Shown here: piece by piece, positions 1 through 57,462 of the stretch
How positions within the stretch are numbered: position 1 is the first letter of the stretch
How the letters are laid out: each line of letters opens with the position of its first letter
Assembly (NCBI GenBank): GCA_005888095.1
Contig: VBKF01000177.1
Coordinates: 1 to 57,462, forward strand
Direction: 5' to 3'
Length of the DNA: 57,462 nt
Source of the DNA: Deltaproteobacteria bacterium
GTDB taxonomy: Bacteria > Desulfobacterota > Binatia > DP-6
Notes under the pieces: model-generated
Databases searched by the model: none
The model's input: only the letters and a program-made list of their open reading frames with translations
What the model was told of the DNA's origin: nothing
Position numbers and translations under genes: made by a program

Positions 1-2552
1 AGCTCCTTGGCGAGCGCCTTCAGCGACCGCGATATCTCGGAGATCTCCTGCTCCCGGCTGTCCTTGCCCTCCGTGCTGCGCATGAGCTGGAGGTAGTCGA
101 CGATGATGAGGCCGAGCTTCGTCGAGGGGTCGCGCTTCAGCCGCCGCGCCTTGGCGCGCAGCTCGAGGATGGAGAGCGCGGGCGTGTCGTCGATGAAGAT
201 GGGCGCGTCGGCGAGCCGCCCTGCCGCCATTGCGAGCTTCGGGAACTCGCGGTCGGAGAGATGGCCCGTGCGGACGCGCTTGAGGTCGACCCGCGACTCG
301 GAGCAGAGCATGCGGAGCGCCAGCTGCTCCTTCGACATCTCGAGCGAGAAGACGGCGACGCCCACGTCGGCGCGCAGCGCAGCGTGCTCGGCGATGTTGA
401 GACAGAGCGCGGTGTTGTGCACGCAGACGTCGTTGGCGACGAAGTTGTGTGTCTCGGGGATCGTCAGGTCGTAGACCTGGCGCTCTCCCATGGGCTCGAT
501 CGAGACGACCTCGTCCCAGTAAACGTCGCTGATGGCGATGACCTGCAGACGCTGGTCGCCCAGGTCCTCGGCCATCGCCCCGAGTCGCCGCCGTGACAGC
601 GCGCGCCTTCCGACATGGAGATTCGAGGCATCCCCGATACCCATCCGGGTCCCCACGGACCGCCAGGAGGCTCCCTGCCTCGCGGCGTCGATCTGCTGCC
701 ACACGCCGACGGGGATGAGATCGCGGTTGGTCCGGTATTGCTTCGCCCGGAGCGCCGCCTGCACGCGCTTGAGGGCGGCTTCCTTGCCGTAGATGCCGAT
801 CTTATCGATGAACGTCCGGATGGATTCTGCGTCGGTGATGTCCACCTGGAAGGCCAAGCGGATGCCTCCCCGGTATCTGACGCGGCGTTCACGGAGCGAA
901 GCGATCACTCCGAACCGCAGGAGAAGGTGCTGCACCTGGCGGGCCAGGCGCTCGCTCGTCGAGCAGAAGCCGAGCTGCGCCTGCCGGCTCGCCAGCACGG
1001 TGGCCCAGCCGTCGGTGGCAAAGAGACGGTTCAGGAAGCAGGCCACCTCGTCCGCCACCAACGTGAAGACGAGGTCCGGAACGAACTTCTCCCGAGCCGT
1101 CTTGCCCCAGAGGCCGAGCGACGTGAGCCAGCGCGTGAGGCCGTTGCGCGCACTCTTCCGGATCGACGACGGCCCGGCCGGCGCGATGTCCTGCGCGCGC
1201 AGATCGAGCGCGGCGCAGAGGCCGTCGAACACCGCCCGCCCGGGAACCGTTCTCCCCTGGCACCAGTGTGTGATCGAGGCCGGCGTGACGTCGAGCTCGA
1301 CGGCAAGCTGCCGCGCCGACGTACCCGAGGCGGCGAGGCTCTGCTTCACGATCCGGCCGAAGGCGACCCGTCCGGCCGCGATCGCGCTTCGGTCGGCGGA
1401 CACCCGCAGGCTGGGCGCTCGCCCATCGGCCACGTCCTCCCGAGCCGTGAGCCCCCCGAACCGGCCGACGGCTTCTCGGAACTCCGCCCGGAGTCGCGGG
1501 TCGGAATTCGTGAAGCGTGGGCACGCACCTGTGAGCGTGCCGTCGCCGAGCAGGTAGCCGAGGAGCTTGGCACGCTCCACGCCGATCGAGCGCTCGCCGA
1601 ACACGTCGATCCGGCGCGGGACGGCGACGTGGTCGCCCGGGCGGACCTCGGCGAGGGGTCTCCAGCCCTCGATGGTGAGGAAGGGGTGCGTGACCGTCGT
1701 CCGGACCTTCCGGCCGAGACGGGTCCTCACCTCGAAGACCGGCTTCAGGCCGTCGTCCACGAAGGCGGCCGGCGAGACCATGGCGAACTTCCACCGATCG
1801 GTCAGGGTGAGGAGCCGACCGGATCGCGACCTGACGATCTCCTCGATGGTGCGAACGCTGCCGTCCGAGAGGACGATCTCGGCGTCGGCGGCCAGGCACT
1901 TTCCCATGCTCGGACGCCCCGCCACGATGACCAGGTCGGACGGCTGAAAGCCCGCCGTCAGGTTGTCGAGGTCGTGGAAGCCGCTCGGGACCCCGGTGAC
2001 CGCCTGCTTCTGCTCGTAGAGCCGCTCGATCGTCTTGAGCGACTCGACGAGGAGGTCCGAGATGCGCACGAACTCCGGCTTCACCTTGCGGTCGGAGATG
2101 CCGAAGATGAGCTGCTCCGCGTGGTCGAGCAGCTCGGCGACGTCGCCGCCGCCCTCGTAGCCGTGCATCGCGATCTGAGTGGCCGCCCCGATCAGGCCCC
2201 GCAGGATCGACTTGTCGCGGACGATCCTCGCGTACTGCGCGACGTGCGCCGCGGTCGGCACGCGCTCGGCGAGCTCCGCGAGGTATGCCGAGCCGCCGAC
2301 GTCGGCGAGCTCGCTGCGCGCTTTGAGCACCTCGGCCAGCGTGATCAGGTCGGCCGGCTCGTTGCGCGCCGACAGGTCGAGCATGGCCCGGAACACCTTG
2401 CGGTGCGCCTCGCGGTAGAAGTCGTCCGCCTGGACGAGCTCCGTGACCCGATCGAGAGCGGCGTTGTCGAGCAGGATGCCGCCGAGCACCGCCTCTTCGG
2501 CCTCCAGGCTCTGCGGCGGCACCCGGCGCAGGCTCTCGTCGATCGTCGCCAT
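1..2552 (-). CDS. dnaB: Replicative DNA helicase DnaB, intein-interrupted, 3' end outside window
   Basis: This is the hexameric replicative helicase that unwinds DNA ahead of the fork. The frame starts at ATG 2552 (MATIDESLRR) and reads open to position 1, so the C-terminus is missing. The visible exteins are about 218 residues of DnaB N-terminal and linker sequence ending in the Walker A motif GRPSMGK, and about 137 residues after the intein. The downstream part includes the FSLEMSKEQL and IIVDYLQLM (Walker B) motifs. A 495-residue intein sits directly after the Walker A lysine, between K and T, a well known DnaB insertion point. The helicase can only be active after protein splicing. It lies downstream of a small membrane protein gene on the same strand, with an 87-nt gap. 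The identity is certain; the start is well supported by homology. Confidence 0.97.
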   Translation of the reverse strand, partial: MATIDESLRRVPPQSLEAEEAVLGGILLDNAALDRVTELVQADDFYREAHRKVFRAMLDLSARNEPADLITLAEVLKARSELADVGGSAYLAELAERVPTAAHVAQYARIVRDKSILRGLIGAATQIAMHGYEGGGDVAELLDHAEQLIFGISDRKVKPEFVRISDLLVESLKTIERLYEQKQAVTGVPSGFHDLDNLTAGFQPSDLVIVAGRPSMGKCLAADAEIVLSDGSVRTIEEIVRSRSGRLLTLTDRWKFAMVSPAAFVDDGLKPVFEVRTRLGRKVRTTVTHPFLTIEGWRPLAEVRPGDHVAVPRRIDVFGERSIGVERAKLLGYLLGDGTLTGACPRFTNSDPRLRAEFREAVGRFGGLTAREDVADGRAPSLRVSADRSAIAAGRVAFGRIVKQSLAASGTSARQLAVELDVTPASITHWCQGRTVPGRAVFDGLCAALDLRAQDIAPAGPSSIRKSARNGLTRWLTSLGLWGKTAREKFVPDLVFTLVADEVACFLNRLFATDGWATVLASRQAQLGFCSTSERLARQVQHLLLRFGVIASLRERRVRYRGGIRLAFQVDITDAESIRTFIDKIGIYGKEAALKRVQAALRAKQYRTNRDLIPVGVWQQIDAARQGASWRSVGTRMGIGDASNLHVGRRALSRRRLGAMAEDLGDQRLQVIAISDVYWDEVVSIEPMGERQVYDLTIPETHNFVANDVCVHNTALCLNIAEHAALRADVGVAVFSLEMSKEQLALRMLCSESRVDLKRVRTGHLSDREFPKLAMAAGRLADAPIFIDDTPALSILELRAKARRLKRDPSTKLGLIIVDYLQLMRSTEGKDSREQEISEISRSLKALAKE
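414..1898 (-). other. DnaB intein with LAGLIDADG endonuclease and embedded helix-turn-helix
   Basis: This in-frame protein-splicing element has 495 codons. It begins with Cys (CLAADAEIVLSDG) right after the DnaB sequence GRPSMGK and ends with VHN followed by Thr, so all splicing residues (C1, the THPF block B histidine, the terminal His-Asn and the +1 Thr) are present. Two LAGLIDADG-type motifs carry the acidic residues of a homing endonuclease: LLGYLLGDG near intein residue 115 and FLNRLFATDGW near residue 280. Between them, around residues 170-215, is a helix-turn-helix-like stretch (ARQLAVELDVTPASITHW). The intein therefore looks intact for both splicing and homing. The DOD endonuclease assignment rests on motifs seen directly; activity is inferred. 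Confidence 0.95.
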
Positions 2553-2639
2553 CCCCACCCCTCAGCCGAAGGTAGCCCGCCTACCATCCCCCCCGGAGCC
2601 GACGCAAGACCTGGAGCTCAAAAGATCCGCGACGGGGAG

Positions 2640-2852
2640 CTACGGACGCACGCTCCGCTGCTGCAGCACCCCGTCGAGCGCCTGGCGGTCGTGCTCCGAG
2701 AGACGCTCCGTCCCCACCTGCGCCGGCGACGGGTCCAGCATGAGCGCCCGCCAGAGCACCACCCCGGCAGCCGCACCCGTTGCGAGCAGCAGGAGCGGTT
2801 TGACGAGCGTCCTCGCGGGCGCGCTGCGGCGCCGCCCGTTCTCCTTTCCCAT
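2640..2852 (-). CDS. Small single-pass membrane protein
   Basis: This 70-residue protein starts at ATG 2852. It has a basic N-terminus (GKENGRRRS), one hydrophobic segment at about residues 18-35 (LLLLATGAAAGVVLW) and a charged C-terminal tail. That layout predicts a single transmembrane helix with the N-terminus inside. It lies 14 nt downstream of the HAD phosphatase gene and upstream of dnaB, all on the minus strand, so it is probably cotranscribed with the phosphatase. I do not recognise the family, and its function is unknown. Confidence 0.6.
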   Translation of the reverse strand: MGKENGRRRSAPARTLVKPLLLLATGAAAGVVLWRALMLDPSPAQVGTERLSEHDRQALDGVLQQRSVRP

Positions 2853-2866
2853 GCCCCCTCCTCGCC

Positions 2867-3553
2867 TCACCCGCCGACCGCCGGCAGCGGCTCGCCGCCC
2901 TCCAGACGCAGGCGCACGACCGGCCAGCCGCGCCGCACCGCCGCGCGGCGGAGCAGCGGGTCGGGATTGACGACGCGTGGCTCGCCCACTCGCTCGAGGA
3001 CCGGCAGGTCGGTGATCGAATCCGTGTAGAAGTAGCTCCGGCGGAGATCCACGCCGTGACGCTCGGCGAAGCGCTCCGCCCAGTAGATCTTGCCCGCTCC
3101 GTAGCAAACCGGGTGGACCGCCTCGCCCGTGAAGCGGCCGTCGCGCACGACGAGCTGCGTGACCAGCACGTGGGCGATGCCGAGGTCCGCGGCCAGCGGC
3201 TCGGCCAGGTAACGCGTGGCGCTGGTCAGAATCGCGGGGACGTGCCCAGCGCGGCGGTGCGCCTCCACGGCCGCCGCCATGGCGGGGTAGATGTACGGCC
3301 GGACCGTCCGCGCGTACCACGCCTCACAGTCGCGCTGCACGAGCTCCTCGACGCGGCCCGAGATCCACGCCATCGAGGCCCCGAGCGCCCGCTCGACGTC
3401 GAGCAGCCCGAGCTTGTAGCGCGCGAGGTAGTAGAGGGTGCGCGCCATGTCGCGCCGCCGGGCCTGACCCGTGCGCCGCAGGTGCCGCATGTAGAGGGGC
3501 GCAGAGTTGCGCGCGATCAGCGTGCCGTCGATGTCGAAGAGCGCGGCAACCAC
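2867..3553 (-). CDS. HAD-IB family phosphatase (SerB/PSPase-like)
   Basis: This 228-residue cytosolic hydrolase of the haloacid dehalogenase superfamily has a GTG start at 3553, 6 nt after the thiolase stop. Motif I is FDIDGT (catalytic Asp at residues 7 and 9), motif II is the TSAT stretch near residue 110, and motif IV is the TDSITDLP segment, which binds Mg2+. The cap inserted after motif I is of the IB subclass, as in phosphoserine phosphatase and related lipid-head-group phosphatases. The substrate cannot be read from sequence. The tight spacing suggests an operon with the thiolase upstream and the small membrane protein downstream. Confidence 0.88.
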   Translation of the reverse strand: MVAALFDIDGTLIARNSAPLYMRHLRRTGQARRRDMARTLYYLARYKLGLLDVERALGASMAWISGRVEELVQRDCEAWYARTVRPYIYPAMAAAVEAHRRAGHVPAILTSATRYLAEPLAADLGIAHVLVTQLVVRDGRFTGEAVHPVCYGAGKIYWAERFAERHGVDLRRSYFYTDSITDLPVLERVGEPRVVNPDPLLRRAAVRRGWPVVRLRLEGGEPLPAVGG

Positions 3554-3559
3554 GACCGG

Positions 3560-4741
<1,182 letters not shown>

Positions 4742-4849
4742 GGTATGTTGCTCTCCTCTCGTGCGGGGCGCCGACACGCACCGGTCGCGTTGTCGCTATA
4801 GCACACGGTCGTTCGGCTAAGCTATCGGCGGCACTGCCGGGAGAGCAAG

Positions 4850-6121
4850 ATGGCGATCGAGGGCACGACCGCTGACCTGCCACGGACCGGGAACGGGCAC
4901 CGGGTGGCGCTGGTCATGTCGGGTGGCGGCGCGCGCGGGGCCTACGAGGCGGGCGTCCTGCGCTACCTCCTCGACGATCTGCCGCACCGGCTCGGGCGAC
5001 CCGTCCATTTCGACATCGTGACGGGCTCGAGCGTCGGAGCCATCCATGCCTGCTACGTCGCCGCCACGATCGGCCAGCCGGCCGCCGGGCTGCGACTGGC
5101 CGACATCTGGCGATCGCTCGAGGTGAGCGGCGTGTACGAGCTCGGCGCCGCCGACCTCGTCACCGTGCCGCTGCGTCTGCTCGGGCTTGCCGGGCCGCAG
5201 AGGTATCCCCCCGAGCCGGGCATCCCGGAGCGCCTCGCCGGCTTGCTCGACCCCCGCCCGCTCGAGCGGCTGGTCCGCGAGCGCATCCCGTGGGCCGAGC
5301 TACGGCGCCACATCGACGCCGGCGCGCTCCAAGCGGTCGCCGTCACCGCCACCGAGATCGGCTCGGGCACGTCGGTCGTCTGGGTCGACAACCGCGAGGG
5401 CGTCGTCCGCCGCTGGGCGCGCGATCCCTTCGTCATCGCCCGGCCGGCCAGGCTCGAGCCGGGCCACGCGCTCGCCTCGGCCGCGATCCCGTTCCTGTTT
5501 CCGGCGCTCAAGATCGGCGACGGCTACTACTGTGACGGCGGGCTGCGCCTGAACACCCCGCTCGCCCCGGCGCTCAGGCTCGGCGCCGACCGGCTGCTGA
5601 TCGTGGGGCTGCAGCATCACCGGACGCCGGAGGAGGAGGCCCGGCTCGCTCCCCAGCGCGAGGCCAGCTACAACTCCCTCGCCTTCCTCGGCGGTAAGGT
5701 GCTGAACGCGCTGCTCCTCGACCACGTAGACTACGACGTCGACCGCCTGCGCCTCGTGAACGCGATCCTCGACACCGGTGTCCGCGTCTATGGGCCCGAT
5801 TTCCTGCCGCGCATCAACGAGACCATCGAGGCGCTGCGCGGCACGCCCTACAAGGTGGTCCACAACCTTTACCTCCGGCCCTCACGCGATCCGGGCGTCA
5901 TCGCCACCGAGTGTCTCGAGCATCACCGCGGGCCCGAGGGGCTCCGCGAACGAGTCTCGCACGCCGTGATCCGGTACGCCGCGCAGGGCGTCGTCGCCGA
6001 GGCGGACCTCCTGTCGTACCTGTTCTTCGACCGCTGCTACGCCGAGCACCTGATGGAGCTCGGCTGGGCCGACGCCGAGGCCCACGGCGACGAGCTGGTC
6101 GAGTTCTTCGCCGAGGGCTGA
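4850..6121 (+). CDS. Patatin-like phospholipase family protein
   Basis: This 423-residue acyl hydrolase uses a Ser-Asp dyad. The oxyanion-hole glycine motif GGGARG is at residues 25-30, the nucleophile elbow GSSVG has Ser61, and the catalytic Asp lies in the CDGG motif near residue 229. There is no signal peptide, so it acts in the cytosol or at the inner face of the membrane, or is exported by another route. The long C-terminal half after the dyad has no motif I recognise. The gene is divergent from thiolase with a gap of about 110 nt and converges on the FrhB-like gene, with stops 5 nt apart. The family is sure; the lipid substrate is unknown. Confidence 0.92.
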   Translation: MAIEGTTADLPRTGNGHRVALVMSGGGARGAYEAGVLRYLLDDLPHRLGRPVHFDIVTGSSVGAIHACYVAATIGQPAAGLRLADIWRSLEVSGVYELGAADLVTVPLRLLGLAGPQRYPPEPGIPERLAGLLDPRPLERLVRERIPWAELRRHIDAGALQAVAVTATEIGSGTSVVWVDNREGVVRRWARDPFVIARPARLEPGHALASAAIPFLFPALKIGDGYYCDGGLRLNTPLAPALRLGADRLLIVGLQHHRTPEEEARLAPQREASYNSLAFLGGKVLNALLLDHVDYDVDRLRLVNAILDTGVRVYGPDFLPRINETIEALRGTPYKVVHNLYLRPSRDPGVIATECLEHHRGPEGLRERVSHAVIRYAAQGVVAEADLLSYLFFDRCYAEHLMELGWADAEAHGDELVEFFAEG

Positions 6122-6126
6122 GCAGC

Positions 6127-7344
6127 TCAGGCCGCCGGCGGGTCGGCGGGCACCGGCGGATAGCCCTCCGGGCGGACGTAGCGCGGCGTCCGCCCGGGCG
6201 GCACGGGCACCCGCTCGCGCTGCTTCTTCGTCAGGCGCAGCAGGACCGTCATCGAGTTCTCGAACTCGTCCATCGAGCGGGTCTCGAGGAGCCCGCGCCG
6301 GACCATGTCGTCGAACAGCGCCTCGCCCTTCTCGCTGCGCAGGATGGTGATCGTCCAGTCCATGCACCCCACTCCCCCGCACGAGATGTCGGCGAGCTCG
6401 GCGCTGAAGTCGCCGCAGTGGTGGCACTCCGGGCGCGCGTACTCCTGGGCGTGGCGGAGCTTCATCTCGACGAGCGCCCCGTCCTTCTTGTAGATGAGCA
6501 CCTTGCCCTTGACGTTGAACTTCTTGATCTCGGTGAGCGGGATGCGCATATCGCGGTCGATCTTCTCGACCATCAGCCCCTCGTAGGTGAAGACCTCGGT
6601 GCAGAGGAGCCCGACGGTGAACGAGACGATGTCGCCGAAGCCCTTCAGGAACTTCGTCTGCCGCTCGATGTGCTTCGGCTTCTTCCTCCCGTTGTCCAGG
6701 AACGACGGGTCGGTGAGCTGGATCTTCCGCACCGGTGTCACCTGGCACGGCACGCCGACGAAGCAGACCTTCTTGAGCCCCATCCGATCGGCGTCGGCGA
6801 GCGCCAGGTCGTTCGGGCAGTAGGTGTACCAGGAGCTGGCGCTCGCGATGGCGTCGGCCACCGTCGTGACCACCTTCGGCTTCGGCGCCGCGGGCATCGT
6901 CTCGTCGGCGGCGGACACGACTGCGCCGTCGAACAGCCCCTCGCGCAGCCCGTGGCAGAGGATCGCCGTCACCACCCCGCCGTCCTGGCAGCGGGCGAGG
7001 ATCTCCGGGTCCTTGCAGCGCGCCGCAACGATCCGCCGGTAGCGGCCGAAGAGCCCTTCGTAGACGCCCTCCGCGCGCGGCAGGACCTGATCGCGCATGT
7101 CGAACTCGCGGACCCCGAGACGCGGGCAGACCTGGGCGCACACGTCGCAGCCGATCCCCTCGCTGATGCCGCAGTAGTCGAACGGCGCCGAGGCCTTCGC
7201 CACCTGCTTCGGCTTGCCGTCGATGTAGTCGATGACGTTGTGGGGACAGACCAGGACGCAGGTGCCGCACTCGCAGCAGCTGCCGTACGCCACCACCTCG
7301 TTCATCATCTCCTTGAACGTCGGGACAGGCATGCGCATCGACAT
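6127..7344 (-). CDS. Coenzyme F420 hydrogenase/dehydrogenase beta subunit family protein (FrhB-like)
   Basis: This 405-residue flavin and iron-sulfur protein of the FrhB/FpoF family moves electrons between F420, or another flavin donor, and partner redox proteins. The N-terminus has two ferredoxin-like Cys clusters: CCECGTCVLVCP near residue 25 and GCDVCAQVCP near residue 65. The conserved FrhB core follows, with the VGVPCQ motif and a further Cys pair (CHHCGDF) near residue 315. Three in-frame ATGs lie within 15 nt; I use the first, 7344. No hydrogenase alpha or gamma gene is next to it, so it is a stand-alone member. It is divergent from the GMC oxidoreductase by 54 nt and may share electrons with it (inference). 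Confidence 0.88.
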   Translation of the reverse strand: MSMRMPVPTFKEMMNEVVAYGSCCECGTCVLVCPHNVIDYIDGKPKQVAKASAPFDYCGISEGIGCDVCAQVCPRLGVREFDMRDQVLPRAEGVYEGLFGRYRRIVAARCKDPEILARCQDGGVVTAILCHGLREGLFDGAVVSAADETMPAAPKPKVVTTVADAIASASSWYTYCPNDLALADADRMGLKKVCFVGVPCQVTPVRKIQLTDPSFLDNGRKKPKHIERQTKFLKGFGDIVSFTVGLLCTEVFTYEGLMVEKIDRDMRIPLTEIKKFNVKGKVLIYKKDGALVEMKLRHAQEYARPECHHCGDFSAELADISCGGVGCMDWTITILRSEKGEALFDDMVRRGLLETRSMDEFENSMTVLLRLTKKQRERVPVPPGRTPRYVRPEGYPPVPADPPAA

Positions 7345-7398
7345 TAGTCGCGTGAATTCCACGGTGTCAATTGCGAGCGCCCGTGGTAGGGTCGGCGC

Positions 7399-9312
7399 GT
7401 GCTGACGCGGGCCGAGCTGCGCACCCTCACCAACGTCGCCGAGGCGATCGTCCCGCACGGCGGCGACTTCGCGCTCGGTGCCGCCGACGTCGGGCTCGGG
7501 GAGCGCGCGGCGGCCTGGATCGAACGGTTGCCTCCGAGCGCGCGCCGGCAGCTGCGCGTACTCCTGCACGCCTGGGAGGCAGGTTCCCTCGCCTCCCACC
7601 ATCTCCGCCCCTTCAGCCGGCTCTCGCCTCGGGCGCGCACCGCGTGGATCGAGACCTGCGCCGTGAGCCGCGCGCCCTGGCGGCGTATCCCGCTCGTGCT
7701 CCTCAAGATGCTCGTGCTCGCCGCCTTCACCGCGGACCCGCGCGTCGAGACGGCGCTCGGCTACACCTACGACTGCCTCGACCCGCACCCGCCCCGTCGC
7801 GGCGCGCGCCTGGCACCGCTCCAGTATCCGGACGTCCGGGGGACGGTCGAGGAGACGGCCGACGCCTGCGTCATCGGCTCGGGCGCCGGCGGCGCCGTGG
7901 TGGCGCACGAGCTGGCGCGCGCCGGCCTTCGCGTCGTCGTGCTCGAGGAGGGCGCCTACTTCACGCAGGCCGACTTCCACGGGCCGCCGATGGAGCGCGT
8001 GCAGCGCCTCTACCGCAGCGGCGGCACGACCCTGGCACTCGGGCGTCCGGCCATCCCGCTGCCCCTCGGGAAGTGTGTCGGCGGCACGACCGTCGTCAAC
8101 TCGGGCACCTGCTTCCGCACCCCCGACCGCGTGCTGCGCGCCTGGGAGGCCGAGGAGGGTGTCGAGGGCGCCGACCCGGCTACCATGGCGCCCTACTTCG
8201 ACGAGGTCGAGCGTGCCATCTCGGTCCGCCCCGTGCCGTGGGACATCATCGGACGGAACGCCGAGCTCTTCGACCGGGGCGTCCAGGCGCTCGGCCTCCA
8301 CGGCGAGCCGATCCGGCGCAACATCGACGGCTGCCACGGCTGCGGCCAGTGCGCCTTCGGCTGCCCGAGCGACGCCAAGCAGGCGATGCACCTCTCCTAC
8401 CTGCCGGCGGCCGCGGCCGCCGGCGCCCGGCTCTACGCGCGCTGCCGGGCTGATCGCGTCGTCCTCGAGGGCGGCCGCGCCGCGGGTGTCGAGGCCACCC
8501 TCCTCGACCGCCACGACGACGCGATCCGCGGCCGGCTCCGCGTGCGCTCGCCGCTCGTCGTGGTCGCCGCCGGTGCGGTGCACACGCCGGGCGTGCTCCG
8601 GCGGAGCGGCCTCCGGCACCGAGCCCTCGGGCGGAACCTGCGCGTCCATCCGGCCGTCGGTGTCGCGGGCTACTTCCGCGAGGAGGTCCGTGCCTGGCGG
8701 GGCACGCTCCAGTCCTACTTCGTCGACCACCTCCAGGAGTCGCACGGCGTGATGATCGAGGTGACGAATCCCGTCCCGGGCATCGGCACGGCGGCACTGC
8801 CCGGCGTGGGGACGGCGATCAAGGCCGGGCTCGCGCGTTTCCCGCACGCCGCCTCGGCCGGGCTCTTCGTCTCCGACACCGGCGCCGGCCGCGTCATCGG
8901 CCTCGGCGACGGCCGCGAGCCGCTCCTGACGTATCGCCTCGCGTCCGCGGATGCGCGCGCGCTCCTCGCCGGCATCGCGCTGGTCGCCGAGATCTTCTTC
9001 GCGGCGGGCGCCGAGAGCGTCTACCCGGCGGTGGCGGGCCTCGGCGAGCTCCGCCATCCGCGCGAGGCCGGCGTGCTGCGCGACGGACGCTTCGGACCCG
9101 CCGCCCTCATGCCCACGGGATTCCACCCGATGGGCACGGCTCGCATGGGTCGCGACGCCCGCCGCGCCGTGGTCGACAGCTGGGGCGCGGTGCATGGCGC
9201 CCCCGGCCTCTACGTCGCCGACGCAAGCCTGTTCCCCACCTGCGTGGGCGTCAACCCGCAGGTGTCGATCATGGCATTCGCGACTCGCATCGCACGCCGG
9301 ATCGCGGCGTGA
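7399..9312 (+). CDS. GMC-family FAD oxidoreductase with internal ferredoxin-like Cys motif
   Basis: This 637-residue flavoprotein resembles long-chain alcohol oxidase and cholesterol-oxidase-type GMC enzymes. The first 130 or so residues form a helical extension resembling the small subunit of gluconate 2-dehydrogenase. The FAD dinucleotide-binding motif GSGAGGAVVAHE follows at about residue 160. CHGCGQCAFGCP near residue 312 is a four-Cys pattern common in this branch. The C-terminal GMC signature (HPMGTARMG, VNPQVSIMAF) carries the catalytic His region. It probably oxidises a hydrophobic alcohol or steroid. The start codon is GTG at 7399. Divergent FrhB-like gene upstream. Substrate is not determined. 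Confidence 0.9.
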   Translation: MLTRAELRTLTNVAEAIVPHGGDFALGAADVGLGERAAAWIERLPPSARRQLRVLLHAWEAGSLASHHLRPFSRLSPRARTAWIETCAVSRAPWRRIPLVLLKMLVLAAFTADPRVETALGYTYDCLDPHPPRRGARLAPLQYPDVRGTVEETADACVIGSGAGGAVVAHELARAGLRVVVLEEGAYFTQADFHGPPMERVQRLYRSGGTTLALGRPAIPLPLGKCVGGTTVVNSGTCFRTPDRVLRAWEAEEGVEGADPATMAPYFDEVERAISVRPVPWDIIGRNAELFDRGVQALGLHGEPIRRNIDGCHGCGQCAFGCPSDAKQAMHLSYLPAAAAAGARLYARCRADRVVLEGGRAAGVEATLLDRHDDAIRGRLRVRSPLVVVAAGAVHTPGVLRRSGLRHRALGRNLRVHPAVGVAGYFREEVRAWRGTLQSYFVDHLQESHGVMIEVTNPVPGIGTAALPGVGTAIKAGLARFPHAASAGLFVSDTGAGRVIGLGDGREPLLTYRLASADARALLAGIALVAEIFFAAGAESVYPAVAGLGELRHPREAGVLRDGRFGPAALMPTGFHPMGTARMGRDARRAVVDSWGAVHGAPGLYVADASLFPTCVGVNPQVSIMAFATRIARRIAA

Positions 9313-9450
9313 ACGGTCGGCGGCGAGGCCGCCCCAGCACGGGAAAACGCGCCGGCCTCGCGGCGTCGGAACCGGATGCGCCCGGCCCCCCGGGTGTGGT
9401 AGCAGTCCCGGTCGCCGCGGCGGCTCATGGCCGCGCGCCGGGGGTGTTCG

Positions 9451-10923
9451 ATGACACGTCTCGCTGCCGGGTTCGTCACGGCCGTCGCGCTGCTGTCGCC
9501 GTGCGTCGCGCCCGTCACCGCGTCGGCGCAGGTTCCACGTCCGACGATCGAGGGCCCCATCACGGGAGGTCGTGGGACGCCTTTCGTCGCCGCCACCAGC
9601 TTCGACCTGTCCGAGGTCGGTTACGTGCAGGAGGAATATTTCATCTCCGGCACGGCGAGGGCCTTCACCAACGTCGGGCCGCTCGGCGCCGACGGGAAGT
9701 GGACGGTGACCCCCGGCGCGACCGCGCCGTACAAGACCCGCATCCTGGTGCACCGGCCGGCGAAACGGACCCGGTTCCGCGGTACCGTGATCGTCGAGTG
9801 GCTCAACGTGAGCTTCGGGCTCGACGCGGCGCCGGACTGGATCTCCGCCCACACCCAGATGATCCGCGAGGGCATCGCCTGGGTCGGCGTCTCGGCGCAG
9901 TTCATCGGCGTCGAAGGTGGGATGTCGATCCTCGGCAACCCGAGCATCCCGCTCAAGACCGTCGACCCGGTCCGCTACGGGTCGCTGGTCCATCCCGGCG
10001 ACAGCTTCTCCTACGACATCTTCTCGCAGGCGGGAGAGGCCATCCGGCAGCCGTCCGGCCCGAACCCGCTCGCCGACCTGCGCCTGAAGACCGTGATCGC
10101 GACCGGGGAGTCGCAGTCCGCGTTCCGCATGGTGACCTACATCGACGCGATCCACCCGGTCGCGCGCGTCTACGACGGCTTCCTCGTCCACAGCCGAGCC
10201 TCCACCGGCGTGCCGCTCTCCGAAGCGCCCCAGCCGGTGATCCCGGTCCCTTCGCCGACCGTCATTCGCAGCGACCTCGATGTCCCGGTGCTGACCTTCC
10301 AGACGGAGACGGACCTCCTGTTCCTGCAATCGCTCGCCGCGCGCCAGGACGACACCGACCGGCTTCGCCTGTGGGAGGTGGCGGGCACCGCGCATGCCGA
10401 CACGTACTTGATCGTGACCGGGATGAGCGACCTCGGCAAGTCGCCCGACGCGGCGAATCTCGTGCTGACCTCGTCGCCCCTCGGCGTGTTCATCTGCCCG
10501 CGACCCATCAACTCGGGGCCGCAGCACTTCGTCCTGAACGCAGCGATCCGCTGGCTCACTCGCTGGGTCCGGCGCGGCACGCTCCCGCCCAGCGCGCCAC
10601 GCCTCGACGTCGACCCCGGACCGCCGGCGCAGTTCGTCCTCGACGGGCACGGCAACGTGACGGGCGGCATCCGCACGCCCGAGCTCGACGTGCCGATCGC
10701 GACCTTGTCGGGCGGCGGACAGTCGGGCCCCCTCGCCTGCCTGCTCTTCGGCACCACCGCCCCCTTCGACGCGAGCACGCTCGCCACGCTCTACCCCACC
10801 CACGGCGCCTATACCTCGGCGTTCAACCGGGCGGCGCGGCGCGCCGTGCGGGCGGGCTTCGTGATGAAGTCGGATGCGAGGCTGATGGAGCGGGCTGCGG
10901 CGCGCTCGGCTGTGGGGAGATGA
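9451..10923 (+). CDS. Secreted alpha/beta hydrolase domain-containing protein
   Basis: This is a 490-residue exported protein. ATG 9451 gives a clean signal peptide (MTRLAAGFVTAVALL... ending near ASAQ); an in-frame ATG at 9427 would prepend a basic octapeptide and is less likely. The body matches the alpha/beta hydrolase domain family often found as a stand-alone secreted protein in environmental bacteria. Recognisable segments are VIVEWLNVS, the GESQSAFRM nucleophile elbow (Ser near residue 220) and a C-terminal His region. Catalysis is probably ester or amide hydrolysis. Its stop overlaps the ATG of the next gene (ATGA), so the two are likely translationally coupled. Confidence 0.82.
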   Translation: MTRLAAGFVTAVALLSPCVAPVTASAQVPRPTIEGPITGGRGTPFVAATSFDLSEVGYVQEEYFISGTARAFTNVGPLGADGKWTVTPGATAPYKTRILVHRPAKRTRFRGTVIVEWLNVSFGLDAAPDWISAHTQMIREGIAWVGVSAQFIGVEGGMSILGNPSIPLKTVDPVRYGSLVHPGDSFSYDIFSQAGEAIRQPSGPNPLADLRLKTVIATGESQSAFRMVTYIDAIHPVARVYDGFLVHSRASTGVPLSEAPQPVIPVPSPTVIRSDLDVPVLTFQTETDLLFLQSLAARQDDTDRLRLWEVAGTAHADTYLIVTGMSDLGKSPDAANLVLTSSPLGVFICPRPINSGPQHFVLNAAIRWLTRWVRRGTLPPSAPRLDVDPGPPAQFVLDGHGNVTGGIRTPELDVPIATLSGGGQSGPLACLLFGTTAPFDASTLATLYPTHGAYTSAFNRAARRAVRAGFVMKSDARLMERAAARSAVGR

Positions 10924-11507
10924 GGTCCGTCATGACGCTGGCTTGGTTCCCGATCGGCGTGCTGGCGCTGGTGCTTGCGCCCGCCATCGCTCAGGCCACC
11001 TGTACCGACACAGCGGCCGTCGCTGCCACGCGAGCGGAAGGGGACATGCAGTGTCCCTGCGCGACCTCGGCGAATCACGGGCAATACGTCCACTGCGTGG
11101 CCGGCGTGGCGAAGGCAGCGGTCGCGAGCGGCAGCCTGCCCCAGGAGTGCAAGAGCGCCGTCGTCAGGTGCGCGGCGAACTCGACCTGCGGGAAGCCGGG
11201 GTTCGTCACCTGCTGTGTCACCAGGAACAGCGTGACGCGGTGTCACCGCACCAGGAGACTCTGCGACGCGGCGAAGGGCGGCCACATCGGCGCTTGCCCG
11301 AGCTGCTGCGACGCGTGCACGGGAGGATGCCCCACGACGACCACGTCGACGCTGCCCTGCGTCTTCCAAGCCGGCTTCGGGTGCATCCCATCCGGCTGTG
11401 ACCCCGGCTTCGAATGTCTCGCGTTGCAGCCGTTCTCCTGCCAGTGCGTGCCAGTCGGGAGCACGTCGACGTCGCCGCCCCCGGCTGCAGCGCCTGCGGC
11501 GCGGTGA
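10920..11507 (+). CDS. Secreted Cys-rich protein with CPC-H-YV-C module
   Basis: This protein has 195 residues from ATG 10920, or 191 from ATG 10932. A signal peptide ends near AQA. About residues 38-115 form a Cys-rich module: MQCPC, then HGQYVHCV, ECKSAVVRC, STCG and VTCC. The same order of motifs recurs in the N-terminal part of the 51497-53914 hydrolase, so it is a shared extracellular module. The rest has paired cysteines (CPSCCDACTGGC), a short Thr run and a CVFQAGFGCIP segment, suggesting a disulfide-stabilised surface or secreted protein. It overlaps the upstream hydrolase stop by 4 nt. The function is unknown; I recognise no enzyme. Confidence 0.75.
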   Translation: MRSVMTLAWFPIGVLALVLAPAIAQATCTDTAAVAATRAEGDMQCPCATSANHGQYVHCVAGVAKAAVASGSLPQECKSAVVRCAANSTCGKPGFVTCCVTRNSVTRCHRTRRLCDAAKGGHIGACPSCCDACTGGCPTTTTSTLPCVFQAGFGCIPSGCDPGFECLALQPFSCQCVPVGSTSTSPPPAAAPAAR

Positions 11508-11556
11508 GGACGTGCCCGCGACGGCTGGGTCGAGACGTCTTGACCCCAACGCAGAG

Positions 11557-12818
11557 ATGCGATTGACGGGCGGCATGCTCCTCCTCATCCTCATCGCGAT
11601 CCTCCTCACGGCGCCGTCCGCCCGCGGCGACGAGACCTGCATGTCTCCCTACATGCCGAAGATCACCGGCCAGGAGGACTACGTCTACGTCTGGACGCTC
11701 GGGGTCGAGGGCGTGGGCGACGGCTCCGACAAGCTGGTCACCGTCGGCGCCAACCCCAAGGCGCCGAACTACGGCAAGGTCGTGTCCACCGTCTCGGTCG
11801 GCGGCCGGCATGAAGCCCATCACGGCGACTTCACGGACGACCGCCGCTTCTTCTGGGCCGGCGGCCTCGACGACAGCGTGCTCTACGTCTTCGACGTGGC
11901 CGCCGACCCGGCGCACCCGAAGCTCGCCCGGACGATCGACTCCTTCGTCCGCGACTCGGGCGGCGTGGTCGGCCCGCACACCTTCTTCGCCCTGCCCGGC
12001 CGGGTGCTGGTCAGCGCGCTCTCGAACGACCGCGACCAGGGCGGTCGGACGGCGCTCGTCACGTACAACAACGACGGCAAGTTCGTCGAGACCGCGTGGA
12101 TGCCCGACAAGGCCGAGTACGGCTACGACGTCCGCGTGCAGCCGCGCCTGAACCGCATGCTCACCTCGTCCTTCACCGGCCGGCAGAACTACATGCGGGA
12201 CTTCGCCGCGCTGCTCGCCGATCCCGAGGCGATGAAGCACTTCGGGAACACCATGGTCGTGTGGGACTTCCACGCCCGCAAGCCCATCCAGACGCTCGCG
12301 GTGCCGGGCGCGCCGCTCGAGATCCGCTGGGCGCTCCAGCCGCGCCACAACTACGCCTTCACCACCACCGCCCTCACGTCGAAGATCTGGCTGATCGCGC
12401 AGCAGGACGACGGCAGCTTCCGCGCCACGCCGGTGGCGGACATCGCCGACCCCAAGCGGACGCCGCTCCCGGTCGACATCAGCCTCTCGGCCGACGATCG
12501 CTTCCTCTTCGTCGACACCTTCATGGACGGGACGTGCCGCGTCTACGACGTGTCCGACCCGCGGCGGCCGAAGGTCGTCCACGAGCAGAAGATCGGCGCC
12601 CAGCTGAACATGGTGTCGGAGACCTGGGACGGCGAGCGCGTCTACTTCACGTCCTCGCTCCTTGCCAACTGGGACAAGAAGGGCAAGGACAACGAGCAGT
12701 TCCTGACCTGTCACCGCTCTTCCACGTCGACTTCCTCGCCGAAGGGCTCGGACGGCCCCACATCATGCGCTTCGGCCAGGAGCGGTTCTACAAGAACCAG
12801 ATCTTCGAAGGGTCGTGA
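11557..12818 (+). pseudogene. mtoX: Selenium-binding protein 56 / methanethiol oxidase, frame broken near the 3' end
   Basis: SBP56-family proteins are copper-dependent methanethiol oxidases that turn methanethiol into formaldehyde, sulfide and peroxide. From ATG 11557 there is a signal peptide (MRLTGGMLLLILIAILL), then the typical start CMSPYMPKI, a beta-propeller body with GVVGPHTFF, and DISLSADDRFLFVDTF. The frame is lost at about 12706-12712, just after DNEQFL. The family C-terminus resumes in a second frame as LFHVDFLAEG and ERFYKNQIFEGS, with stop at 12818. From what I recall of the family, roughly 25 nt are missing at the junction. The second-frame stop overlaps the GTG of the Sco gene (GTGA), which shows that the resumed frame was the real one. 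It may be a true mutation or an assembly error. Confidence 0.88.
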
Positions 12819-13618
12819 TCCGCGCGGCGCTCGCGGCGCTGGTGGCGCTCGCCGGGCCGGCGGTCGCGGCGGAGGTGGCGGCTCCCGAACGCCTGCGCGG
12901 CGTCGACCCGGCCGCGCTCGGCTACACGTACGCCGTCGGGACCTTCGCCCCGGAGTACGCCCCGCCCGCGCCCGGCTCCTACACGCTCCCGGTCATCCAG
13001 ACCGTGCACGACCACCCGCTCGTCGACGCCGACGGCCGGCCGACGACGCTCTTCACGCTCAAGCGCGGCCGGGTGGCCGTCGTGGCGTTCATCTACACGA
13101 CCTGCATCGACGTCGCCGGCTGCCCGCTCGGCAACGCGGTGCTCGCGCGAATCGACCGCGCGCTCGCCGCCGAGCCGAGCCTCGCGCGGCGGGCACGGCT
13201 CATCACGGTGAGCTTCGACCCCGAGCGCGACACGCCCGCCCGCATGGCTCGGGTGCGCGCGCTCTACCGGCCGTCCGCGTCGTGGCGGTTCCTCACCACC
13301 CGCGGCGACAACGAGCTCCGACCCTTGCTCGAAGACTTCGGTCAGCCGGTCGCCAAGCTCCGCTTCGCCGACGGCCGGTGGAGCGGGCTCTTCCGGCACG
13401 TCCTCAAGGTCTTCCTGCTCGACCGCGAGAACCGCGTCCGCAACATCTACAGCGTGGGATTCCTCGGCCCCGCGCTCGTCCTGAACGACATCCGGACGCT
13501 GGCCGGCGAACCCGCTTCTACTGCTCCGCCGGGGGCAGCCGGCCTCGCTTCTCCGACGATGGCCGCCTCCGCGCGGCGGCATGCAGCAGCGCGCGGCCCG
13601 TCGCCACGACACCGCTGA
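12815..13618 (+). CDS. SCO1/SenC-type copper chaperone
   Basis: This 267-residue exported thioredoxin-fold protein delivers copper, here probably to the methanethiol oxidase encoded just upstream. The N-terminal signal is MIRAALAALVALAGPAVAA. The metal-site cysteines are Cys97 and Cys103 (TTCIDVAGCPL), and the distal His195 lies in FRHVLKVF. The Sco motif is normally CxxxCP, but here the cysteines are five residues apart. The start codon is GTG at 12815, overlapping the SBP56 stop, so translation is coupled. In Hyphomicrobium a SCO1/SenC gene also accompanies mtoX, together with a mauG gene that I do not see here. The last 40 or so residues are low-complexity and overlap a possible minus-strand gene. 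Confidence 0.88.
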   Translation: MIRAALAALVALAGPAVAAEVAAPERLRGVDPAALGYTYAVGTFAPEYAPPAPGSYTLPVIQTVHDHPLVDADGRPTTLFTLKRGRVAVVAFIYTTCIDVAGCPLGNAVLARIDRALAAEPSLARRARLITVSFDPERDTPARMARVRALYRPSASWRFLTTRGDNELRPLLEDFGQPVAKLRFADGRWSGLFRHVLKVFLLDRENRVRNIYSVGFLGPALVLNDIRTLAGEPASTAPPGAAGLASPTMAASARRHAAARGPSPRHR

Positions 13619-13805
13619 AGGCGAGAACCCCGAAGAGGACCGGAAGCGTCACGATGCCGATGACCAGGCGTCCCGCGGCCGGCCACCAGCTCGACGGCAG
13701 ATCGTGATCATCCCTGCTCACGTCCGTCCTCCGTCTCTCCGGCGGCTCAGCCTGCGCCGTCGGTCCAAGCGCGACGCCCCAGGCTACACCCGCCGTCAAG
13801 GCCAT
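13518..13805 (-). CDS. Possible small membrane protein
   Basis: This is a 95-residue frame from ATG 13805. It has a hydrophobic N-terminus like a signal sequence (MALTAGVAWGVALGPTAQA) and a second hydrophobic segment at about residues 45-70 (LVIGIVTLPVLFGVLAFSGVVA), flanked by Arg-rich tails. Its 3' end overlaps 101 nt of the Sco gene on the other strand, in the part of Sco that has no conserved sequence. The real membrane-like composition argues for a gene, but nothing is recognised and it could be chance. Confidence 0.4.
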   Translation of the reverse strand: MALTAGVAWGVALGPTAQAEPPERRRTDVSRDDHDLPSSWWPAAGRLVIGIVTLPVLFGVLAFSGVVATGRALLHAAARRRPSSEKRGRLPPAEQ

Positions 13806-14040
13806 AGGTCCGGATAGGCGCCGTGCGACAAGCGTCGACGTTCCGTCGTGACCGTCGCAAATGTGGCGCTGTGGCGGCGCCGGCGACAGAGCCGGCGGCC
13901 CGGCACACGAATTGAAAGCTTGGGCCCGCGCGCCGGACTCCGCAAGGGAGTTGCTGCAGCAGGTCCACGCTGCCGGGGTCTGGTCCGACCTGCGTGGAAA
14001 ACCCGGTACGACAAGAGAGCTGAGGAAGGCCCCGGTGCGC

Positions 14041-16071
14041 ATGATACGTGTAGCCGTCACCCTGATCGCGACGCTCATTGCCGCCGCCGCAGCGAGCGCT
14101 GCGCCGGGCAGCCTCGACTCGACGTTCGGTGCGGGTGGCAAGACGACCACCTCGTTCGGGACCGGCTCCGCCGACATATACGCACTCGTCCTCCAGCCCG
14201 ACGGGAAGTTGGTTGCGGCCGGATCGGACGTCAGCCAGTCGGCCTTCGCCCTCGTCCGCTACAACGCCAACGGCAGCCTCGATCCGACCTTCGGCATGAG
14301 CGGAACGGCCAGCACCCCGATCGGGATCGACACCTCCGGTGCATCCGCCCTCGTCCTCCAGTCCGACGGGAAGCTGGTCGCCGCGGGCAACGCGTGGAAG
14401 GACAGCGTCGACGCCGACTTCGCGGTCGTCCGCTACAACACCAACGGCAGCCTCGATGCGACGTTCGGCGCAGGCGGCAAGGTCACCACTTCGATCGGCA
14501 GCGACGAGGACGACGCCTACGCGCTCGCCCTCCAGCCCGATGGGAAGCTCGTGGCCGCGGGGGTGACGCTCAACGGTTTCCGCTGGGACTTCGCCCTGGT
14601 TCGCTACAACGCCAACGGCAGCCTCGATACGACCTTCGGCACGGGTGGAACGGTCATCACCTCGATGGGGACCGACGGCACCGGGGCATCCGCGTTGGTG
14701 CTCCAGCCCGACGGGAAGCTGGTCGCGGCGGGCACGACGACGAACGACGGCTCCGCCTACGACTTCACCCTGGTGCGCTACAATGCCAACGGCAGTCTCG
14801 ATGCAACCTTCGGGACGGGCGGCAAGGTCACCACCCCGGTCGGGAGCGGCGGCGACTACGCCGACGCGCTCCTCTTCCAGCCCGACGGGAAGCTCGTGGC
14901 GGCGGGCAACACGCAAGGCAGCGATCGCGACTTCGCCGTCGTCCGCTACAACGCCGACGGGAGCCTCGACGGCAGCTTCGGCACGGGGGGAAAGGTCATC
15001 ACGCCGCTCGGGAGCAGCGATGACGTCGCGTTCTCCCTGGTCCTCCAGCCGGACGGGAAGCTCGTGGCGGGGGGCTACGCAACCAACGGCAGCAACGACG
15101 ACTTTGCCCTCGTCCGCTACCTCGGGCAGGTCTGCGGCGACGCCATCGTGGCGGCACCCGAGCAGTGTGACGCCGGAGCCGCGAATGGCACGGCGAGCTC
15201 CTGCTGCACGGGATCGTGTCAGTTCGCGACCACGGGCACGACCTGCACCGGGGGCCACTGTGACGGCACGGGGGATTGCCTGCCGCCACCGACGACGACC
15301 ATCACCACCACCTCGACAACGACGACCACTGCGCCACCGACCACGACCAGCACCACGACGTCGACGGCGACCAGCACCACCGCCACCTCCACGACGACGA
15401 CCACGACCACCGCGGCGACCGCCACGTCCACGACCTCCACGACCAGTCAACCGACCACCACGACCGGTTCCACCGCGTCCACCACCAGCATCACCGGGAC
15501 GACCACCATCACCTCGACAACGACGATGACTGAACCACCAACCGCCACCAGTTCCACGGAATCGACGACGACGAGCACTACCGCGTCCACGACGAGCACG
15601 ACCGGAACGGCCAGCACCACATCCTCCACGACAACCTCGGCATCGGCGACGACGACCACGAGCTCCTCCAGCACCACGATGGCATCTACTACCACGACGA
15701 GTACGACCACCCTTCCGCACGGTTCCACGACCAGCACCACGCTGCCCTGCCCCGACAGCGATATCGACGGGGTCACTTGTGTGTTGCGAGCGGCCGCGCA
15801 CGCGCCCGAGTGTGCAGGGGATGTGATTCCCGCACCGATCCAGCGCCGAGTCGACCAGGCGACGACCGTCATCAACCGCGGGGCAGCGGCGACGTCTGCC
15901 ACCAAGGAGCGGAAGTTCGTCAGGCAGGCGGCGACGCTCCTGAAGAAGGCCGCTCATCTCACCGGCAGTGCTGGCAGGAGAGGTAAAGTCTCGCCGGCCT
16001 GCTCGGGGACACTCGCCGCCCTGCTGGATGATGGCGGGAACCGCGCCGCGCGATTCGCGGCGACGCTGTAG
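14041..16071 (+). CDS. Secreted delta-60 repeat protein with Thr-rich stalk
   Basis: This 676-residue exported protein starts at ATG 14041 (signal MIRVAVTLIATLIAAAAASAA). Residues from about 20 to 360 hold around seven delta-60 repeats. Each has the pattern GSLDxTFGxGG, a variable stretch, ALVLQPDGKLVAAG and FALVRYNANG, which probably form a beta-propeller-like surface. Then comes a Cys-rich patch with a CGDAIV...EQCDAG motif, like a myxococcal Cys-rich repeat. About 150 residues of nearly pure Thr, Ser and Ala follow, then a basic C-terminal domain with two Cys. The layout resembles an adhesin or surface protein on a possibly O-glycosylated stalk. A second delta-60 protein is at 45038. Function is not known. 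Confidence 0.85.
   Translation: MIRVAVTLIATLIAAAAASAAPGSLDSTFGAGGKTTTSFGTGSADIYALVLQPDGKLVAAGSDVSQSAFALVRYNANGSLDPTFGMSGTASTPIGIDTSGASALVLQSDGKLVAAGNAWKDSVDADFAVVRYNTNGSLDATFGAGGKVTTSIGSDEDDAYALALQPDGKLVAAGVTLNGFRWDFALVRYNANGSLDTTFGTGGTVITSMGTDGTGASALVLQPDGKLVAAGTTTNDGSAYDFTLVRYNANGSLDATFGTGGKVTTPVGSGGDYADALLFQPDGKLVAAGNTQGSDRDFAVVRYNADGSLDGSFGTGGKVITPLGSSDDVAFSLVLQPDGKLVAGGYATNGSNDDFALVRYLGQVCGDAIVAAPEQCDAGAANGTASSCCTGSCQFATTGTTCTGGHCDGTGDCLPPPTTTITTTSTTTTTAPPTTTSTTTSTATSTTATSTTTTTTTAATATSTTSTTSQPTTTTGSTASTTSITGTTTITSTTTMTEPPTATSSTESTTTSTTASTTSTTGTASTTSSTTTSASATTTTSSSSTTMASTTTTSTTTLPHGSTTSTTLPCPDSDIDGVTCVLRAAAHAPECAGDVIPAPIQRRVDQATTVINRGAAATSATKERKFVRQAATLLKKAAHLTGSAGRRGKVSPACSGTLAALLDDGGNRAARFAATL
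15286..15750 (+). repeat. Low-complexity ACC/ACG/TCC tract encoding the Thr/Ser stalk
   Basis: About 460 bp of imperfect triplets encode runs of Thr broken by Ser, Ala and Pro. Codons ACC, ACG and ACA are mixed, so the DNA is degenerate while the protein stays Thr-rich. This points to selection on the peptide and not to a simple slipped-strand repeat. On the minus strand the same tract gives a false Val-rich open frame. Confidence 0.85.
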
Positions 16072-16090
16072 CCAGCGGGCGCGCCGCTCG

Positions 16091-17127
<1,037 letters not shown>

Positions 17128-17131
<4 letters not shown>

Positions 17132-17649
17132 GCCGCCCCCAGCGCCGCGGCGGCGAGGTGGAGCCCGGCGATCGTCTTGCCGTCGACGATCTCGCCGTCG
17201 CGGACCTTCGCGAGCGCCTCGGCGAGCGGGATACGCGCGATCTCCGCAATCGCCTCGTCGGCCTCGTGGGCGGTGCTGCCGTCGGTGAGCCCGCGGGCCA
17301 GGAAGAGGTGGATCCGCTCGTCGCAGAAGCCGGGCGAGGTGAAGATGGTGCCGAGGTGACGGAGCTCGCGCGCCACCACGCCCGTCTCCTCGGTCAGCTC
17401 GCGGGCCGCGCAGACCTCGGGCGGCTCCAGCGCAGAGGCGAGGACGCCGGCCGGCAGCTCCCAGATGTAGCCGCCCGCCGCGTGCCGATACTGGCGGATG
17501 AGCACGACGCGGCCTTGCTCGTCGGCCGCCACCACTGCCGACGCCCCGGGGTGGTGCATCAGCTCGAGGTCGACGGCGACACCGTTGGGGAGCGTCACCC
17601 GCTCGACGCGGAGGTCGACGATCCGTCCCTTGTAGATCTCTCGGACCAT
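17128..17649 (-). CDS. Nudix hydrolase, ADP-ribose pyrophosphatase type
   Basis: This 173-residue housecleaning enzyme probably splits ADP-ribose into AMP and ribose-5-phosphate. The start is ATG 17649 (MVREIYKGRIVDLR). The Nudix box lies at about residues 75-98 (GVLASALEPPE... RELTEETGVV), with the REL-EE-G core intact and one extra residue before the first Glu. The N-terminal beta-strand (RVERVTLPNG) and RQYRHA are typical of the NudF branch. It is the first gene of the operon with ychF. Confidence 0.9.
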
Positions 17650-17675
17650 CCGCCCCGCATACCGGCTGGGGCGAA

Positions 17676-17712
17676 GGAAAAAAAGAGGCGGCTTCCCGCC
17701 GGAGGCCGCCTC
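17676..17712 (-). terminator. Rho-independent terminator after the Cys-rich gene
   Basis: Read on the minus strand, an 8-bp stem (arms 17705-17712 and 17685-17692, GAGGCGGC with GCCGCCTC) is followed at once by a run of seven T residues. It lies 24 nt past the stop of the 17736-18452 gene and isolates it from the Nudix-ychF operon. Confidence 0.85.
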
Positions 17713-17735
17713 GTCGCCGGACCGGAGGAGCCGGC

Positions 17736-18452
17736 TCAGTTGGCGCAGTAGACGGTCCCGTTGTTGTTGTCGGTCGAGGTGCGCAGGCTGTCGCCGTAGT
17801 TGGAGACGGTGGTCGGCGTCAGGCACGGCGGGCAGCCGGTGATGAGGGCGAACTTGTTGGTGTACGACGTCTTGCAGCTGTCCTCGCAGGTCTCCTCCTG
17901 CGTGGCGTCGGTCTTCTCCTTCGAGCGGCTCTCGTGACACTTCATGAGGCAGCCGACGAGCTTCGCGGCGAGACCTCCGAGCTTGCTCTCGCAGAGCGCG
18001 AAGGGAGTGGTGGACGGGACGAACCCCGGGTCATCGCCGCCGAACGGGGTGGTGCCCTCGCAGTAGATCTGGCCGTTGCCGCTGTCGACGACGCCTTTCC
18101 AGATGATCTGGATCGACATCGGGCTCATGCACGACGGCGGGCAGACAGGCGGGACGGTGGTGGTCGCCTTGCCGATCGTCTCGTCGTACTTGCCCTCGCA
18201 GATGTCCTCGCAGCCGTCCTCCGCATCCGCGGTGGCGAGCTTGCCCTTGGCGCGCTGGGCGTGGCAGGCGAAGACGCACTTCACGTACTTGCCAGCGGCC
18301 TTCCCCACCTTGGCCTCGCACTTCTGGGTCACGGTGTCGGGCGGGATGAAGCCGCTGTCGTCCCCGCCGAAGGGGTCACCCGGGGCCGCCCAGGCGACAC
18401 CGACCGCGAACATGATAGCCAGCAGAGCGACGAACACCAATCTTCTTGCCAT
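17736..18452 (-). CDS. Secreted protein of two duplicated Cys-rich domains
   Basis: This 238-residue exported protein has a signal peptide (MARRLVFVALLAIMFAVGVAWA). It then has two copies of one domain of about 105 residues. Each opens with PFGGDD(S/P)GF, then a CE(A/S)K(V/L)G motif, a C-x3-C helix (CVFACHAQR or CLMKCHESR), a C(E)D-C pair (CEDICEGKY or CEDSCKTSY), a CPP-C patch and an end of the form G-Q/V-YC. The Cys positions match between the copies, so each copy probably folds with its own disulfides. The strong ribosome site GGGAGGAG is 2 nt before the ATG. It has its own promoter and terminator, so it is a single-gene unit that is likely well expressed. No known function. Confidence 0.85.
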   Translation of the reverse strand: MARRLVFVALLAIMFAVGVAWAAPGDPFGGDDSGFIPPDTVTQKCEAKVGKAAGKYVKCVFACHAQRAKGKLATADAEDGCEDICEGKYDETIGKATTTVPPVCPPSCMSPMSIQIIWKGVVDSGNGQIYCEGTTPFGGDDPGFVPSTTPFALCESKLGGLAAKLVGCLMKCHESRSKEKTDATQEETCEDSCKTSYTNKFALITGCPPCLTPTTVSNYGDSLRTSTDNNNGTVYCAN

Positions 18453-18492
18453 GTCTCCTCCCTCGTTGGCGCGGGACCATTTCAGCGCGGGC

Positions 18493-18522
18493 TAGATACT
18501 GCCGGAGCACTTGCGCCGTCAA
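18493..18522 (-). promoter_or_regulatory. Sigma-70-type promoter of the duplicated Cys-rich gene
   Basis: On the minus strand the -35 is TTGACG (18522-18517) and the -10 is TATCTA (18498-18493), with an 18-nt spacer. The -10 lies about 40 nt before the ATG at 18452, leaving a short leader that holds the strong GGGAGGAG ribosome site. Confidence 0.65.
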
Positions 18523-18585
18523 GGTAAAATCCGCAGGGCGCCCCGAAGTTGCCTGCCGCCCCCGCCCCGTACTAAAGGCACACCC

Positions 18586-19047
18586 ATGCATCGGCGCAAT
18601 GAAATTGCCCTCACCCCCGAGGAACAACGGCGGTTCCTCCAGGAGTCGCACACGGTCATCCTCTCGACGCTCGATCGGCACGGATACCCCCACTCGGTGG
18701 CGATGTGGTACGTCGTCGATCCCGACGGCACGGTCCTCATGACGACCTTCGCCAAGTCGCAGAAGGCCGTGAACCTGCGCCGCGACCCCCGCTGCTCCCT
18801 GCTGGTGGAGAGCGGGCGGAAGTACGAGGACCTGAAGGGTCTCCTCATCCGCGGGCGCGCCACGCTCGAGCCGGGCACCGAGCGCGTCCTCGACCTCCTC
18901 GAGCGCGTCCACGAGAAGTACAACCGCGGCCCGGCCGCGGGTCTGCGCGACGCGATGCGCCACCAAGCGGCCAAGCGCGTGCTGATCCGGGTGCGTCCCG
19001 AGCGGGTCTCGAGCTGGGACCACGGGAAGCTCGGCGGCGCCTACTGA
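18586..19047 (+). CDS. PPOX-class flavin/F420-dependent oxidoreductase (PNPOx fold)
   Basis: This 153-residue split-barrel protein starts at ATG 18586. The fold signature is the strand pair ILSTLDRHGYPHSVAM near residues 24-40, with LMTTFAKSQKAVNLRRDPR binding the cofactor phosphate and VLIRVRPERVSSWDH near the end. Family members bind FMN, F420 or haem, and the cofactor cannot be settled here. It may act with the LLM oxidoreductase and aldolase genes that follow, but those are separately oriented. Confidence 0.85.
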   Translation: MHRRNEIALTPEEQRRFLQESHTVILSTLDRHGYPHSVAMWYVVDPDGTVLMTTFAKSQKAVNLRRDPRCSLLVESGRKYEDLKGLLIRGRATLEPGTERVLDLLERVHEKYNRGPAAGLRDAMRHQAAKRVLIRVRPERVSSWDHGKLGGAY

Positions 19048-19067
19048 TCGTTCGGTCCGAGGTGGGG

Positions 19068-19703
19068 CTACAAGAAGCTCGCGAGCTGGGCCAGCCGCTC
19101 CACCCACTCGTTCGGGATGAGCGTCAGCTCGCCGCCGAATTGCTTGCAGTAGAGCAGGATCTTGGCGGTCTCCTCGAGCATCATCGCCCGCGTCGCGGCG
19201 TCGCGCATCGTCTTGCCGACGGTCATGAGACCGTGACACTGGAGGATGGCGCCGCGGCTCGCCTTGAGCGCCTCGCCGACCGCCTCGGCCAGCTCGGTCG
19301 AGCCCGGCATGAACCAGGGCACGGTCTTCGTGTCCGCCAGGAAGATCGCGTCGGTGTTGATCGGCGGGAAACCCTGGTTGGTGATGCCGAAGGCGGTCGC
19401 GACGGGCGCGTGGGTGTGGACGGCCGCGGTCGACTCGGGCCGGGCGGCGTACGACGCCCAGTGCATCTGATATTCCACCGACGGCGTGTTCGTGCCCGCG
19501 ACGACGGTCCCGTCGGAGCGGATGCAGACCAGGTCGTCAGGCGTGAGCCCCCCCTTGTACAGCCGGCTCGGCGTGATCCAGACGCAGTCCGGGTCGGCGC
19601 CGCGCGCGCTGATGTTGCCCCCCGTCGGCGTGAGCAGCCCCATCGAGAAGAGCTCGTTGGTGATCTGGACGATCTCGTCCCTGGCCTCGGCATCGGTTCG
19701 CAT
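19068..19703 (-). CDS. Class II aldolase/adducin family protein
   Basis: This 211-residue Zn-dependent enzyme is of the fuculose-phosphate aldolase type. ATG 19703 starts MRTDAEARDEI. Features are the TPTGGNISARG phosphate-binding loop near residue 23, HTHAPVATAF (two Zn-binding His near residue 97) and QCHGLMTVG (third Zn His near residue 160). Such proteins cleave or decarboxylate hydroxy- or keto-acid substrates, and no specific substrate can be named. Its start is 14 nt from the amidohydrolase stop on the same strand, so the two are an operon. Confidence 0.9.
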   Translation of the reverse strand: MRTDAEARDEIVQITNELFSMGLLTPTGGNISARGADPDCVWITPSRLYKGGLTPDDLVCIRSDGTVVAGTNTPSVEYQMHWASYAARPESTAAVHTHAPVATAFGITNQGFPPINTDAIFLADTKTVPWFMPGSTELAEAVGEALKASRGAILQCHGLMTVGKTMRDAATRAMMLEETAKILLYCKQFGGELTLIPNEWVERLAQLASFL

Positions 19704-19717
19704 CGTCGCTCGCCTGC

Positions 19718-21403
19718 TCAGCCCCCGCCGCGGAGCACCCGGCCAGGGCGCCGACCGGCTTGCACGCCGCGCTCGACCACGGGCACGCCGTTGACGAAGA
19801 CCCACTCGACGCCGTCGGCGCCCTGGAGGAGGCGGCGCTGGCCGCGCGGCAGGTCGTACACCATCTCGGTCGGGCGCGTCGCCACGCGGGCGGGGTCGAA
19901 GAGGACGAGGTCGGCCGCGTAGCCCGGCGCGAGCCGCCCCCGGCCGCGGATGCCGTAGCGCTCGGCGGGGACGCTGGTGAGGAGCCGCACCGCCTCCGCG
20001 AGCCCGAGCGCCCCCAGGTCGCGCACCCAGTGGCCGAGGAGATAGGTCGTGAAGCCCTGGTCGCAGAGCGTGTCAACGTGGGCGCCCGCGTCCGAGAGCG
20101 CGAGGAGGCCGGCGGGATGGCGGAGGAGCGCGGCGACGGCCGTCTCGTCGTGGTTCATCAGGACGACGCCCCACTGCGCCCGCAGGTCGTCCTCCAGGAC
20201 GAGGTCGCAGAAGGCGTCGACCGCCGCCACGCCGCGCACCGCCGCGATCTCGGCGACGCTCCGGTCCTGCCAGGGCCGCGTCCCGACGCTCTGCGGCATC
20301 CGGCACACCAGCCGGTCCCAGCTCGGCGCGAGCCCCGCGACGAACGAACGGCGCGCCAGCTCGCCGCGGAAGCCCGGGTCGGTGAAGAGCCGCCGCCGCT
20401 CGTCGCGCGGCTTCGCCATGAGCGGCCGCCAGACGGGATTGTTCTCGAGGTAGAAGGCCGGCTCGGCGAAGTCGAAACGCACCTCGAGCGGCCGGCAGCC
20501 GACCTGGGGAACGACCGTGCGGCCGGCTGCCTGGAGCGCCGCCGCCTCGGCGAGCAGCTGCGCGGCGCTCCCGGGCGCGAACGGGTTGTCGAGGAGCGGG
20601 GCCCACGAGACGAGCTTCCCGCTCGCCTCCGCCAGGCGCGCAAAGAAGCGCTGCTCCTCGAGCTTGTCGCCGGGCGGCCCGATCGTCGACCGCGGCGCCA
20701 CCTCGATGACGCCGCGCTCGAGCGGGCGGAGCGCGGCGGCCAGCTCGAGCAGCTCCTCGGCGTCGGCGAGCCGGCTCGGCGCGGGCGTCCCGTCGCCGAA
20801 GAAGTGGGTCGGCGAGAGCGAGGTCGACCAGCCGATCGCCCCGGCCGCCAGCGCTTCGCGCACGAGCGCCGCCATCCGCGCGCGCTCCTCCGGCGTTGCG
20901 GCGCGCTCGACCGCGGCGCGGCCCATCACCCGCAAGCGCACTGCCGAGTGACCTACGAACGGCACGACGTTGACGCCCGGGCCGAGACGCTCGAGCGCGT
21001 CGAGGTACCCGGCGAAGTCCTCCCACGTCCAGCGGATCCCCGCGCGGAGCGTCTCCAGCGGCATGCCCTCGACGAAGAGGAGGAGCTGCATGAGCGTCTC
21101 GCGGTCCGCGGACCGGCAGGGCGCGATCGTGAACCCGCAGTTGCCGGTGACGACCGTCGTGACCCCGTGCCACGGCGACGGCGTCGCGAACGGGTCCCAG
21201 AAGAGCTGGCAGTCGTAGTGGGTGTGGAGGTCGATGAAGCCGGGGGCGAGGACGAGGTCCGTGCCGTCGACCTCCGTCGTCCCCCGCTCGGGCACGCGGC
21301 CGAGCGCGATGATGCGGTCACCCTCGACCGCGAGGTCGCCGCGCACCGCCTCCCGTCCGGTGCCGTCGCAGAGCGTGGCGCCGCGGATGACGAGATCGGC
21401 CAT
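19718..21403 (-). CDS. Amidohydrolase family protein (N-acyl-D-amino-acid deacylase/D-aminoacylase type)
   Basis: This 561-residue metal-dependent hydrolase starts at ATG 21403 (MADLVIRGATLCDGTG). It shows the D-aminoacylase layout: an N-terminal small beta domain, the HTHYD metal site (PGFIDLHTHYDCQ near residue 60), GNCGFTIAP near residue 90, a long TIM barrel, the ALSDAGAHVD metal Asp near residue 460 and the closing beta domain (GRLAPGYAADLVLFDP). It is first in the operon with the aldolase. This subgroup is common next to CoA-ligase-type catabolic genes; its true substrate is unknown and need not be a D-amino acid. Confidence 0.9.
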   Translation of the reverse strand: MADLVIRGATLCDGTGREAVRGDLAVEGDRIIALGRVPERGTTEVDGTDLVLAPGFIDLHTHYDCQLFWDPFATPSPWHGVTTVVTGNCGFTIAPCRSADRETLMQLLLFVEGMPLETLRAGIRWTWEDFAGYLDALERLGPGVNVVPFVGHSAVRLRVMGRAAVERAATPEERARMAALVREALAAGAIGWSTSLSPTHFFGDGTPAPSRLADAEELLELAAALRPLERGVIEVAPRSTIGPPGDKLEEQRFFARLAEASGKLVSWAPLLDNPFAPGSAAQLLAEAAALQAAGRTVVPQVGCRPLEVRFDFAEPAFYLENNPVWRPLMAKPRDERRRLFTDPGFRGELARRSFVAGLAPSWDRLVCRMPQSVGTRPWQDRSVAEIAAVRGVAAVDAFCDLVLEDDLRAQWGVVLMNHDETAVAALLRHPAGLLALSDAGAHVDTLCDQGFTTYLLGHWVRDLGALGLAEAVRLLTSVPAERYGIRGRGRLAPGYAADLVLFDPARVATRPTEMVYDLPRGQRRLLQGADGVEWVFVNGVPVVERGVQAGRRPGRVLRGGG

Positions 21404-21527
21404 CGAGCGGACTTCTAGCCGTTCCGCTCCTCCCCGCCAACACTCGACTGGCACACTCATCTGTACCGTCTTGCCGGGCGTCGCGGGCCGGTGTAACCGC
21501 TGGAGGAGTCCGCGAGGAGGCGCCCGC

Positions 21528-22814
21528 ATGAGGTTCAGCTGGTTTCATCTGATGCCTTACCGCTGGCTCCCGGCCGACTTCCGGGAGCGTTACCACGGCG
21601 TCTGGGTCGATGTGCCGAATCGCCTCTACGACCCCGAGCGCGGCCACGAGCTCTACAACGAGTACCTCGACATGCTCGAGTACGCGGGCCAGATGGGCTT
21701 CGACGGCCTCGGCGTCAACGAGCACCACCAGAACGCCTACGGCATGATGCCGTCGCCCAACCTGATGGCCGCGGCGCTCGCCCGGCGGTCGACCGAGGCG
21801 ATGCTGCTCGTGCTCGGCAACTCGATCGCCCTCTACAATCCTCCCGTTCGCGTCGCCGAGGAGTTCGCGATGCTCGACGTCATGTCGGGCGGCCGGCTGA
21901 TCGCCGGGTTTCCCGTCGGCACCTCGATGGACACGAACTACTGCTACGGTGTGAACCCCGCGACGCTGCGCGAGCGCTACCGCGAGGCGCACGACCTCAT
22001 CATCAAGGCGTGGGCGACGCGCGAGCCCTTCCCGTGGAACGGGAAGTACACGAAGCTGCGCTACGTGAACCTGTGGCCGCGGCCGATCCAGCAGCCGCAT
22101 CCGCCGATCTGGATCCCGGGCCTCGGCTCGATCGAGACGTGGGACTTCTGCGTCGAGCACGACTACAACTACAGCTACCTCTCCTTCAGCGGCTACAAGC
22201 GGGCGCAGCGCATGCTCGACGGCTACTGGGAGCGGCGCGCCGCCCTCGGTGCCGACCCCAATCCCCACAGCGCGGCTTTCTTCCAGCAGGTGTGCCTGAG
22301 CGATACGGACGGCACGTGCGAGCGCGAGTGGTGGCCGCACGTCGACTACTTCTTCAACAAGTGCCTCCACCTCTACCCCGGCATGACCGGCGCCCCGGGG
22401 TACATGAGCGAGGCCTCGATGCGGGCGGGCATCGTCGCGCAGATCGGCAACACGAGCCTGAACCTCGGGCGCGACAAGAGCTGGAAGGAGCTGTGCGACG
22501 AGCGCTACATCGTCGCCGGCTCGCCCCGGACGGTCCGCCAGCAGCTCGAGGAGCTCTGCCGCTCGCTGCGCGTCGGCCACCTCCTCCTCGGGCTCCACAT
22601 CGGCTCGGCACCCATCGAGCTGGTGAACCGCGCCACCTATCTGTGCGCCAACGAGGTGCTGCCGCACCTGCGGCCCATCTGGAACGAGTGGGAGGACCGC
22701 TGGTGGCCGAAGGCGCTCCCCGCGACGCGGCGCGCCGAGCCGGGAAGCCGCAACGCCGCGGCGAGGGAGCGCGTGGAGCGCCCGGCTGCCGGCGATGAGG
22801 CGGTGCGGCCGTGA
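21528..22814 (+). CDS. LLM-class flavin-dependent oxidoreductase (bacterial luciferase fold)
   Basis: This 428-residue TIM-barrel monooxygenase or F420-dependent enzyme starts at ATG 21528, 8 nt after a GAGGAGG site. It has the luciferase-like marks GFDGLGVNEHH near residue 62, the ALYNPPVRVAEEFAMLDVMSGGR block and WPRPIQQPHPPIWIPG near residue 190. It is divergent from the amidohydrolase by 124 nt, and its stop overlaps the GTG of the alpha/beta hydrolase (GTGA), so the two are cotranslated. Together they suggest an oxidation then hydrolysis step, as in Baeyer-Villiger-type catabolism (inference). Confidence 0.9.
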   Translation: MRFSWFHLMPYRWLPADFRERYHGVWVDVPNRLYDPERGHELYNEYLDMLEYAGQMGFDGLGVNEHHQNAYGMMPSPNLMAAALARRSTEAMLLVLGNSIALYNPPVRVAEEFAMLDVMSGGRLIAGFPVGTSMDTNYCYGVNPATLRERYREAHDLIIKAWATREPFPWNGKYTKLRYVNLWPRPIQQPHPPIWIPGLGSIETWDFCVEHDYNYSYLSFSGYKRAQRMLDGYWERRAALGADPNPHSAAFFQQVCLSDTDGTCEREWWPHVDYFFNKCLHLYPGMTGAPGYMSEASMRAGIVAQIGNTSLNLGRDKSWKELCDERYIVAGSPRTVRQQLEELCRSLRVGHLLLGLHIGSAPIELVNRATYLCANEVLPHLRPIWNEWEDRWWPKALPATRRAEPGSRNAAARERVERPAAGDEAVRP

Positions 22815-23632
22815 GCGCCCCGTTGACGCGGCTGATCGAGCTCGGCCCGGCGCGACCGCAGGTCGAGGTCCTGGAGTCGGGTGACGGCCCTGCCCTCCTC
22901 TTCCTCCACGGCGCGGGCGGCATCCCGGCGTGGGAAGGCGCGCTCCCACGGCTCGCCCGGGCGTTCCGCGTCTACGCGCCGCTGCTGCCCGGATTCGGCC
23001 AATCGACGGGACTCGAGTACCTCGAGGACGAGCACGATCTCTTCCTCCACGGCTTCGACGTCATGGAGGCCCTCGGCCTCGAGCGGCCGTACGTCGTCGG
23101 CGAGTCGATGGGCGGGTGGCTCGCCGCCGAGATGGCCGCCCTCCGGCCGAAGGAGATCGGCCGCCTGGCGCTCGCCGCACCGGTCGGCCTCTGGCGCGAC
23201 GAGGCGCCGCTGCCCGACATGTTCGGCATGATGGTGCACGAGCTGGTGCCGTATCTCTTCCACGACCAGACGTGCCCGGCCGCGGCCCAGATGCTCGCCG
23301 TGACCCAGCTCTTCGGCGCCCGGGACGATCGCACCGACGAGCAGGTGGAGCTGCTGCTCTCGCTGGTGCGCGGCTTCCGGACGGCCGCCAAGTTCCTCTT
23401 CCCCGTCCCCGAGCACGGGCTCGAGCGGCGGCTCTGGCGCATCACGGCGCCGACGCTCGTCCTCTGGGGCGCGGAGGACCGCTTCGCGAAGCCGCTCTAC
23501 GGCAGGATCTTCGCGGAGAAGATCCGCGGCGCCCGCCTCGAGATCGTCCCGGAGGCGGGCCACCTGATCGGCCTCGAGCGGCCCGAGCCGTACGTCGAGG
23601 CGCTCGTGCGCTGGGGCCGGGACGGCCGGTAG
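22811..23632 (+). CDS. Alpha/beta hydrolase
   Basis: This 273-residue hydrolase starts at GTG 22811 inside the end of the LLM gene. The fold marks are LLFLHGAGG (oxyanion hole near residue 30), the nucleophile Ser99 in VGESMGG, the acid Asp in GAEDRF near residue 220 and the catalytic His in EAGHLIG near residue 245. It resembles meta-cleavage product hydrolases and lactonases, which would fit action on the product of the LLM enzyme. No signal peptide. Confidence 0.9.
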   Translation: MSAPLTRLIELGPARPQVEVLESGDGPALLFLHGAGGIPAWEGALPRLARAFRVYAPLLPGFGQSTGLEYLEDEHDLFLHGFDVMEALGLERPYVVGESMGGWLAAEMAALRPKEIGRLALAAPVGLWRDEAPLPDMFGMMVHELVPYLFHDQTCPAAAQMLAVTQLFGARDDRTDEQVELLLSLVRGFRTAAKFLFPVPEHGLERRLWRITAPTLVLWGAEDRFAKPLYGRIFAEKIRGARLEIVPEAGHLIGLERPEPYVEALVRWGRDGR

Positions 23633-23681
23633 CGCCGTCTCGGGTTGCCAGCCGGCCGGCGCATCCGTAGCCTTGCACGCC

Positions 23682-24533
23682 ATGGCGACCGCCCGCCAGC
23701 CGGTCAATGGCTTCTCGGTCGACGTCGAGGACTGGTACCAGGTCGCCGACTTCGACGCGGTCGTCGCCTTCGCAGACTGGGACCGTTACGAGTCACGGGT
23801 CGAGCGCAACACCGACCGGATCCTCGCCCTCCTCGACGAGGTGGGCGTCAAGGGCACCTTCTTCGTGCTCACCTGGAACGCCGAGCGCCACCCCGAGATC
23901 GTGCGGCGCATCGCCGCGGCCGGACACGAGGTCGCCAGCCACGGCTACGCGCACCGGCTGATCTACGAGCAGACGCCCGAGACCTTTCGCGCCGACGTCT
24001 CGCGCGCCAAGGCGACGCTCGAGGCCATCACCGGGACGGCGGTTCTCGGCTACCGGGCGCCGAGCTTCTCGGTGACCGGCCGCTCGGCCTGGGCGCTCGC
24101 GGTGCTGCTCGAGTGCGGCTACGCCTACGATTCGAGCGTCTTCCCGATCCGCGACGCCCTCTACGGCCTGCCCACGGCGGAGCGCTTCCCCCACGTCATC
24201 CATCGCCGGGACGGGCGGGCGCTCTGGGAGTTCCCCATCACCACGACACGGCTCGCGGGCCGCAACCTACCGCTCGGCGGCGGGGGTTGGCTGCGCGTGT
24301 TCCCGTATCGGTACATGCGGTGGGGCATGCGGCGCGTGAACCGCGAGGGGCAACCGGCGGTCGTCTTCGTCCACCCGTGGGAGGTCGACCCCGAGCAGCC
24401 GCGCATGCGGACCGCGGGCCGCCGCGGCTTCAGCACCCACTACGTCGGGCTCCGCGGCACCGAAGCGAAGCTCCACCGCGTGCTTCGCGACTTCCGCTTC
24501 GCGCCGATCCGCGAGGTGCTCGGCCTTGGCTGA
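23682..24533 (+). CDS. Polysaccharide deacetylase, PEP-CTERM/XrtA-locus-like
   Basis: This 283-residue carbohydrate esterase family 4 (NodB-fold) protein starts at ATG 23682. The opening SVDVEDWYQ carries the catalytic Asp pair. Metal-binding SHGYAHRLIY is near residue 90, and LGYRAPSFSVTG is near residue 123. The C-terminal part fits the DUF3473 region seen in exopolysaccharide-locus deacetylases (FVHPWEVDPEQPR). It would deacetylate N-acetyl sugars of an exopolysaccharide. No other exopolysaccharide or exosortase gene is in the window. It converges on the His-rich lipoprotein. Confidence 0.9.
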   Translation: MATARQPVNGFSVDVEDWYQVADFDAVVAFADWDRYESRVERNTDRILALLDEVGVKGTFFVLTWNAERHPEIVRRIAAAGHEVASHGYAHRLIYEQTPETFRADVSRAKATLEAITGTAVLGYRAPSFSVTGRSAWALAVLLECGYAYDSSVFPIRDALYGLPTAERFPHVIHRRDGRALWEFPITTTRLAGRNLPLGGGGWLRVFPYRYMRWGMRRVNREGQPAVVFVHPWEVDPEQPRMRTAGRRGFSTHYVGLRGTEAKLHRVLRDFRFAPIREVLGLG

Positions 24534-24549
24534 CGACGTCCGCGGGGGC

Positions 24550-24861
24550 TCAGTCGTCGTCGTCGTGGTGGTGGTGTTTGAACCAGCCCTTGTGCTTGCC
24601 GTGGTCGTGCCGCCCGTCCCGATGGAAGGTGTCGTAGAAGGGGTAGTAGTGGTGGTCGACCCGGTAGACGTGCTCGTGCTCCACGACATAGTGATGCTCG
24701 ACGTCGTAGTGCGGCCACGCTGCCCAGTGCCAGTGATACGCCGGCGGCTGGACGACGACCGCCGGAGCCGCGACCTCCACGTCTCCGGGAATCGTACCCT
24801 GCACGGCGCAGCCAGCCACCAGCCCCGCCGCCATCACCACCACCCACAACGCCTTCATCAT
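24550..24861 (-). CDS. Histidine-rich lipoprotein
   Basis: This protein of about 103 residues starts at ATG 24861 (MMKALWVVV), with a GAGGGGG site just before. The lipobox LVAGC gives lipidated Cys18. The mature part is rich in His, Tyr, Trp and Asp (for example HWHWAAWPHYD and a closing KHHHHDDDD run), a composition suited to binding divalent metals such as Zn, Ni or Cu at the cell envelope. It is a single-gene minus-strand unit. It has no recognised family, and the metal role is inferred from composition only. Confidence 0.72.
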   Translation of the reverse strand: MMKALWVVVMAAGLVAGCAVQGTIPGDVEVAAPAVVVQPPAYHWHWAAWPHYDVEHHYVVEHEHVYRVDHHYYPFYDTFHRDGRHDHGKHKGWFKHHHHDDDD

Positions 24862-25292
24862 CCACCCCCTCGAGCAGCCTCGCGCGTCTCTGTCAGGATT
24901 AGCGGCGCACGCTCCGAGCGTCAAGCAAAGCGGTGAGGCCGGGCTGCAGCAGCGCGGCTGTCGCCTTGCCGTCCTGCGCGGTCGCCGAAGCTTTTCGTGC
25001 GTGCGTGCGAGCGCCCGGATGAGATGCGCCGGAGCCTAACCACGCGCGCGCCCCCGCGCGCCGCACATTCGATGCCGCCGCGAGCCGTTGCCGAAGCCGC
25101 ACAGCGTCCGCGCACTGCCCGCCCGCCGCCAGCGAATTTCCGAGCACACCCACGGGTGCGACGACGCCCCTGTAATCCCCCCGCGCACATGTGTCCCGAG
25201 CGGCACACCGCGGCACACATCTTGGACAACCCTTCCTGCGCGCCGACGGCAAGCAGTTCAACCCACGTCGTGGTGCAGGAGGGGAAATCGAG
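24862..25292. other. Intergenic region, 431 bp, no gene supported
   Basis: This is the divergent region between the His-rich lipoprotein and the Cys-repeat protein. Open frames exist on both strands, but they are Arg/Pro-rich with no start site or homology. I see no RNA gene. It must hold the divergent promoters, but no convincing -35/-10 pair was found. Confidence 0.6.
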
Positions 25293-26366
25293 ATGGATCA
25301 CAAGCTAGTTGATCGACTGCGGCGCACGGCTGCGGTCGGGTTGGTCAGCATCCTCTGTGCGGGCAGCCCGGCGTGGGCGTCCGACCAGGGCCCGGACAAG
25401 TCGCACGGCGACGCCTGCCGTCAGGGGCAGGCCGCGTGCCGGGCCGACAAGGCCAAGGACTGCCACGGCAAGAGCTGCAAGAGCCACGGCAATCCGGGCG
25501 GCAGGACCGTTTGCAGCACCGACGCCGAGTGCGCCGCCGACGAAGGCTGTCGCCACGGCAGGTGCCACAAGGACATCTGCACCACCGACGCCGACTGCGC
25601 CGCCAGCGAGGGCTGCCGCCACGGCAAGTGCCACAAGGACGTCTGCACCACCGACGCCGACTGCGCCGCCGACGAAGGTTGCCGCAACGGTAAGTGCCAC
25701 AAGGAAGTCTGCAGCACCGACGCCGACTGCGATGCCGACGAGACGTGCCGCAACGGCAAGTGCCACAAGGGCGGGCCCGGCGACAACGGGAAGCCCACCG
25801 ACGATGGGGGCGAGCCGACGCCGGCCGAGATCTGCGGCGACTGCATCGACAACGACGGCAACGGCCTCACCGACCTCGAGGACCCAGCCTGCTGCAACGA
25901 GTCGCAGACCTTCAGCCTGACCCTCTCGCGCGGCGTGATCGTGCCGCGCGGCGATACCAGCAAGCTCCGCCTGCGCTCGATCCTCAGCGGAGCCGGGATG
26001 ACGAGCATCACACCGACGGCCCAGGACGTCCTCCTCCAGCTCCGCCCAGCGGACGGGAAGGACATCTTCTGTGCCCGGATCCCCGCAGCCGCCTTCGTGC
26101 AGCACCACAACTCGTTCAAGTTCCTCGCCCGGCGCACCCCGACGGCCACCGCCAAGGGGCTCGATGGCGTGATGGTGAACGTCCGGCACGACGGCACCGT
26201 GCGCTTCCGCACCCGCGCGAAGAATGCTCAGATCACAGGTCCCGAGCAGGGCTCCATGCAGCTCACCGTGGGCTTCGTGAACTCCGCCAACCCCGCCGCC
26301 AACCGCTGCTCCTCGACGATGAGCTCCTTCCAGACTGTCCGCCAGGTGACGCTGATCGCGCACTGA
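25293..26366 (+). CDS. Secreted protein with four 22-residue Cys repeats and a beta-domain
   Basis: This 357-residue exported protein starts at ATG 25293 after an AGGAGGGG site. The signal peptide ends near PAWA. About residues 73-160 are four tandem repeats of the form (V/I)C(S/T)TDAxCxAxExCRxGxCHK, like the Cys-rich repeats seen in myxobacterial and deltaproteobacterial surface proteins. A CGDCIDNDGNGLTDLEDPACC motif follows, which is calcium-loop-like. The last 150 residues look beta-rich (LTLSRGVIVPRGDTSKLRLRS). Likely cell-surface or secreted. Strong terminator after the stop. Function unknown. Confidence 0.85.
   Translation: MDHKLVDRLRRTAAVGLVSILCAGSPAWASDQGPDKSHGDACRQGQAACRADKAKDCHGKSCKSHGNPGGRTVCSTDAECAADEGCRHGRCHKDICTTDADCAASEGCRHGKCHKDVCTTDADCAADEGCRNGKCHKEVCSTDADCDADETCRNGKCHKGGPGDNGKPTDDGGEPTPAEICGDCIDNDGNGLTDLEDPACCNESQTFSLTLSRGVIVPRGDTSKLRLRSILSGAGMTSITPTAQDVLLQLRPADGKDIFCARIPAAAFVQHHNSFKFLARRTPTATAKGLDGVMVNVRHDGTVRFRTRAKNAQITGPEQGSMQLTVGFVNSANPAANRCSSTMSSFQTVRQVTLIAH
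25509..25772 (+). repeat. Four tandem 66-bp repeats
   Basis: Four in-frame units of 66 bp each encode 22 residues with six of their positions Cys or His. The units differ mainly at third codon positions and at a few residues (AECAADEG, ADCAASEG, ADCAADEG, ADCDADET). The copies are still alike enough at DNA level to recombine and change copy number. Confidence 0.9.
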
Positions 26367-26391
26367 CGGCTTTCCCACCCCATCCGCATGG

Positions 26392-26421
26392 GCGGCCACC
26401 GGGGTAACCCGGTGGCCGCCT
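26392..26421 (+). terminator. Strong intrinsic terminator hairpin
   Basis: A perfect 13-bp stem (GGCGGCCACCGGG with its complement) closes on a GTAA tetraloop and is followed by a pyrimidine-rich tract. It lies 25 nt past the stop of the Cys-repeat gene. It could also act on transcripts from the tRNA side, though the tail there is poor in T. Confidence 0.8.
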
Positions 26422-26451
26422 CCCTTCTCTCCGCCAGCCCAACCTCTCGAG

Positions 26452-26526
26452 TGCCCCCGGCGCGAATCGAACGCGCGACCCCCTGCTTAGGAGGCAGGTG
26501 CTCTATCCACTGAGCTACGAGGGCGG
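26452..26526 (-). tRNA. tRNA-Arg (anticodon CCU)
   Basis: A full cloverleaf reads on the minus strand. The acceptor stem is GCCCTCG paired with CGGGGGC, with a G-U pair. The D arm is GTAGCTCAGTGGATAGAGC. The anticodon stem CCTGC/GCAGG encloses loop CTCCTAA (anticodon CCU, reading AGG). The T arm has TTCGATT. CCA is not encoded. It is 75 nt long. Confidence 0.95.
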
Positions 26527-26794
26527 GGAGCGGCGAGGCCACTTAATCCGGTTTCAGGTGGCGTGAAAAGCGCCGAGCGATCCCCAGCTTCCGCACGACC
26601 TGCGCACCGGCCGGCTTCGCCGCGATCGACGTGCGCACCGGCCCCGGGTCGGGCATGCCGCGTTGCGTCAGAAAGAAAATACATCCCTTCACCCCTTTAG
26701 GGGATTCACCTGCTCACGGATCGTGCTACAAGCCCCTCCACTCGAACACGAGTTTCAGGCCAAGCGACGATCGGCGCGCCTGGGGAGGGTGGGC

Positions 26795-27352
26795 ATGTTT
26801 GAGTCAGCGGAGCCGCGCATTCGACGACTCGTCGCGGATTACCTCGGCGTGAGCGCCGACGAGCTGACCCCCGAGGTTTCGCTCACCGACGACCTCGCCG
26901 CCGACTCCCTCGATCTCGTGGAGCTCGCCCTCGCGCTCGAGGGCGAGTTCGGCATCGAGGTGCCCGAGCGTGCGATCGACGAAGTGCGCACCTACGGCGA
27001 CCTCGTCGAGACGGCCGTCGCCCTCACGCGCGGTCAGCGCGCGCGCGAGACCTCCGGCGCCGGCGCGCCGCCGCTGGTGTGGTCGCGCGTCGTCCCGGCG
27101 GGGACGGCGGCCACCTCCGGCCTGCAGCGCGCCGATGAGCTCACGCCGTACAGCGCGGAGGAAATCGCCGACGACGCGCTTCGGGCCGGGCGCGGCGCAC
27201 GGCTCGAAGTGACGGTGCATGCGGCGACCAGCGACGCAGGCGTCGCATGGGTACAAGACCAGTTCGCCTGGCTCGGCAAGCGCGGCGTCGACGTGAGTGT
27301 GCATCGGGATCACCCGGACGCCGGGGCCCAGCGTCCCCACGCGGTGGCCTGA
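26795..27352 (+). CDS. Acyl carrier protein with a C-terminal extension of unknown fold
   Basis: This protein has 185 residues from ATG 26795. Residues 1-80 are a typical acyl carrier protein: four-helix pattern, the phosphopantetheine site Ser38 in LAADSLDLVEL, and EVPERAIDEVRTYGDLV. It then continues for about 100 residues (ALTRGQRARE to the end), ACP being normally 75-85 residues. The tail ends in an alpha/beta-like stretch (ARLEVTVHAATS, VAWVQDQFAWLGKRGVDVSVH). No fatty-acid or polyketide gene is adjacent. A longer frame from 26663 has no homology and its start lies near the tRNA. Confidence 0.8.
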   Translation: MFESAEPRIRRLVADYLGVSADELTPEVSLTDDLAADSLDLVELALALEGEFGIEVPERAIDEVRTYGDLVETAVALTRGQRARETSGAGAPPLVWSRVVPAGTAATSGLQRADELTPYSAEEIADDALRAGRGARLEVTVHAATSDAGVAWVQDQFAWLGKRGVDVSVHRDHPDAGAQRPHAVA

Positions 27353-27359
27353 GCCTGTA

Positions 27360-28088
27360 CTAGGCGTCGAGCAGCGCGCGGGCGCGCGAGAACACGCGAT
27401 CGAGCATCGGCTGCGTGAGCTTGCCCGTGAACGTGTTCTGCTGGCTCGGGTGATAGGAAGAGAGGAGCACCATGCCCGAGGGCAGGCGATGCTCGCCGCC
27501 ATGCGCGAACGACGGGGCGGGACGCGGCACGAGCCGGCCGCGGCCGCGCTCGGCGGCGAGGAAGCTGTCGTGCGCCACCTTGCCGAGCGCGACGACGATC
27601 CGCAGCCGCGTCAGCAGCCCGAGCTCGCCGAGCAGGTAGCGCCGGCAGGTCGCGATCTCGAGCGGCGTCGGACGGTTGGCGGGTGGCGCACAGCGGGCCA
27701 CCGCAGAGACGAAGGCGTCGCGCAGGCGAAGCCCGTCATCCCGGTGCAGGGAGGACGCCTGGTTGGCGAAGCCGGCGCGGTAGAGCGCCGCGTAGAGCCA
27801 GTTGCCGCTCTCGTCGCCGGTGAAGATGCGGCCGGTGCGATTGCCGCCGTGCGCGGCCGGCGCCAGCCCGACGATCAGCAGACGGGCGCGCGGATCACCG
27901 AAGCCGGGAACGGGCCGGCCCCAGTACGTCCAGTCGCGGAAGCGGGCCACCTTCTCGCGCGCCACCCGCTCGCGATGCTCGACCAGCCGCGGGCAGAGCC
28001 GGCAGCGAGTGAGCCGCTCCTCGAGGCGGGCGAGCGCCTCACTCCCCGCACAGGACCCCGGCGGTGACGAAGAGCGCGTGCGTCTCAT
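27360..28088 (-). CDS. Uracil-DNA glycosylase, family 5 (UdgB) type
   Basis: This 242-residue base-excision repair enzyme has the iron-sulfur Cys pair CRLCPRL near residue 30, GLAPAAHGGNRTGR with FTGD near residues 75-90 (motif A of the family 5 type), and the substrate loop SSYHPSQQNTFTGK near residue 210. It would remove uracil and other deaminated bases from DNA. ATG 28088 is the only good start and makes it overlap the upstream Hint gene by 50 nt in another frame, so the two are expressed together. The stop is 8 nt from the stop of the ACP gene, which is convergent. Confidence 0.9.
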   Translation of the reverse strand: MRRTRSSSPPGSCAGSEALARLEERLTRCRLCPRLVEHRERVAREKVARFRDWTYWGRPVPGFGDPRARLLIVGLAPAAHGGNRTGRIFTGDESGNWLYAALYRAGFANQASSLHRDDGLRLRDAFVSAVARCAPPANRPTPLEIATCRRYLLGELGLLTRLRIVVALGKVAHDSFLAAERGRGRLVPRPAPSFAHGGEHRLPSGMVLLSSYHPSQQNTFTGKLTQPMLDRVFSRARALLDA

Positions 28089-28500
28089 GCACGGTGCCGG
28101 TGAAGACCTGCCCCTCCCCCGCCGGCTCCACCGCGCGCACGGCGATCCACGGCCCGGCGGCCTCCGGACCAGCCCCTGCCGGCGCGTAGCCCGCCGGGTA
28201 GTGAGCGGCCGTCTCGAGCGCGTCTCCGGGCGCCAGCTCGGTGGCCGGCACCGGGCGCATGCCGGCCCGGTAGAAGGGATGGCCGCGCGCGGCGAGGACG
28301 GCGTGCCCGGTGGTCAGTATCACCCGCACGAGCGGCACCGGTCCCGCGGCGTTCACCTTGATCAGCTGCCGGAAGCCGAGCCGGCCGGAGGGCAGCCGCG
28401 TGAGGACGGGAAAGCCCTTGCCCGGCGTCTCGGCGATCGGCACCGGTCCCTCGGCGGTCTCGACCATGCAGCCCGCGGCGAGGCCGCGCGCGTCCTCCAT
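28039..28500 (-). CDS. Stand-alone Hint (intein-like) domain protein
   Basis: This protein has 153 residues from ATG 28500. After ten residues it shows the intein N-block with Cys (AAGCMVETAEGPVPIAE), a block B-like TTGHAVLAARGHPF near residues 75-88, LAPGDAL and a block F-like VFTGTVHETHALFVTAGVL near the end. A normal intein ends in His-Asn before the next residue, but here the frame stops at CGE, so C-terminal cleavage and splicing are not expected. It is short, has no endonuclease and no host protein around it. It overlaps the glycosylase gene by 50 nt. It may be an autoprocessing or protease-like Hint protein, or an intein relic. Confidence 0.75.
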   Translation of the reverse strand: MEDARGLAAGCMVETAEGPVPIAETPGKGFPVLTRLPSGRLGFRQLIKVNAAGPVPLVRVILTTGHAVLAARGHPFYRAGMRPVPATELAPGDALETAAHYPAGYAPAGAGPEAAGPWIAVRAVEPAGEGQVFTGTVHETHALFVTAGVLCGE

Positions 28501-28558
28501 CGCGGCCGGGGACGATAGACCGCCGTCCGGGCGCTGCGCAAGGCTGCCGGCGCACCAT

Positions 28559-29134
28559 CTACGGGCGTGCGGCGCGGCGGCGACGCGCGAGCCGGCCCGC
28601 GGCCTGCTCGACCAGCGCGTCCGCACGCGCCAACAACGATTCGTTCCGTGTGTGGCGCTCGATCATGTACGACAGGTCGCCGAGGTCGTGGATCAGCAGC
28701 TGGATCGCCCGCCGCCGCCACTCCGGGTCCTTCACCACGCTCAGCATGTCGATCACCACGTCCTCGAGCTCCGAGGCCTCGAGGTCGATCGCCATCTCGA
28801 ACGCCCGCTCCAGGCTGACTCCCGTCCGGGCTTCGCGGACGTAGGCGCCCAGCAACGACCGCAAGCGGGTCACGGTGGTCGGGTCGAACCACACCCGCGT
28901 CCGGGCCGCCGCGCGGGGATCAGAGTCGATCACCGTCTCGACGAGCGCCAGCGCGCCGCAGTGGCCCGCCTCGTGGCGCGCCATGCCGAACCAGAAGTTG
29001 CGGACCTCCTCGGGTCGAGCGAATGCCTGCACGAAGGCCACGTAGAGGCCCATCGTCTTTTTCTCGAGCTCGATGGCGGTGTCGAGGATCTCCCGGATCG
29101 TCGTGCGCCGGGCGCGCTGCCGGGCCGCGGGCAT
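28559..29134 (-). CDS. Ferritin-like (rubrerythrin-fold) protein
   Basis: This 191-residue helical protein starts at ATG 29134. It has the carboxylate-bridged diiron pattern of a ferritin-like four-helix bundle: an early Glu in AIELEKKTMG near residue 20, E-x2-H in MARHEAGHCG near residue 54, then EMAIDLEASELE near residue 120 and a later His/Glu helix (LLIHDLGDLSYMIERH). It resembles rubrerythrin-related proteins without the rubredoxin domain. It may store iron or reduce peroxide. It is divergent from the 29184 gene. Confidence 0.75.
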   Translation of the reverse strand: MPAARQRARRTTIREILDTAIELEKKTMGLYVAFVQAFARPEEVRNFWFGMARHEAGHCGALALVETVIDSDPRAAARTRVWFDPTTVTRLRSLLGAYVREARTGVSLERAFEMAIDLEASELEDVVIDMLSVVKDPEWRRRAIQLLIHDLGDLSYMIERHTRNESLLARADALVEQAAGRLARRRRAARP

Positions 29135-29183
29135 CCGAGCCTCTCTCTTAGCAAAGCGATCGTCCGGTTGTAAAAAGGCGCTC

Positions 29184-29957
29184 GTGGACGAAGCCCTCGT
29201 CGGCGAGCTCGAAGCCGCCATCGCCGACATCGGCGCGCTGCTGGTGCGCGTGCGCAAGTACCGGCGCGGGCAGACGGGAGACGGTGCGACGCTCCTCGAC
29301 GAAGCGCTCGCGCTCGGCGACCGTGCGCGCCGGCTCCACCGGCACGACGCGCTCGACCGGGCCGCCGCGCGCGGGCTCCTCACCGAGGCCGCGGCCCTTG
29401 CGGCGCGCGTGCAGGGACTGCTGTCCGCGGTGCGCGCCGCCGCGGAGTACCGGGCGGCCGTGGCGGCATACGCCACCGGCGACGTGGCCGCGCTCGCCGC
29501 CGCACTTCCCGCGATCTTCGCAGGCCTCGAGCCCGTCCCGAGAGCGCCCGATCTCTTCTACCCGCTCGCCTGGCGGCGCCGTGGCGAGCCCCGTCCCGTC
29601 GCGGAGATCGTCGCGGAGGTGAAACGCTGCCGGGACGAGGGCGTCGTGGCCGAAGGCGACGACCTCGCGCCGGGCGCCGACCCGGAGCTGCCGGCCGTTC
29701 TCCTGCTCGGCGCGGCGCCACCGGACGAGCCGGTCATGCTCCGATTCCCGAGCGGCGCCTGCGGCGAGCCGGTCTACCGTCTCGCCGACACCGGCGAGTT
29801 CCTGGTGTATGCGCCGCGGCTTCGCGCGCCGTTCACCGTCCTGCTCCGCCCCACGTTCGAGACGGAGGACGACGAGGACACGGGAGCGTATCCGGCGTGG
29901 CGCGCCGCGCTCGCTGTCGCCCTGGGCGCAGCGAACGTGCCGGTAGAGGAAGCCTGA
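29184..29957 (+). CDS. Hypothetical protein
   Basis: This protein has 257 residues from GTG 29184. The first 100 residues are helical and Ala/Arg-rich (EAAIADIGALLVRVRKYRR), then a mixed alpha/beta domain with LFYPLAWRRRG and VLLLGAAPPDEPVMLRFPSG. No signal peptide and no motif I recognise. It lies 50 nt from the divergent ferritin-like gene and converges on dnaA, 9 nt apart. Confidence 0.65.
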   Translation: MDEALVGELEAAIADIGALLVRVRKYRRGQTGDGATLLDEALALGDRARRLHRHDALDRAAARGLLTEAAALAARVQGLLSAVRAAAEYRAAVAAYATGDVAALAAALPAIFAGLEPVPRAPDLFYPLAWRRRGEPRPVAEIVAEVKRCRDEGVVAEGDDLAPGADPELPAVLLLGAAPPDEPVMLRFPSGACGEPVYRLADTGEFLVYAPRLRAPFTVLLRPTFETEDDEDTGAYPAWRAALAVALGAANVPVEEA

Positions 29958-29966
29958 GGCCGGCGC

Positions 29967-31298
29967 TCACGCCCGCAACCGCGTCTCGAGCGCGGCCACC
30001 GCCTCCCGGAGCGTGACGTCCTCGCGCAACCGTCGCTCGATCGCGCCGAGGGCATGGGCGACCGTCGAATGGTCCCGTCCTCCCAGACCGGCGCCGATCG
30101 TGCCGAGCGGCACGTCGGTATGATGACGGCAGAGGTACATCGCCACCTGTCGCGGCAGCGCCACCCGCGCCGTGCGCCGCGGCGACGTGATTTCTTCGCG
30201 CGTCAGCTGAAAGTGCCGGCAGACCTCGCCCACAATGCGGGCGACGGTCGGACGCTGGTCGCTCCCGTTGCCGTGCGCCGCCAGCGCCTCCTCGGCGAGC
30301 GCCAGGGCCACCGGCCGCCCCGTCAGGCTGGCGAACGCGTAGAGCCGCGTGAGGGCGCCCTCGAGGATGCGGACGTTCGTGCACCAGCGGTCGGCGAAGT
30401 ACGCGATCAGGTCGGGGGCGAGCGTGAGGCCGAGCGCGCAGGCCTTGCGGTCGACCAGCGCCCGACGGAGCACCGGGTCCGGCGGCTGCACGTCGGCCAG
30501 GAGCCCGGAGGCGAACCGGTTCCGGAGCGTCTCCTCGATCCCCGGCATGTCGTGCGGCGGCCGGTCGGACGCGACCACGATCTGCTTGCAGGCGTCGTGG
30601 AGCGTGTTGAAGGTGTGGAAGAACTCTTCCTGCGAGCGCCGCTTACCGATCAGGAACTGGACGTCGTCGACCACCAGCGTCTCGATGCGCCGGAAGCGGC
30701 CGCGGAACTGGCTCATCCGCTCCGACTTGATCGCCGCGATCATCTCGTTGACGAAGTTCTCCGCGGACAGGAAGACCACCGCGGCCGACCGCCGCTCCCC
30801 GTTCATCGCATGCGCCACGGCGCTCAGCAGGTGCGTCTTCCCGAGACCGCAGCCGCCGTGGATGAAGAGCGGGTTGAAGTGTGCCCCCGGCCGCCCGACC
30901 ACGGCCCGCGCCGCCGCGAACGCCACCTGGTTGCTCGCCCCGACGACGAACGTCTCGAACGTGTAGCGGGCGGGCGGCGCCGCCGGGGCGCTCCGCGGCC
31001 GAACCGCAGGCGCGCCGGTCCGGACGGCGCGCAGGCGCGGCGCCGGGACGTCGAGCGCCCGGTTGACGTGCAGCAGCACACTCGCCTGCCGGCCGCTCGA
31101 CCGCGCCACCGCCCGCTCCAGGCGCCCGAGGAAGTGCCGCCTCAGCCAGTCGCGGAAGAACGCGCTCGGCACCTCGAGCGTGAGCACCCCATCGGACCAG
31201 CCCGTCGCCCGCAGCGGCTCCACCCACGCCTCAAAATCCTTCGCGGACAGCTCGGCGCCGAGCAGGCGCCGCGCCTCGCGCCAGATGGTGTCGACCAT
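29967..31298 (-). CDS. dnaA: Chromosomal replication initiator protein DnaA
   Basis: This 443-residue AAA+ ATPase opens the replication origin. Domain I covers about residues 1-85 (WREARRLLGAEL, FRDWLRRHF) and a short linker runs to residue 110. The AAA+ core has Walker A GGCGLGKTH near residue 150, Walker B LVVDDVQFL near residue 210 and sensor VVASDRPP. Domain IV has the DNA-binding signature GGRDHSTVAHA near residue 415. Length is normal. No dnaN or rpmH neighbour is seen, so the usual origin gene order is not kept. A candidate origin lies upstream. Confidence 0.96.
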   Translation of the reverse strand: MVDTIWREARRLLGAELSAKDFEAWVEPLRATGWSDGVLTLEVPSAFFRDWLRRHFLGRLERAVARSSGRQASVLLHVNRALDVPAPRLRAVRTGAPAVRPRSAPAAPPARYTFETFVVGASNQVAFAAARAVVGRPGAHFNPLFIHGGCGLGKTHLLSAVAHAMNGERRSAAVVFLSAENFVNEMIAAIKSERMSQFRGRFRRIETLVVDDVQFLIGKRRSQEEFFHTFNTLHDACKQIVVASDRPPHDMPGIEETLRNRFASGLLADVQPPDPVLRRALVDRKACALGLTLAPDLIAYFADRWCTNVRILEGALTRLYAFASLTGRPVALALAEEALAAHGNGSDQRPTVARIVGEVCRHFQLTREEITSPRRTARVALPRQVAMYLCRHHTDVPLGTIGAGLGGRDHSTVAHALGAIERRLREDVTLREAVAALETRLRA

Positions 31299-31621
31299 CC
31301 ACCGCCCCCTCTTCGTCCCGACCGCCCGTCGGGTGCCCGAAGATCCCCCCGCGCGACGCTGTCCACAGCTCTGGAGAACTTCCTCAACATGCCGGTCTCA
31401 CGCGCCGACGCGGCTGCGGCCACCAAGCCCACACCACCACCCCTCCGCCACCTCCCCGCTGCGGAAAGGCAGCCGCTTCCGACCTTCTACCAAGTCCTAG
31501 AAAGTTTACTGCGAGAGGGAACCCGTGTACTCCCGGTCGCCGTCGAATGCAAGCGAAAAACGCATCGGCCTCCAACTTTTTTCATAATCGCGCGAGATCC
31601 CACGCGGTTCATCGATGCGTG
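31299..31621. other. Intergenic region between dnaA and M48 gene, possible origin
   Basis: This region of 323 bp has no supported gene. It holds one sequence like a DnaA box, CTGTCCACA at about 31359-31367 (in reverse TGTGGACAG), and an AT-richer stretch near 31555-31590 with a T6 run, unusual in this GC-rich window. Position next to dnaA fits oriC, but only one good box is visible, so the assignment is weak. Confidence 0.35.
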
Positions 31622-32431
31622 TCAGCGCGCGGCGGTGGTGGCGTGCACGGACAGCGGCTCGACGGGCGCGCGTGAAGCAGCCTCGTAGTACGGCACCGCT
31701 TCGGGAAGCCAGGCGCGGAGCTGCTGCTCGCGCGTGCCGTGGCTCGGATGCGTGGCAAGGAACTGCGGCGGGCCCTCCGCACCGGCTTGCTGCTGCATGC
31801 GCTGCCAGAAGACGAGCGCCCCGTGCGGGTCGTAGCCCGCTCGCGCCATGAGCAGCAGTCCGATGTGATCGGCCTCCGACTCCTGCGCCCGGCTGTAGGG
31901 CAGCAGCACGCCGAGCTCGGCCCCCAGCCCGTAAGCGGCGAGGATGGTCTCGGTGCCCGGCCCGCCGCCGAACAAGGCGCCGAGGACCGACTGTCCCGCC
32001 TGCGCGGCCATCGTCTGGCTCATTCGCTCGGCGCCGTGTCGCGCGATCGCGTGCGCGATCTCGTGGCCGAGGACCACGGCCAAGCCGTTGGTGTCGACGG
32101 CGACGGGAAGGATGCCCGTGTACACGGCCACCTTCCCGCCCGGGAGCGCGAAGGCGTTCTGCTGCTTCGGATCGTCGATGACCGCGAAGCGCCACTGGTA
32201 GCGCGGCTGGTCCGCCGCCGCGGCCAGCCGTCGGCCGACGGCTTCCACGGGCGCGACGACCGCCGGGCGCGAATCCAGCCGGCTCTTGGCGAGCACCTGC
32301 TGATACGCCTGCGCCCCGAGCTGCGTTTCCTCCTCGGGCGAGACGAGGATCAGCTGGCTGCGGTGGGTGTAGGGAGCCCTCGCACAGCCGGCCACGATCG
32401 CCAGCGTCGCGAGGCCGGCACCGCCGCGCAT
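31622..32431 (-). CDS. M48 family metalloprotease, lipoprotein
   Basis: This 269-residue Zn-dependent endopeptidase has an N-terminal lipobox IVAGC, giving lipidated Cys16. The Zn-binding HEIAH motif is near residue 122, followed by a third Zn ligand Glu in QESEADHIGLLLMARAGYDP near residue 185. It resembles LoiP/YggG and BepA-type envelope proteases that monitor outer-membrane proteins. Note the closing HPSHGTREQQLR, typical of this family. It lies 59 nt downstream of the selenoprotein gene on the same strand, and both act in the envelope. Confidence 0.92.
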   Translation of the reverse strand: MRGGAGLATLAIVAGCARAPYTHRSQLILVSPEEETQLGAQAYQQVLAKSRLDSRPAVVAPVEAVGRRLAAAADQPRYQWRFAVIDDPKQQNAFALPGGKVAVYTGILPVAVDTNGLAVVLGHEIAHAIARHGAERMSQTMAAQAGQSVLGALFGGGPGTETILAAYGLGAELGVLLPYSRAQESEADHIGLLLMARAGYDPHGALVFWQRMQQQAGAEGPPQFLATHPSHGTREQQLRAWLPEAVPYYEAASRAPVEPLSVHATTAAR

Positions 32432-32489
32432 GGGGCCCCGATACCAGGGGCCCCATGGAGCGGCAATGCCGGACGGACGCCGGCTGAAC

Positions 32490-33209
32490 CTACCCCTTCG
32501 TCTTGAGGGCCTCGTCGATCATCTGCTTGAAGCCCTCCAGGGAACGGTTCGAGACCCGCTTGCCGTTGACGAAGAAGGTGGGCGTGCCCTGCACGTCCGC
32601 GGCCCGCCCGTCCGCCATGTCCTTCTCGATCTGCTGCTGGACCTCGGGAGCGTTGAAGTCCTTCTCCCAGCGAGCGACGTCGAGGCCGATCTGCCCCGCG
32701 TACTCCTTCAGCTTATCGTAGCCGAGCTCCCGGTTGTTCTTGAAGACGATGTCGTGCATCTCCCAGAACTTGCCCTGCTTGCCCGCCGCCTGCACGGCCT
32801 TGGCGGCCGGCATCGCGTTGGGGTGCATGGTGGCCGGGAGGGGGAACTGCTTGTAGACGAAGTTCACGTCGCTCGGGTACGCCTGCAGCACCTGGTCGAC
32901 CAGACCGGTCGACTGCGCGCAGTACGGTCATTGGAAGTCGGAGAACTCGACGACCGTGACCTTGGCCGTCTTCGGCCCGCGGACCGCCGAATCCGCGATC
33001 GGGATGCTGTAGACCTTGTTCGCGTCCGGCATCTGGGGCCGCGCCGCCGCCGGGGCCGCGGCCTTCACCTGCTGGACGGCCTTGTCGAGGCCGTCGAGCT
33101 TGGCGAGGATGTCTTTCTGCCCCTTCTTGAGCTCCTCGATGTCGCTTCCGCCCTGGCACGCCGCCAGCGCGGCCAATCCCACCACCGAAACCACGGGTTT
33201 CAACCGCAT
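32490..33209 (-). CDS. Selenocysteine-containing DsbA-family lipoprotein (UGA recoded)
   Basis: This protein has 239 residues including Sec94. ATG 33209 follows a GGAGGT site. A lipobox LAAC at residues 15-18 makes it a lipoprotein facing the periplasm, followed by a short helix (IEELKKGQKDILAKLDG) and Pro/Ala linker. The thioredoxin-fold domain then begins (VTVVEFSDFQ). The active site CPYC of homologs is here UGA-P-Y-C: UGA lies at 32930-32928 and the frame stays open to 32490 with complete DsbA sequence (FVYKQFPLP, the helical insert, and the cis-Pro loop VQGTPTFFVNG). A hairpin matching a bacterial SECIS follows the UGA. It likely acts as a thiol-disulfide oxidoreductase. Sec is inferred from position plus hairpin; a C-to-A error or mutation is the alternative. 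Confidence 0.85.
32895..32913 (-). promoter_or_regulatory. Candidate bacterial SECIS element
   Basis: In the mRNA, GUCGACC (32913-32907) pairs perfectly with GGUCGAC (32901-32895) over 7 bp, closing a five-base loop GGUCU (32906-32902). The loop begins 21 nt after the UGA, inside the 16-37 nt range used for bacterial SECIS, and has the G-U that SelB needs. As I recall, the E. coli fdhF SECIS apical loop contains the same GGUCU. Confidence 0.8.
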
Positions 33210-33229
33210 CGGTACCTCCGTGGGAGGCG

Positions 33230-33258
33230 ATTAAAGGCACCTCGCCGGCGACTGTCAA
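33230..33258 (-). promoter_or_regulatory. Sigma-70-type promoter of the selenoprotein gene
   Basis: On the minus strand, -35 TTGACA (33258-33253) and -10 TTTAAT (33235-33230) are separated by 17 nt. This is the best consensus match I found in the window. The predicted transcript starts about 14 nt before the GGAGGT ribosome site of the gene at 33209. Confidence 0.75.
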
Positions 33259-33298
33259 GGGCGTGGAAAGACGGCGAAATGCGCCTGGCGATGGGTGA

Positions 33299-33327
33299 TT
33301 GACACCCGCCTTGGTGGCGCGTTACTC
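33299..33327 (+). promoter_or_regulatory. Weak candidate promoter before the OmpA-like gene
   Basis: TTGACA at 33299-33304 is followed after 17 nt by TTACTC, a poor -10. It points toward the gene at 33480. The long leader and weak -10 make this tentative. Confidence 0.3.
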
Positions 33328-33479
33328 GACCCGTGTTTGCGAGCCAGCTTGGTTTCATACGCGCGGGAGGGGGTTCGCATGCCCAAGCCGAGGGGCGGCG
33401 GCCATCCCGTCCCGTTGACTAGCTTGCAGCTTTCCGTTACGCGCAGCCAGTCTGTTTTCACGGAGCCGGGAGGAAAGCG

Positions 33480-34154
33480 ATGCGCGAGCTCAAGATCGTG
33501 GCAGGCGCCGTGGCGATCGTGTTTTCCCTCACGGGCTGCGCCGTCCGGCAGCGAAGCTGGAGCACCTGTGCCGTCGCCGGCGCCGTCATCGGCGCCACCG
33601 TCGGGGGTGTCACCGGCGGGGCCGCCGTCAACAACGGCAAGCACCATCCGTCGAGCGAGGAGCGCGGCGCCGGCATCGGCGGAGGAATTGCGGCCGGCGC
33701 GCTCATCGGAGGTCTGCTCGGCCACGTGATCTGCGACCCGGTGAAGCCGGCGCCTGTGCCGCCGCCGGTCGCCCAGGCGCCGCCGCCCCCGCCGCCGCCG
33801 GCGCCCGCCAAGGGCACGACGCTCGCCACGCTGGGTGGCGCAAACTTCGACTTCAACAAGGCCGACGTGAGGCCCGAGGGCCGGGACATCCTCGATCGCG
33901 CCGTCAAGACGCTCAAGGAACACCCCGACGTCAAGGTGGTGGTCGAGGGGCACACCGATTCGGTCGGCAGCGACGCGTACAACAAGAAGCTGTCCGAGCG
34001 TCGAGCCGAGGCGGTGAAGCGCTACCTCGTGCGGCAGGGCGTCGATCCGAGCCGCGTGCGCACCGAGGGCTACGGGAAATCGCGCCCGGTCGCGGACAAC
34101 AACACGGCCGAGGGACGGGCGAAGAACCGGCGGGCGGAGGTCGTCGTCGAGTAG
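33480..34154 (+). CDS. OmpA-family lipoprotein (peptidoglycan-associated)
   Basis: This 224-residue envelope protein starts at ATG 33480. The lipobox SLTGC gives lipidated Cys20. Then come two Gly-rich hydrophobic segments (AVAGAVIGATVGGVTGGA and GIGGGIAAGALIGGLLG), like glycine-zipper segments, a Pro-rich linker with an eight-Pro run near residue 100, and an OmpA C-terminal domain from about residue 115. The peptidoglycan-binding motif is HTDSVGSDAYNKKLSERRAE, and TEGYGKSRPVADN is also present. It anchors the outer membrane to the wall. Confidence 0.93.
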   Translation: MRELKIVAGAVAIVFSLTGCAVRQRSWSTCAVAGAVIGATVGGVTGGAAVNNGKHHPSSEERGAGIGGGIAAGALIGGLLGHVICDPVKPAPVPPPVAQAPPPPPPPAPAKGTTLATLGGANFDFNKADVRPEGRDILDRAVKTLKEHPDVKVVVEGHTDSVGSDAYNKKLSERRAEAVKRYLVRQGVDPSRVRTEGYGKSRPVADNNTAEGRAKNRRAEVVVE

Positions 34155-34203
34155 CGCGTCTGGACTTGCTGCCCCGGGTCGGCTCGTCTAGGAGGCCCTT
34201 CGG

Positions 34204-35034
34204 GTGCCGGACGTGGCCGACTTCAGCGCCTGCTTCCTCCTCGTCTTCGGCCAGCTCGCCGTCGGGGGGCTGGCGGCGCTCGCGATTCCGCCCTTCTCCG
34301 TTCTCGAACGCGGCTTCTACAAGTCGAGCGCGAGCGTCTTTCTCGGCTGTGCACTCCTCTTTGTCGCGGGAAATGCGGCGCTCGTGGCGCGCGCCGGGGG
34401 CGTGACGCCGGCGCGCGGGCTCGAGCTCGCGCTGTGGGGCCTCTTCGCCGCGGCGGCGGCGGTCTATCTCGCGTCGCTCTGGCGCGACGAGCCGCGGCTT
34501 CGCGCCCGCGCGTATGCCGCGGCGTTGCTCCTCGGCGTCGCCGCCCTCTTCACGAGCGCCAGCGCGCACCGGCTGGGGCCCCTGCTCTCACCCGCCGCCG
34601 TCCTCTACCCCCTCGCCTTCCTGACCGGCGCGCTGGCGCTCGGCGCGGTCGCGACCGGCATGCTGCTCGGCCACTGGTACCTGATCGACCTCGGCCTCTC
34701 CATCGAGCCGCTCCGGCGGCTCTTCCGCTACTTCGTGGCGGTGCTCCTCCTGCATCTCGCCGTGCTCGCCGCCACCCTTGTGGTCATGAGCCTCGCCCCT
34801 GGTCCCGGGACGGCCGCCGTGGCGACGCTCTGGCACGAGCATCGCTCCCTGCTCGCGGCGCGCTTCGTGCTCGGCCCGCTCGCCGCCCTCGGCCTCGGCT
34901 ACCTCATCGACCGCACGCTGCGTATCCCGCAGACGATGGCGGCCACGGGTCTCTTCTACATCGCGATCCTGGCCGTGATGGTGGGCGAGCTGCTCGGCCG
35001 CCTGATCCTCTTCCGGACGTCGCTGCCGCTCTGA
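34204..35034 (+). CDS. Multi-pass inner-membrane protein, unknown function
   Basis: This protein has 276 residues from GTG 34204, with about eight hydrophobic segments spread over the whole length. Conserved-looking polar residues sit within or near them (GHWYLIDLGLSIEPLRRLFRYF around residues 155-176, and a closing FYIAILAVMVGELLGRLILF). Some features recall the membrane-anchor subunits of respiratory enzymes, but I cannot assign it. It is 49 nt downstream of the OmpA lipoprotein and convergent with the 35058 gene. Confidence 0.75.
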   Translation: MPDVADFSACFLLVFGQLAVGGLAALAIPPFSVLERGFYKSSASVFLGCALLFVAGNAALVARAGGVTPARGLELALWGLFAAAAAVYLASLWRDEPRLRARAYAAALLLGVAALFTSASAHRLGPLLSPAAVLYPLAFLTGALALGAVATGMLLGHWYLIDLGLSIEPLRRLFRYFVAVLLLHLAVLAATLVVMSLAPGPGTAAVATLWHEHRSLLAARFVLGPLAALGLGYLIDRTLRIPQTMAATGLFYIAILAVMVGELLGRLILFRTSLPL

Positions 35035-35057
35035 GTGCGGCCGCGTTCACACACGCT

Positions 35058-35336
35058 TTAGTCGTAGACCCGGATGAGCGTGACGCGGATCCCCTTCGAC
35101 GTCCAGCCGAGGTCGAAGCCGACGCGCATGCCCTCGCGCAGCCCGTCGATTCTCGGGATGGGACCGATGATCTCCACGAAGGGGAACTTGAAGCGGTACT
35201 CGCGGCCCGTGGCCTCGCTGCGCAGCGTGCCACTCTCGCTGCCGTAGTAGACGCGGTTGATGACGCCTCGGTAATAGCGATCGAGACCGGCGGCCGGCGC
35301 GGGCGACTCGTCCCGTTCCGGCTGGTCGCCGCTCAC
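35058..35336 (-). CDS. Small protein cotranslated with nitrite/sulfite reductase
   Basis: This protein has 92 residues from GTG 35336, overlapping the reductase stop as GTGA. The body looks like a small beta-barrel (YRGVINRVYYGSESGTLRSE, REYRFKFPFVEIIG, GMRVGFDLGWTSKGIRVTLI), similar in feel to an OB or cold-shock-like fold. No Cys. The tight coupling suggests a role with the reductase. Function is unknown. Confidence 0.72.
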   Translation of the reverse strand: MSGDQPERDESPAPAAGLDRYYRGVINRVYYGSESGTLRSEATGREYRFKFPFVEIIGPIPRIDGLREGMRVGFDLGWTSKGIRVTLIRVYD

Positions 35337-37000
35337 GCCGGCGGTGCCCCTCCGGCGCCGAGCCCGGCGTTAGCCACGGCCTGCAGACGCGGGGTACCCA
35401 CCCGGTCGACGAACGCGGCGAAGCTCTCGCCGTCCTGTCGCTCCCGCTCGTAGAAGCGCGCGAGAGCGGCGATCACCGCGGGCGCGTCCTCCTCCGTGAA
35501 GCGACCGAGCCGCTTGCCGATGCGCGCCCGGCCCTCGCCGACCGCGCCTCCGGCCAGGATGGAGTAGAACGGCCGCTCGCTGCCGTCGTCCGTCTTGACC
35601 GAATGTCCGGTGAGCCCGATGTCGCCGACGTGGTGCTGGCCGCACGAGTTCGGACAGCCGCTGATCTTGACCGCGAAGGGCCCGAGCCGCTCGACGAACC
35701 CGTTGGTGGTGCCGGGCGCGACGTGGAGGTGCGCCCGCAGGCGCTCCGCCATGCCCATCGAGCGGGTGATCGCGAGCGAGCAGTAGTCCATGCCCGGACA
35801 CGAGACGACGTCGTCGATCGACGCGACGTCGGGGCTCCCGAGCTCGATCTCCGTGAGCCCGGCGTGCAGGCCGGCGAGCGCCGCCTCGGGCACCCAGGGG
35901 AGCACGAGGTTCTGATCGTTCGTGGTGCGCAGCGTCCCGTTCCCGTGCTCGCGCGCCAGCCGGGCCACGGCCCGCATCTCGTCGGCCGTGATGTCGCCGA
36001 GCGGCAGCTTGATGACCGCGGCGCGGTAGCCGGGCTGGCGCTGGGCACGGGTGTTCGTCCGGAACCAGTGTGCGAACTCCGGCAGCGGGGGCGCCGCGAC
36101 ACGCTGCGCGTCCGGCGCCGGCGGCTGCCGGTAGGCGGCAAGCGTCTCGTCGACCTGGGCGCGGAGCTCCGCGCCGCGCTCGTGATCCACGCGCTCCGCC
36201 TCGGCCTCGATCGCCGCCCGGAACCGCTCGAGGCCCATCTTCTGGACGAGATACTTCATGCGCGCCTTGTTCCGATTCTTGCGCTCGCCGAAGCGATGCT
36301 GGATGCGCACGATCGCCTCACACCAGACGAGAAGGTCCCGGTCGGGGATGAAGTCGCGGATCGGCTTGGCGAGGAACGGCTGCGCGCCGAGGCCGCCGCC
36401 GGCGTGGACGGCGAAACCCCGGCCGCCGTCGCGCGTCTTGGCATAGAGGCCGATGTCGTTCACCGGCGCCTGGGCGCAGTCGTTCGCGCAACCCTCGACG
36501 GCGATCTTGAACTTGCGCGGCAGGGTCAGGTTCAGCGGGTTGAAGAGAAAGTACTCGTGGATCGCGATGCAGTACGGCGCGACGTCGAACGGCTCCGTCG
36601 GCGCCGTGCCGGCGTACGGGCAGGCGGTCACGTTGCGCACGCTGTCCGCACACGCCCCCCGCGTCGTGATGCCCACGGCGAGCAGGCGCTCGTAGAGGTC
36701 GATGATGCCGTCGACGGGCACCCAGTGGATCTGGATGTCCTGGCGCGTCGTGACGTGTGCGATCCCGCGCCCATAGCGGTCCGCCACGTCGGCGAGGCTG
36801 TCGAGCTGGTCGGCGGAGAGCATGCCGCCCGGGATCTTGATGCGTTGCATGTGGCTCGTGTGGTCGAGCTGGTAGTAGAGGCCGTAGGAGAGGCGGACCG
36901 GGCGCCACTGGTCGCCCGTGAGCTCGCCACGGACGAAGCGGTCGGTCCGGCTCTTGTGGCCCGCCAGGGCGCTCAGGTGTTGCTCTCGGGTGGGGCGCAT
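35333..37000 (-). CDS. nirA: Siroheme [4Fe-4S] nitrite/sulfite reductase
   Basis: This protein has 555 residues from ATG 37000 (MRPTREQHLSALAG), a six-electron assimilatory reductase using ferredoxin. It has the duplicated nitrite/sulfite reductase fold. The siroheme/4Fe-4S ligands in the second half are CPGMDYC near residue 400 and SGCPNSCGQHH near residue 440; EGCANDCAQAPVND lies in the first half. Nitrite versus sulfite cannot be told from sequence. An in-frame ATG at 37030 exists but overlaps the -10 of a good promoter, so the transcript would start past it; 37000 is preferred. It is coupled to the 92-residue protein downstream. Confidence 0.92.
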   Translation of the reverse strand: MRPTREQHLSALAGHKSRTDRFVRGELTGDQWRPVRLSYGLYYQLDHTSHMQRIKIPGGMLSADQLDSLADVADRYGRGIAHVTTRQDIQIHWVPVDGIIDLYERLLAVGITTRGACADSVRNVTACPYAGTAPTEPFDVAPYCIAIHEYFLFNPLNLTLPRKFKIAVEGCANDCAQAPVNDIGLYAKTRDGGRGFAVHAGGGLGAQPFLAKPIRDFIPDRDLLVWCEAIVRIQHRFGERKNRNKARMKYLVQKMGLERFRAAIEAEAERVDHERGAELRAQVDETLAAYRQPPAPDAQRVAAPPLPEFAHWFRTNTRAQRQPGYRAAVIKLPLGDITADEMRAVARLAREHGNGTLRTTNDQNLVLPWVPEAALAGLHAGLTEIELGSPDVASIDDVVSCPGMDYCSLAITRSMGMAERLRAHLHVAPGTTNGFVERLGPFAVKISGCPNSCGQHHVGDIGLTGHSVKTDDGSERPFYSILAGGAVGEGRARIGKRLGRFTEEDAPAVIAALARFYERERQDGESFAAFVDRVGTPRLQAVANAGLGAGGAPPA

Positions 37001-37028
37001 CGGAGTGGAATCGCTGCTCAATCGAAGC

Positions 37029-37058
37029 ATTATGACGGCCCCCCCGCGAGTAAGTCAA
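37029..37058 (-). promoter_or_regulatory. Promoter of the nitrite/sulfite reductase gene
   Basis: On the minus strand, -35 TTGACT (37058-37053) and -10 CATAAT (37034-37029) are separated by 18 nt. Transcription would begin near 37022, between two candidate ATGs, which favours the one at 37000. Confidence 0.6.
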
Positions 37059-37084
37059 CGTGGGAAACCCGCGGTAGGCTCGTC

Positions 37085-39949
<2,865 letters not shown>

Positions 39950-39969
39950 CGCGCGCCCGTCCCCGGGGT

Positions 39970-40521
39970 TCAGCGGTCCGTCGCCTCGCCGGGCTCTGGC
40001 CGGCGCCCGAGGCGCTGCTTCTCCCGCTGGATCTTCCGCTGCAGGGCCATGAGACCGTCCAGCACCACCTCGGGACGCGGCGGGCACCCGGGGACGTAGA
40101 CGTCGACCGGGATGACGAGGTCGATGCCGGGCAACGTCGTGTAGTTGTCGTAGAAGCCGCCCGTGGAGGCGCACGCGCCGAAGGCCATCACCCACTTGGG
40201 CTCGGCCATCTGCTCGTAGACGCGCTTCAGGATGGGCGCCTGGCGCATCGTCACCGTGCCGATGACCATGAGGAGGTCCGCCTGGCGCGGCGTGAAGCGC
40301 GGCAGCAGCGCCCCGAAACGATCGATGTCGTAGGGCGACATCGAGAGCGACATGTACTCCATCGCGCAGCACGCGGTCGCGAAGGGATAGGGGAAGATGG
40401 AGTACTTCCGCGCCCAGCCGATCGCGCGATCGAGGCGGGTCACGACGACGGAATCGGCGATCAGCGCCTCGTCGCCCGTGGTGGCCAGGCGCGGACGCGG
40501 AGGCGGAAGCGGCTTCGCCAT
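39970..40521 (-). CDS. nuoB: NADH-quinone oxidoreductase subunit B
   Basis: This 183-residue complex I subunit carries cluster N2, the electron donor to quinone. The ligands are the adjacent Cys pair in ATACCAMEYM near residue 50, Cys in GACASTGGFYDNY near residue 115 and Cys in VYVPGCPPRPE near residue 145. Length fits. The rest of the operon (nuoA, C, D, E, H to N) is absent here; nuoB is followed directly by the fused nuoFG. A promoter lies so close upstream that the mRNA may be leaderless. Confidence 0.95.
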   Translation of the reverse strand: MAKPLPPPRPRLATTGDEALIADSVVVTRLDRAIGWARKYSIFPYPFATACCAMEYMSLSMSPYDIDRFGALLPRFTPRQADLLMVIGTVTMRQAPILKRVYEQMAEPKWVMAFGACASTGGFYDNYTTLPGIDLVIPVDVYVPGCPPRPEVVLDGLMALQRKIQREKQRLGRRPEPGEATDR

Positions 40522-40532
40522 GCAATCATTTT

Positions 40533-40561
40533 CTAGTATCCGCTGCTCCCCGCCCTGTCAA
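40533..40561 (-). promoter_or_regulatory. Promoter of nuoB-nuoFG
   Basis: On the minus strand, -35 TTGACA (40561-40556) and -10 TACTAG (40538-40533) have a 17-nt spacer. The -10 ends 11 nt before the nuoB ATG, so the transcript would have a leader of only a few bases. The -35 sits just past the stop of the DAHP synthase gene, separating the two units. Confidence 0.6.
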
Positions 40562-40574
40562 AGCAGCGTACATT

Positions 40575-41615
40575 TCAGGCGAGACGGGCCGCGGCCTCCG
40601 AGAGGCATCTCTCGGTCGTCTTCCAGTCGAGGCAGGCGTCCGTCACGGAGACGCCGTACCGAAGCCGTTCGCGTCCCCCGCTGATGGGCTGATTGCCGGC
40701 CTCGAGGTTGCTTTCCAGCATGAAGCCCATGATCGAGCGATTGCCGCCGGATATCTGGTGAACAATTTCAGCCAGCACCTCCGGCTGCCGGCTGTAGTCT
40801 TTTCCGGTCTGCGCGTGGCTGCAGTCGACGAGGATGCGGACCGGCAGCCCGGCCTTCGCGAGCAGCTCCTCGCACGCCGCGATGCTCGCGCCGTCGTAGT
40901 TGGGCGTCCGCCCGCCTCGCAAGATGATGTGGCAGTCGGGATTCCCCTGCGTGTGGACGATCGACGTCACGCCGTCCTGATTGATGCCGACGAAGGCGTG
41001 GGGATGGCGGGCGGACTGCATCGCGTTGATGGCCACCTGCTGGTTTCCGTCGGTATTGTTCTTGAAGCCCACCGGCATCGAGAGCCCGCTCGCCATCTCG
41101 CGGTGGGTCTGGCTCTCGATCGTCCGCGCCCCGATCGCAGCCCACGAGACCAGGTCGGCGAGGTACTGCGGCGTGACCGGGTCCAGCAGCTCGGTCGCCG
41201 CGCCCAGCCCGAGCGCGTTGATGTCGATCAGGAGCTTGCGCGCCAGGCGCAATCCGAGCGCCACGTCATGGCTGCCGTCGAGATGCGGGTCGTTGATGAG
41301 CCCCTTCCAGCCGATCGTGCTCCGCGGCTTCTCGAAGTACACGCGCATGAGGACGAAGAGCTTCGGCGCCAGGCGCTCGGCGAGACCGCTCAGGCGCCGC
41401 GCGTAGTCCACGGCCGCCTCCGGGTCGTGAATCGAACAAGGACCCACGACCGCGAGCAGCCGCCGCTCGCGGCCCGCGATGATGTCGCGCACCGTCGCCC
41501 GCGCCCGCACGACCACCTGGTAGATGGCGTCGGACGCCTGCAGCGCTTGCTTGAGGTCGACCGGCGGCACGAGCGGCTCGGTCTTGACGATGCGCAGGTC
41601 GTGCGTGCGGAGCAT
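40575..41615 (-). CDS. aroG: 3-deoxy-7-phosphoheptulonate (DAHP) synthase, AroFGH type
   Basis: This 346-residue enzyme joins phosphoenolpyruvate and erythrose-4-phosphate in the first step of the shikimate pathway. It starts at ATG 41615 (MLRTHDLRIVK). Type I-alpha motifs are LAVVGPCSIHDPEAA near residue 50, FEKPRSTIGWKGLINDPHLD near residue 85, GARTIESQTHREMASGL near residue 150 and the metal-site VDCSHAQTGKDY near residue 260. Length matches E. coli AroG. It would be feedback-sensitive in family terms; which amino acid is not readable. Confidence 0.95.
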   Translation of the reverse strand: MLRTHDLRIVKTEPLVPPVDLKQALQASDAIYQVVVRARATVRDIIAGRERRLLAVVGPCSIHDPEAAVDYARRLSGLAERLAPKLFVLMRVYFEKPRSTIGWKGLINDPHLDGSHDVALGLRLARKLLIDINALGLGAATELLDPVTPQYLADLVSWAAIGARTIESQTHREMASGLSMPVGFKNNTDGNQQVAINAMQSARHPHAFVGINQDGVTSIVHTQGNPDCHIILRGGRTPNYDGASIAACEELLAKAGLPVRILVDCSHAQTGKDYSRQPEVLAEIVHQISGGNRSIMGFMLESNLEAGNQPISGGRERLRYGVSVTDACLDWKTTERCLSEAAARLA

Positions 41616-41715
41616 TGCGCGCCAGCTTAGTGCGCACCGCCCCGACGTCAAGGGGCGAGCCCGCCACGATCGGCCGTTTGCAATCAAGCGGACCGCGCGC
41701 TACGGCCCGCGCGGC

Positions 41716-42192
41716 ATGGCGGCGTTCACGCGCTGGATCCACCTCCTGGGCCTCGCCACCTACTTCGGGACGACCCTCGGCCTCGCGCTGCAGCTGCTCC
41801 CCGCGGCCGAGGCGGTGGACGACCCGGCGCTCCAGCGCCGGCTCCTGGCGCGAGGCCTCCGCCCCTACAACGTCCTCTCGATCGGGGCGCTCGGCGTGCT
41901 CGTGCTCTCGGGCGCCTCCTCGCTCACGGAATGGAAGGCGCTCCTCGGTCGCGACTTCGCCCGGCTCCTCTGGCGGCTGGTCGCCAAGCTCTCGCTGACC
42001 TTCGCCCTCATCCTCGTCGCCACCTACGTGTCCTTCGGGCTCGCGCACCGCCTCGTGCGGGCGGAGCTCGGGCAGCTCCCGGTGGATGCGGCCGCGCAGA
42101 CGGGCATGATCCGGCGCATGCGCACGGGCGCCTGGCTCGGCCTCGCGCTCGCGGCGTGGACCGCCTGGGTCGGCGTCGGCCTCACGCCCTGA
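41716..42192 (+). CDS. Four-helix membrane protein (CopD/DUF4149-like)
   Basis: This 158-residue integral membrane protein has four hydrophobic helices at about residues 5-28, 52-68, 85-108 and 136-155. It begins with the RWIHLLGLATYFG motif, which resembles the first helix of CopD-type and related proteins with a His near the membrane. Its stop overlaps the stop of the eIF2B-like gene by 11 nt on the other strand. Function unknown; a role in electron or metal transfer is only a guess. Confidence 0.7.
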   Translation: MAAFTRWIHLLGLATYFGTTLGLALQLLPAAEAVDDPALQRRLLARGLRPYNVLSIGALGVLVLSGASSLTEWKALLGRDFARLLWRLVAKLSLTFALILVATYVSFGLAHRLVRAELGQLPVDAAAQTGMIRRMRTGAWLGLALAAWTAWVGVGLTP

Positions 42193-43114
42193 GCACGCGC
42201 CACCACGCAGCGACCGGGCGGCGCGCGAGACGCCGCCGGACGCCTGCCGCCGTGAGCGACGCCTCCTCGGTGACGACGCGGGTCACGAGCGCGAGCGGTG
42301 TCTGGTCGAAGAGACGGTTCTCCAGGCCGACGCCGCGCGGCGGCGCCGCCAGCACGTCTTCCGGCTCGGCATCCGGCACGCGCAGCCGACGCGCCAGCGC
42401 CGCGGGGACGAGACGGTCCGAGGGGGTGACCACGAGGAACGGCCGGCGTGCCGCCCGCGCCCCCAGGGCCAGGCCGAGCGTCCCGCATTTGTTCCACACC
42501 GCCCGCGGCGTGACCGCGTCGGCGCCGACGACGACCACGTCCACGGTTGCCGCCCGCGCGGGAGCCAGCGCGTCGACGATGACCAGCGCCTGGACGCCCG
42601 CCGCGGCCATGCGCGCGGCCAGCCCGAGTCCCTCGCAGCCGGGCCGGCTCTCGGCGACGACCAGCCGTCCGAGGCGACCCTGCCGGTGGGCAAGCAGGAA
42701 CGCGCGGCTCGCCACCGCCGACGACGAGAGCGTGAGGCAGGTGGCGCGCGGCGGGAGGAGTCGCACGAGGCGTGCCGCGGCCGCGCCGACGGATGCCCCT
42801 TGCCTCGCCAGGTAGCCGTCGAGCGCGGCGCGCACCGCCACAGCACCCGCGGCCGGGCTGGTGGCACGCTCGGCCGCGCGAAACGCCAGATCCACGACGG
42901 TCAGCAGCGAGGCCATGGCCGGCTGCGCGCCGGCCATCGCGGCACCCGCCGCGCGCACGCGCTGTTGCCATCGCGCGAGCCTCTTGCCATCATCGCGGGC
43001 GGCCGCACGGAGCAACCGGGCCGCACGGCAGGCGAGCGCCGTGGCGCCCGCCGTCCGATCCCTCGCCAGTGCGTCCGCCCAGCGCCGTATGTCGTCCGAG
43101 TCGGGCACGCTCAC
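42182..43114 (-). CDS. eIF-2B alpha/beta/delta family protein (sugar-phosphate isomerase-like)
   Basis: This protein has 310 residues from GTG 43114. The N-terminal half is helical and Ala/Arg-rich, and the C-terminal half is the Rossmann-like core of the eIF2B regulatory family: TCLTLSSSAVASRAFL near residue 135, VVAESRPGCEGLGLA near residue 160, VDVVVVGADAVTP near residue 200 and NKCGTLGLALGARAARRPFLVV near residue 215. Bacterial members act as ribose-1,5-bisphosphate or methylthioribose-1-phosphate isomerases. The 5' end overlaps the divergent cinA gene by 26 nt, so a later start is possible (GTG 43108 also works). Confidence 0.82.
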   Translation of the reverse strand: MSVPDSDDIRRWADALARDRTAGATALACRAARLLRAAARDDGKRLARWQQRVRAAGAAMAGAQPAMASLLTVVDLAFRAAERATSPAAGAVAVRAALDGYLARQGASVGAAAARLVRLLPPRATCLTLSSSAVASRAFLLAHRQGRLGRLVVAESRPGCEGLGLAARMAAAGVQALVIVDALAPARAATVDVVVVGADAVTPRAVWNKCGTLGLALGARAARRPFLVVTPSDRLVPAALARRLRVPDAEPEDVLAAPPRGVGLENRLFDQTPLALVTRVVTEEASLTAAGVRRRLARRPVAAWWRVLRA

Positions 43115-43904
43115 CGCGATCGTCGCCGTCGGCCGGGAGCTGTTGACCGGGCGCACGGTCGATAGCAACTCGGCCTCGATCGCGGCAAGGCTGGTCGCGC
43201 TCGGCGCCTGGGTCGAGCGCATCGTCGCGGTGGACGACGACCTGGCGGCGGTGGCACGCGAGGTCGGCGGCGCGCGGCAGCGTGGGGCCTCGCTCGTCGT
43301 CACGAGCGGCGGTCTCGGCCCCACCTTCGATGACCGCACGCTGGCCGGCGTGGCCGCCGCGCTCGGACGCCCGCTGGTCGAGCATCCGGCGGCGCTCGCC
43401 TTCGTCGCCCGGCGCTACACGGAGCTCGCGGCCGCGGGGGCGGTCGAGCACAGCGCGCTGACGCCGCCGCGCCGGAAGATGGCCGCGCTGCCGGCCGGGG
43501 CGCAGCCGATCGACAATCCCGTCGGCACCGCACCCGGCGTGCTCCTCGTCGACGGCGGCTTCACGGTGCTGGCCCTGCCCGGGGTCCCCAGCGAGATGCG
43601 GGCGGTCCTCGAGGCCGCGTTGCCACTGCTTCAGCCCGGTCTCGCCGGGCCGCTGCACGTCGTCGAGCAGGAGGTCACCACCGGTTGCGGCGACGAGTCG
43701 GTGATCACGCTCGCCGCCGCGCGCGCGATGGAGGTCGTGCCGGGGGTGTACCTGAAGTCGCTGCCGACGCAGTTCGCGCCGGGATGCGATCTCCGCGTGC
43801 GCATCAGCGCCCGCGGCCCCGACCGCACGGAGGTCGAGGCCCGCGTGGCGCATGCGGCCGCGGTGCTCGCCGCCGAGCTCGGGCGGCACGGGAGGATCCG
43901 ATGA
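43089..43904 (+). CDS. CinA N-terminal domain (MoaB/Mog-like) protein
   Basis: This protein has 271 residues from ATG 43089. It has the CinA/MoCF-biosynthesis domain: GRELLTGRTVDSNSASIAARL near residue 15, VTSGGLGPTFDDRTL near residue 68 and ALPGVPSEM near residue 165. The usual C-terminal nicotinamide-nucleotide deamidase domain of CinA is missing (full CinA is about 420). It may be an ADP-ribose or NAD-metabolism pyrophosphatase. Its stop overlaps the cupin ATG (ATGA). Confidence 0.88.
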   Translation: MSSESGTLTAIVAVGRELLTGRTVDSNSASIAARLVALGAWVERIVAVDDDLAAVAREVGGARQRGASLVVTSGGLGPTFDDRTLAGVAAALGRPLVEHPAALAFVARRYTELAAAGAVEHSALTPPRRKMAALPAGAQPIDNPVGTAPGVLLVDGGFTVLALPGVPSEMRAVLEAALPLLQPGLAGPLHVVEQEVTTGCGDESVITLAAARAMEVVPGVYLKSLPTQFAPGCDLRVRISARGPDRTEVEARVAHAAAVLAAELGRHGRIR

Positions 43905-44224
43905 ACGCCGTGCGACACGTCCCCTCGCTCCTCGCCTATTCGGCGGAGAAGATGCGGAAGGTCGGGCTCGTCGACACGCCGAACCTCTTCTGCGACGCCT
44001 ACTGCCTCGAGCCGGGTCAGGAGCAGGCCGCCCACCGCCATGCCGTGGGCGACAAGCTCTACTACGTGCTCGCCGGCACGGGCCGCATCCGCGTCGGAGC
44101 CGACGAGCACGCGGTGACCCCCGGCGACCTCGTCTGCGCGCCGGCGGGGGAGGACCACGCCGTCCGCAATCCCGGTCCCGAGCGGCTCGCGCTCCTGGTC
44201 GTCATGGCGCCCAAGCCGTCGTGA
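43901..44224 (+). CDS. Small cupin domain protein
   Basis: This is a 107-residue single-domain beta-barrel protein. The metal-binding first cupin motif is HRHAVGDKLYYVLAGTGR near residue 47, and the second motif has PGDLVCAPAGEDHAVRNPG near residue 73. ATG 43901 overlaps the CinA stop, so the two genes are cotranslated. Substrate unknown; such small cupins often bind sugars or act as isomerases. Confidence 0.9.
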   Translation: MNAVRHVPSLLAYSAEKMRKVGLVDTPNLFCDAYCLEPGQEQAAHRHAVGDKLYYVLAGTGRIRVGADEHAVTPGDLVCAPAGEDHAVRNPGPERLALLVVMAPKPS

Positions 44225-44276
44225 GCGGACGATCGCCCGCCGCGGCTCCGTCCGCGCCCTCCGATCGTCCGTCGCG

Positions 44277-44305
44277 TTGCGACTTGGTCAGACGGGTGGT
44301 ACCTT
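44277..44305 (+). promoter_or_regulatory. Candidate promoter of efp
   Basis: TTGCGA at 44277-44282 and TACCTT at 44300-44305 are separated by 17 nt, about 25 nt before the efp ATG. A GAGGA ribosome site lies at about 44316-44320. Confidence 0.5.
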
Positions 44306-44330
44306 GGAAGTTCATGAGGATTCCTCTTCG

Positions 44331-44900
44331 ATGTTGATCCCCGCCACGCAGCTCCGCGTGGGCATGACCGTCGAGCACCAGAACGACCTCTGGCGCGTGA
44401 TGAACGTCGTCCACGTCACGCCCGGCAACTGGCGGGGCATGGTCCAGACCAAGCTGCGCAACCTGCGCAGCGGCACGCAGACCGAGAACCGGTTCCGCTC
44501 CGAGGACAAGGTCGAGCGCGTGACGCTCGAGCAGCACGAGATGGAGTTCCTCTACGAGAGCGACGGCCAGTATCACTTCATGAACACCGAGACCTACGAC
44601 CAGATCGCGCTCGACACCGAGCTCCTGGGCAACGCCGTCAGCTACCTCAGGCCGAACGCGCGCATCCAGGTGGAGCTCCACGACGGGACGCCGATGGGCG
44701 TGAGCCTCCCGAAGACCGTTGACCTGAAGGTGGTGGAGACGGCGCCCGGCCTGAAGAGCGCCACCGTCACCAACGTGCTGAAGCCCGCCAAGACCGAGAC
44801 CGGGCTCGTCGTCCAGGTGCCGAACTTCATCGGCGAAGGCGACGTGATCCGCGTCGACACCGAGTCGGGCGGCTACCTCTCGCGCGCCAAGGGCGAGTAG
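44331..44900 (+). CDS. efp: Elongation factor P
   Basis: This protein has 189 residues from ATG 44331. EF-P binds ribosomes stalled at proline runs. Three OB-like domains are present with the usual sequence (LRVGMTVEHQNDLW, TQTENRFRSEDKVE, FMNTETYDQIAL, ESGGYLSRAKGE). The tip of domain I, which in E. coli carries the modified Lys34 (PGKG), reads TPGNWRG, so Asn33 sits where Lys or Arg is usually found. Proline-rich proteins nearby, such as the OmpA lipoprotein with eight prolines in a row, are likely clients. Confidence 0.95.
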   Translation: MLIPATQLRVGMTVEHQNDLWRVMNVVHVTPGNWRGMVQTKLRNLRSGTQTENRFRSEDKVERVTLEQHEMEFLYESDGQYHFMNTETYDQIALDTELLGNAVSYLRPNARIQVELHDGTPMGVSLPKTVDLKVVETAPGLKSATVTNVLKPAKTETGLVVQVPNFIGEGDVIRVDTESGGYLSRAKGE

Positions 44901-44948
44901 CCCGCCGGCCGCCACCCTTTTTTCTCGTTGACAGTGCTGCTGGGCGCT

Positions 44949-44996
44949 GCGTTTTCCCCCGTTAGCGTTTTCCTCTGTTAGCGTTTTCCTCTTGAC
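44949..44996 (+). repeat. Three tandem 16-bp repeats upstream of the second delta-60 gene
   Basis: The units GCGTTTTCCCCCGTTA, GCGTTTTCCTCTGTTA and GCGTTTTCCTCTTGAC follow each other without a gap. They lie 42 nt before the ATG at 45038. Their 16-bp spacing gives about 1.5 helical turns per unit. They could be sites for a regulator; a function is not shown. Confidence 0.6.
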
Positions 44997-45037
44997 GGCT
45001 CCCCCCCGGCTCGTGAGACGCTCCGTGGTCCGACGTC

Positions 45038-46825
45038 ATGAAGACGACACGCCGCCGACTCTTGGCCTTGGCGTTCTCACTGAGCGCGACGCCCGGGTTC
45101 TCGTGGCCCGGCGACCTCGACCCAACCTTCGGGAACCGCGGCAAGGTCGTGAGCGATCTCGGCGCGCTGGAGGAGGCGAATGCGGCCGTCCTCCAAGCCG
45201 ACGGCCGCATCGTGCTTGCGGGGCGAAGTGGCAGCTCCCTACCAGACGCGAAGCTGGCGCTCGCCCGCTACGAGCCCGACGGTGCCCTCGATCCGCTGTT
45301 CGGGACCGGGGGAAAGGTGCTCACCACGATCGGCAGCAACGCCGGCGCCGAGGCGCTCGCTCTGCAGACCGATGGAAAGCTCGTCGCCGCCGGCTTCGCG
45401 GACGAGGGTGGATCACTGCGCTTCGCCGTCGCACGCTACGACCCAGGCGGGATTCTCGACCCGAGCTTCGGCAGCGGCGGCACGGTGACGACCGCGGTCG
45501 GCGACTCGGCCGTCGCCCACGCGATCGCCGTCCAGCCGGACGGCAACATCGTCACCGTCGGCTACAGCATGACGGCAGGAAACTTCGACTTCACTCTCGT
45601 GCGGTACGACGCGAGCGGCAACCTCGATCCGACGTTCGGCACAGGCGGTATGGTCGTCACGGACCTCGGTGGCGACGACTTGGCGCAGGGCGTGGCCCTT
45701 CAGCCGGACGGGCGGATCGTCGTCGGCGGGTTCTCCTCGTCGTCACCTACATCGACGGCGGACGACCGCTTCGCGCTCGCGCGCTACGAGGCGGACGGTA
45801 CTCTCGACCCGACCTTCGGAAGCGCGGGCACCGTAGTGACCGGGTTCCCGGGTCGCATCGCCGCCCTTGCGCTCCTTCCCGGCGGGAAAATCCTCGCGGC
45901 GGGCGAGGCGTCTCCGGCGGGATTCGGCCTCGCGCGCTACAGCTCGGACGGAAGCCCCGACGCGACGTTCGGGATGGGCGGCACGGTGACGTCGCGTTTC
46001 GGCAACGGCACGGTTGGTGCCTTCAGCGACGCCGCGTTCGCGCTCGCGATCCAACCCGACGGCCGGATCCTCGTCGCCGGCAGGGCCCAGCCGGGGTACG
46101 CCGCGCCCTTCTTCGGTCTCATCCGCTACGAAGCCGACGGCTCGCTCGACCGCACCTTCGCGCCGTGCGCCGTCGTCATGACACCCTTCCCTCCCGTCGG
46201 ATCGATCGGATCTCACGCCACCGCTCTCCTCGTCCAGCCCGACGGGAAGCTCGTCGCCGTCGGGGACGCGCTGGACGACTTCGCGCTCACCCGTTATGTC
46301 GGCACCGGCGGAGCCTCGGCGTGCGAGCCGGCCGCGGTCGGAAAGGCCACCCTCCGGCTGCGCAGTGACGTCAATACGCGCCACCCACATCTGGCCTGGC
46401 GCTGGATCGGCGCCAGCGCGGTGGTCAGGAGCGATTTCGGCGATCCGACCGACGCGACCGATCTCACGCTGTGCGTCCTGGACGGCTCCGGCGCGCTCAA
46501 GCTCGCCGCGACCACCCCGGCGAACCCGTGCGCGCCGAACGAACTGTGTTGGCACGCGACCTCGGATGCGTACGCTTATTCAGGAGTCGGGCACGTCAGC
46601 GGCTGCCTGGATGGCCTCACGCGCATCGGGCTGAGGCCCGGCGCTGCGGGAAAGGCGAGGATCCGGACGCAAGGAGGGGTCTGTGGTCTCGGCGTGCCGT
46701 CCCCTCCACTGACCTCCCCCGTGGTCGTTCGCCTACAGCGCGGCGACGGTCCGAACTGCTGGGAGGCGACCTTCTCGAACCCGTCCGTGAACGACGAGAA
46801 ACGATTCACCGCCAGATCCGACTGA
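45038..46825 (+). CDS. Secreted delta-60 repeat protein with C-terminal Cys-bearing domain
   Basis: This 595-residue exported protein starts at ATG 45038 with a twin-Arg/basic signal (MKTTRRRLLALAFSLSATPGFS). Residues 25-420 hold about seven delta-60 repeats with G(S/A)LDPTFGxGG, AVQPDGxI(V/L)VxG and FALARYxxDG. The last 165 residues form another domain (ATLRLRSDVN, FGDPTDATDLTLCVLD, ELCWHATSDAYAYSG, GAAGKARIRTQGG) with four or more Cys, likely a beta sandwich. Unlike the 14041 protein it has no Thr-rich stalk. Probably a surface or secreted protein. Function unknown. Confidence 0.85.
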   Translation: MKTTRRRLLALAFSLSATPGFSWPGDLDPTFGNRGKVVSDLGALEEANAAVLQADGRIVLAGRSGSSLPDAKLALARYEPDGALDPLFGTGGKVLTTIGSNAGAEALALQTDGKLVAAGFADEGGSLRFAVARYDPGGILDPSFGSGGTVTTAVGDSAVAHAIAVQPDGNIVTVGYSMTAGNFDFTLVRYDASGNLDPTFGTGGMVVTDLGGDDLAQGVALQPDGRIVVGGFSSSSPTSTADDRFALARYEADGTLDPTFGSAGTVVTGFPGRIAALALLPGGKILAAGEASPAGFGLARYSSDGSPDATFGMGGTVTSRFGNGTVGAFSDAAFALAIQPDGRILVAGRAQPGYAAPFFGLIRYEADGSLDRTFAPCAVVMTPFPPVGSIGSHATALLVQPDGKLVAVGDALDDFALTRYVGTGGASACEPAAVGKATLRLRSDVNTRHPHLAWRWIGASAVVRSDFGDPTDATDLTLCVLDGSGALKLAATTPANPCAPNELCWHATSDAYAYSGVGHVSGCLDGLTRIGLRPGAAGKARIRTQGGVCGLGVPSPPLTSPVVVRLQRGDGPNCWEATFSNPSVNDEKRFTARSD

Positions 46826-46845
46826 GCGCCGCACGGGACCACGCT

Positions 46846-47619
46846 TCACCTCCCCTTCCAGACCGGCTTCCGCTTCTCGGCGAAGGCCCGCGGTCCCTCC
46901 ACCACGTCCTCGCTCGTGAAGAGGCGCTGCACGAGCGGGTAATGCGCCGCCATCGCCTCGGCCAGCGGCCGGCCGAGCCCCTGGAGCGCCGCCTGCTTGG
47001 AGGCCCGTACGGCGAGCGGCGAGCACTCGAGGATCTCGCGCGCCCAGCGCTCCGCGGCGGCCATCAGCTCGGGCTGCGGCACGACCTCGTTGACCAGGCC
47101 GATGCGGGCGGCCTCGCCGGCGGGGATCTGCCGCCCCGTCAGCATCATGCCCATCGCGATCCGGAAGGGAATCGCGCGCGGCAGCCGATGCACGCCGCCT
47201 GCGGCCGCCATGAGCCCGACCCGCGGCTCGGGAAGGCCGAGCCGCGCGTGGTCCGCAGCCACGATGATGTCGCAGGCGAGTGCGATCTCGAGGCCGCCGC
47301 CGAGCGCCACACCGTTCACGGCGGCGATCAACGGCTTCCAGAGGTCGTCGCGCCCGACGAGGCCGCCGAAGCCCCCCTTCGGCATGCGCGGGACGCCGTG
47401 CAGCGCCGTCCACTTGAGGTCGTTCCCGGCCGAGAAGGCGCGGTCGCCGGCGCCCGTGAGGATCGCCACCCACACCTCCGGATCGGCCCCCACGTCGTCC
47501 CACACGCGCGACAGCTCCTCGTTGGCCGGCGGGTGCAGCGCGTTCATCACCTCCGGGCGGTTGATGGTGACGTAGGCGACGCGATCCCGTTTCTCGTAGC
47601 GGACGAACTCGAGCTGCAT
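46846..47619 (-). CDS. Enoyl-CoA hydratase/isomerase family protein
   Basis: This protein has 257 residues from ATG 47619 (MQLEFVRYEK). It has the crotonase fold: NRPEVMNALHP near residue 20, oxyanion-hole AFSAGNDLKW near residue 62, VNGVALGGGLEIALACD near residue 100, and catalytic-Glu region LPEPRVGLMAAAGGVHRL near residue 133. It would hydrate enoyl-CoA in beta-oxidation or aromatic catabolism, in line with the thiolase at 3560. A longer N-terminus to 47670 has no homology. Confidence 0.92.
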   Translation of the reverse strand: MQLEFVRYEKRDRVAYVTINRPEVMNALHPPANEELSRVWDDVGADPEVWVAILTGAGDRAFSAGNDLKWTALHGVPRMPKGGFGGLVGRDDLWKPLIAAVNGVALGGGLEIALACDIIVAADHARLGLPEPRVGLMAAAGGVHRLPRAIPFRIAMGMMLTGRQIPAGEAARIGLVNEVVPQPELMAAAERWAREILECSPLAVRASKQAALQGLGRPLAEAMAAHYPLVQRLFTSEDVVEGPRAFAEKRKPVWKGR

Positions 47620-47691
47620 GGTGGGCCCTCCCGGTCGGCTCCCCGCTCCTCGTATGGAACGGGGCGTCAAGTCAAACGAGGCGTTCGTGGT

Positions 47692-47721
47692 TTGACAGGC
47701 GCCGTATCTGCTCGGTATGCC
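47692..47721 (+). promoter_or_regulatory. Candidate promoter of the epoxide-hydrolase-type gene
   Basis: TTGACA at 47692-47697 with an 18-nt spacer to TATGCC at 47716-47721. The -10 is imperfect and lies only 8 nt from the ATG at 47730, so it is tentative. Confidence 0.35.
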
Positions 47722-47729
47722 GGGCGGGG

Positions 47730-48695
47730 ATGGCGGTCGAGCACCGCTTCGTCGAGACCAACGGCATCCGGCTCCACTGCGCCGTCGACGGCGACGGTCC
47801 GCTCGTGCTCTTCCTGCACGGGTTCCCGGAGTGCTGGTACTCGTGGCGCCACCAGATCGCGGCCCTCGCCCCGCGCTTCCGCGTCGTCGCCCCCGACCTG
47901 CGCGGCTACAACGAGAGCGACAAGCCCAAGGGCGTCGCGGCCTACGCGCTCCCGGAGCTGGTCGCCGACGTGCGCGGGCTGATCGAGGCGTTCGGGGAGC
48001 GGCAGGCGGTCATCGTCGGGCACGACTGGGGCGGCGGCATCGCCTGGACGTTCGCAATGGAACACCCCGACGCCACCCGACGGCTCGTCGTGCTGAACTG
48101 CCCGCATCCCGCCATCTTCGTGCACCACCTGCGTACGAACGGCCGCCAGCTCGCGCGCAGCTGGTACATGCTCTTCTTCCAGATACCCTGGCTTCCCGAG
48201 ACGCTCCTCCGGCTCGGACACGGCTGGGCGGTCGGGAGCGCCATCCGCCGCTCGGCGGTGCGCCAGGATCCGATCACCACGCAGGACCTCGACTGCCTGC
48301 GTGACGCGGCGAGCCGCCCCGATGCCATGCGCAGCGCGATCAACTACTACCGGGCAGCGTTCCGCAGCCCAGACGCGCGGGGCGTCTGGCCCCACTGGCT
48401 CGCTCGCTTCCTCTACGGCGACCGCCCGCCGCCCGAGGCGACGCGAACGCTCGACGACTGGCCGAAGATCGCGGCTCCCACGCTCCTCGTCTGGGCCGAG
48501 GCCGACGTGGCGCTCGGCAAGGAGCTGACGTTGGGCATGGAGCCGCTCTTCCGCGGGCCCCTCGAGATCAAGTACGTGCCGCTGTCCGGCCACTGGGTGC
48601 AGCAGGAGCAGCCGGAGCTCGTGAACGGCTACCTGCTCGACTTCCTCGGCGATCTCGCCCCTGGGCACGCGGGCGCGCCGCTCTTCCCCGCGTAG
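47730..48695 (+). CDS. Alpha/beta hydrolase, epoxide hydrolase/haloacetate dehalogenase type
   Basis: This 321-residue enzyme has HGFPECWYSW at residues 30-39 (oxyanion hole), nucleophile Asp99 in VGHDWGGG, acid in WAEADVALG near residue 255 and catalytic His in LSGHWVQQE near residue 290. The Asp nucleophile and HGFPE motif mark the soluble epoxide hydrolase and dehalogenase branch. No signal peptide. Divergent from enoyl-CoA hydratase. Confidence 0.92.
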   Translation: MAVEHRFVETNGIRLHCAVDGDGPLVLFLHGFPECWYSWRHQIAALAPRFRVVAPDLRGYNESDKPKGVAAYALPELVADVRGLIEAFGERQAVIVGHDWGGGIAWTFAMEHPDATRRLVVLNCPHPAIFVHHLRTNGRQLARSWYMLFFQIPWLPETLLRLGHGWAVGSAIRRSAVRQDPITTQDLDCLRDAASRPDAMRSAINYYRAAFRSPDARGVWPHWLARFLYGDRPPPEATRTLDDWPKIAAPTLLVWAEADVALGKELTLGMEPLFRGPLEIKYVPLSGHWVQQEQPELVNGYLLDFLGDLAPGHAGAPLFPA

Positions 48696-48712
48696 CGCTG
48701 CAGCCCGGCGCC

Positions 48713-49459
48713 CTACGCGCGGTCCGGCTCCGGCTGCGCGGCGTACGCCGCGACCCGGCCGACGTAGGCCCGGGTGATCGGGGGCAGGAAGCGGCGCACG
48801 TCGGCGAAGTGCGTCGGGTCGCCGCCGGTCGCGCGGGCGCGCGCTTGCGCCGCGGCCACGCGGCCCTCCCCGGCGTTGAATGCGGCCACCGCGAAGAGCC
48901 GCCGCTCGCCGGCGTCGGGCACGGGCACCGTGGCGACCCCGTGCGCCAGGTGCGCCTGGCGGCCGAAGAGGTCGTGCAGGTAGCGGAGGTAGCCGACCCC
49001 GAGCGCCACGTCGTCCGTCCCCGTCGGCCGCGTCACCACGTGCGCGGCGATCTTCCGGCGCATCTCCGCGGCGGTCGCGTGCGTCACCTGGAAGGTGCCG
49101 ACGCTGAGCCCGTCGCTGCTGCGCGCGCGCGGGTCGAAGTTCGACTCTGCCCGGGCGACGCCGAGCGATACCGCGGGGTCGACGCCGACACTCGCCGAGG
49201 CGCGGCGGATGGCGGCCCGGATATCGGCCTTGGCGTGGGGCACATGCGCCGGCCGGCGCGGGTGGACGCTCGGCGCCGCCGCTGGCTGCTGGGGCTGCGG
49301 CGCGGCGGGCGACACGCGGGTCGCAGCCTCTCCGCGAGCCCGACCGAGCGCGTCCCGCAGGACATGCCCGAACTCGGGCGCGTGCGGCGCGGGGCGTGGA
49401 GTCACCCCCGAGACGCCGGGCGTCGGCGCGCCGATCACGTCGTGCAGAGTCGAGACCAC
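48713..49459 (-). CDS. Lytic transglycosylase SLT domain protein, start uncertain
   Basis: This protein has 248 residues from GTG 49459. The N-terminal 90 residues are Pro/Ala-rich linker. The SLT (transglycosylase) domain starts near residue 100 with the catalytic Glu in VARAESNFDPRARS, then SVGTFQVTHATA, and AAFNAGEGRV near residue 195. It would cleave peptidoglycan between sugars. No clear signal peptide is seen in this version; a longer frame reaches ATG 49612 but that part is Arg-rich and overlaps the polymerase X start, so I reject it. The true start may lie in between. Confidence 0.78.
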   Translation of the reverse strand: MVSTLHDVIGAPTPGVSGVTPRPAPHAPEFGHVLRDALGRARGEAATRVSPAAPQPQQPAAAPSVHPRRPAHVPHAKADIRAAIRRASASVGVDPAVSLGVARAESNFDPRARSSDGLSVGTFQVTHATAAEMRRKIAAHVVTRPTGTDDVALGVGYLRYLHDLFGRQAHLAHGVATVPVPDAGERRLFAVAAFNAGEGRVAAAQARARATGGDPTHFADVRRFLPPITRAYVGRVAAYAAQPEPDRA

Positions 49460-49610
49460 AGGAGCACGTTCTGCAACTCGGGTGCCGGACGCGGCGGCAC
49501 GCGCGGCATCGCCGGCGCGCGGTTCCGACGGGCAGATCCTGCCCCGCTGCCGGCAATCGCTGCCGCGCGCCGGCTGGCGGCATCCCCGGCGACGCGCTAA
49601 GCATCGAGCC

Positions 49611-51398
49611 ATGCGGAACGTGGAGCTGGCGCGCTGCTTCCGCGACCTCGCCGCCTACCTCGAGATGGAGGACGTGCCGTTCAAGCCTCGCGCCTACGAG
49701 AAGGCGTCGCTCGCCATCGAGTCGTACGACCAGCCCCTCGAGGAGGTGTATCGCCGGGGAGGCGTCAAGGCGCTGCGCGCGATCCCCGGCATTGGCGCTT
49801 CGATGGCCGACAAGCTCGAGGAGCTCATCAAGACCGGGAAGTGCGCGCTGCGCGAGGAGTACCGCGCGCGCATGCCGGTCGACATCGCGACCCTCACCGC
49901 GATCGAGGGCGTGGGGCCGAAGGCGGTCAAGGTCCTCTACGAGCAGCTCGCCGTGCGGACGGTGGAGGACCTGGAGGCTGCGGCACGTGCCGGCAAGGTC
50001 CGCAGCCTCCCTCACTTCGGCGAGCGCAGCGAGCAGAAGATCCTGAAGGCCCTCGCCTTCGTCCAGACGAGCGGCGCCCGCCAGCCGCTCGCCGTCACCC
50101 GGCCCCTCATCGAGGAGATCGCGCGCACCCTCGCCCGGGTGCGAGGCGTCGAGCAGGTGGCGATCGCCGGCTCCGTCCGGCGGCGGAAGGAGACGATTGG
50201 CGACGCCGACCTGCTCGCCGTGGCGCGCAAGCCCGGCGCGGTCATGCAGGCGTTCGTTGGGCTGCCGCAGGTCGCACGCGTCCTCGGGCAGGGCGACACC
50301 AAGTCGAGCGTGAAGCTCGCCGCTGGCCTCCAGGTGGACCTCCGCGTGGTGCCCACCGAGAGCTTCGGCGCGGCTCTCTGCTACTTCACCGGCAGCAAGG
50401 CGCACAACGTGGCGCTCCGCCAGCTCGCCATCAAGCGGGGCTACAAGCTGAACGAGTACGGCCTCTTCCGCGGCGAGCGGCGGATCGCGGGACGGACGGA
50501 GGAGGAGATCTACGCGCGGCTCGGCCTCGCCTACATCCCTCCCGAGCTGCGCGAGGACCAGGGCGAGATCGACGCGGCGCGGGCCGGCACGCTGCCGCAG
50601 CTGATCGAGTCGGACGCGCTGCGCGGCGACCTGCAGACCCAGACGGACTGGACGGACGGCGCGGACTCCATCGAGGAGATGGCACGGGCGGCGAAGGCAC
50701 TCGGCCTCGAGTACGTCGCGATCACCGACCACACCCGCAGCCTGGCGATGACTCGCGGATCGGACGAGGCGAAGCTCCGCAAGCAGATGGCCGAGATCGA
50801 TCGCCTGAACGTCAGGCTCGAGGGCATCCGGGTCCTCAAGGGCGCGGAGGTGAACATCAACAAGGACGGCACGCTCGACATCGACGACGAGACGCTCGCT
50901 GCGCTCGACGTCGTCGGGGTGGCGGTGCACTCCTACTTCAACCTGTCGCGCGCCGAGATGACCGCGCGCATCATCCGCGCCATGCGGAATCCCCATGCCG
51001 ACATCCTCTTCCACCCGACCGGACGCGTCATCCAGAAGCGCGAGCCCTACGACGTCGACATGGACGCGATCATCGCCGCCGCCAGGGAGACCGGGACCGT
51101 CCTCGAGCTCGACGCCTATCCGGAGCGTCTCGACCTGAAGGACGAGCACGTGCGCAAGGCCGTGCAGGCCGGCGTGCCCATCGTCATCGACTCCGACGCC
51201 CACAGCGTGAAGCACCTGCCGTTCCCCCGCCAGTACGGCGTCGACCAGGCGCGTCGAGGCTGGGCGTCGGCGGCCGACGTCCTCAACAGCCGGCCCCTCG
51301 ACGCATTCCTCGCCGCCCTCAAGTCGGGCGCGCGCCAGGCGGCCACGGGGTCACGCAACGGCCGTACCCGCAGCCGGGCGCGGTCGCGGCGGAGTTAG
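49611..51398 (+). CDS. polX: Family X DNA polymerase with PHP domain
   Basis: This repair polymerase has 595 residues from ATG 49611 (MRNVELARCF). Domains in order are an 8-kDa-like helical domain at residues 1-80 with a helix-hairpin-helix (IPGIGASMADKL), a second HhH (IEGVGPKAVKVL), the palm with GSVRRRKETIGDADLL (metal Asp pair near residue 200) and VDLRVVP (third Asp), and the PHP nuclease domain from about residue 340 (LQTQTDWTDG, ITDHTRS, KGAEVNI, HPTGR and DSDAHS). The PHP domain of bacterial PolX gives 3'-5' exonuclease or phosphatase activity. Length is typical. Confidence 0.95.
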   Translation: MRNVELARCFRDLAAYLEMEDVPFKPRAYEKASLAIESYDQPLEEVYRRGGVKALRAIPGIGASMADKLEELIKTGKCALREEYRARMPVDIATLTAIEGVGPKAVKVLYEQLAVRTVEDLEAAARAGKVRSLPHFGERSEQKILKALAFVQTSGARQPLAVTRPLIEEIARTLARVRGVEQVAIAGSVRRRKETIGDADLLAVARKPGAVMQAFVGLPQVARVLGQGDTKSSVKLAAGLQVDLRVVPTESFGAALCYFTGSKAHNVALRQLAIKRGYKLNEYGLFRGERRIAGRTEEEIYARLGLAYIPPELREDQGEIDAARAGTLPQLIESDALRGDLQTQTDWTDGADSIEEMARAAKALGLEYVAITDHTRSLAMTRGSDEAKLRKQMAEIDRLNVRLEGIRVLKGAEVNINKDGTLDIDDETLAALDVVGVAVHSYFNLSRAEMTARIIRAMRNPHADILFHPTGRVIQKREPYDVDMDAIIAAARETGTVLELDAYPERLDLKDEHVRKAVQAGVPIVIDSDAHSVKHLPFPRQYGVDQARRGWASAADVLNSRPLDAFLAALKSGARQAATGSRNGRTRSRARSRRS

Positions 51399-51496
51399 GC
51401 CACCTTCGTCACCTCCCGATAGTCTGCCATCGACCGCCGATGGCTTCGTCTTTTGCCATTGACCCCTTCGCGAAGAACGGTCTACGGCTGCCGGTC

Positions 51497-53914
51497 ATGA
51501 AGACGGCTCGCTCATCCTTCCTGCCCGCGCTCGCCTTCGTACTCGCCGTCGCCCCGGTCGCCGTGCGGGCCGCGAACCGGTGCGGCCATGGCACCTCGGC
51601 CGCGCAGGACACGGCCGACATCCGTGGTGTCCGCGCCGCGATCGAGCTCGCCTGCCCCTGCGCCGCGTTCGACGGCTCGAGCGGGAGCAAGAACAAGGCG
51701 GCCTTCGTGCGCTGCGTGCGCGCTGTCGCGCGCGATGCGGGCGACGGCACGCCGATCGACGGGCGCTTCCAGCTGCGCCCCCAGTGCAAGGGGACGGTCC
51801 TGCGCATCGCGCGCCAGTCCGACTGCGGGTTCGCTCCCGCGGCGGATCGCCATCCCTGCTGCCAGCACGTGGCGCATGCGGGGCGCAACGTCGGCACGGT
51901 CACGCCGTCGGCCCGCTGCCGGAGTGCGGCGGGGGCCGTCCGAAGCTCGTGTCCGAGCTTCCACTTCGTCACGGACGCCTGCAGCGGGAACGCGGTCAAC
52001 ACCTGCAACACGGTCGCGACAACCACGAGCGTCCCGAGCGCGGCCCAGCCCGCGAACACCCCCGGCACCCCGGGCGTCTCGGTGACCAATCCGAACCTCC
52101 TCATGCAGTTCGGTGACGCGAGCTTCAGCCTGAACCACGCGACCTACACCCGCTTCCGCCGTGACGGCGCGGGCCTGCCCGATGCGATTCTCGTCCTCGT
52201 TCCCGGCTTCGAGGGCGGCGCCAACGACTTCAAGATCCTTGCCGAGAGCGTGATCCCGCGCGCCTTCGTCGAGCAGGGCCTGGTGCTCGAGATCTGGGCC
52301 TACGACCGCCGCACGAACCAGCTCGAGGATCGCGTCGGCCTCGACATCTCCGAGGCGCGGCTCGATCCCTACGTCGGCCTCGACTGGCTCTTCGGGACCG
52401 AGCTCGGCCTCACGCTCGATCCGGTGCTCGCCGCCGGCCCGAACCGCCGCGCCGTCTTCTACGACTCGACCGACGTCCCCTTCATCGCGAGCTGGACGCC
52501 GCTCGTCTTCGCGCGCGACATCGACGCGGTGGTCGACGCGGCCGATGCGGCCGTCCGGAATCACAACGTCTTCCTGGGCGGCCACTCGATGGGGACGACG
52601 TTCACCGCCCGCTACGCCTGCACCGACTTCGACCTGAGCGGCGCCGGCCCCGCCCGGCCCGGCTACGCGAAGCTGCGCGGCCTGGTCCTCCTCGAGGGCG
52701 GCGGCGGGACGACGGCCGGCGCGCCCCTCACCGACGACACGCTCGATCGGATGATCGCCAAGTTCGACGGGGGTCTCTACGGGGCGGTGAAGGATCCGAG
52801 CAGCCCGGGGCGCTGCGTCGACGGCACGACGGCCTGCGCGATCGACACCGAAGCCACCGACTGCGCCGGGCAGGTCCCGCCCAAGTGCACGCTCACCGCG
52901 GCCGCCTACTCGGTCACCAAGATCGGCAGCATCAACATCCTGAACCCGCGCATCGTCGCGGCCTCGGAGCCGTCGGCGATCCAGGGGGCGTACGATCCGG
53001 ACGGCGGCGAGAACATCATCCAGGCGGATCAGGGGGCGCCAGGCAACAACGCCATCGCCAGGGTGTCCGACCTGAACGGCCTCGCGCTGCTCGGTGGCCC
53101 GTCGACGGTCGAGGGTGGGATCGGGAGCTTCGTCGACGACGACGGCGCCGTGTCGAGCCTCGCCTTCTTCGTCGCCACCTCGGTCGGGGCGCCCGGCCCG
53201 ATGGTGAACGGGCTTCTCACCTGGCAGGACATCACCGAAGGGCCGCTCCCGGCGTCGGTGCTGCCGAACAACGGCCCGCCGCCGACGGCCCTCCCCGCCC
53301 CGGTGTGGGGACAGGAGAAGGAGGTGACGAAATTCACCCGGCTGCTCGACGCCTTCTTTGCGGGCGACACCAACTTCACCGACTGGTACTACCCGAGCTC
53401 GGGTCTCTCGGTAACGAGCATCGCGGGTCAGTGCTCGAACGCGTCGGGTGGCACCTGCACGGTGGGGAACGTGGGCGCGCCCTGCGGCGGGTCGGGCCAG
53501 ACCCAGGCGACGGCGGACGCCCAGTGCTCCCAGGCGATCAGCCTCGACTCGACCGCCCTCTCCGTCGGCCGCGGCCGGCGCGACATCGAGAACCTGACCC
53601 AGGCGGCGAACGTCGACATCCCGGTCATCTCGTTCGTGGGGAGCAACGGGCTCGCGCGCGTCCCCGGCGCGATGGTCCCGTTCGGGACGAGCATCCACCG
53701 CTGCACGGCGCCCAGCTGCGACGGGGTCACGGACCGGGTCGTCGATGCGAGCACGCCGAACCCGGCGTTCCCGACGCTGGGCGGCGTCGCGGGCGGCTTC
53801 GAGGTCTACGTCTCCGAGGGCTTCGCCCACGTCGACGTGGTGACCGCCGAGGACGGTCCCGACAACAACGTGATCGGGCCGCTCGCGGCCTTCCTCGAGC
53901 GGAACGCGCAGTAG
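51497..53914 (+). CDS. Large secreted alpha/beta hydrolase with N-terminal Cys-rich module
   Basis: This 805-residue exported protein starts at ATG 51497 (signal MKTARSSFLPALAFVLA... ending near VRA). Residues 25-150 hold a Cys-rich module: LACPCAAF, AAFVRCVRAVAR, QCKGTVLRIA, SDCG and HPCCQH, in the same order as the 10920 protein. After a short Thr/Ala linker comes a hydrolase-like core with LVPGFEGG near residue 235 and the nucleophile elbow GGHSMGT near residue 360. Further Cys-bearing inserts follow, then a His-containing end (SEGFAHVDVV), which could supply the catalytic His. Likely an extracellular esterase or lipase. A start at 51439 is possible but lacks a signal. Confidence 0.82.
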   Translation: MKTARSSFLPALAFVLAVAPVAVRAANRCGHGTSAAQDTADIRGVRAAIELACPCAAFDGSSGSKNKAAFVRCVRAVARDAGDGTPIDGRFQLRPQCKGTVLRIARQSDCGFAPAADRHPCCQHVAHAGRNVGTVTPSARCRSAAGAVRSSCPSFHFVTDACSGNAVNTCNTVATTTSVPSAAQPANTPGTPGVSVTNPNLLMQFGDASFSLNHATYTRFRRDGAGLPDAILVLVPGFEGGANDFKILAESVIPRAFVEQGLVLEIWAYDRRTNQLEDRVGLDISEARLDPYVGLDWLFGTELGLTLDPVLAAGPNRRAVFYDSTDVPFIASWTPLVFARDIDAVVDAADAAVRNHNVFLGGHSMGTTFTARYACTDFDLSGAGPARPGYAKLRGLVLLEGGGGTTAGAPLTDDTLDRMIAKFDGGLYGAVKDPSSPGRCVDGTTACAIDTEATDCAGQVPPKCTLTAAAYSVTKIGSINILNPRIVAASEPSAIQGAYDPDGGENIIQADQGAPGNNAIARVSDLNGLALLGGPSTVEGGIGSFVDDDGAVSSLAFFVATSVGAPGPMVNGLLTWQDITEGPLPASVLPNNGPPPTALPAPVWGQEKEVTKFTRLLDAFFAGDTNFTDWYYPSSGLSVTSIAGQCSNASGGTCTVGNVGAPCGGSGQTQATADAQCSQAISLDSTALSVGRGRRDIENLTQAANVDIPVISFVGSNGLARVPGAMVPFGTSIHRCTAPSCDGVTDRVVDASTPNPAFPTLGGVAGGFEVYVSEGFAHVDVVTAEDGPDNNVIGPLAAFLERNAQ

Positions 53915-53927
53915 GGGCTGCGGACCG

Positions 53928-55019
53928 TCAGTACGCGATCACGCCGCGCGCGACCTCGCCCTTGTCCATCGCCTCCATGGCGTTGTTGATCTCCGCGAGC
54001 TTGAACTTCCGCGTGACCAGCTGATCGAGCTTCAGCCGCCCCGCCATGTAGAGGTCGATCAGGCGGGGCATGTCGTGGTGGAACTGCGCCGACCCGTAGA
54101 ACGAGCCGATCAACCACTTCTCCTCCATGGAAAACGGGAAGGCGGGGACCGTCAGCTCCGAGCCGAAGGGCGGCGCGCCGACCACGACGCACTTCCCGGC
54201 TCGCTTGAGGCACGCGTACGCCTGCGCGATCACCTTGGGATTGCCGATGACCTCGAAGGCGTAGTCCACGCCACGGCCGTCGGTCAGCTCGCGGATGCCG
54301 GCCTCGGGATCGCCCTTGGCGGCGCTCACGGTGTGCGTCGCGCCGAACTCCTTCGCCATCTTGAGCTTGTTGTCGAGCAGATCGACGGCGATGATCCTCT
54401 CCGCGCCCGCCAGCACCGCGCCCTGGATGACGTTGAGTCCCACGCCGCCGGCGCCGAAGACCGCGACCGACGCGCCGGGCTCCACCTTGGCCGTGTTGAT
54501 CACGGCGCCGACCCCGGTCATGACGCCGCAGCCGACGAGACACGCCTTGTCGAGCGGCGCGTCGCTGCGGATCTTCACGCAGCCCGTCTCGGGGACCACG
54601 GTCTCCTCCGCGAAGGACCCGACCCAGTGGGGCATGTCCATGCCCTTCACCTTGAAGCGGGGCTCGCCGTCGTACGTGCCGCCCATGACCATCGTCTGCA
54701 ACGCCACCTCGCAGTGCACCTGCCGGCCGCGGCCGCACTCGCGGCAATGGCCGCACGGGTTCATCCAGCAGAGGATCACGTGATCGCCGGGCCCCACCGA
54801 CGTGACGCCAGGCCCCACCTCGGTGACGACGCCCGCCCCCTCGTGCCCGATGATGCGCGGCGGCGGCATCGGCAGGATGCCGCGCTGGATGCTGAGGTCG
54901 CTGTGACAGACGCCGCTGGCCGCCAGCTTGACGCGCACCTCTCCCTGGCGCGGCGGTGCGAGCTCCACGTCCTCGACCGCGAACGGCTCGTTGAAGCTGT
55001 ACAGGATGGCAGCGCGCAT
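53928..55019 (-). CDS. Zinc-dependent alcohol dehydrogenase
   Basis: This 363-residue MDR-family enzyme starts at ATG 55019 after a GAGGAGG site. Catalytic Zn ligands are Cys38 (SGVCHSD), His59-Glu60 (IGHEGAG) and Cys at CLVGCGVMTG. The structural Zn has Cys89, 92, 95 and 103. The cofactor motif GAGGVGLN near residue 190 has an acidic residue (VD) after the second strand, which favours NAD. It resembles class III/NDMA-dependent-type dehydrogenases. Could oxidise alcohols or aldehydes from the catabolic genes. Confidence 0.93.
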   Translation of the reverse strand: MRAAILYSFNEPFAVEDVELAPPRQGEVRVKLAASGVCHSDLSIQRGILPMPPPRIIGHEGAGVVTEVGPGVTSVGPGDHVILCWMNPCGHCRECGRGRQVHCEVALQTMVMGGTYDGEPRFKVKGMDMPHWVGSFAEETVVPETGCVKIRSDAPLDKACLVGCGVMTGVGAVINTAKVEPGASVAVFGAGGVGLNVIQGAVLAGAERIIAVDLLDNKLKMAKEFGATHTVSAAKGDPEAGIRELTDGRGVDYAFEVIGNPKVIAQAYACLKRAGKCVVVGAPPFGSELTVPAFPFSMEEKWLIGSFYGSAQFHHDMPRLIDLYMAGRLKLDQLVTRKFKLAEINNAMEAMDKGEVARGVIAY

Positions 55020-55267
55020 GGCCGACCTCCTCGGGGTTTGCGTTTCGGCGGCGGATATACAACCGTTCGTGCTCGAGCGGTAGCCGGGGGGCTGCCGGCT
55101 GTCACTATCCGTCGGTCACGCCTGCGGTTAGGCTCGGTGACGCGTGGCGACAGGGACAGCCCAGGTACCCCCGTTTACGGCCCAGTCTGCAACCAGCCCT
55201 GCAACCACCCGACGGGCCGGAGGGTCATGTCCTATGACTGCTGGAAATCCAAGGAGGAGGTGCTCCC

Positions 55268-56562
55268 ATGGGAAGCAGGCGGATTCCAGCATCGCGGCAG
55301 ACGGGTGAGCGGATCGAGGAGCTGCTGGCGGGAGGCGGAGACCACGACGTCCGCTCCGATCTGATCCGCCTCGGCGTGCGCAAGCTCGTCGAGGAAGTGC
55401 TTGAAGGCGAGGTAGAGGACCGGCTGGCGGGTGTACTACGGGCGCGGCGACGGGGAGCGCCCAGGGTATCGAAACGGCTATCGGCGTGGGCGGTTGAAGA
55501 GCGCCGAGGGAGCGATCGAGTACGCGGCGCCGCAGGTGTCGGACTTGGGGGAGCCATACCGATCGCGGGTGCGCGAGCGGCTCGAAGGGCGCACCGAGGA
55601 GCTTGAGCGGCTGGCCGTCGAGATGTATGCCCGCGGGCTTTCGACGCGGGACATCGAGGTTCTCCGACGAGCAGGGGCGGTCGCTCCTGTCGCGGACGGC
55701 GGTGAGCGAGGTGACCGAGCGACTCTGGGAGGAGTACGCGGCGTTCGCGACCCGGGACCTCTCGGAGCACCAGCTCCTCTACCTGTTCGTCGACGGCGTC
55801 GCCGAGCGGCTCCGTCCCGGCCTTGCCCGCGAAGCGGTCCTCTGCGCGTGGGGCATCGACCAGGAGGGCAAGAAGGTCCTCCTGGCACTTAAGCCCGGGG
55901 ACCAAAGAGGACACGGAGAGCTGCCGGGCGTTCTTCCAGGACATGCGCCGGCGCGGCCTCGGTGACCCGCTGCTCGTGGTGACCGATGGCGCCCCGGGGC
56001 TGATCCGGGCGGTTGAGGAATGCTTCCCGCGCAGTCATCGCCAACGGTGTCTCGCCCATCGGATGCGCAACCTGGAGGCGAAGGTGCCCGAGGACGTGTG
56101 GCCCGAGTTACGGGCCCGCGCCAAAGCCGCGTACGAGACCCCCTCGCCGGAGCTGGCCAACGCGCTTCGGGACGACTTTGCCTCGCGGTACGCGCGGGAG
56201 CTGCCGGCGGCCGTCCAGTGCTTCGGGAGGACTTCGCGGCGTGCACGGCACATCTGCGCTTCCCCATTGGTCATCGCAAGGTGATTCGGACCACAAATCT
56301 CTTGGAACGGCTCTTCGGCGAAGAACGGCGCCGGATGAAGGTGATCGCGAACGGATTCGGGGAGCGCCCGGTGCTGAAGCTCATGTACGCCGCCCTGATC
56401 CGGGCGACCGAGCAGTGGCGCGGGATCACCGTGACGGCGTTCGAGCGGAAACAGTGGGAGGTAATCCGCCAGGAGATCGCTGCTGCGCACGGTCAGCGTC
56501 ACGCGAGCCCCGTCACTCGCCCCCGCGCACGTCGCGGCCCGGGTGCCGCCGGCGAACGGTGA
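55268..56562 (+). pseudogene. IS256-family (mutator-type) transposase, frameshifted remnant
   Basis: Nearly the full transposase can be pieced together from five frame segments. The first (55268-55430) reads RRIPASRQTGERIEELLAGG. The second reads YYGRGDGERPGYRNGYRRGRLKSAEG. The third, from about 55665, reads FSDEQGRSLLSRTAVSEV and YLFVDGVAERLRPG (first catalytic Asp). The fourth, from about 55905, reads TKEDTESCRAFFQDM and LLVVTDGAPG (second Asp). The fifth, from about 56230, reads REDFAACTAHLRFPIGHR and LLERLFGEERRRM (catalytic Glu). Breaks look like +1, -5, +1 and -1 base changes, so it is dead. No terminal inverted repeats were found. Confidence 0.88.
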
Positions 56563-56655
56563 GACGCCGCCCGCGCTCGGCCAGGTTGGCGGGCGCGGCG
56601 TTGACCCGTCGGTTGCCCCTGCAGTAGGAGCCTCCGCAGCGAGCTGATTCGACAG

Positions 56656-57462
56656 ATGGAGTGCCCCCGCTGCCACTACGCGAATGCCGGCGGCGCCCGC
56701 TTCTGTGGCGAGTGTGGCGCAAGCCTGACCCGCGACGTGACGTGCTCCAGCTGCGGCCACGCGAATCCGGCTGGTCAGACGTTCTGCAACGGATGCGGCG
56801 GTCGTCTGGACGAGTCCGCACGTTCGGCAGCGCGTGATCGGCGGGCCTACACCCCGAAGCACCTGGCCGAGAAGATCCTCACCTCGCGCACCGCCCTCGA
56901 AGGCGAACGCAAGCAGGTGACGCTCGATGGAGCTGGCCGAGCAGGTCGACCCCGAGGAGTGGCACCGGATCCTGGATCGCTTCTTCACGATCCTCGCCGA
57001 CGGCGTGCACCGCTTCGAGGGCACGGTGAACCAGTACACCGGCGACGGGATCATGGCCCTGTTCGGGGCGCCGATCGCGCACGAGGACCACCCCCGGCGG
57101 GCCTGCTACGCGGCGCTGCACCTGGCCGACGAGCTTCGCCGCCATGCCACCGAGCTGCGCCTCCGCCAGGCACTCAGCTTCTCGGTCCGCATGGGCCTCA
57201 ACTCCGGCGAGGTCGTGGTGGGAAAGATCGGCGACGATCTCCGGATGGACTACACCGCGCTCGGCCACACGGTGGGGCTCGCGGCGAGGATGGAGCAGCT
57301 CGCGGAGCCCGGCAAGGTGTTTCTGACCGACTACACGGCGAGGCTCGTCGCCGGCTTCTTCACGCTGCGCGACCTGGGAGAGTCGGCGGTCAAGGGCGTA
57401 GCGGCTCCGCTCCGCGTCTACGAGCTCGAGGGCGTCGGCGCGCTGCGCACGCGTCTCGACGT
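56656..57462 (+). pseudogene. Zinc-ribbon class III nucleotide cyclase, frame broken, cut by window edge
   Basis: ATG 56656 opens with two zinc ribbons (CPRCHYANAGGARFCGECG and CSSCGHANPAGQTFCNGCG), then LEGERKQVT near residue 85. The frame changes at about 56923; the cyclase homology continues in the next frame as SMELAEQVDPEEWHR, VNQYTGDGIMALFGAP (metal-binding Asp), VRMGLNSGEVVVG and DYTALGHTVGLAARME. The stretch normally found between QVT and SME (VLFADLKG, with the first metal Asp) is missing, about 23 nt. It may be a real loss or an assembly error. Such proteins often continue into an ATPase/TPR region, here outside the window. Confidence 0.82.

Follow-up and report, generated by a model that had tools for sequence, protein, structure and literature searches.

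An intein-like gene kept in several bacterial families suggests a new, non-cutting job for a free-standing Hint domain

In a 57,462-nucleotide stretch of bacterial DNA (the whole of which is referred to here as the window), a 153-residue open reading frame on the minus strand (28039..28500, with an ATG start at 28500 and a TGA stop) encodes what we consider, with a probability of about 0.7 and on sequence grounds, to be a free-standing Hint domain that would no longer splice or cleave and is maintained as an ordinary gene of the host, inherited mainly vertically. The finding that this intein-like gene, termed pseudo-Hint, is kept in several taxonomic families of the class suggests that it has taken on a new, non-cutting job.

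The start codon of pseudo-Hint is matched by an ATG at the corresponding place in its two nearest relatives (G001 and G002), and its translation ends in GVLCGE. As originally predicted for a short frame joined by overlap to a DNA-repair gene, it shares 50 bases with a gene of the uracil-DNA glycosylase (UDG) superfamily at 27360..28088 on the same strand (ATG at 28088; Pfam UDG, E 7e-26), whose GLAPxxxGxNRTGRxFTGD stretch we take to suggest the family-5/UDGb type. Upstream lies a co-directional gene of 191 residues without a Pfam match (28559..29134, minus strand), the product of which, judged from a motif, is presumably ferritin-like. In all six other sampled genomes of the window's taxonomic family (f1; f-numbers denote families of the class), at loci L033-L038, a helix-turn-helix gene of about 120 residues is located between the ferritin-like and pseudo-Hint genes; just 58 bases separate these in the window (28501-28558), which gave no convincing match to it. 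Apart from a tRNA-Arg (CCT) gene at 26451-26524, no RNA gene was found in the window. No host protein was seen around pseudo-Hint in the window or in 27 aligned relatives, so that the earlier reading of a protein with CGE in place of a final His-Asn and without a host is borne out. Longer open frames surround some relatives (523 residues in G018 and 882 in G386), and in both of these the upstream part of the long frame is covered by another called gene; in neither the window nor the aligned relatives was the region seen to be a piece of a split, spliced or otherwise larger protein.

On its own, the window protein has no Pfam match at E 5, and single-sequence searches with it returned weak intein leads (the NCBIfam replicative helicase PRK07773, E 0.02; the Pho RadA intein, E 0.17). 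The family profile, A1, comprises 28 sequences that share 26-93% identity with the window protein (fragments L023 and L030, as well as the near-duplicates L031/L032, were omitted, and rows L013 and L018 were taken without an ATG or GTG start). Searched against the PDB, it gives a best E of 5.2e-05 and 12 sequences at E 0.001 or better, of which one is named as a DnaE intein and the rest bear the name of the host protein; these other 11 are presumably intein structures as well. A BIL domain comes next, at E 0.036. Comparison by hhalign with the class's own DnaB mini-inteins (L112 and L114) yields a match of 97.4% (E 1.2e-11, 134 columns) within which blocks A, B and F follow in order, against maxima of 1.9% for 60 column-shuffled controls and 0.9% for the reversed one. 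In residue identity, the window protein and the L114 mini-intein share 27% over 134 aligned columns, and the five members compared share 18-32% with the mini-intein of L112. The match to the tandem PT-HINT/BIL-like domains of L139 is weaker (92.2%, E 5.9e-07). Within Pfam, the best member matches are to Hint_2 (PF13403; E 0.015, two of the 28 members matching) and Intein_splicing (PF14890; E 0.017, four of the 28), and neither the window protein nor any member reaches the gathering scores (curated cut-offs of 28.4 and 35.8 bits, respectively, with the members' shortfall deduced from E-values). The resemblance of profiles across blocks A, B and F thus places the family in the Hint superfamily, confirming above chance the Hint likeness that was first noticed in the sequence, with intein structures leading the list; judged by this homology, the family descends from inteins. 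An AlphaFold model made from three sequences had a pLDDT of 36 and was discarded, so that the Hint fold itself is deduced from sequence.

Register was set by aligning 34 members with the class's DnaB mini-inteins; these 34 rows, used for residue counts, conservation and the tree, derive from the 40 genomes with strong profile matches described below, leaving out five f6 genomes and the truncated f7 copy of G012. In this alignment, a block-A-like region spans residues 6-17 (28450..28485), with the C1 position at Gly6 (28483-28485) and Cys11 at block-A position 6 (28468-28470); a block-B-like region comprises residues 65-77 (GHAVLAARGHPFY; 28270..28308), with Ala71 at the Thr and His74 at the His position; the family-typical YPxGY motif at residues 101-105 (28186..28200) lies between blocks B and F; and a block-F-like C-terminus, residues 121-153 (28042..28140), ends in Cys151-Gly152-Glu153 where inteins have Ser-His-Asn, placing Gly at the penultimate and Glu at the terminal Asn position (all on the minus strand). 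The original prediction stands as regards blocks A, B and F and the loss of the His-Asn end, and fails in counting block A from Cys11, which is out of register with C1 at Gly6; the C1 residue and the block-B Thr are missing too, reducing the block-B pair to His74.

The other members have lost nearly the same set of residues. At C1, the 34 sequences have Gly (10), Arg (8), Cys (5), Ala (5), Gln (4), Ser (1) or Val (1), and all five cysteines belong to f7. None has the block-B Thr, the penultimate His or the terminal Asn (whose column reads Ala in 24, Glu in seven and Ser in three); the block-B His position is occupied by His in 19 and Gln in 15, and at +1, 17 members have a gap and one has Thr. 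Cys11 aligns with the Thr of the intein sequence C-V-P-G-E-T, at position 6, in a column of 13 Thr, nine Ala, six Cys and six Ser; both the register and this poor conservation rule it out as the nucleophile. Cys is found at the Cys151 position in 19 members. Measured against an intein, the window protein and its aligned relatives lack exteins, and the window protein further lacks a C1 nucleophile (Cys, Ser or Thr), the full block-B Thr and His pair and a His-Asn end; none of the 34 members combines the C1 nucleophile and C-terminal His-Asn of a BIL or Hint autoprotease.

Conservation has its maxima elsewhere, with G18, R35, F43, L95, Y105 and G148 invariant and E14, P19, V32, T34, G39, G92, G104, G128 and V137 next; Y105, invariant in 28 sequences, belongs to the YPxGY motif that is missing from both mini-inteins. 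Of the 153 columns, that of the block-B His/Gln comes 24th, so that one catalytic position remains constrained, and the former Asn position, now mostly Ala, ranks 27th; the block-B Thr, penultimate His and C1 positions come 58th, 108th and 125th. With Cys at C1 in five members and the block-B His in 19, residual thiol chemistry is possible, and by their residues the f7 members with Cys at C1 may be the place to look for it.

The presence of the gene largely follows family. When the genomes of 58 relatives were searched at the protein level, pseudo-Hint was found in 29, that is, in every genome of eight families (f1 7/7, f3 1/1, f6 8/8, f7 6/6, f8 1/1, f11 3/3, f13 1/1 and f15 2/2), and in none of the 29 genomes of f2, f4, f5, f9, f10, f12 and f14. 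The A1 profile, run over 148 genomes of the class, matches 49, of which 40 are strong (E 4.1e-34 or better); four of the other nine correspond to a second family in f9, and five match only inside open frames of at least 669 residues. Over 297 genomes of the phylum, 14 match, made up of three family members (G000, G003 and G013) and 11 matches outside the class: L125-L127, rejected as members since by eye they look like inteins in ribonucleotide reductase or DnaB; seven in open frames of at least 654 residues; and one, in G330, covering 43 positions of a 235-residue frame. As the profile scored the best 25 (class) or 12 (phylum) first-look candidates per genome, absence of a match is not proof of absence. 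Family-wide checks located the gene in 13 of 14 f6, five of five f11 and five of seven f15 genomes; there was no match in one f6 genome (70% complete) and in two f15 genomes, both of g245 (93% and 100% complete), the latter indicating that the gene is probably dispensable in f15. The gene is single-copy in all genomes with a strong match but G037, where a 99-residue fragment is found in addition.

The profile search covered one phylum; for plasmids, phages and IMG/VR, the queries were single members or sub-alignments, and the contig search, with the window protein as query, reaches close relatives only. Within this scope, plasmids and IMG/VR gave no homologue and phages one weak local match (E 0.07) inside a ribonucleotide reductase, and a phage or plasmid origin, for which no convincing homologue was seen, was set aside. 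Far from lacking homologues, the window protein belongs to a free-standing family that occurs widely in the class and shows purifying selection, which supports the original suggestion of a new small Hint family.

Signs of selection come from 14 close pairs, in which the NG86 dN/dS of pseudo-Hint is 0.073-0.436, overlapping the values of three nearby genes compared between the window and two f1 genomes (UDG 0.16-0.18, ferritin-like 0.08-0.09, DnaA 0.24-0.28). When the window is compared with L002, pN is 0.036 and pS 0.349 over the 136 codons that UDG does not overlap, and the signal is thus not due to that overlap. No stop codon interrupts any of the listed matches of the 58- and 148-genome searches. 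An unrooted tree of 40 rows largely follows taxonomy: f1, f6, f7, f13 and f9 each form one clade, neither f11 nor f15 comes out as a single clade, each requiring two changes, and the ten groups together need nine changes, which is the minimum. Low dN/dS and a taxonomy-like tree argue that pseudo-Hint is not a decaying relic; with the catalytic set gone, it is probably not an autoprotease either.

Neighbouring genes, identified with simple ORF callers that include spurious frames and missed the Hint gene in L122 and L123 although it is present there, vary between families. The ferritin-like gene is upstream in all seven f1 genomes and at none of 22 other loci. The f6 gene is accompanied by alcohol dehydrogenase (Pfam), riboflavin synthase and ClpB (both by eye), that of f7 by NnrU (Pfam) or a thioredoxin-like gene, that of f8 by acyl-CoA dehydrogenase (Pfam), and that of f11 by EF-G-like and ETF genes (by eye) and a gene of 176-183 residues; in f15 genomes G038 and G057, pseudo-Hint is directly downstream, on the same strand, of a PolX-type repair polymerase gene (Pfam was run on that of G038 only). 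A DNA-repair theme across families, considered on account of UDG in f1 and f3 and PolX in these two f15 genomes, is not supported by the other, mostly metabolic neighbours. UDG directly follows pseudo-Hint in all f1 (7/7) and f3 (1/1) genomes, overlapping it, by candidate starts, by 4 bases in G002, G004 and G008 and by about 40-50 in the others; it is near pseudo-Hint at none of the 21 loci of f6, f7, f8, f11, f13 and f15, several of which are short (loci L119-L124 were left out of the count). A strong match to UDG lies elsewhere in 13 of these 21 genomes (in 12 of them on another contig, and in G051 on the same contig at a distance of about 530 kb), the remaining eight have none, and 12 genomes of f2, f5 and f12 carry UDG without pseudo-Hint.

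It was proposed that the protein works with the glycosylase, and the pairing is indeed conserved in f1 and f3; the 21 other loci, the eight genomes without UDG and the 12 with UDG alone weaken the proposal. That pseudo-Hint is an accessory subunit of the overlapping UDG, such as a regulator or a partner that hands over substrates, is unlikely: the overlap of 4 to about 50 bases in eight of eight f1 and f3 genomes and the position downstream of PolX-type genes in G038 and G057 speak for it, but 0/21 linkage in six other families, UDG located elsewhere in 13 and absent in eight of those genomes, its occurrence without pseudo-Hint in 12 more and the mostly metabolic neighbours speak against. Synteny and phyletic pattern rule out UDG partnership as a general role, and UDG is not an obligate partner of the protein.

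Another reading, the Hint autoprotease of the original prediction, has an active Hint or BIL domain cleave at Cys11 or at its N-terminus to release a short peptide. It could draw on the retained His74 of the window protein, the C1 cysteines of f7 and the frequent Cys at the Cys151 position; it is nonetheless quite improbable, considering that C1 is Gly in the window and Cys in just five of 34 members, that none of the 34 has a terminal Asn, a penultimate His or a block-B Thr, that Cys11 is off the nucleophile position in a column reading Thr, Ala or Ser in 28, and that there would be little to release, with approximately 0-30 residues ahead of C1. We regard as very improbable that the protein is not a Hint domain at all and that its blocks are coincidental likenesses in an unrelated beta protein; the window protein's lack of a Pfam match at E 5, the members' best E-values of 0.015-0.017 and the AlphaFold pLDDT of 36 would fit such a case, but not the ordered A/B/F match of 97.4% over 134 columns, with shuffled controls at 1.9% or less, or the intein structures at the top of the A1 profile's PDB matches. 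Finally, the idea of an intein-like relic, here a decaying intein being lost as a pseudogene in the manner of the Arth_1007 intein of Arthrobacter, is hardly credible: catalytic residues are lost in both (for Arth_1007, according to passages of PMC3196547), but pseudo-Hint has dN/dS values of 0.07-0.44 in 14 pairs, overlapping those of three nearby genes, no internal stop in the listed matches and no relaxation of selection, and it is kept across eight families.

The preferred reading, a host-maintained Hint domain without cutting activity, would have the Hint fold retained and catalysis absent. The protein would bind a partner, probably by way of the former extein or active-site cleft and of the positions whose conservation is new to the family (G18, R35, F43, Y105 and YPxGY), and in f1 its gene is probably co-expressed with the ferritin-like gene and with UDG. 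The presumed direction of change, on an unrooted tree, is from intein to host gene. More tentatively, one may imagine an intein domesticated within the class, which left its host gene, lost splicing and was kept across eight families as a fold acting in trans, which would either use the former extein cleft to hold a peptide or protein or perform a new reaction by way of the conserved His/Gln, Arg and Tyr; this fuller scenario is possible but doubtful. Inteins are usually viewed as selfish elements that splice or vanish. If the reading is correct, a selected, splicing-dead, free-standing Hint family would be a clear counter-example to that view, and the reuse of an intein fold as an ordinary host protein would become directly testable, with natural variants available from 40 genomes.

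Other Hint-type proteins were noticed along the way. The second family, A3, of f9 (G356, G370, G371 and G372; L108-L111) consists of proteins of 191-195 residues with a conserved CAVANWYPV and a glycine-rich C-terminus with a GGGIGIAI-like tail; like the main family, which it matches at 97.4% (E 1.5e-11, hhalign), it is free-standing, has Gln at the block-B His position (four of four) and lacks a terminal His-Asn, and it is closer to tandem BIL-like Hint domains (97.3%) than to mini-inteins (92.6%). The window's own genome contains an apparently intact intein in its aconitase gene (G000:C91:127319-127591, L116), with an HN|C junction and Pfam matches to Aconitase and, below the cut-off, Intein_splicing; it is the second match of the A1 profile in that genome. 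In the same phylum but outside the window's class, Tim44-like proteins L139 (G066:C15), L141 (G195:C82) and L142 (G148:C330) carry tandem Hint domains, four in L139 and L141 and two in L142, all of which have C1 and end in His-Asn ahead of Lys-Gly spacers (L141 and the membrane segment were judged by eye); Pfam confirmed PT-HINT/Hint plus Tim44 in L139 and L142, and no Tim44 was found in the open-licence PMC literature on Hint, among the matches listed.

Among known systems, the mini-inteins (the DnaB ones of L112 and L114 and the DnaE type of the PDB) have blocks A, B and F in the same sequence as the family, and share its GD motif; they are embedded in a host protein and have C1, block-B Thr and His, terminal His-Asn and a +1 nucleophile, whereas the family is without exteins and nearly all of these residues and has an extra YPxGY stretch ahead of block F. 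BIL, PT-HINT, Hint_2 and Vint domains belong to the same superfamily, as reflected by the match to the PT-HINT-like domains of L139; unlike them, the window protein has no Pfam match, and the best members reach no better than E 0.015-0.017 (Hint_2 and Intein_splicing). The author of the report deposited as PMC2362128 is, we presume, Bürglin (2008). Passages of that report describe conserved upstream regions in other bacterial Hint-like proteins (PMC2362128), and passages of another place BIL domains, which autocleave, in variable regions of larger bacterial proteins (PMC7765530). In the open-licence PMC literature, none of the matches listed describes a Hint family that is both free-standing and splicing-dead, and the nearest report is that of the Arth_1007 intein pseudogene of Arthrobacter sp. 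FB24. According to passages of the latter, this intein is almost free-standing, its exteins amounting to 66 residues in all, is catalytically dead, and was linked by the authors to a prophage remnant; they knew of no earlier case of a decayed intein pseudogene being retained in a genome. Tori and Perler also argue there that an intein without activity should diverge until it is no longer recognisable (PMC3196547). The two cases are thus alike in being free-standing, or almost so, and without catalytic residues, but the Arth_1007 intein, in the account given there, is a lone pseudogene, whereas the pseudo-Hint family occurs widely in its class and is under purifying selection.
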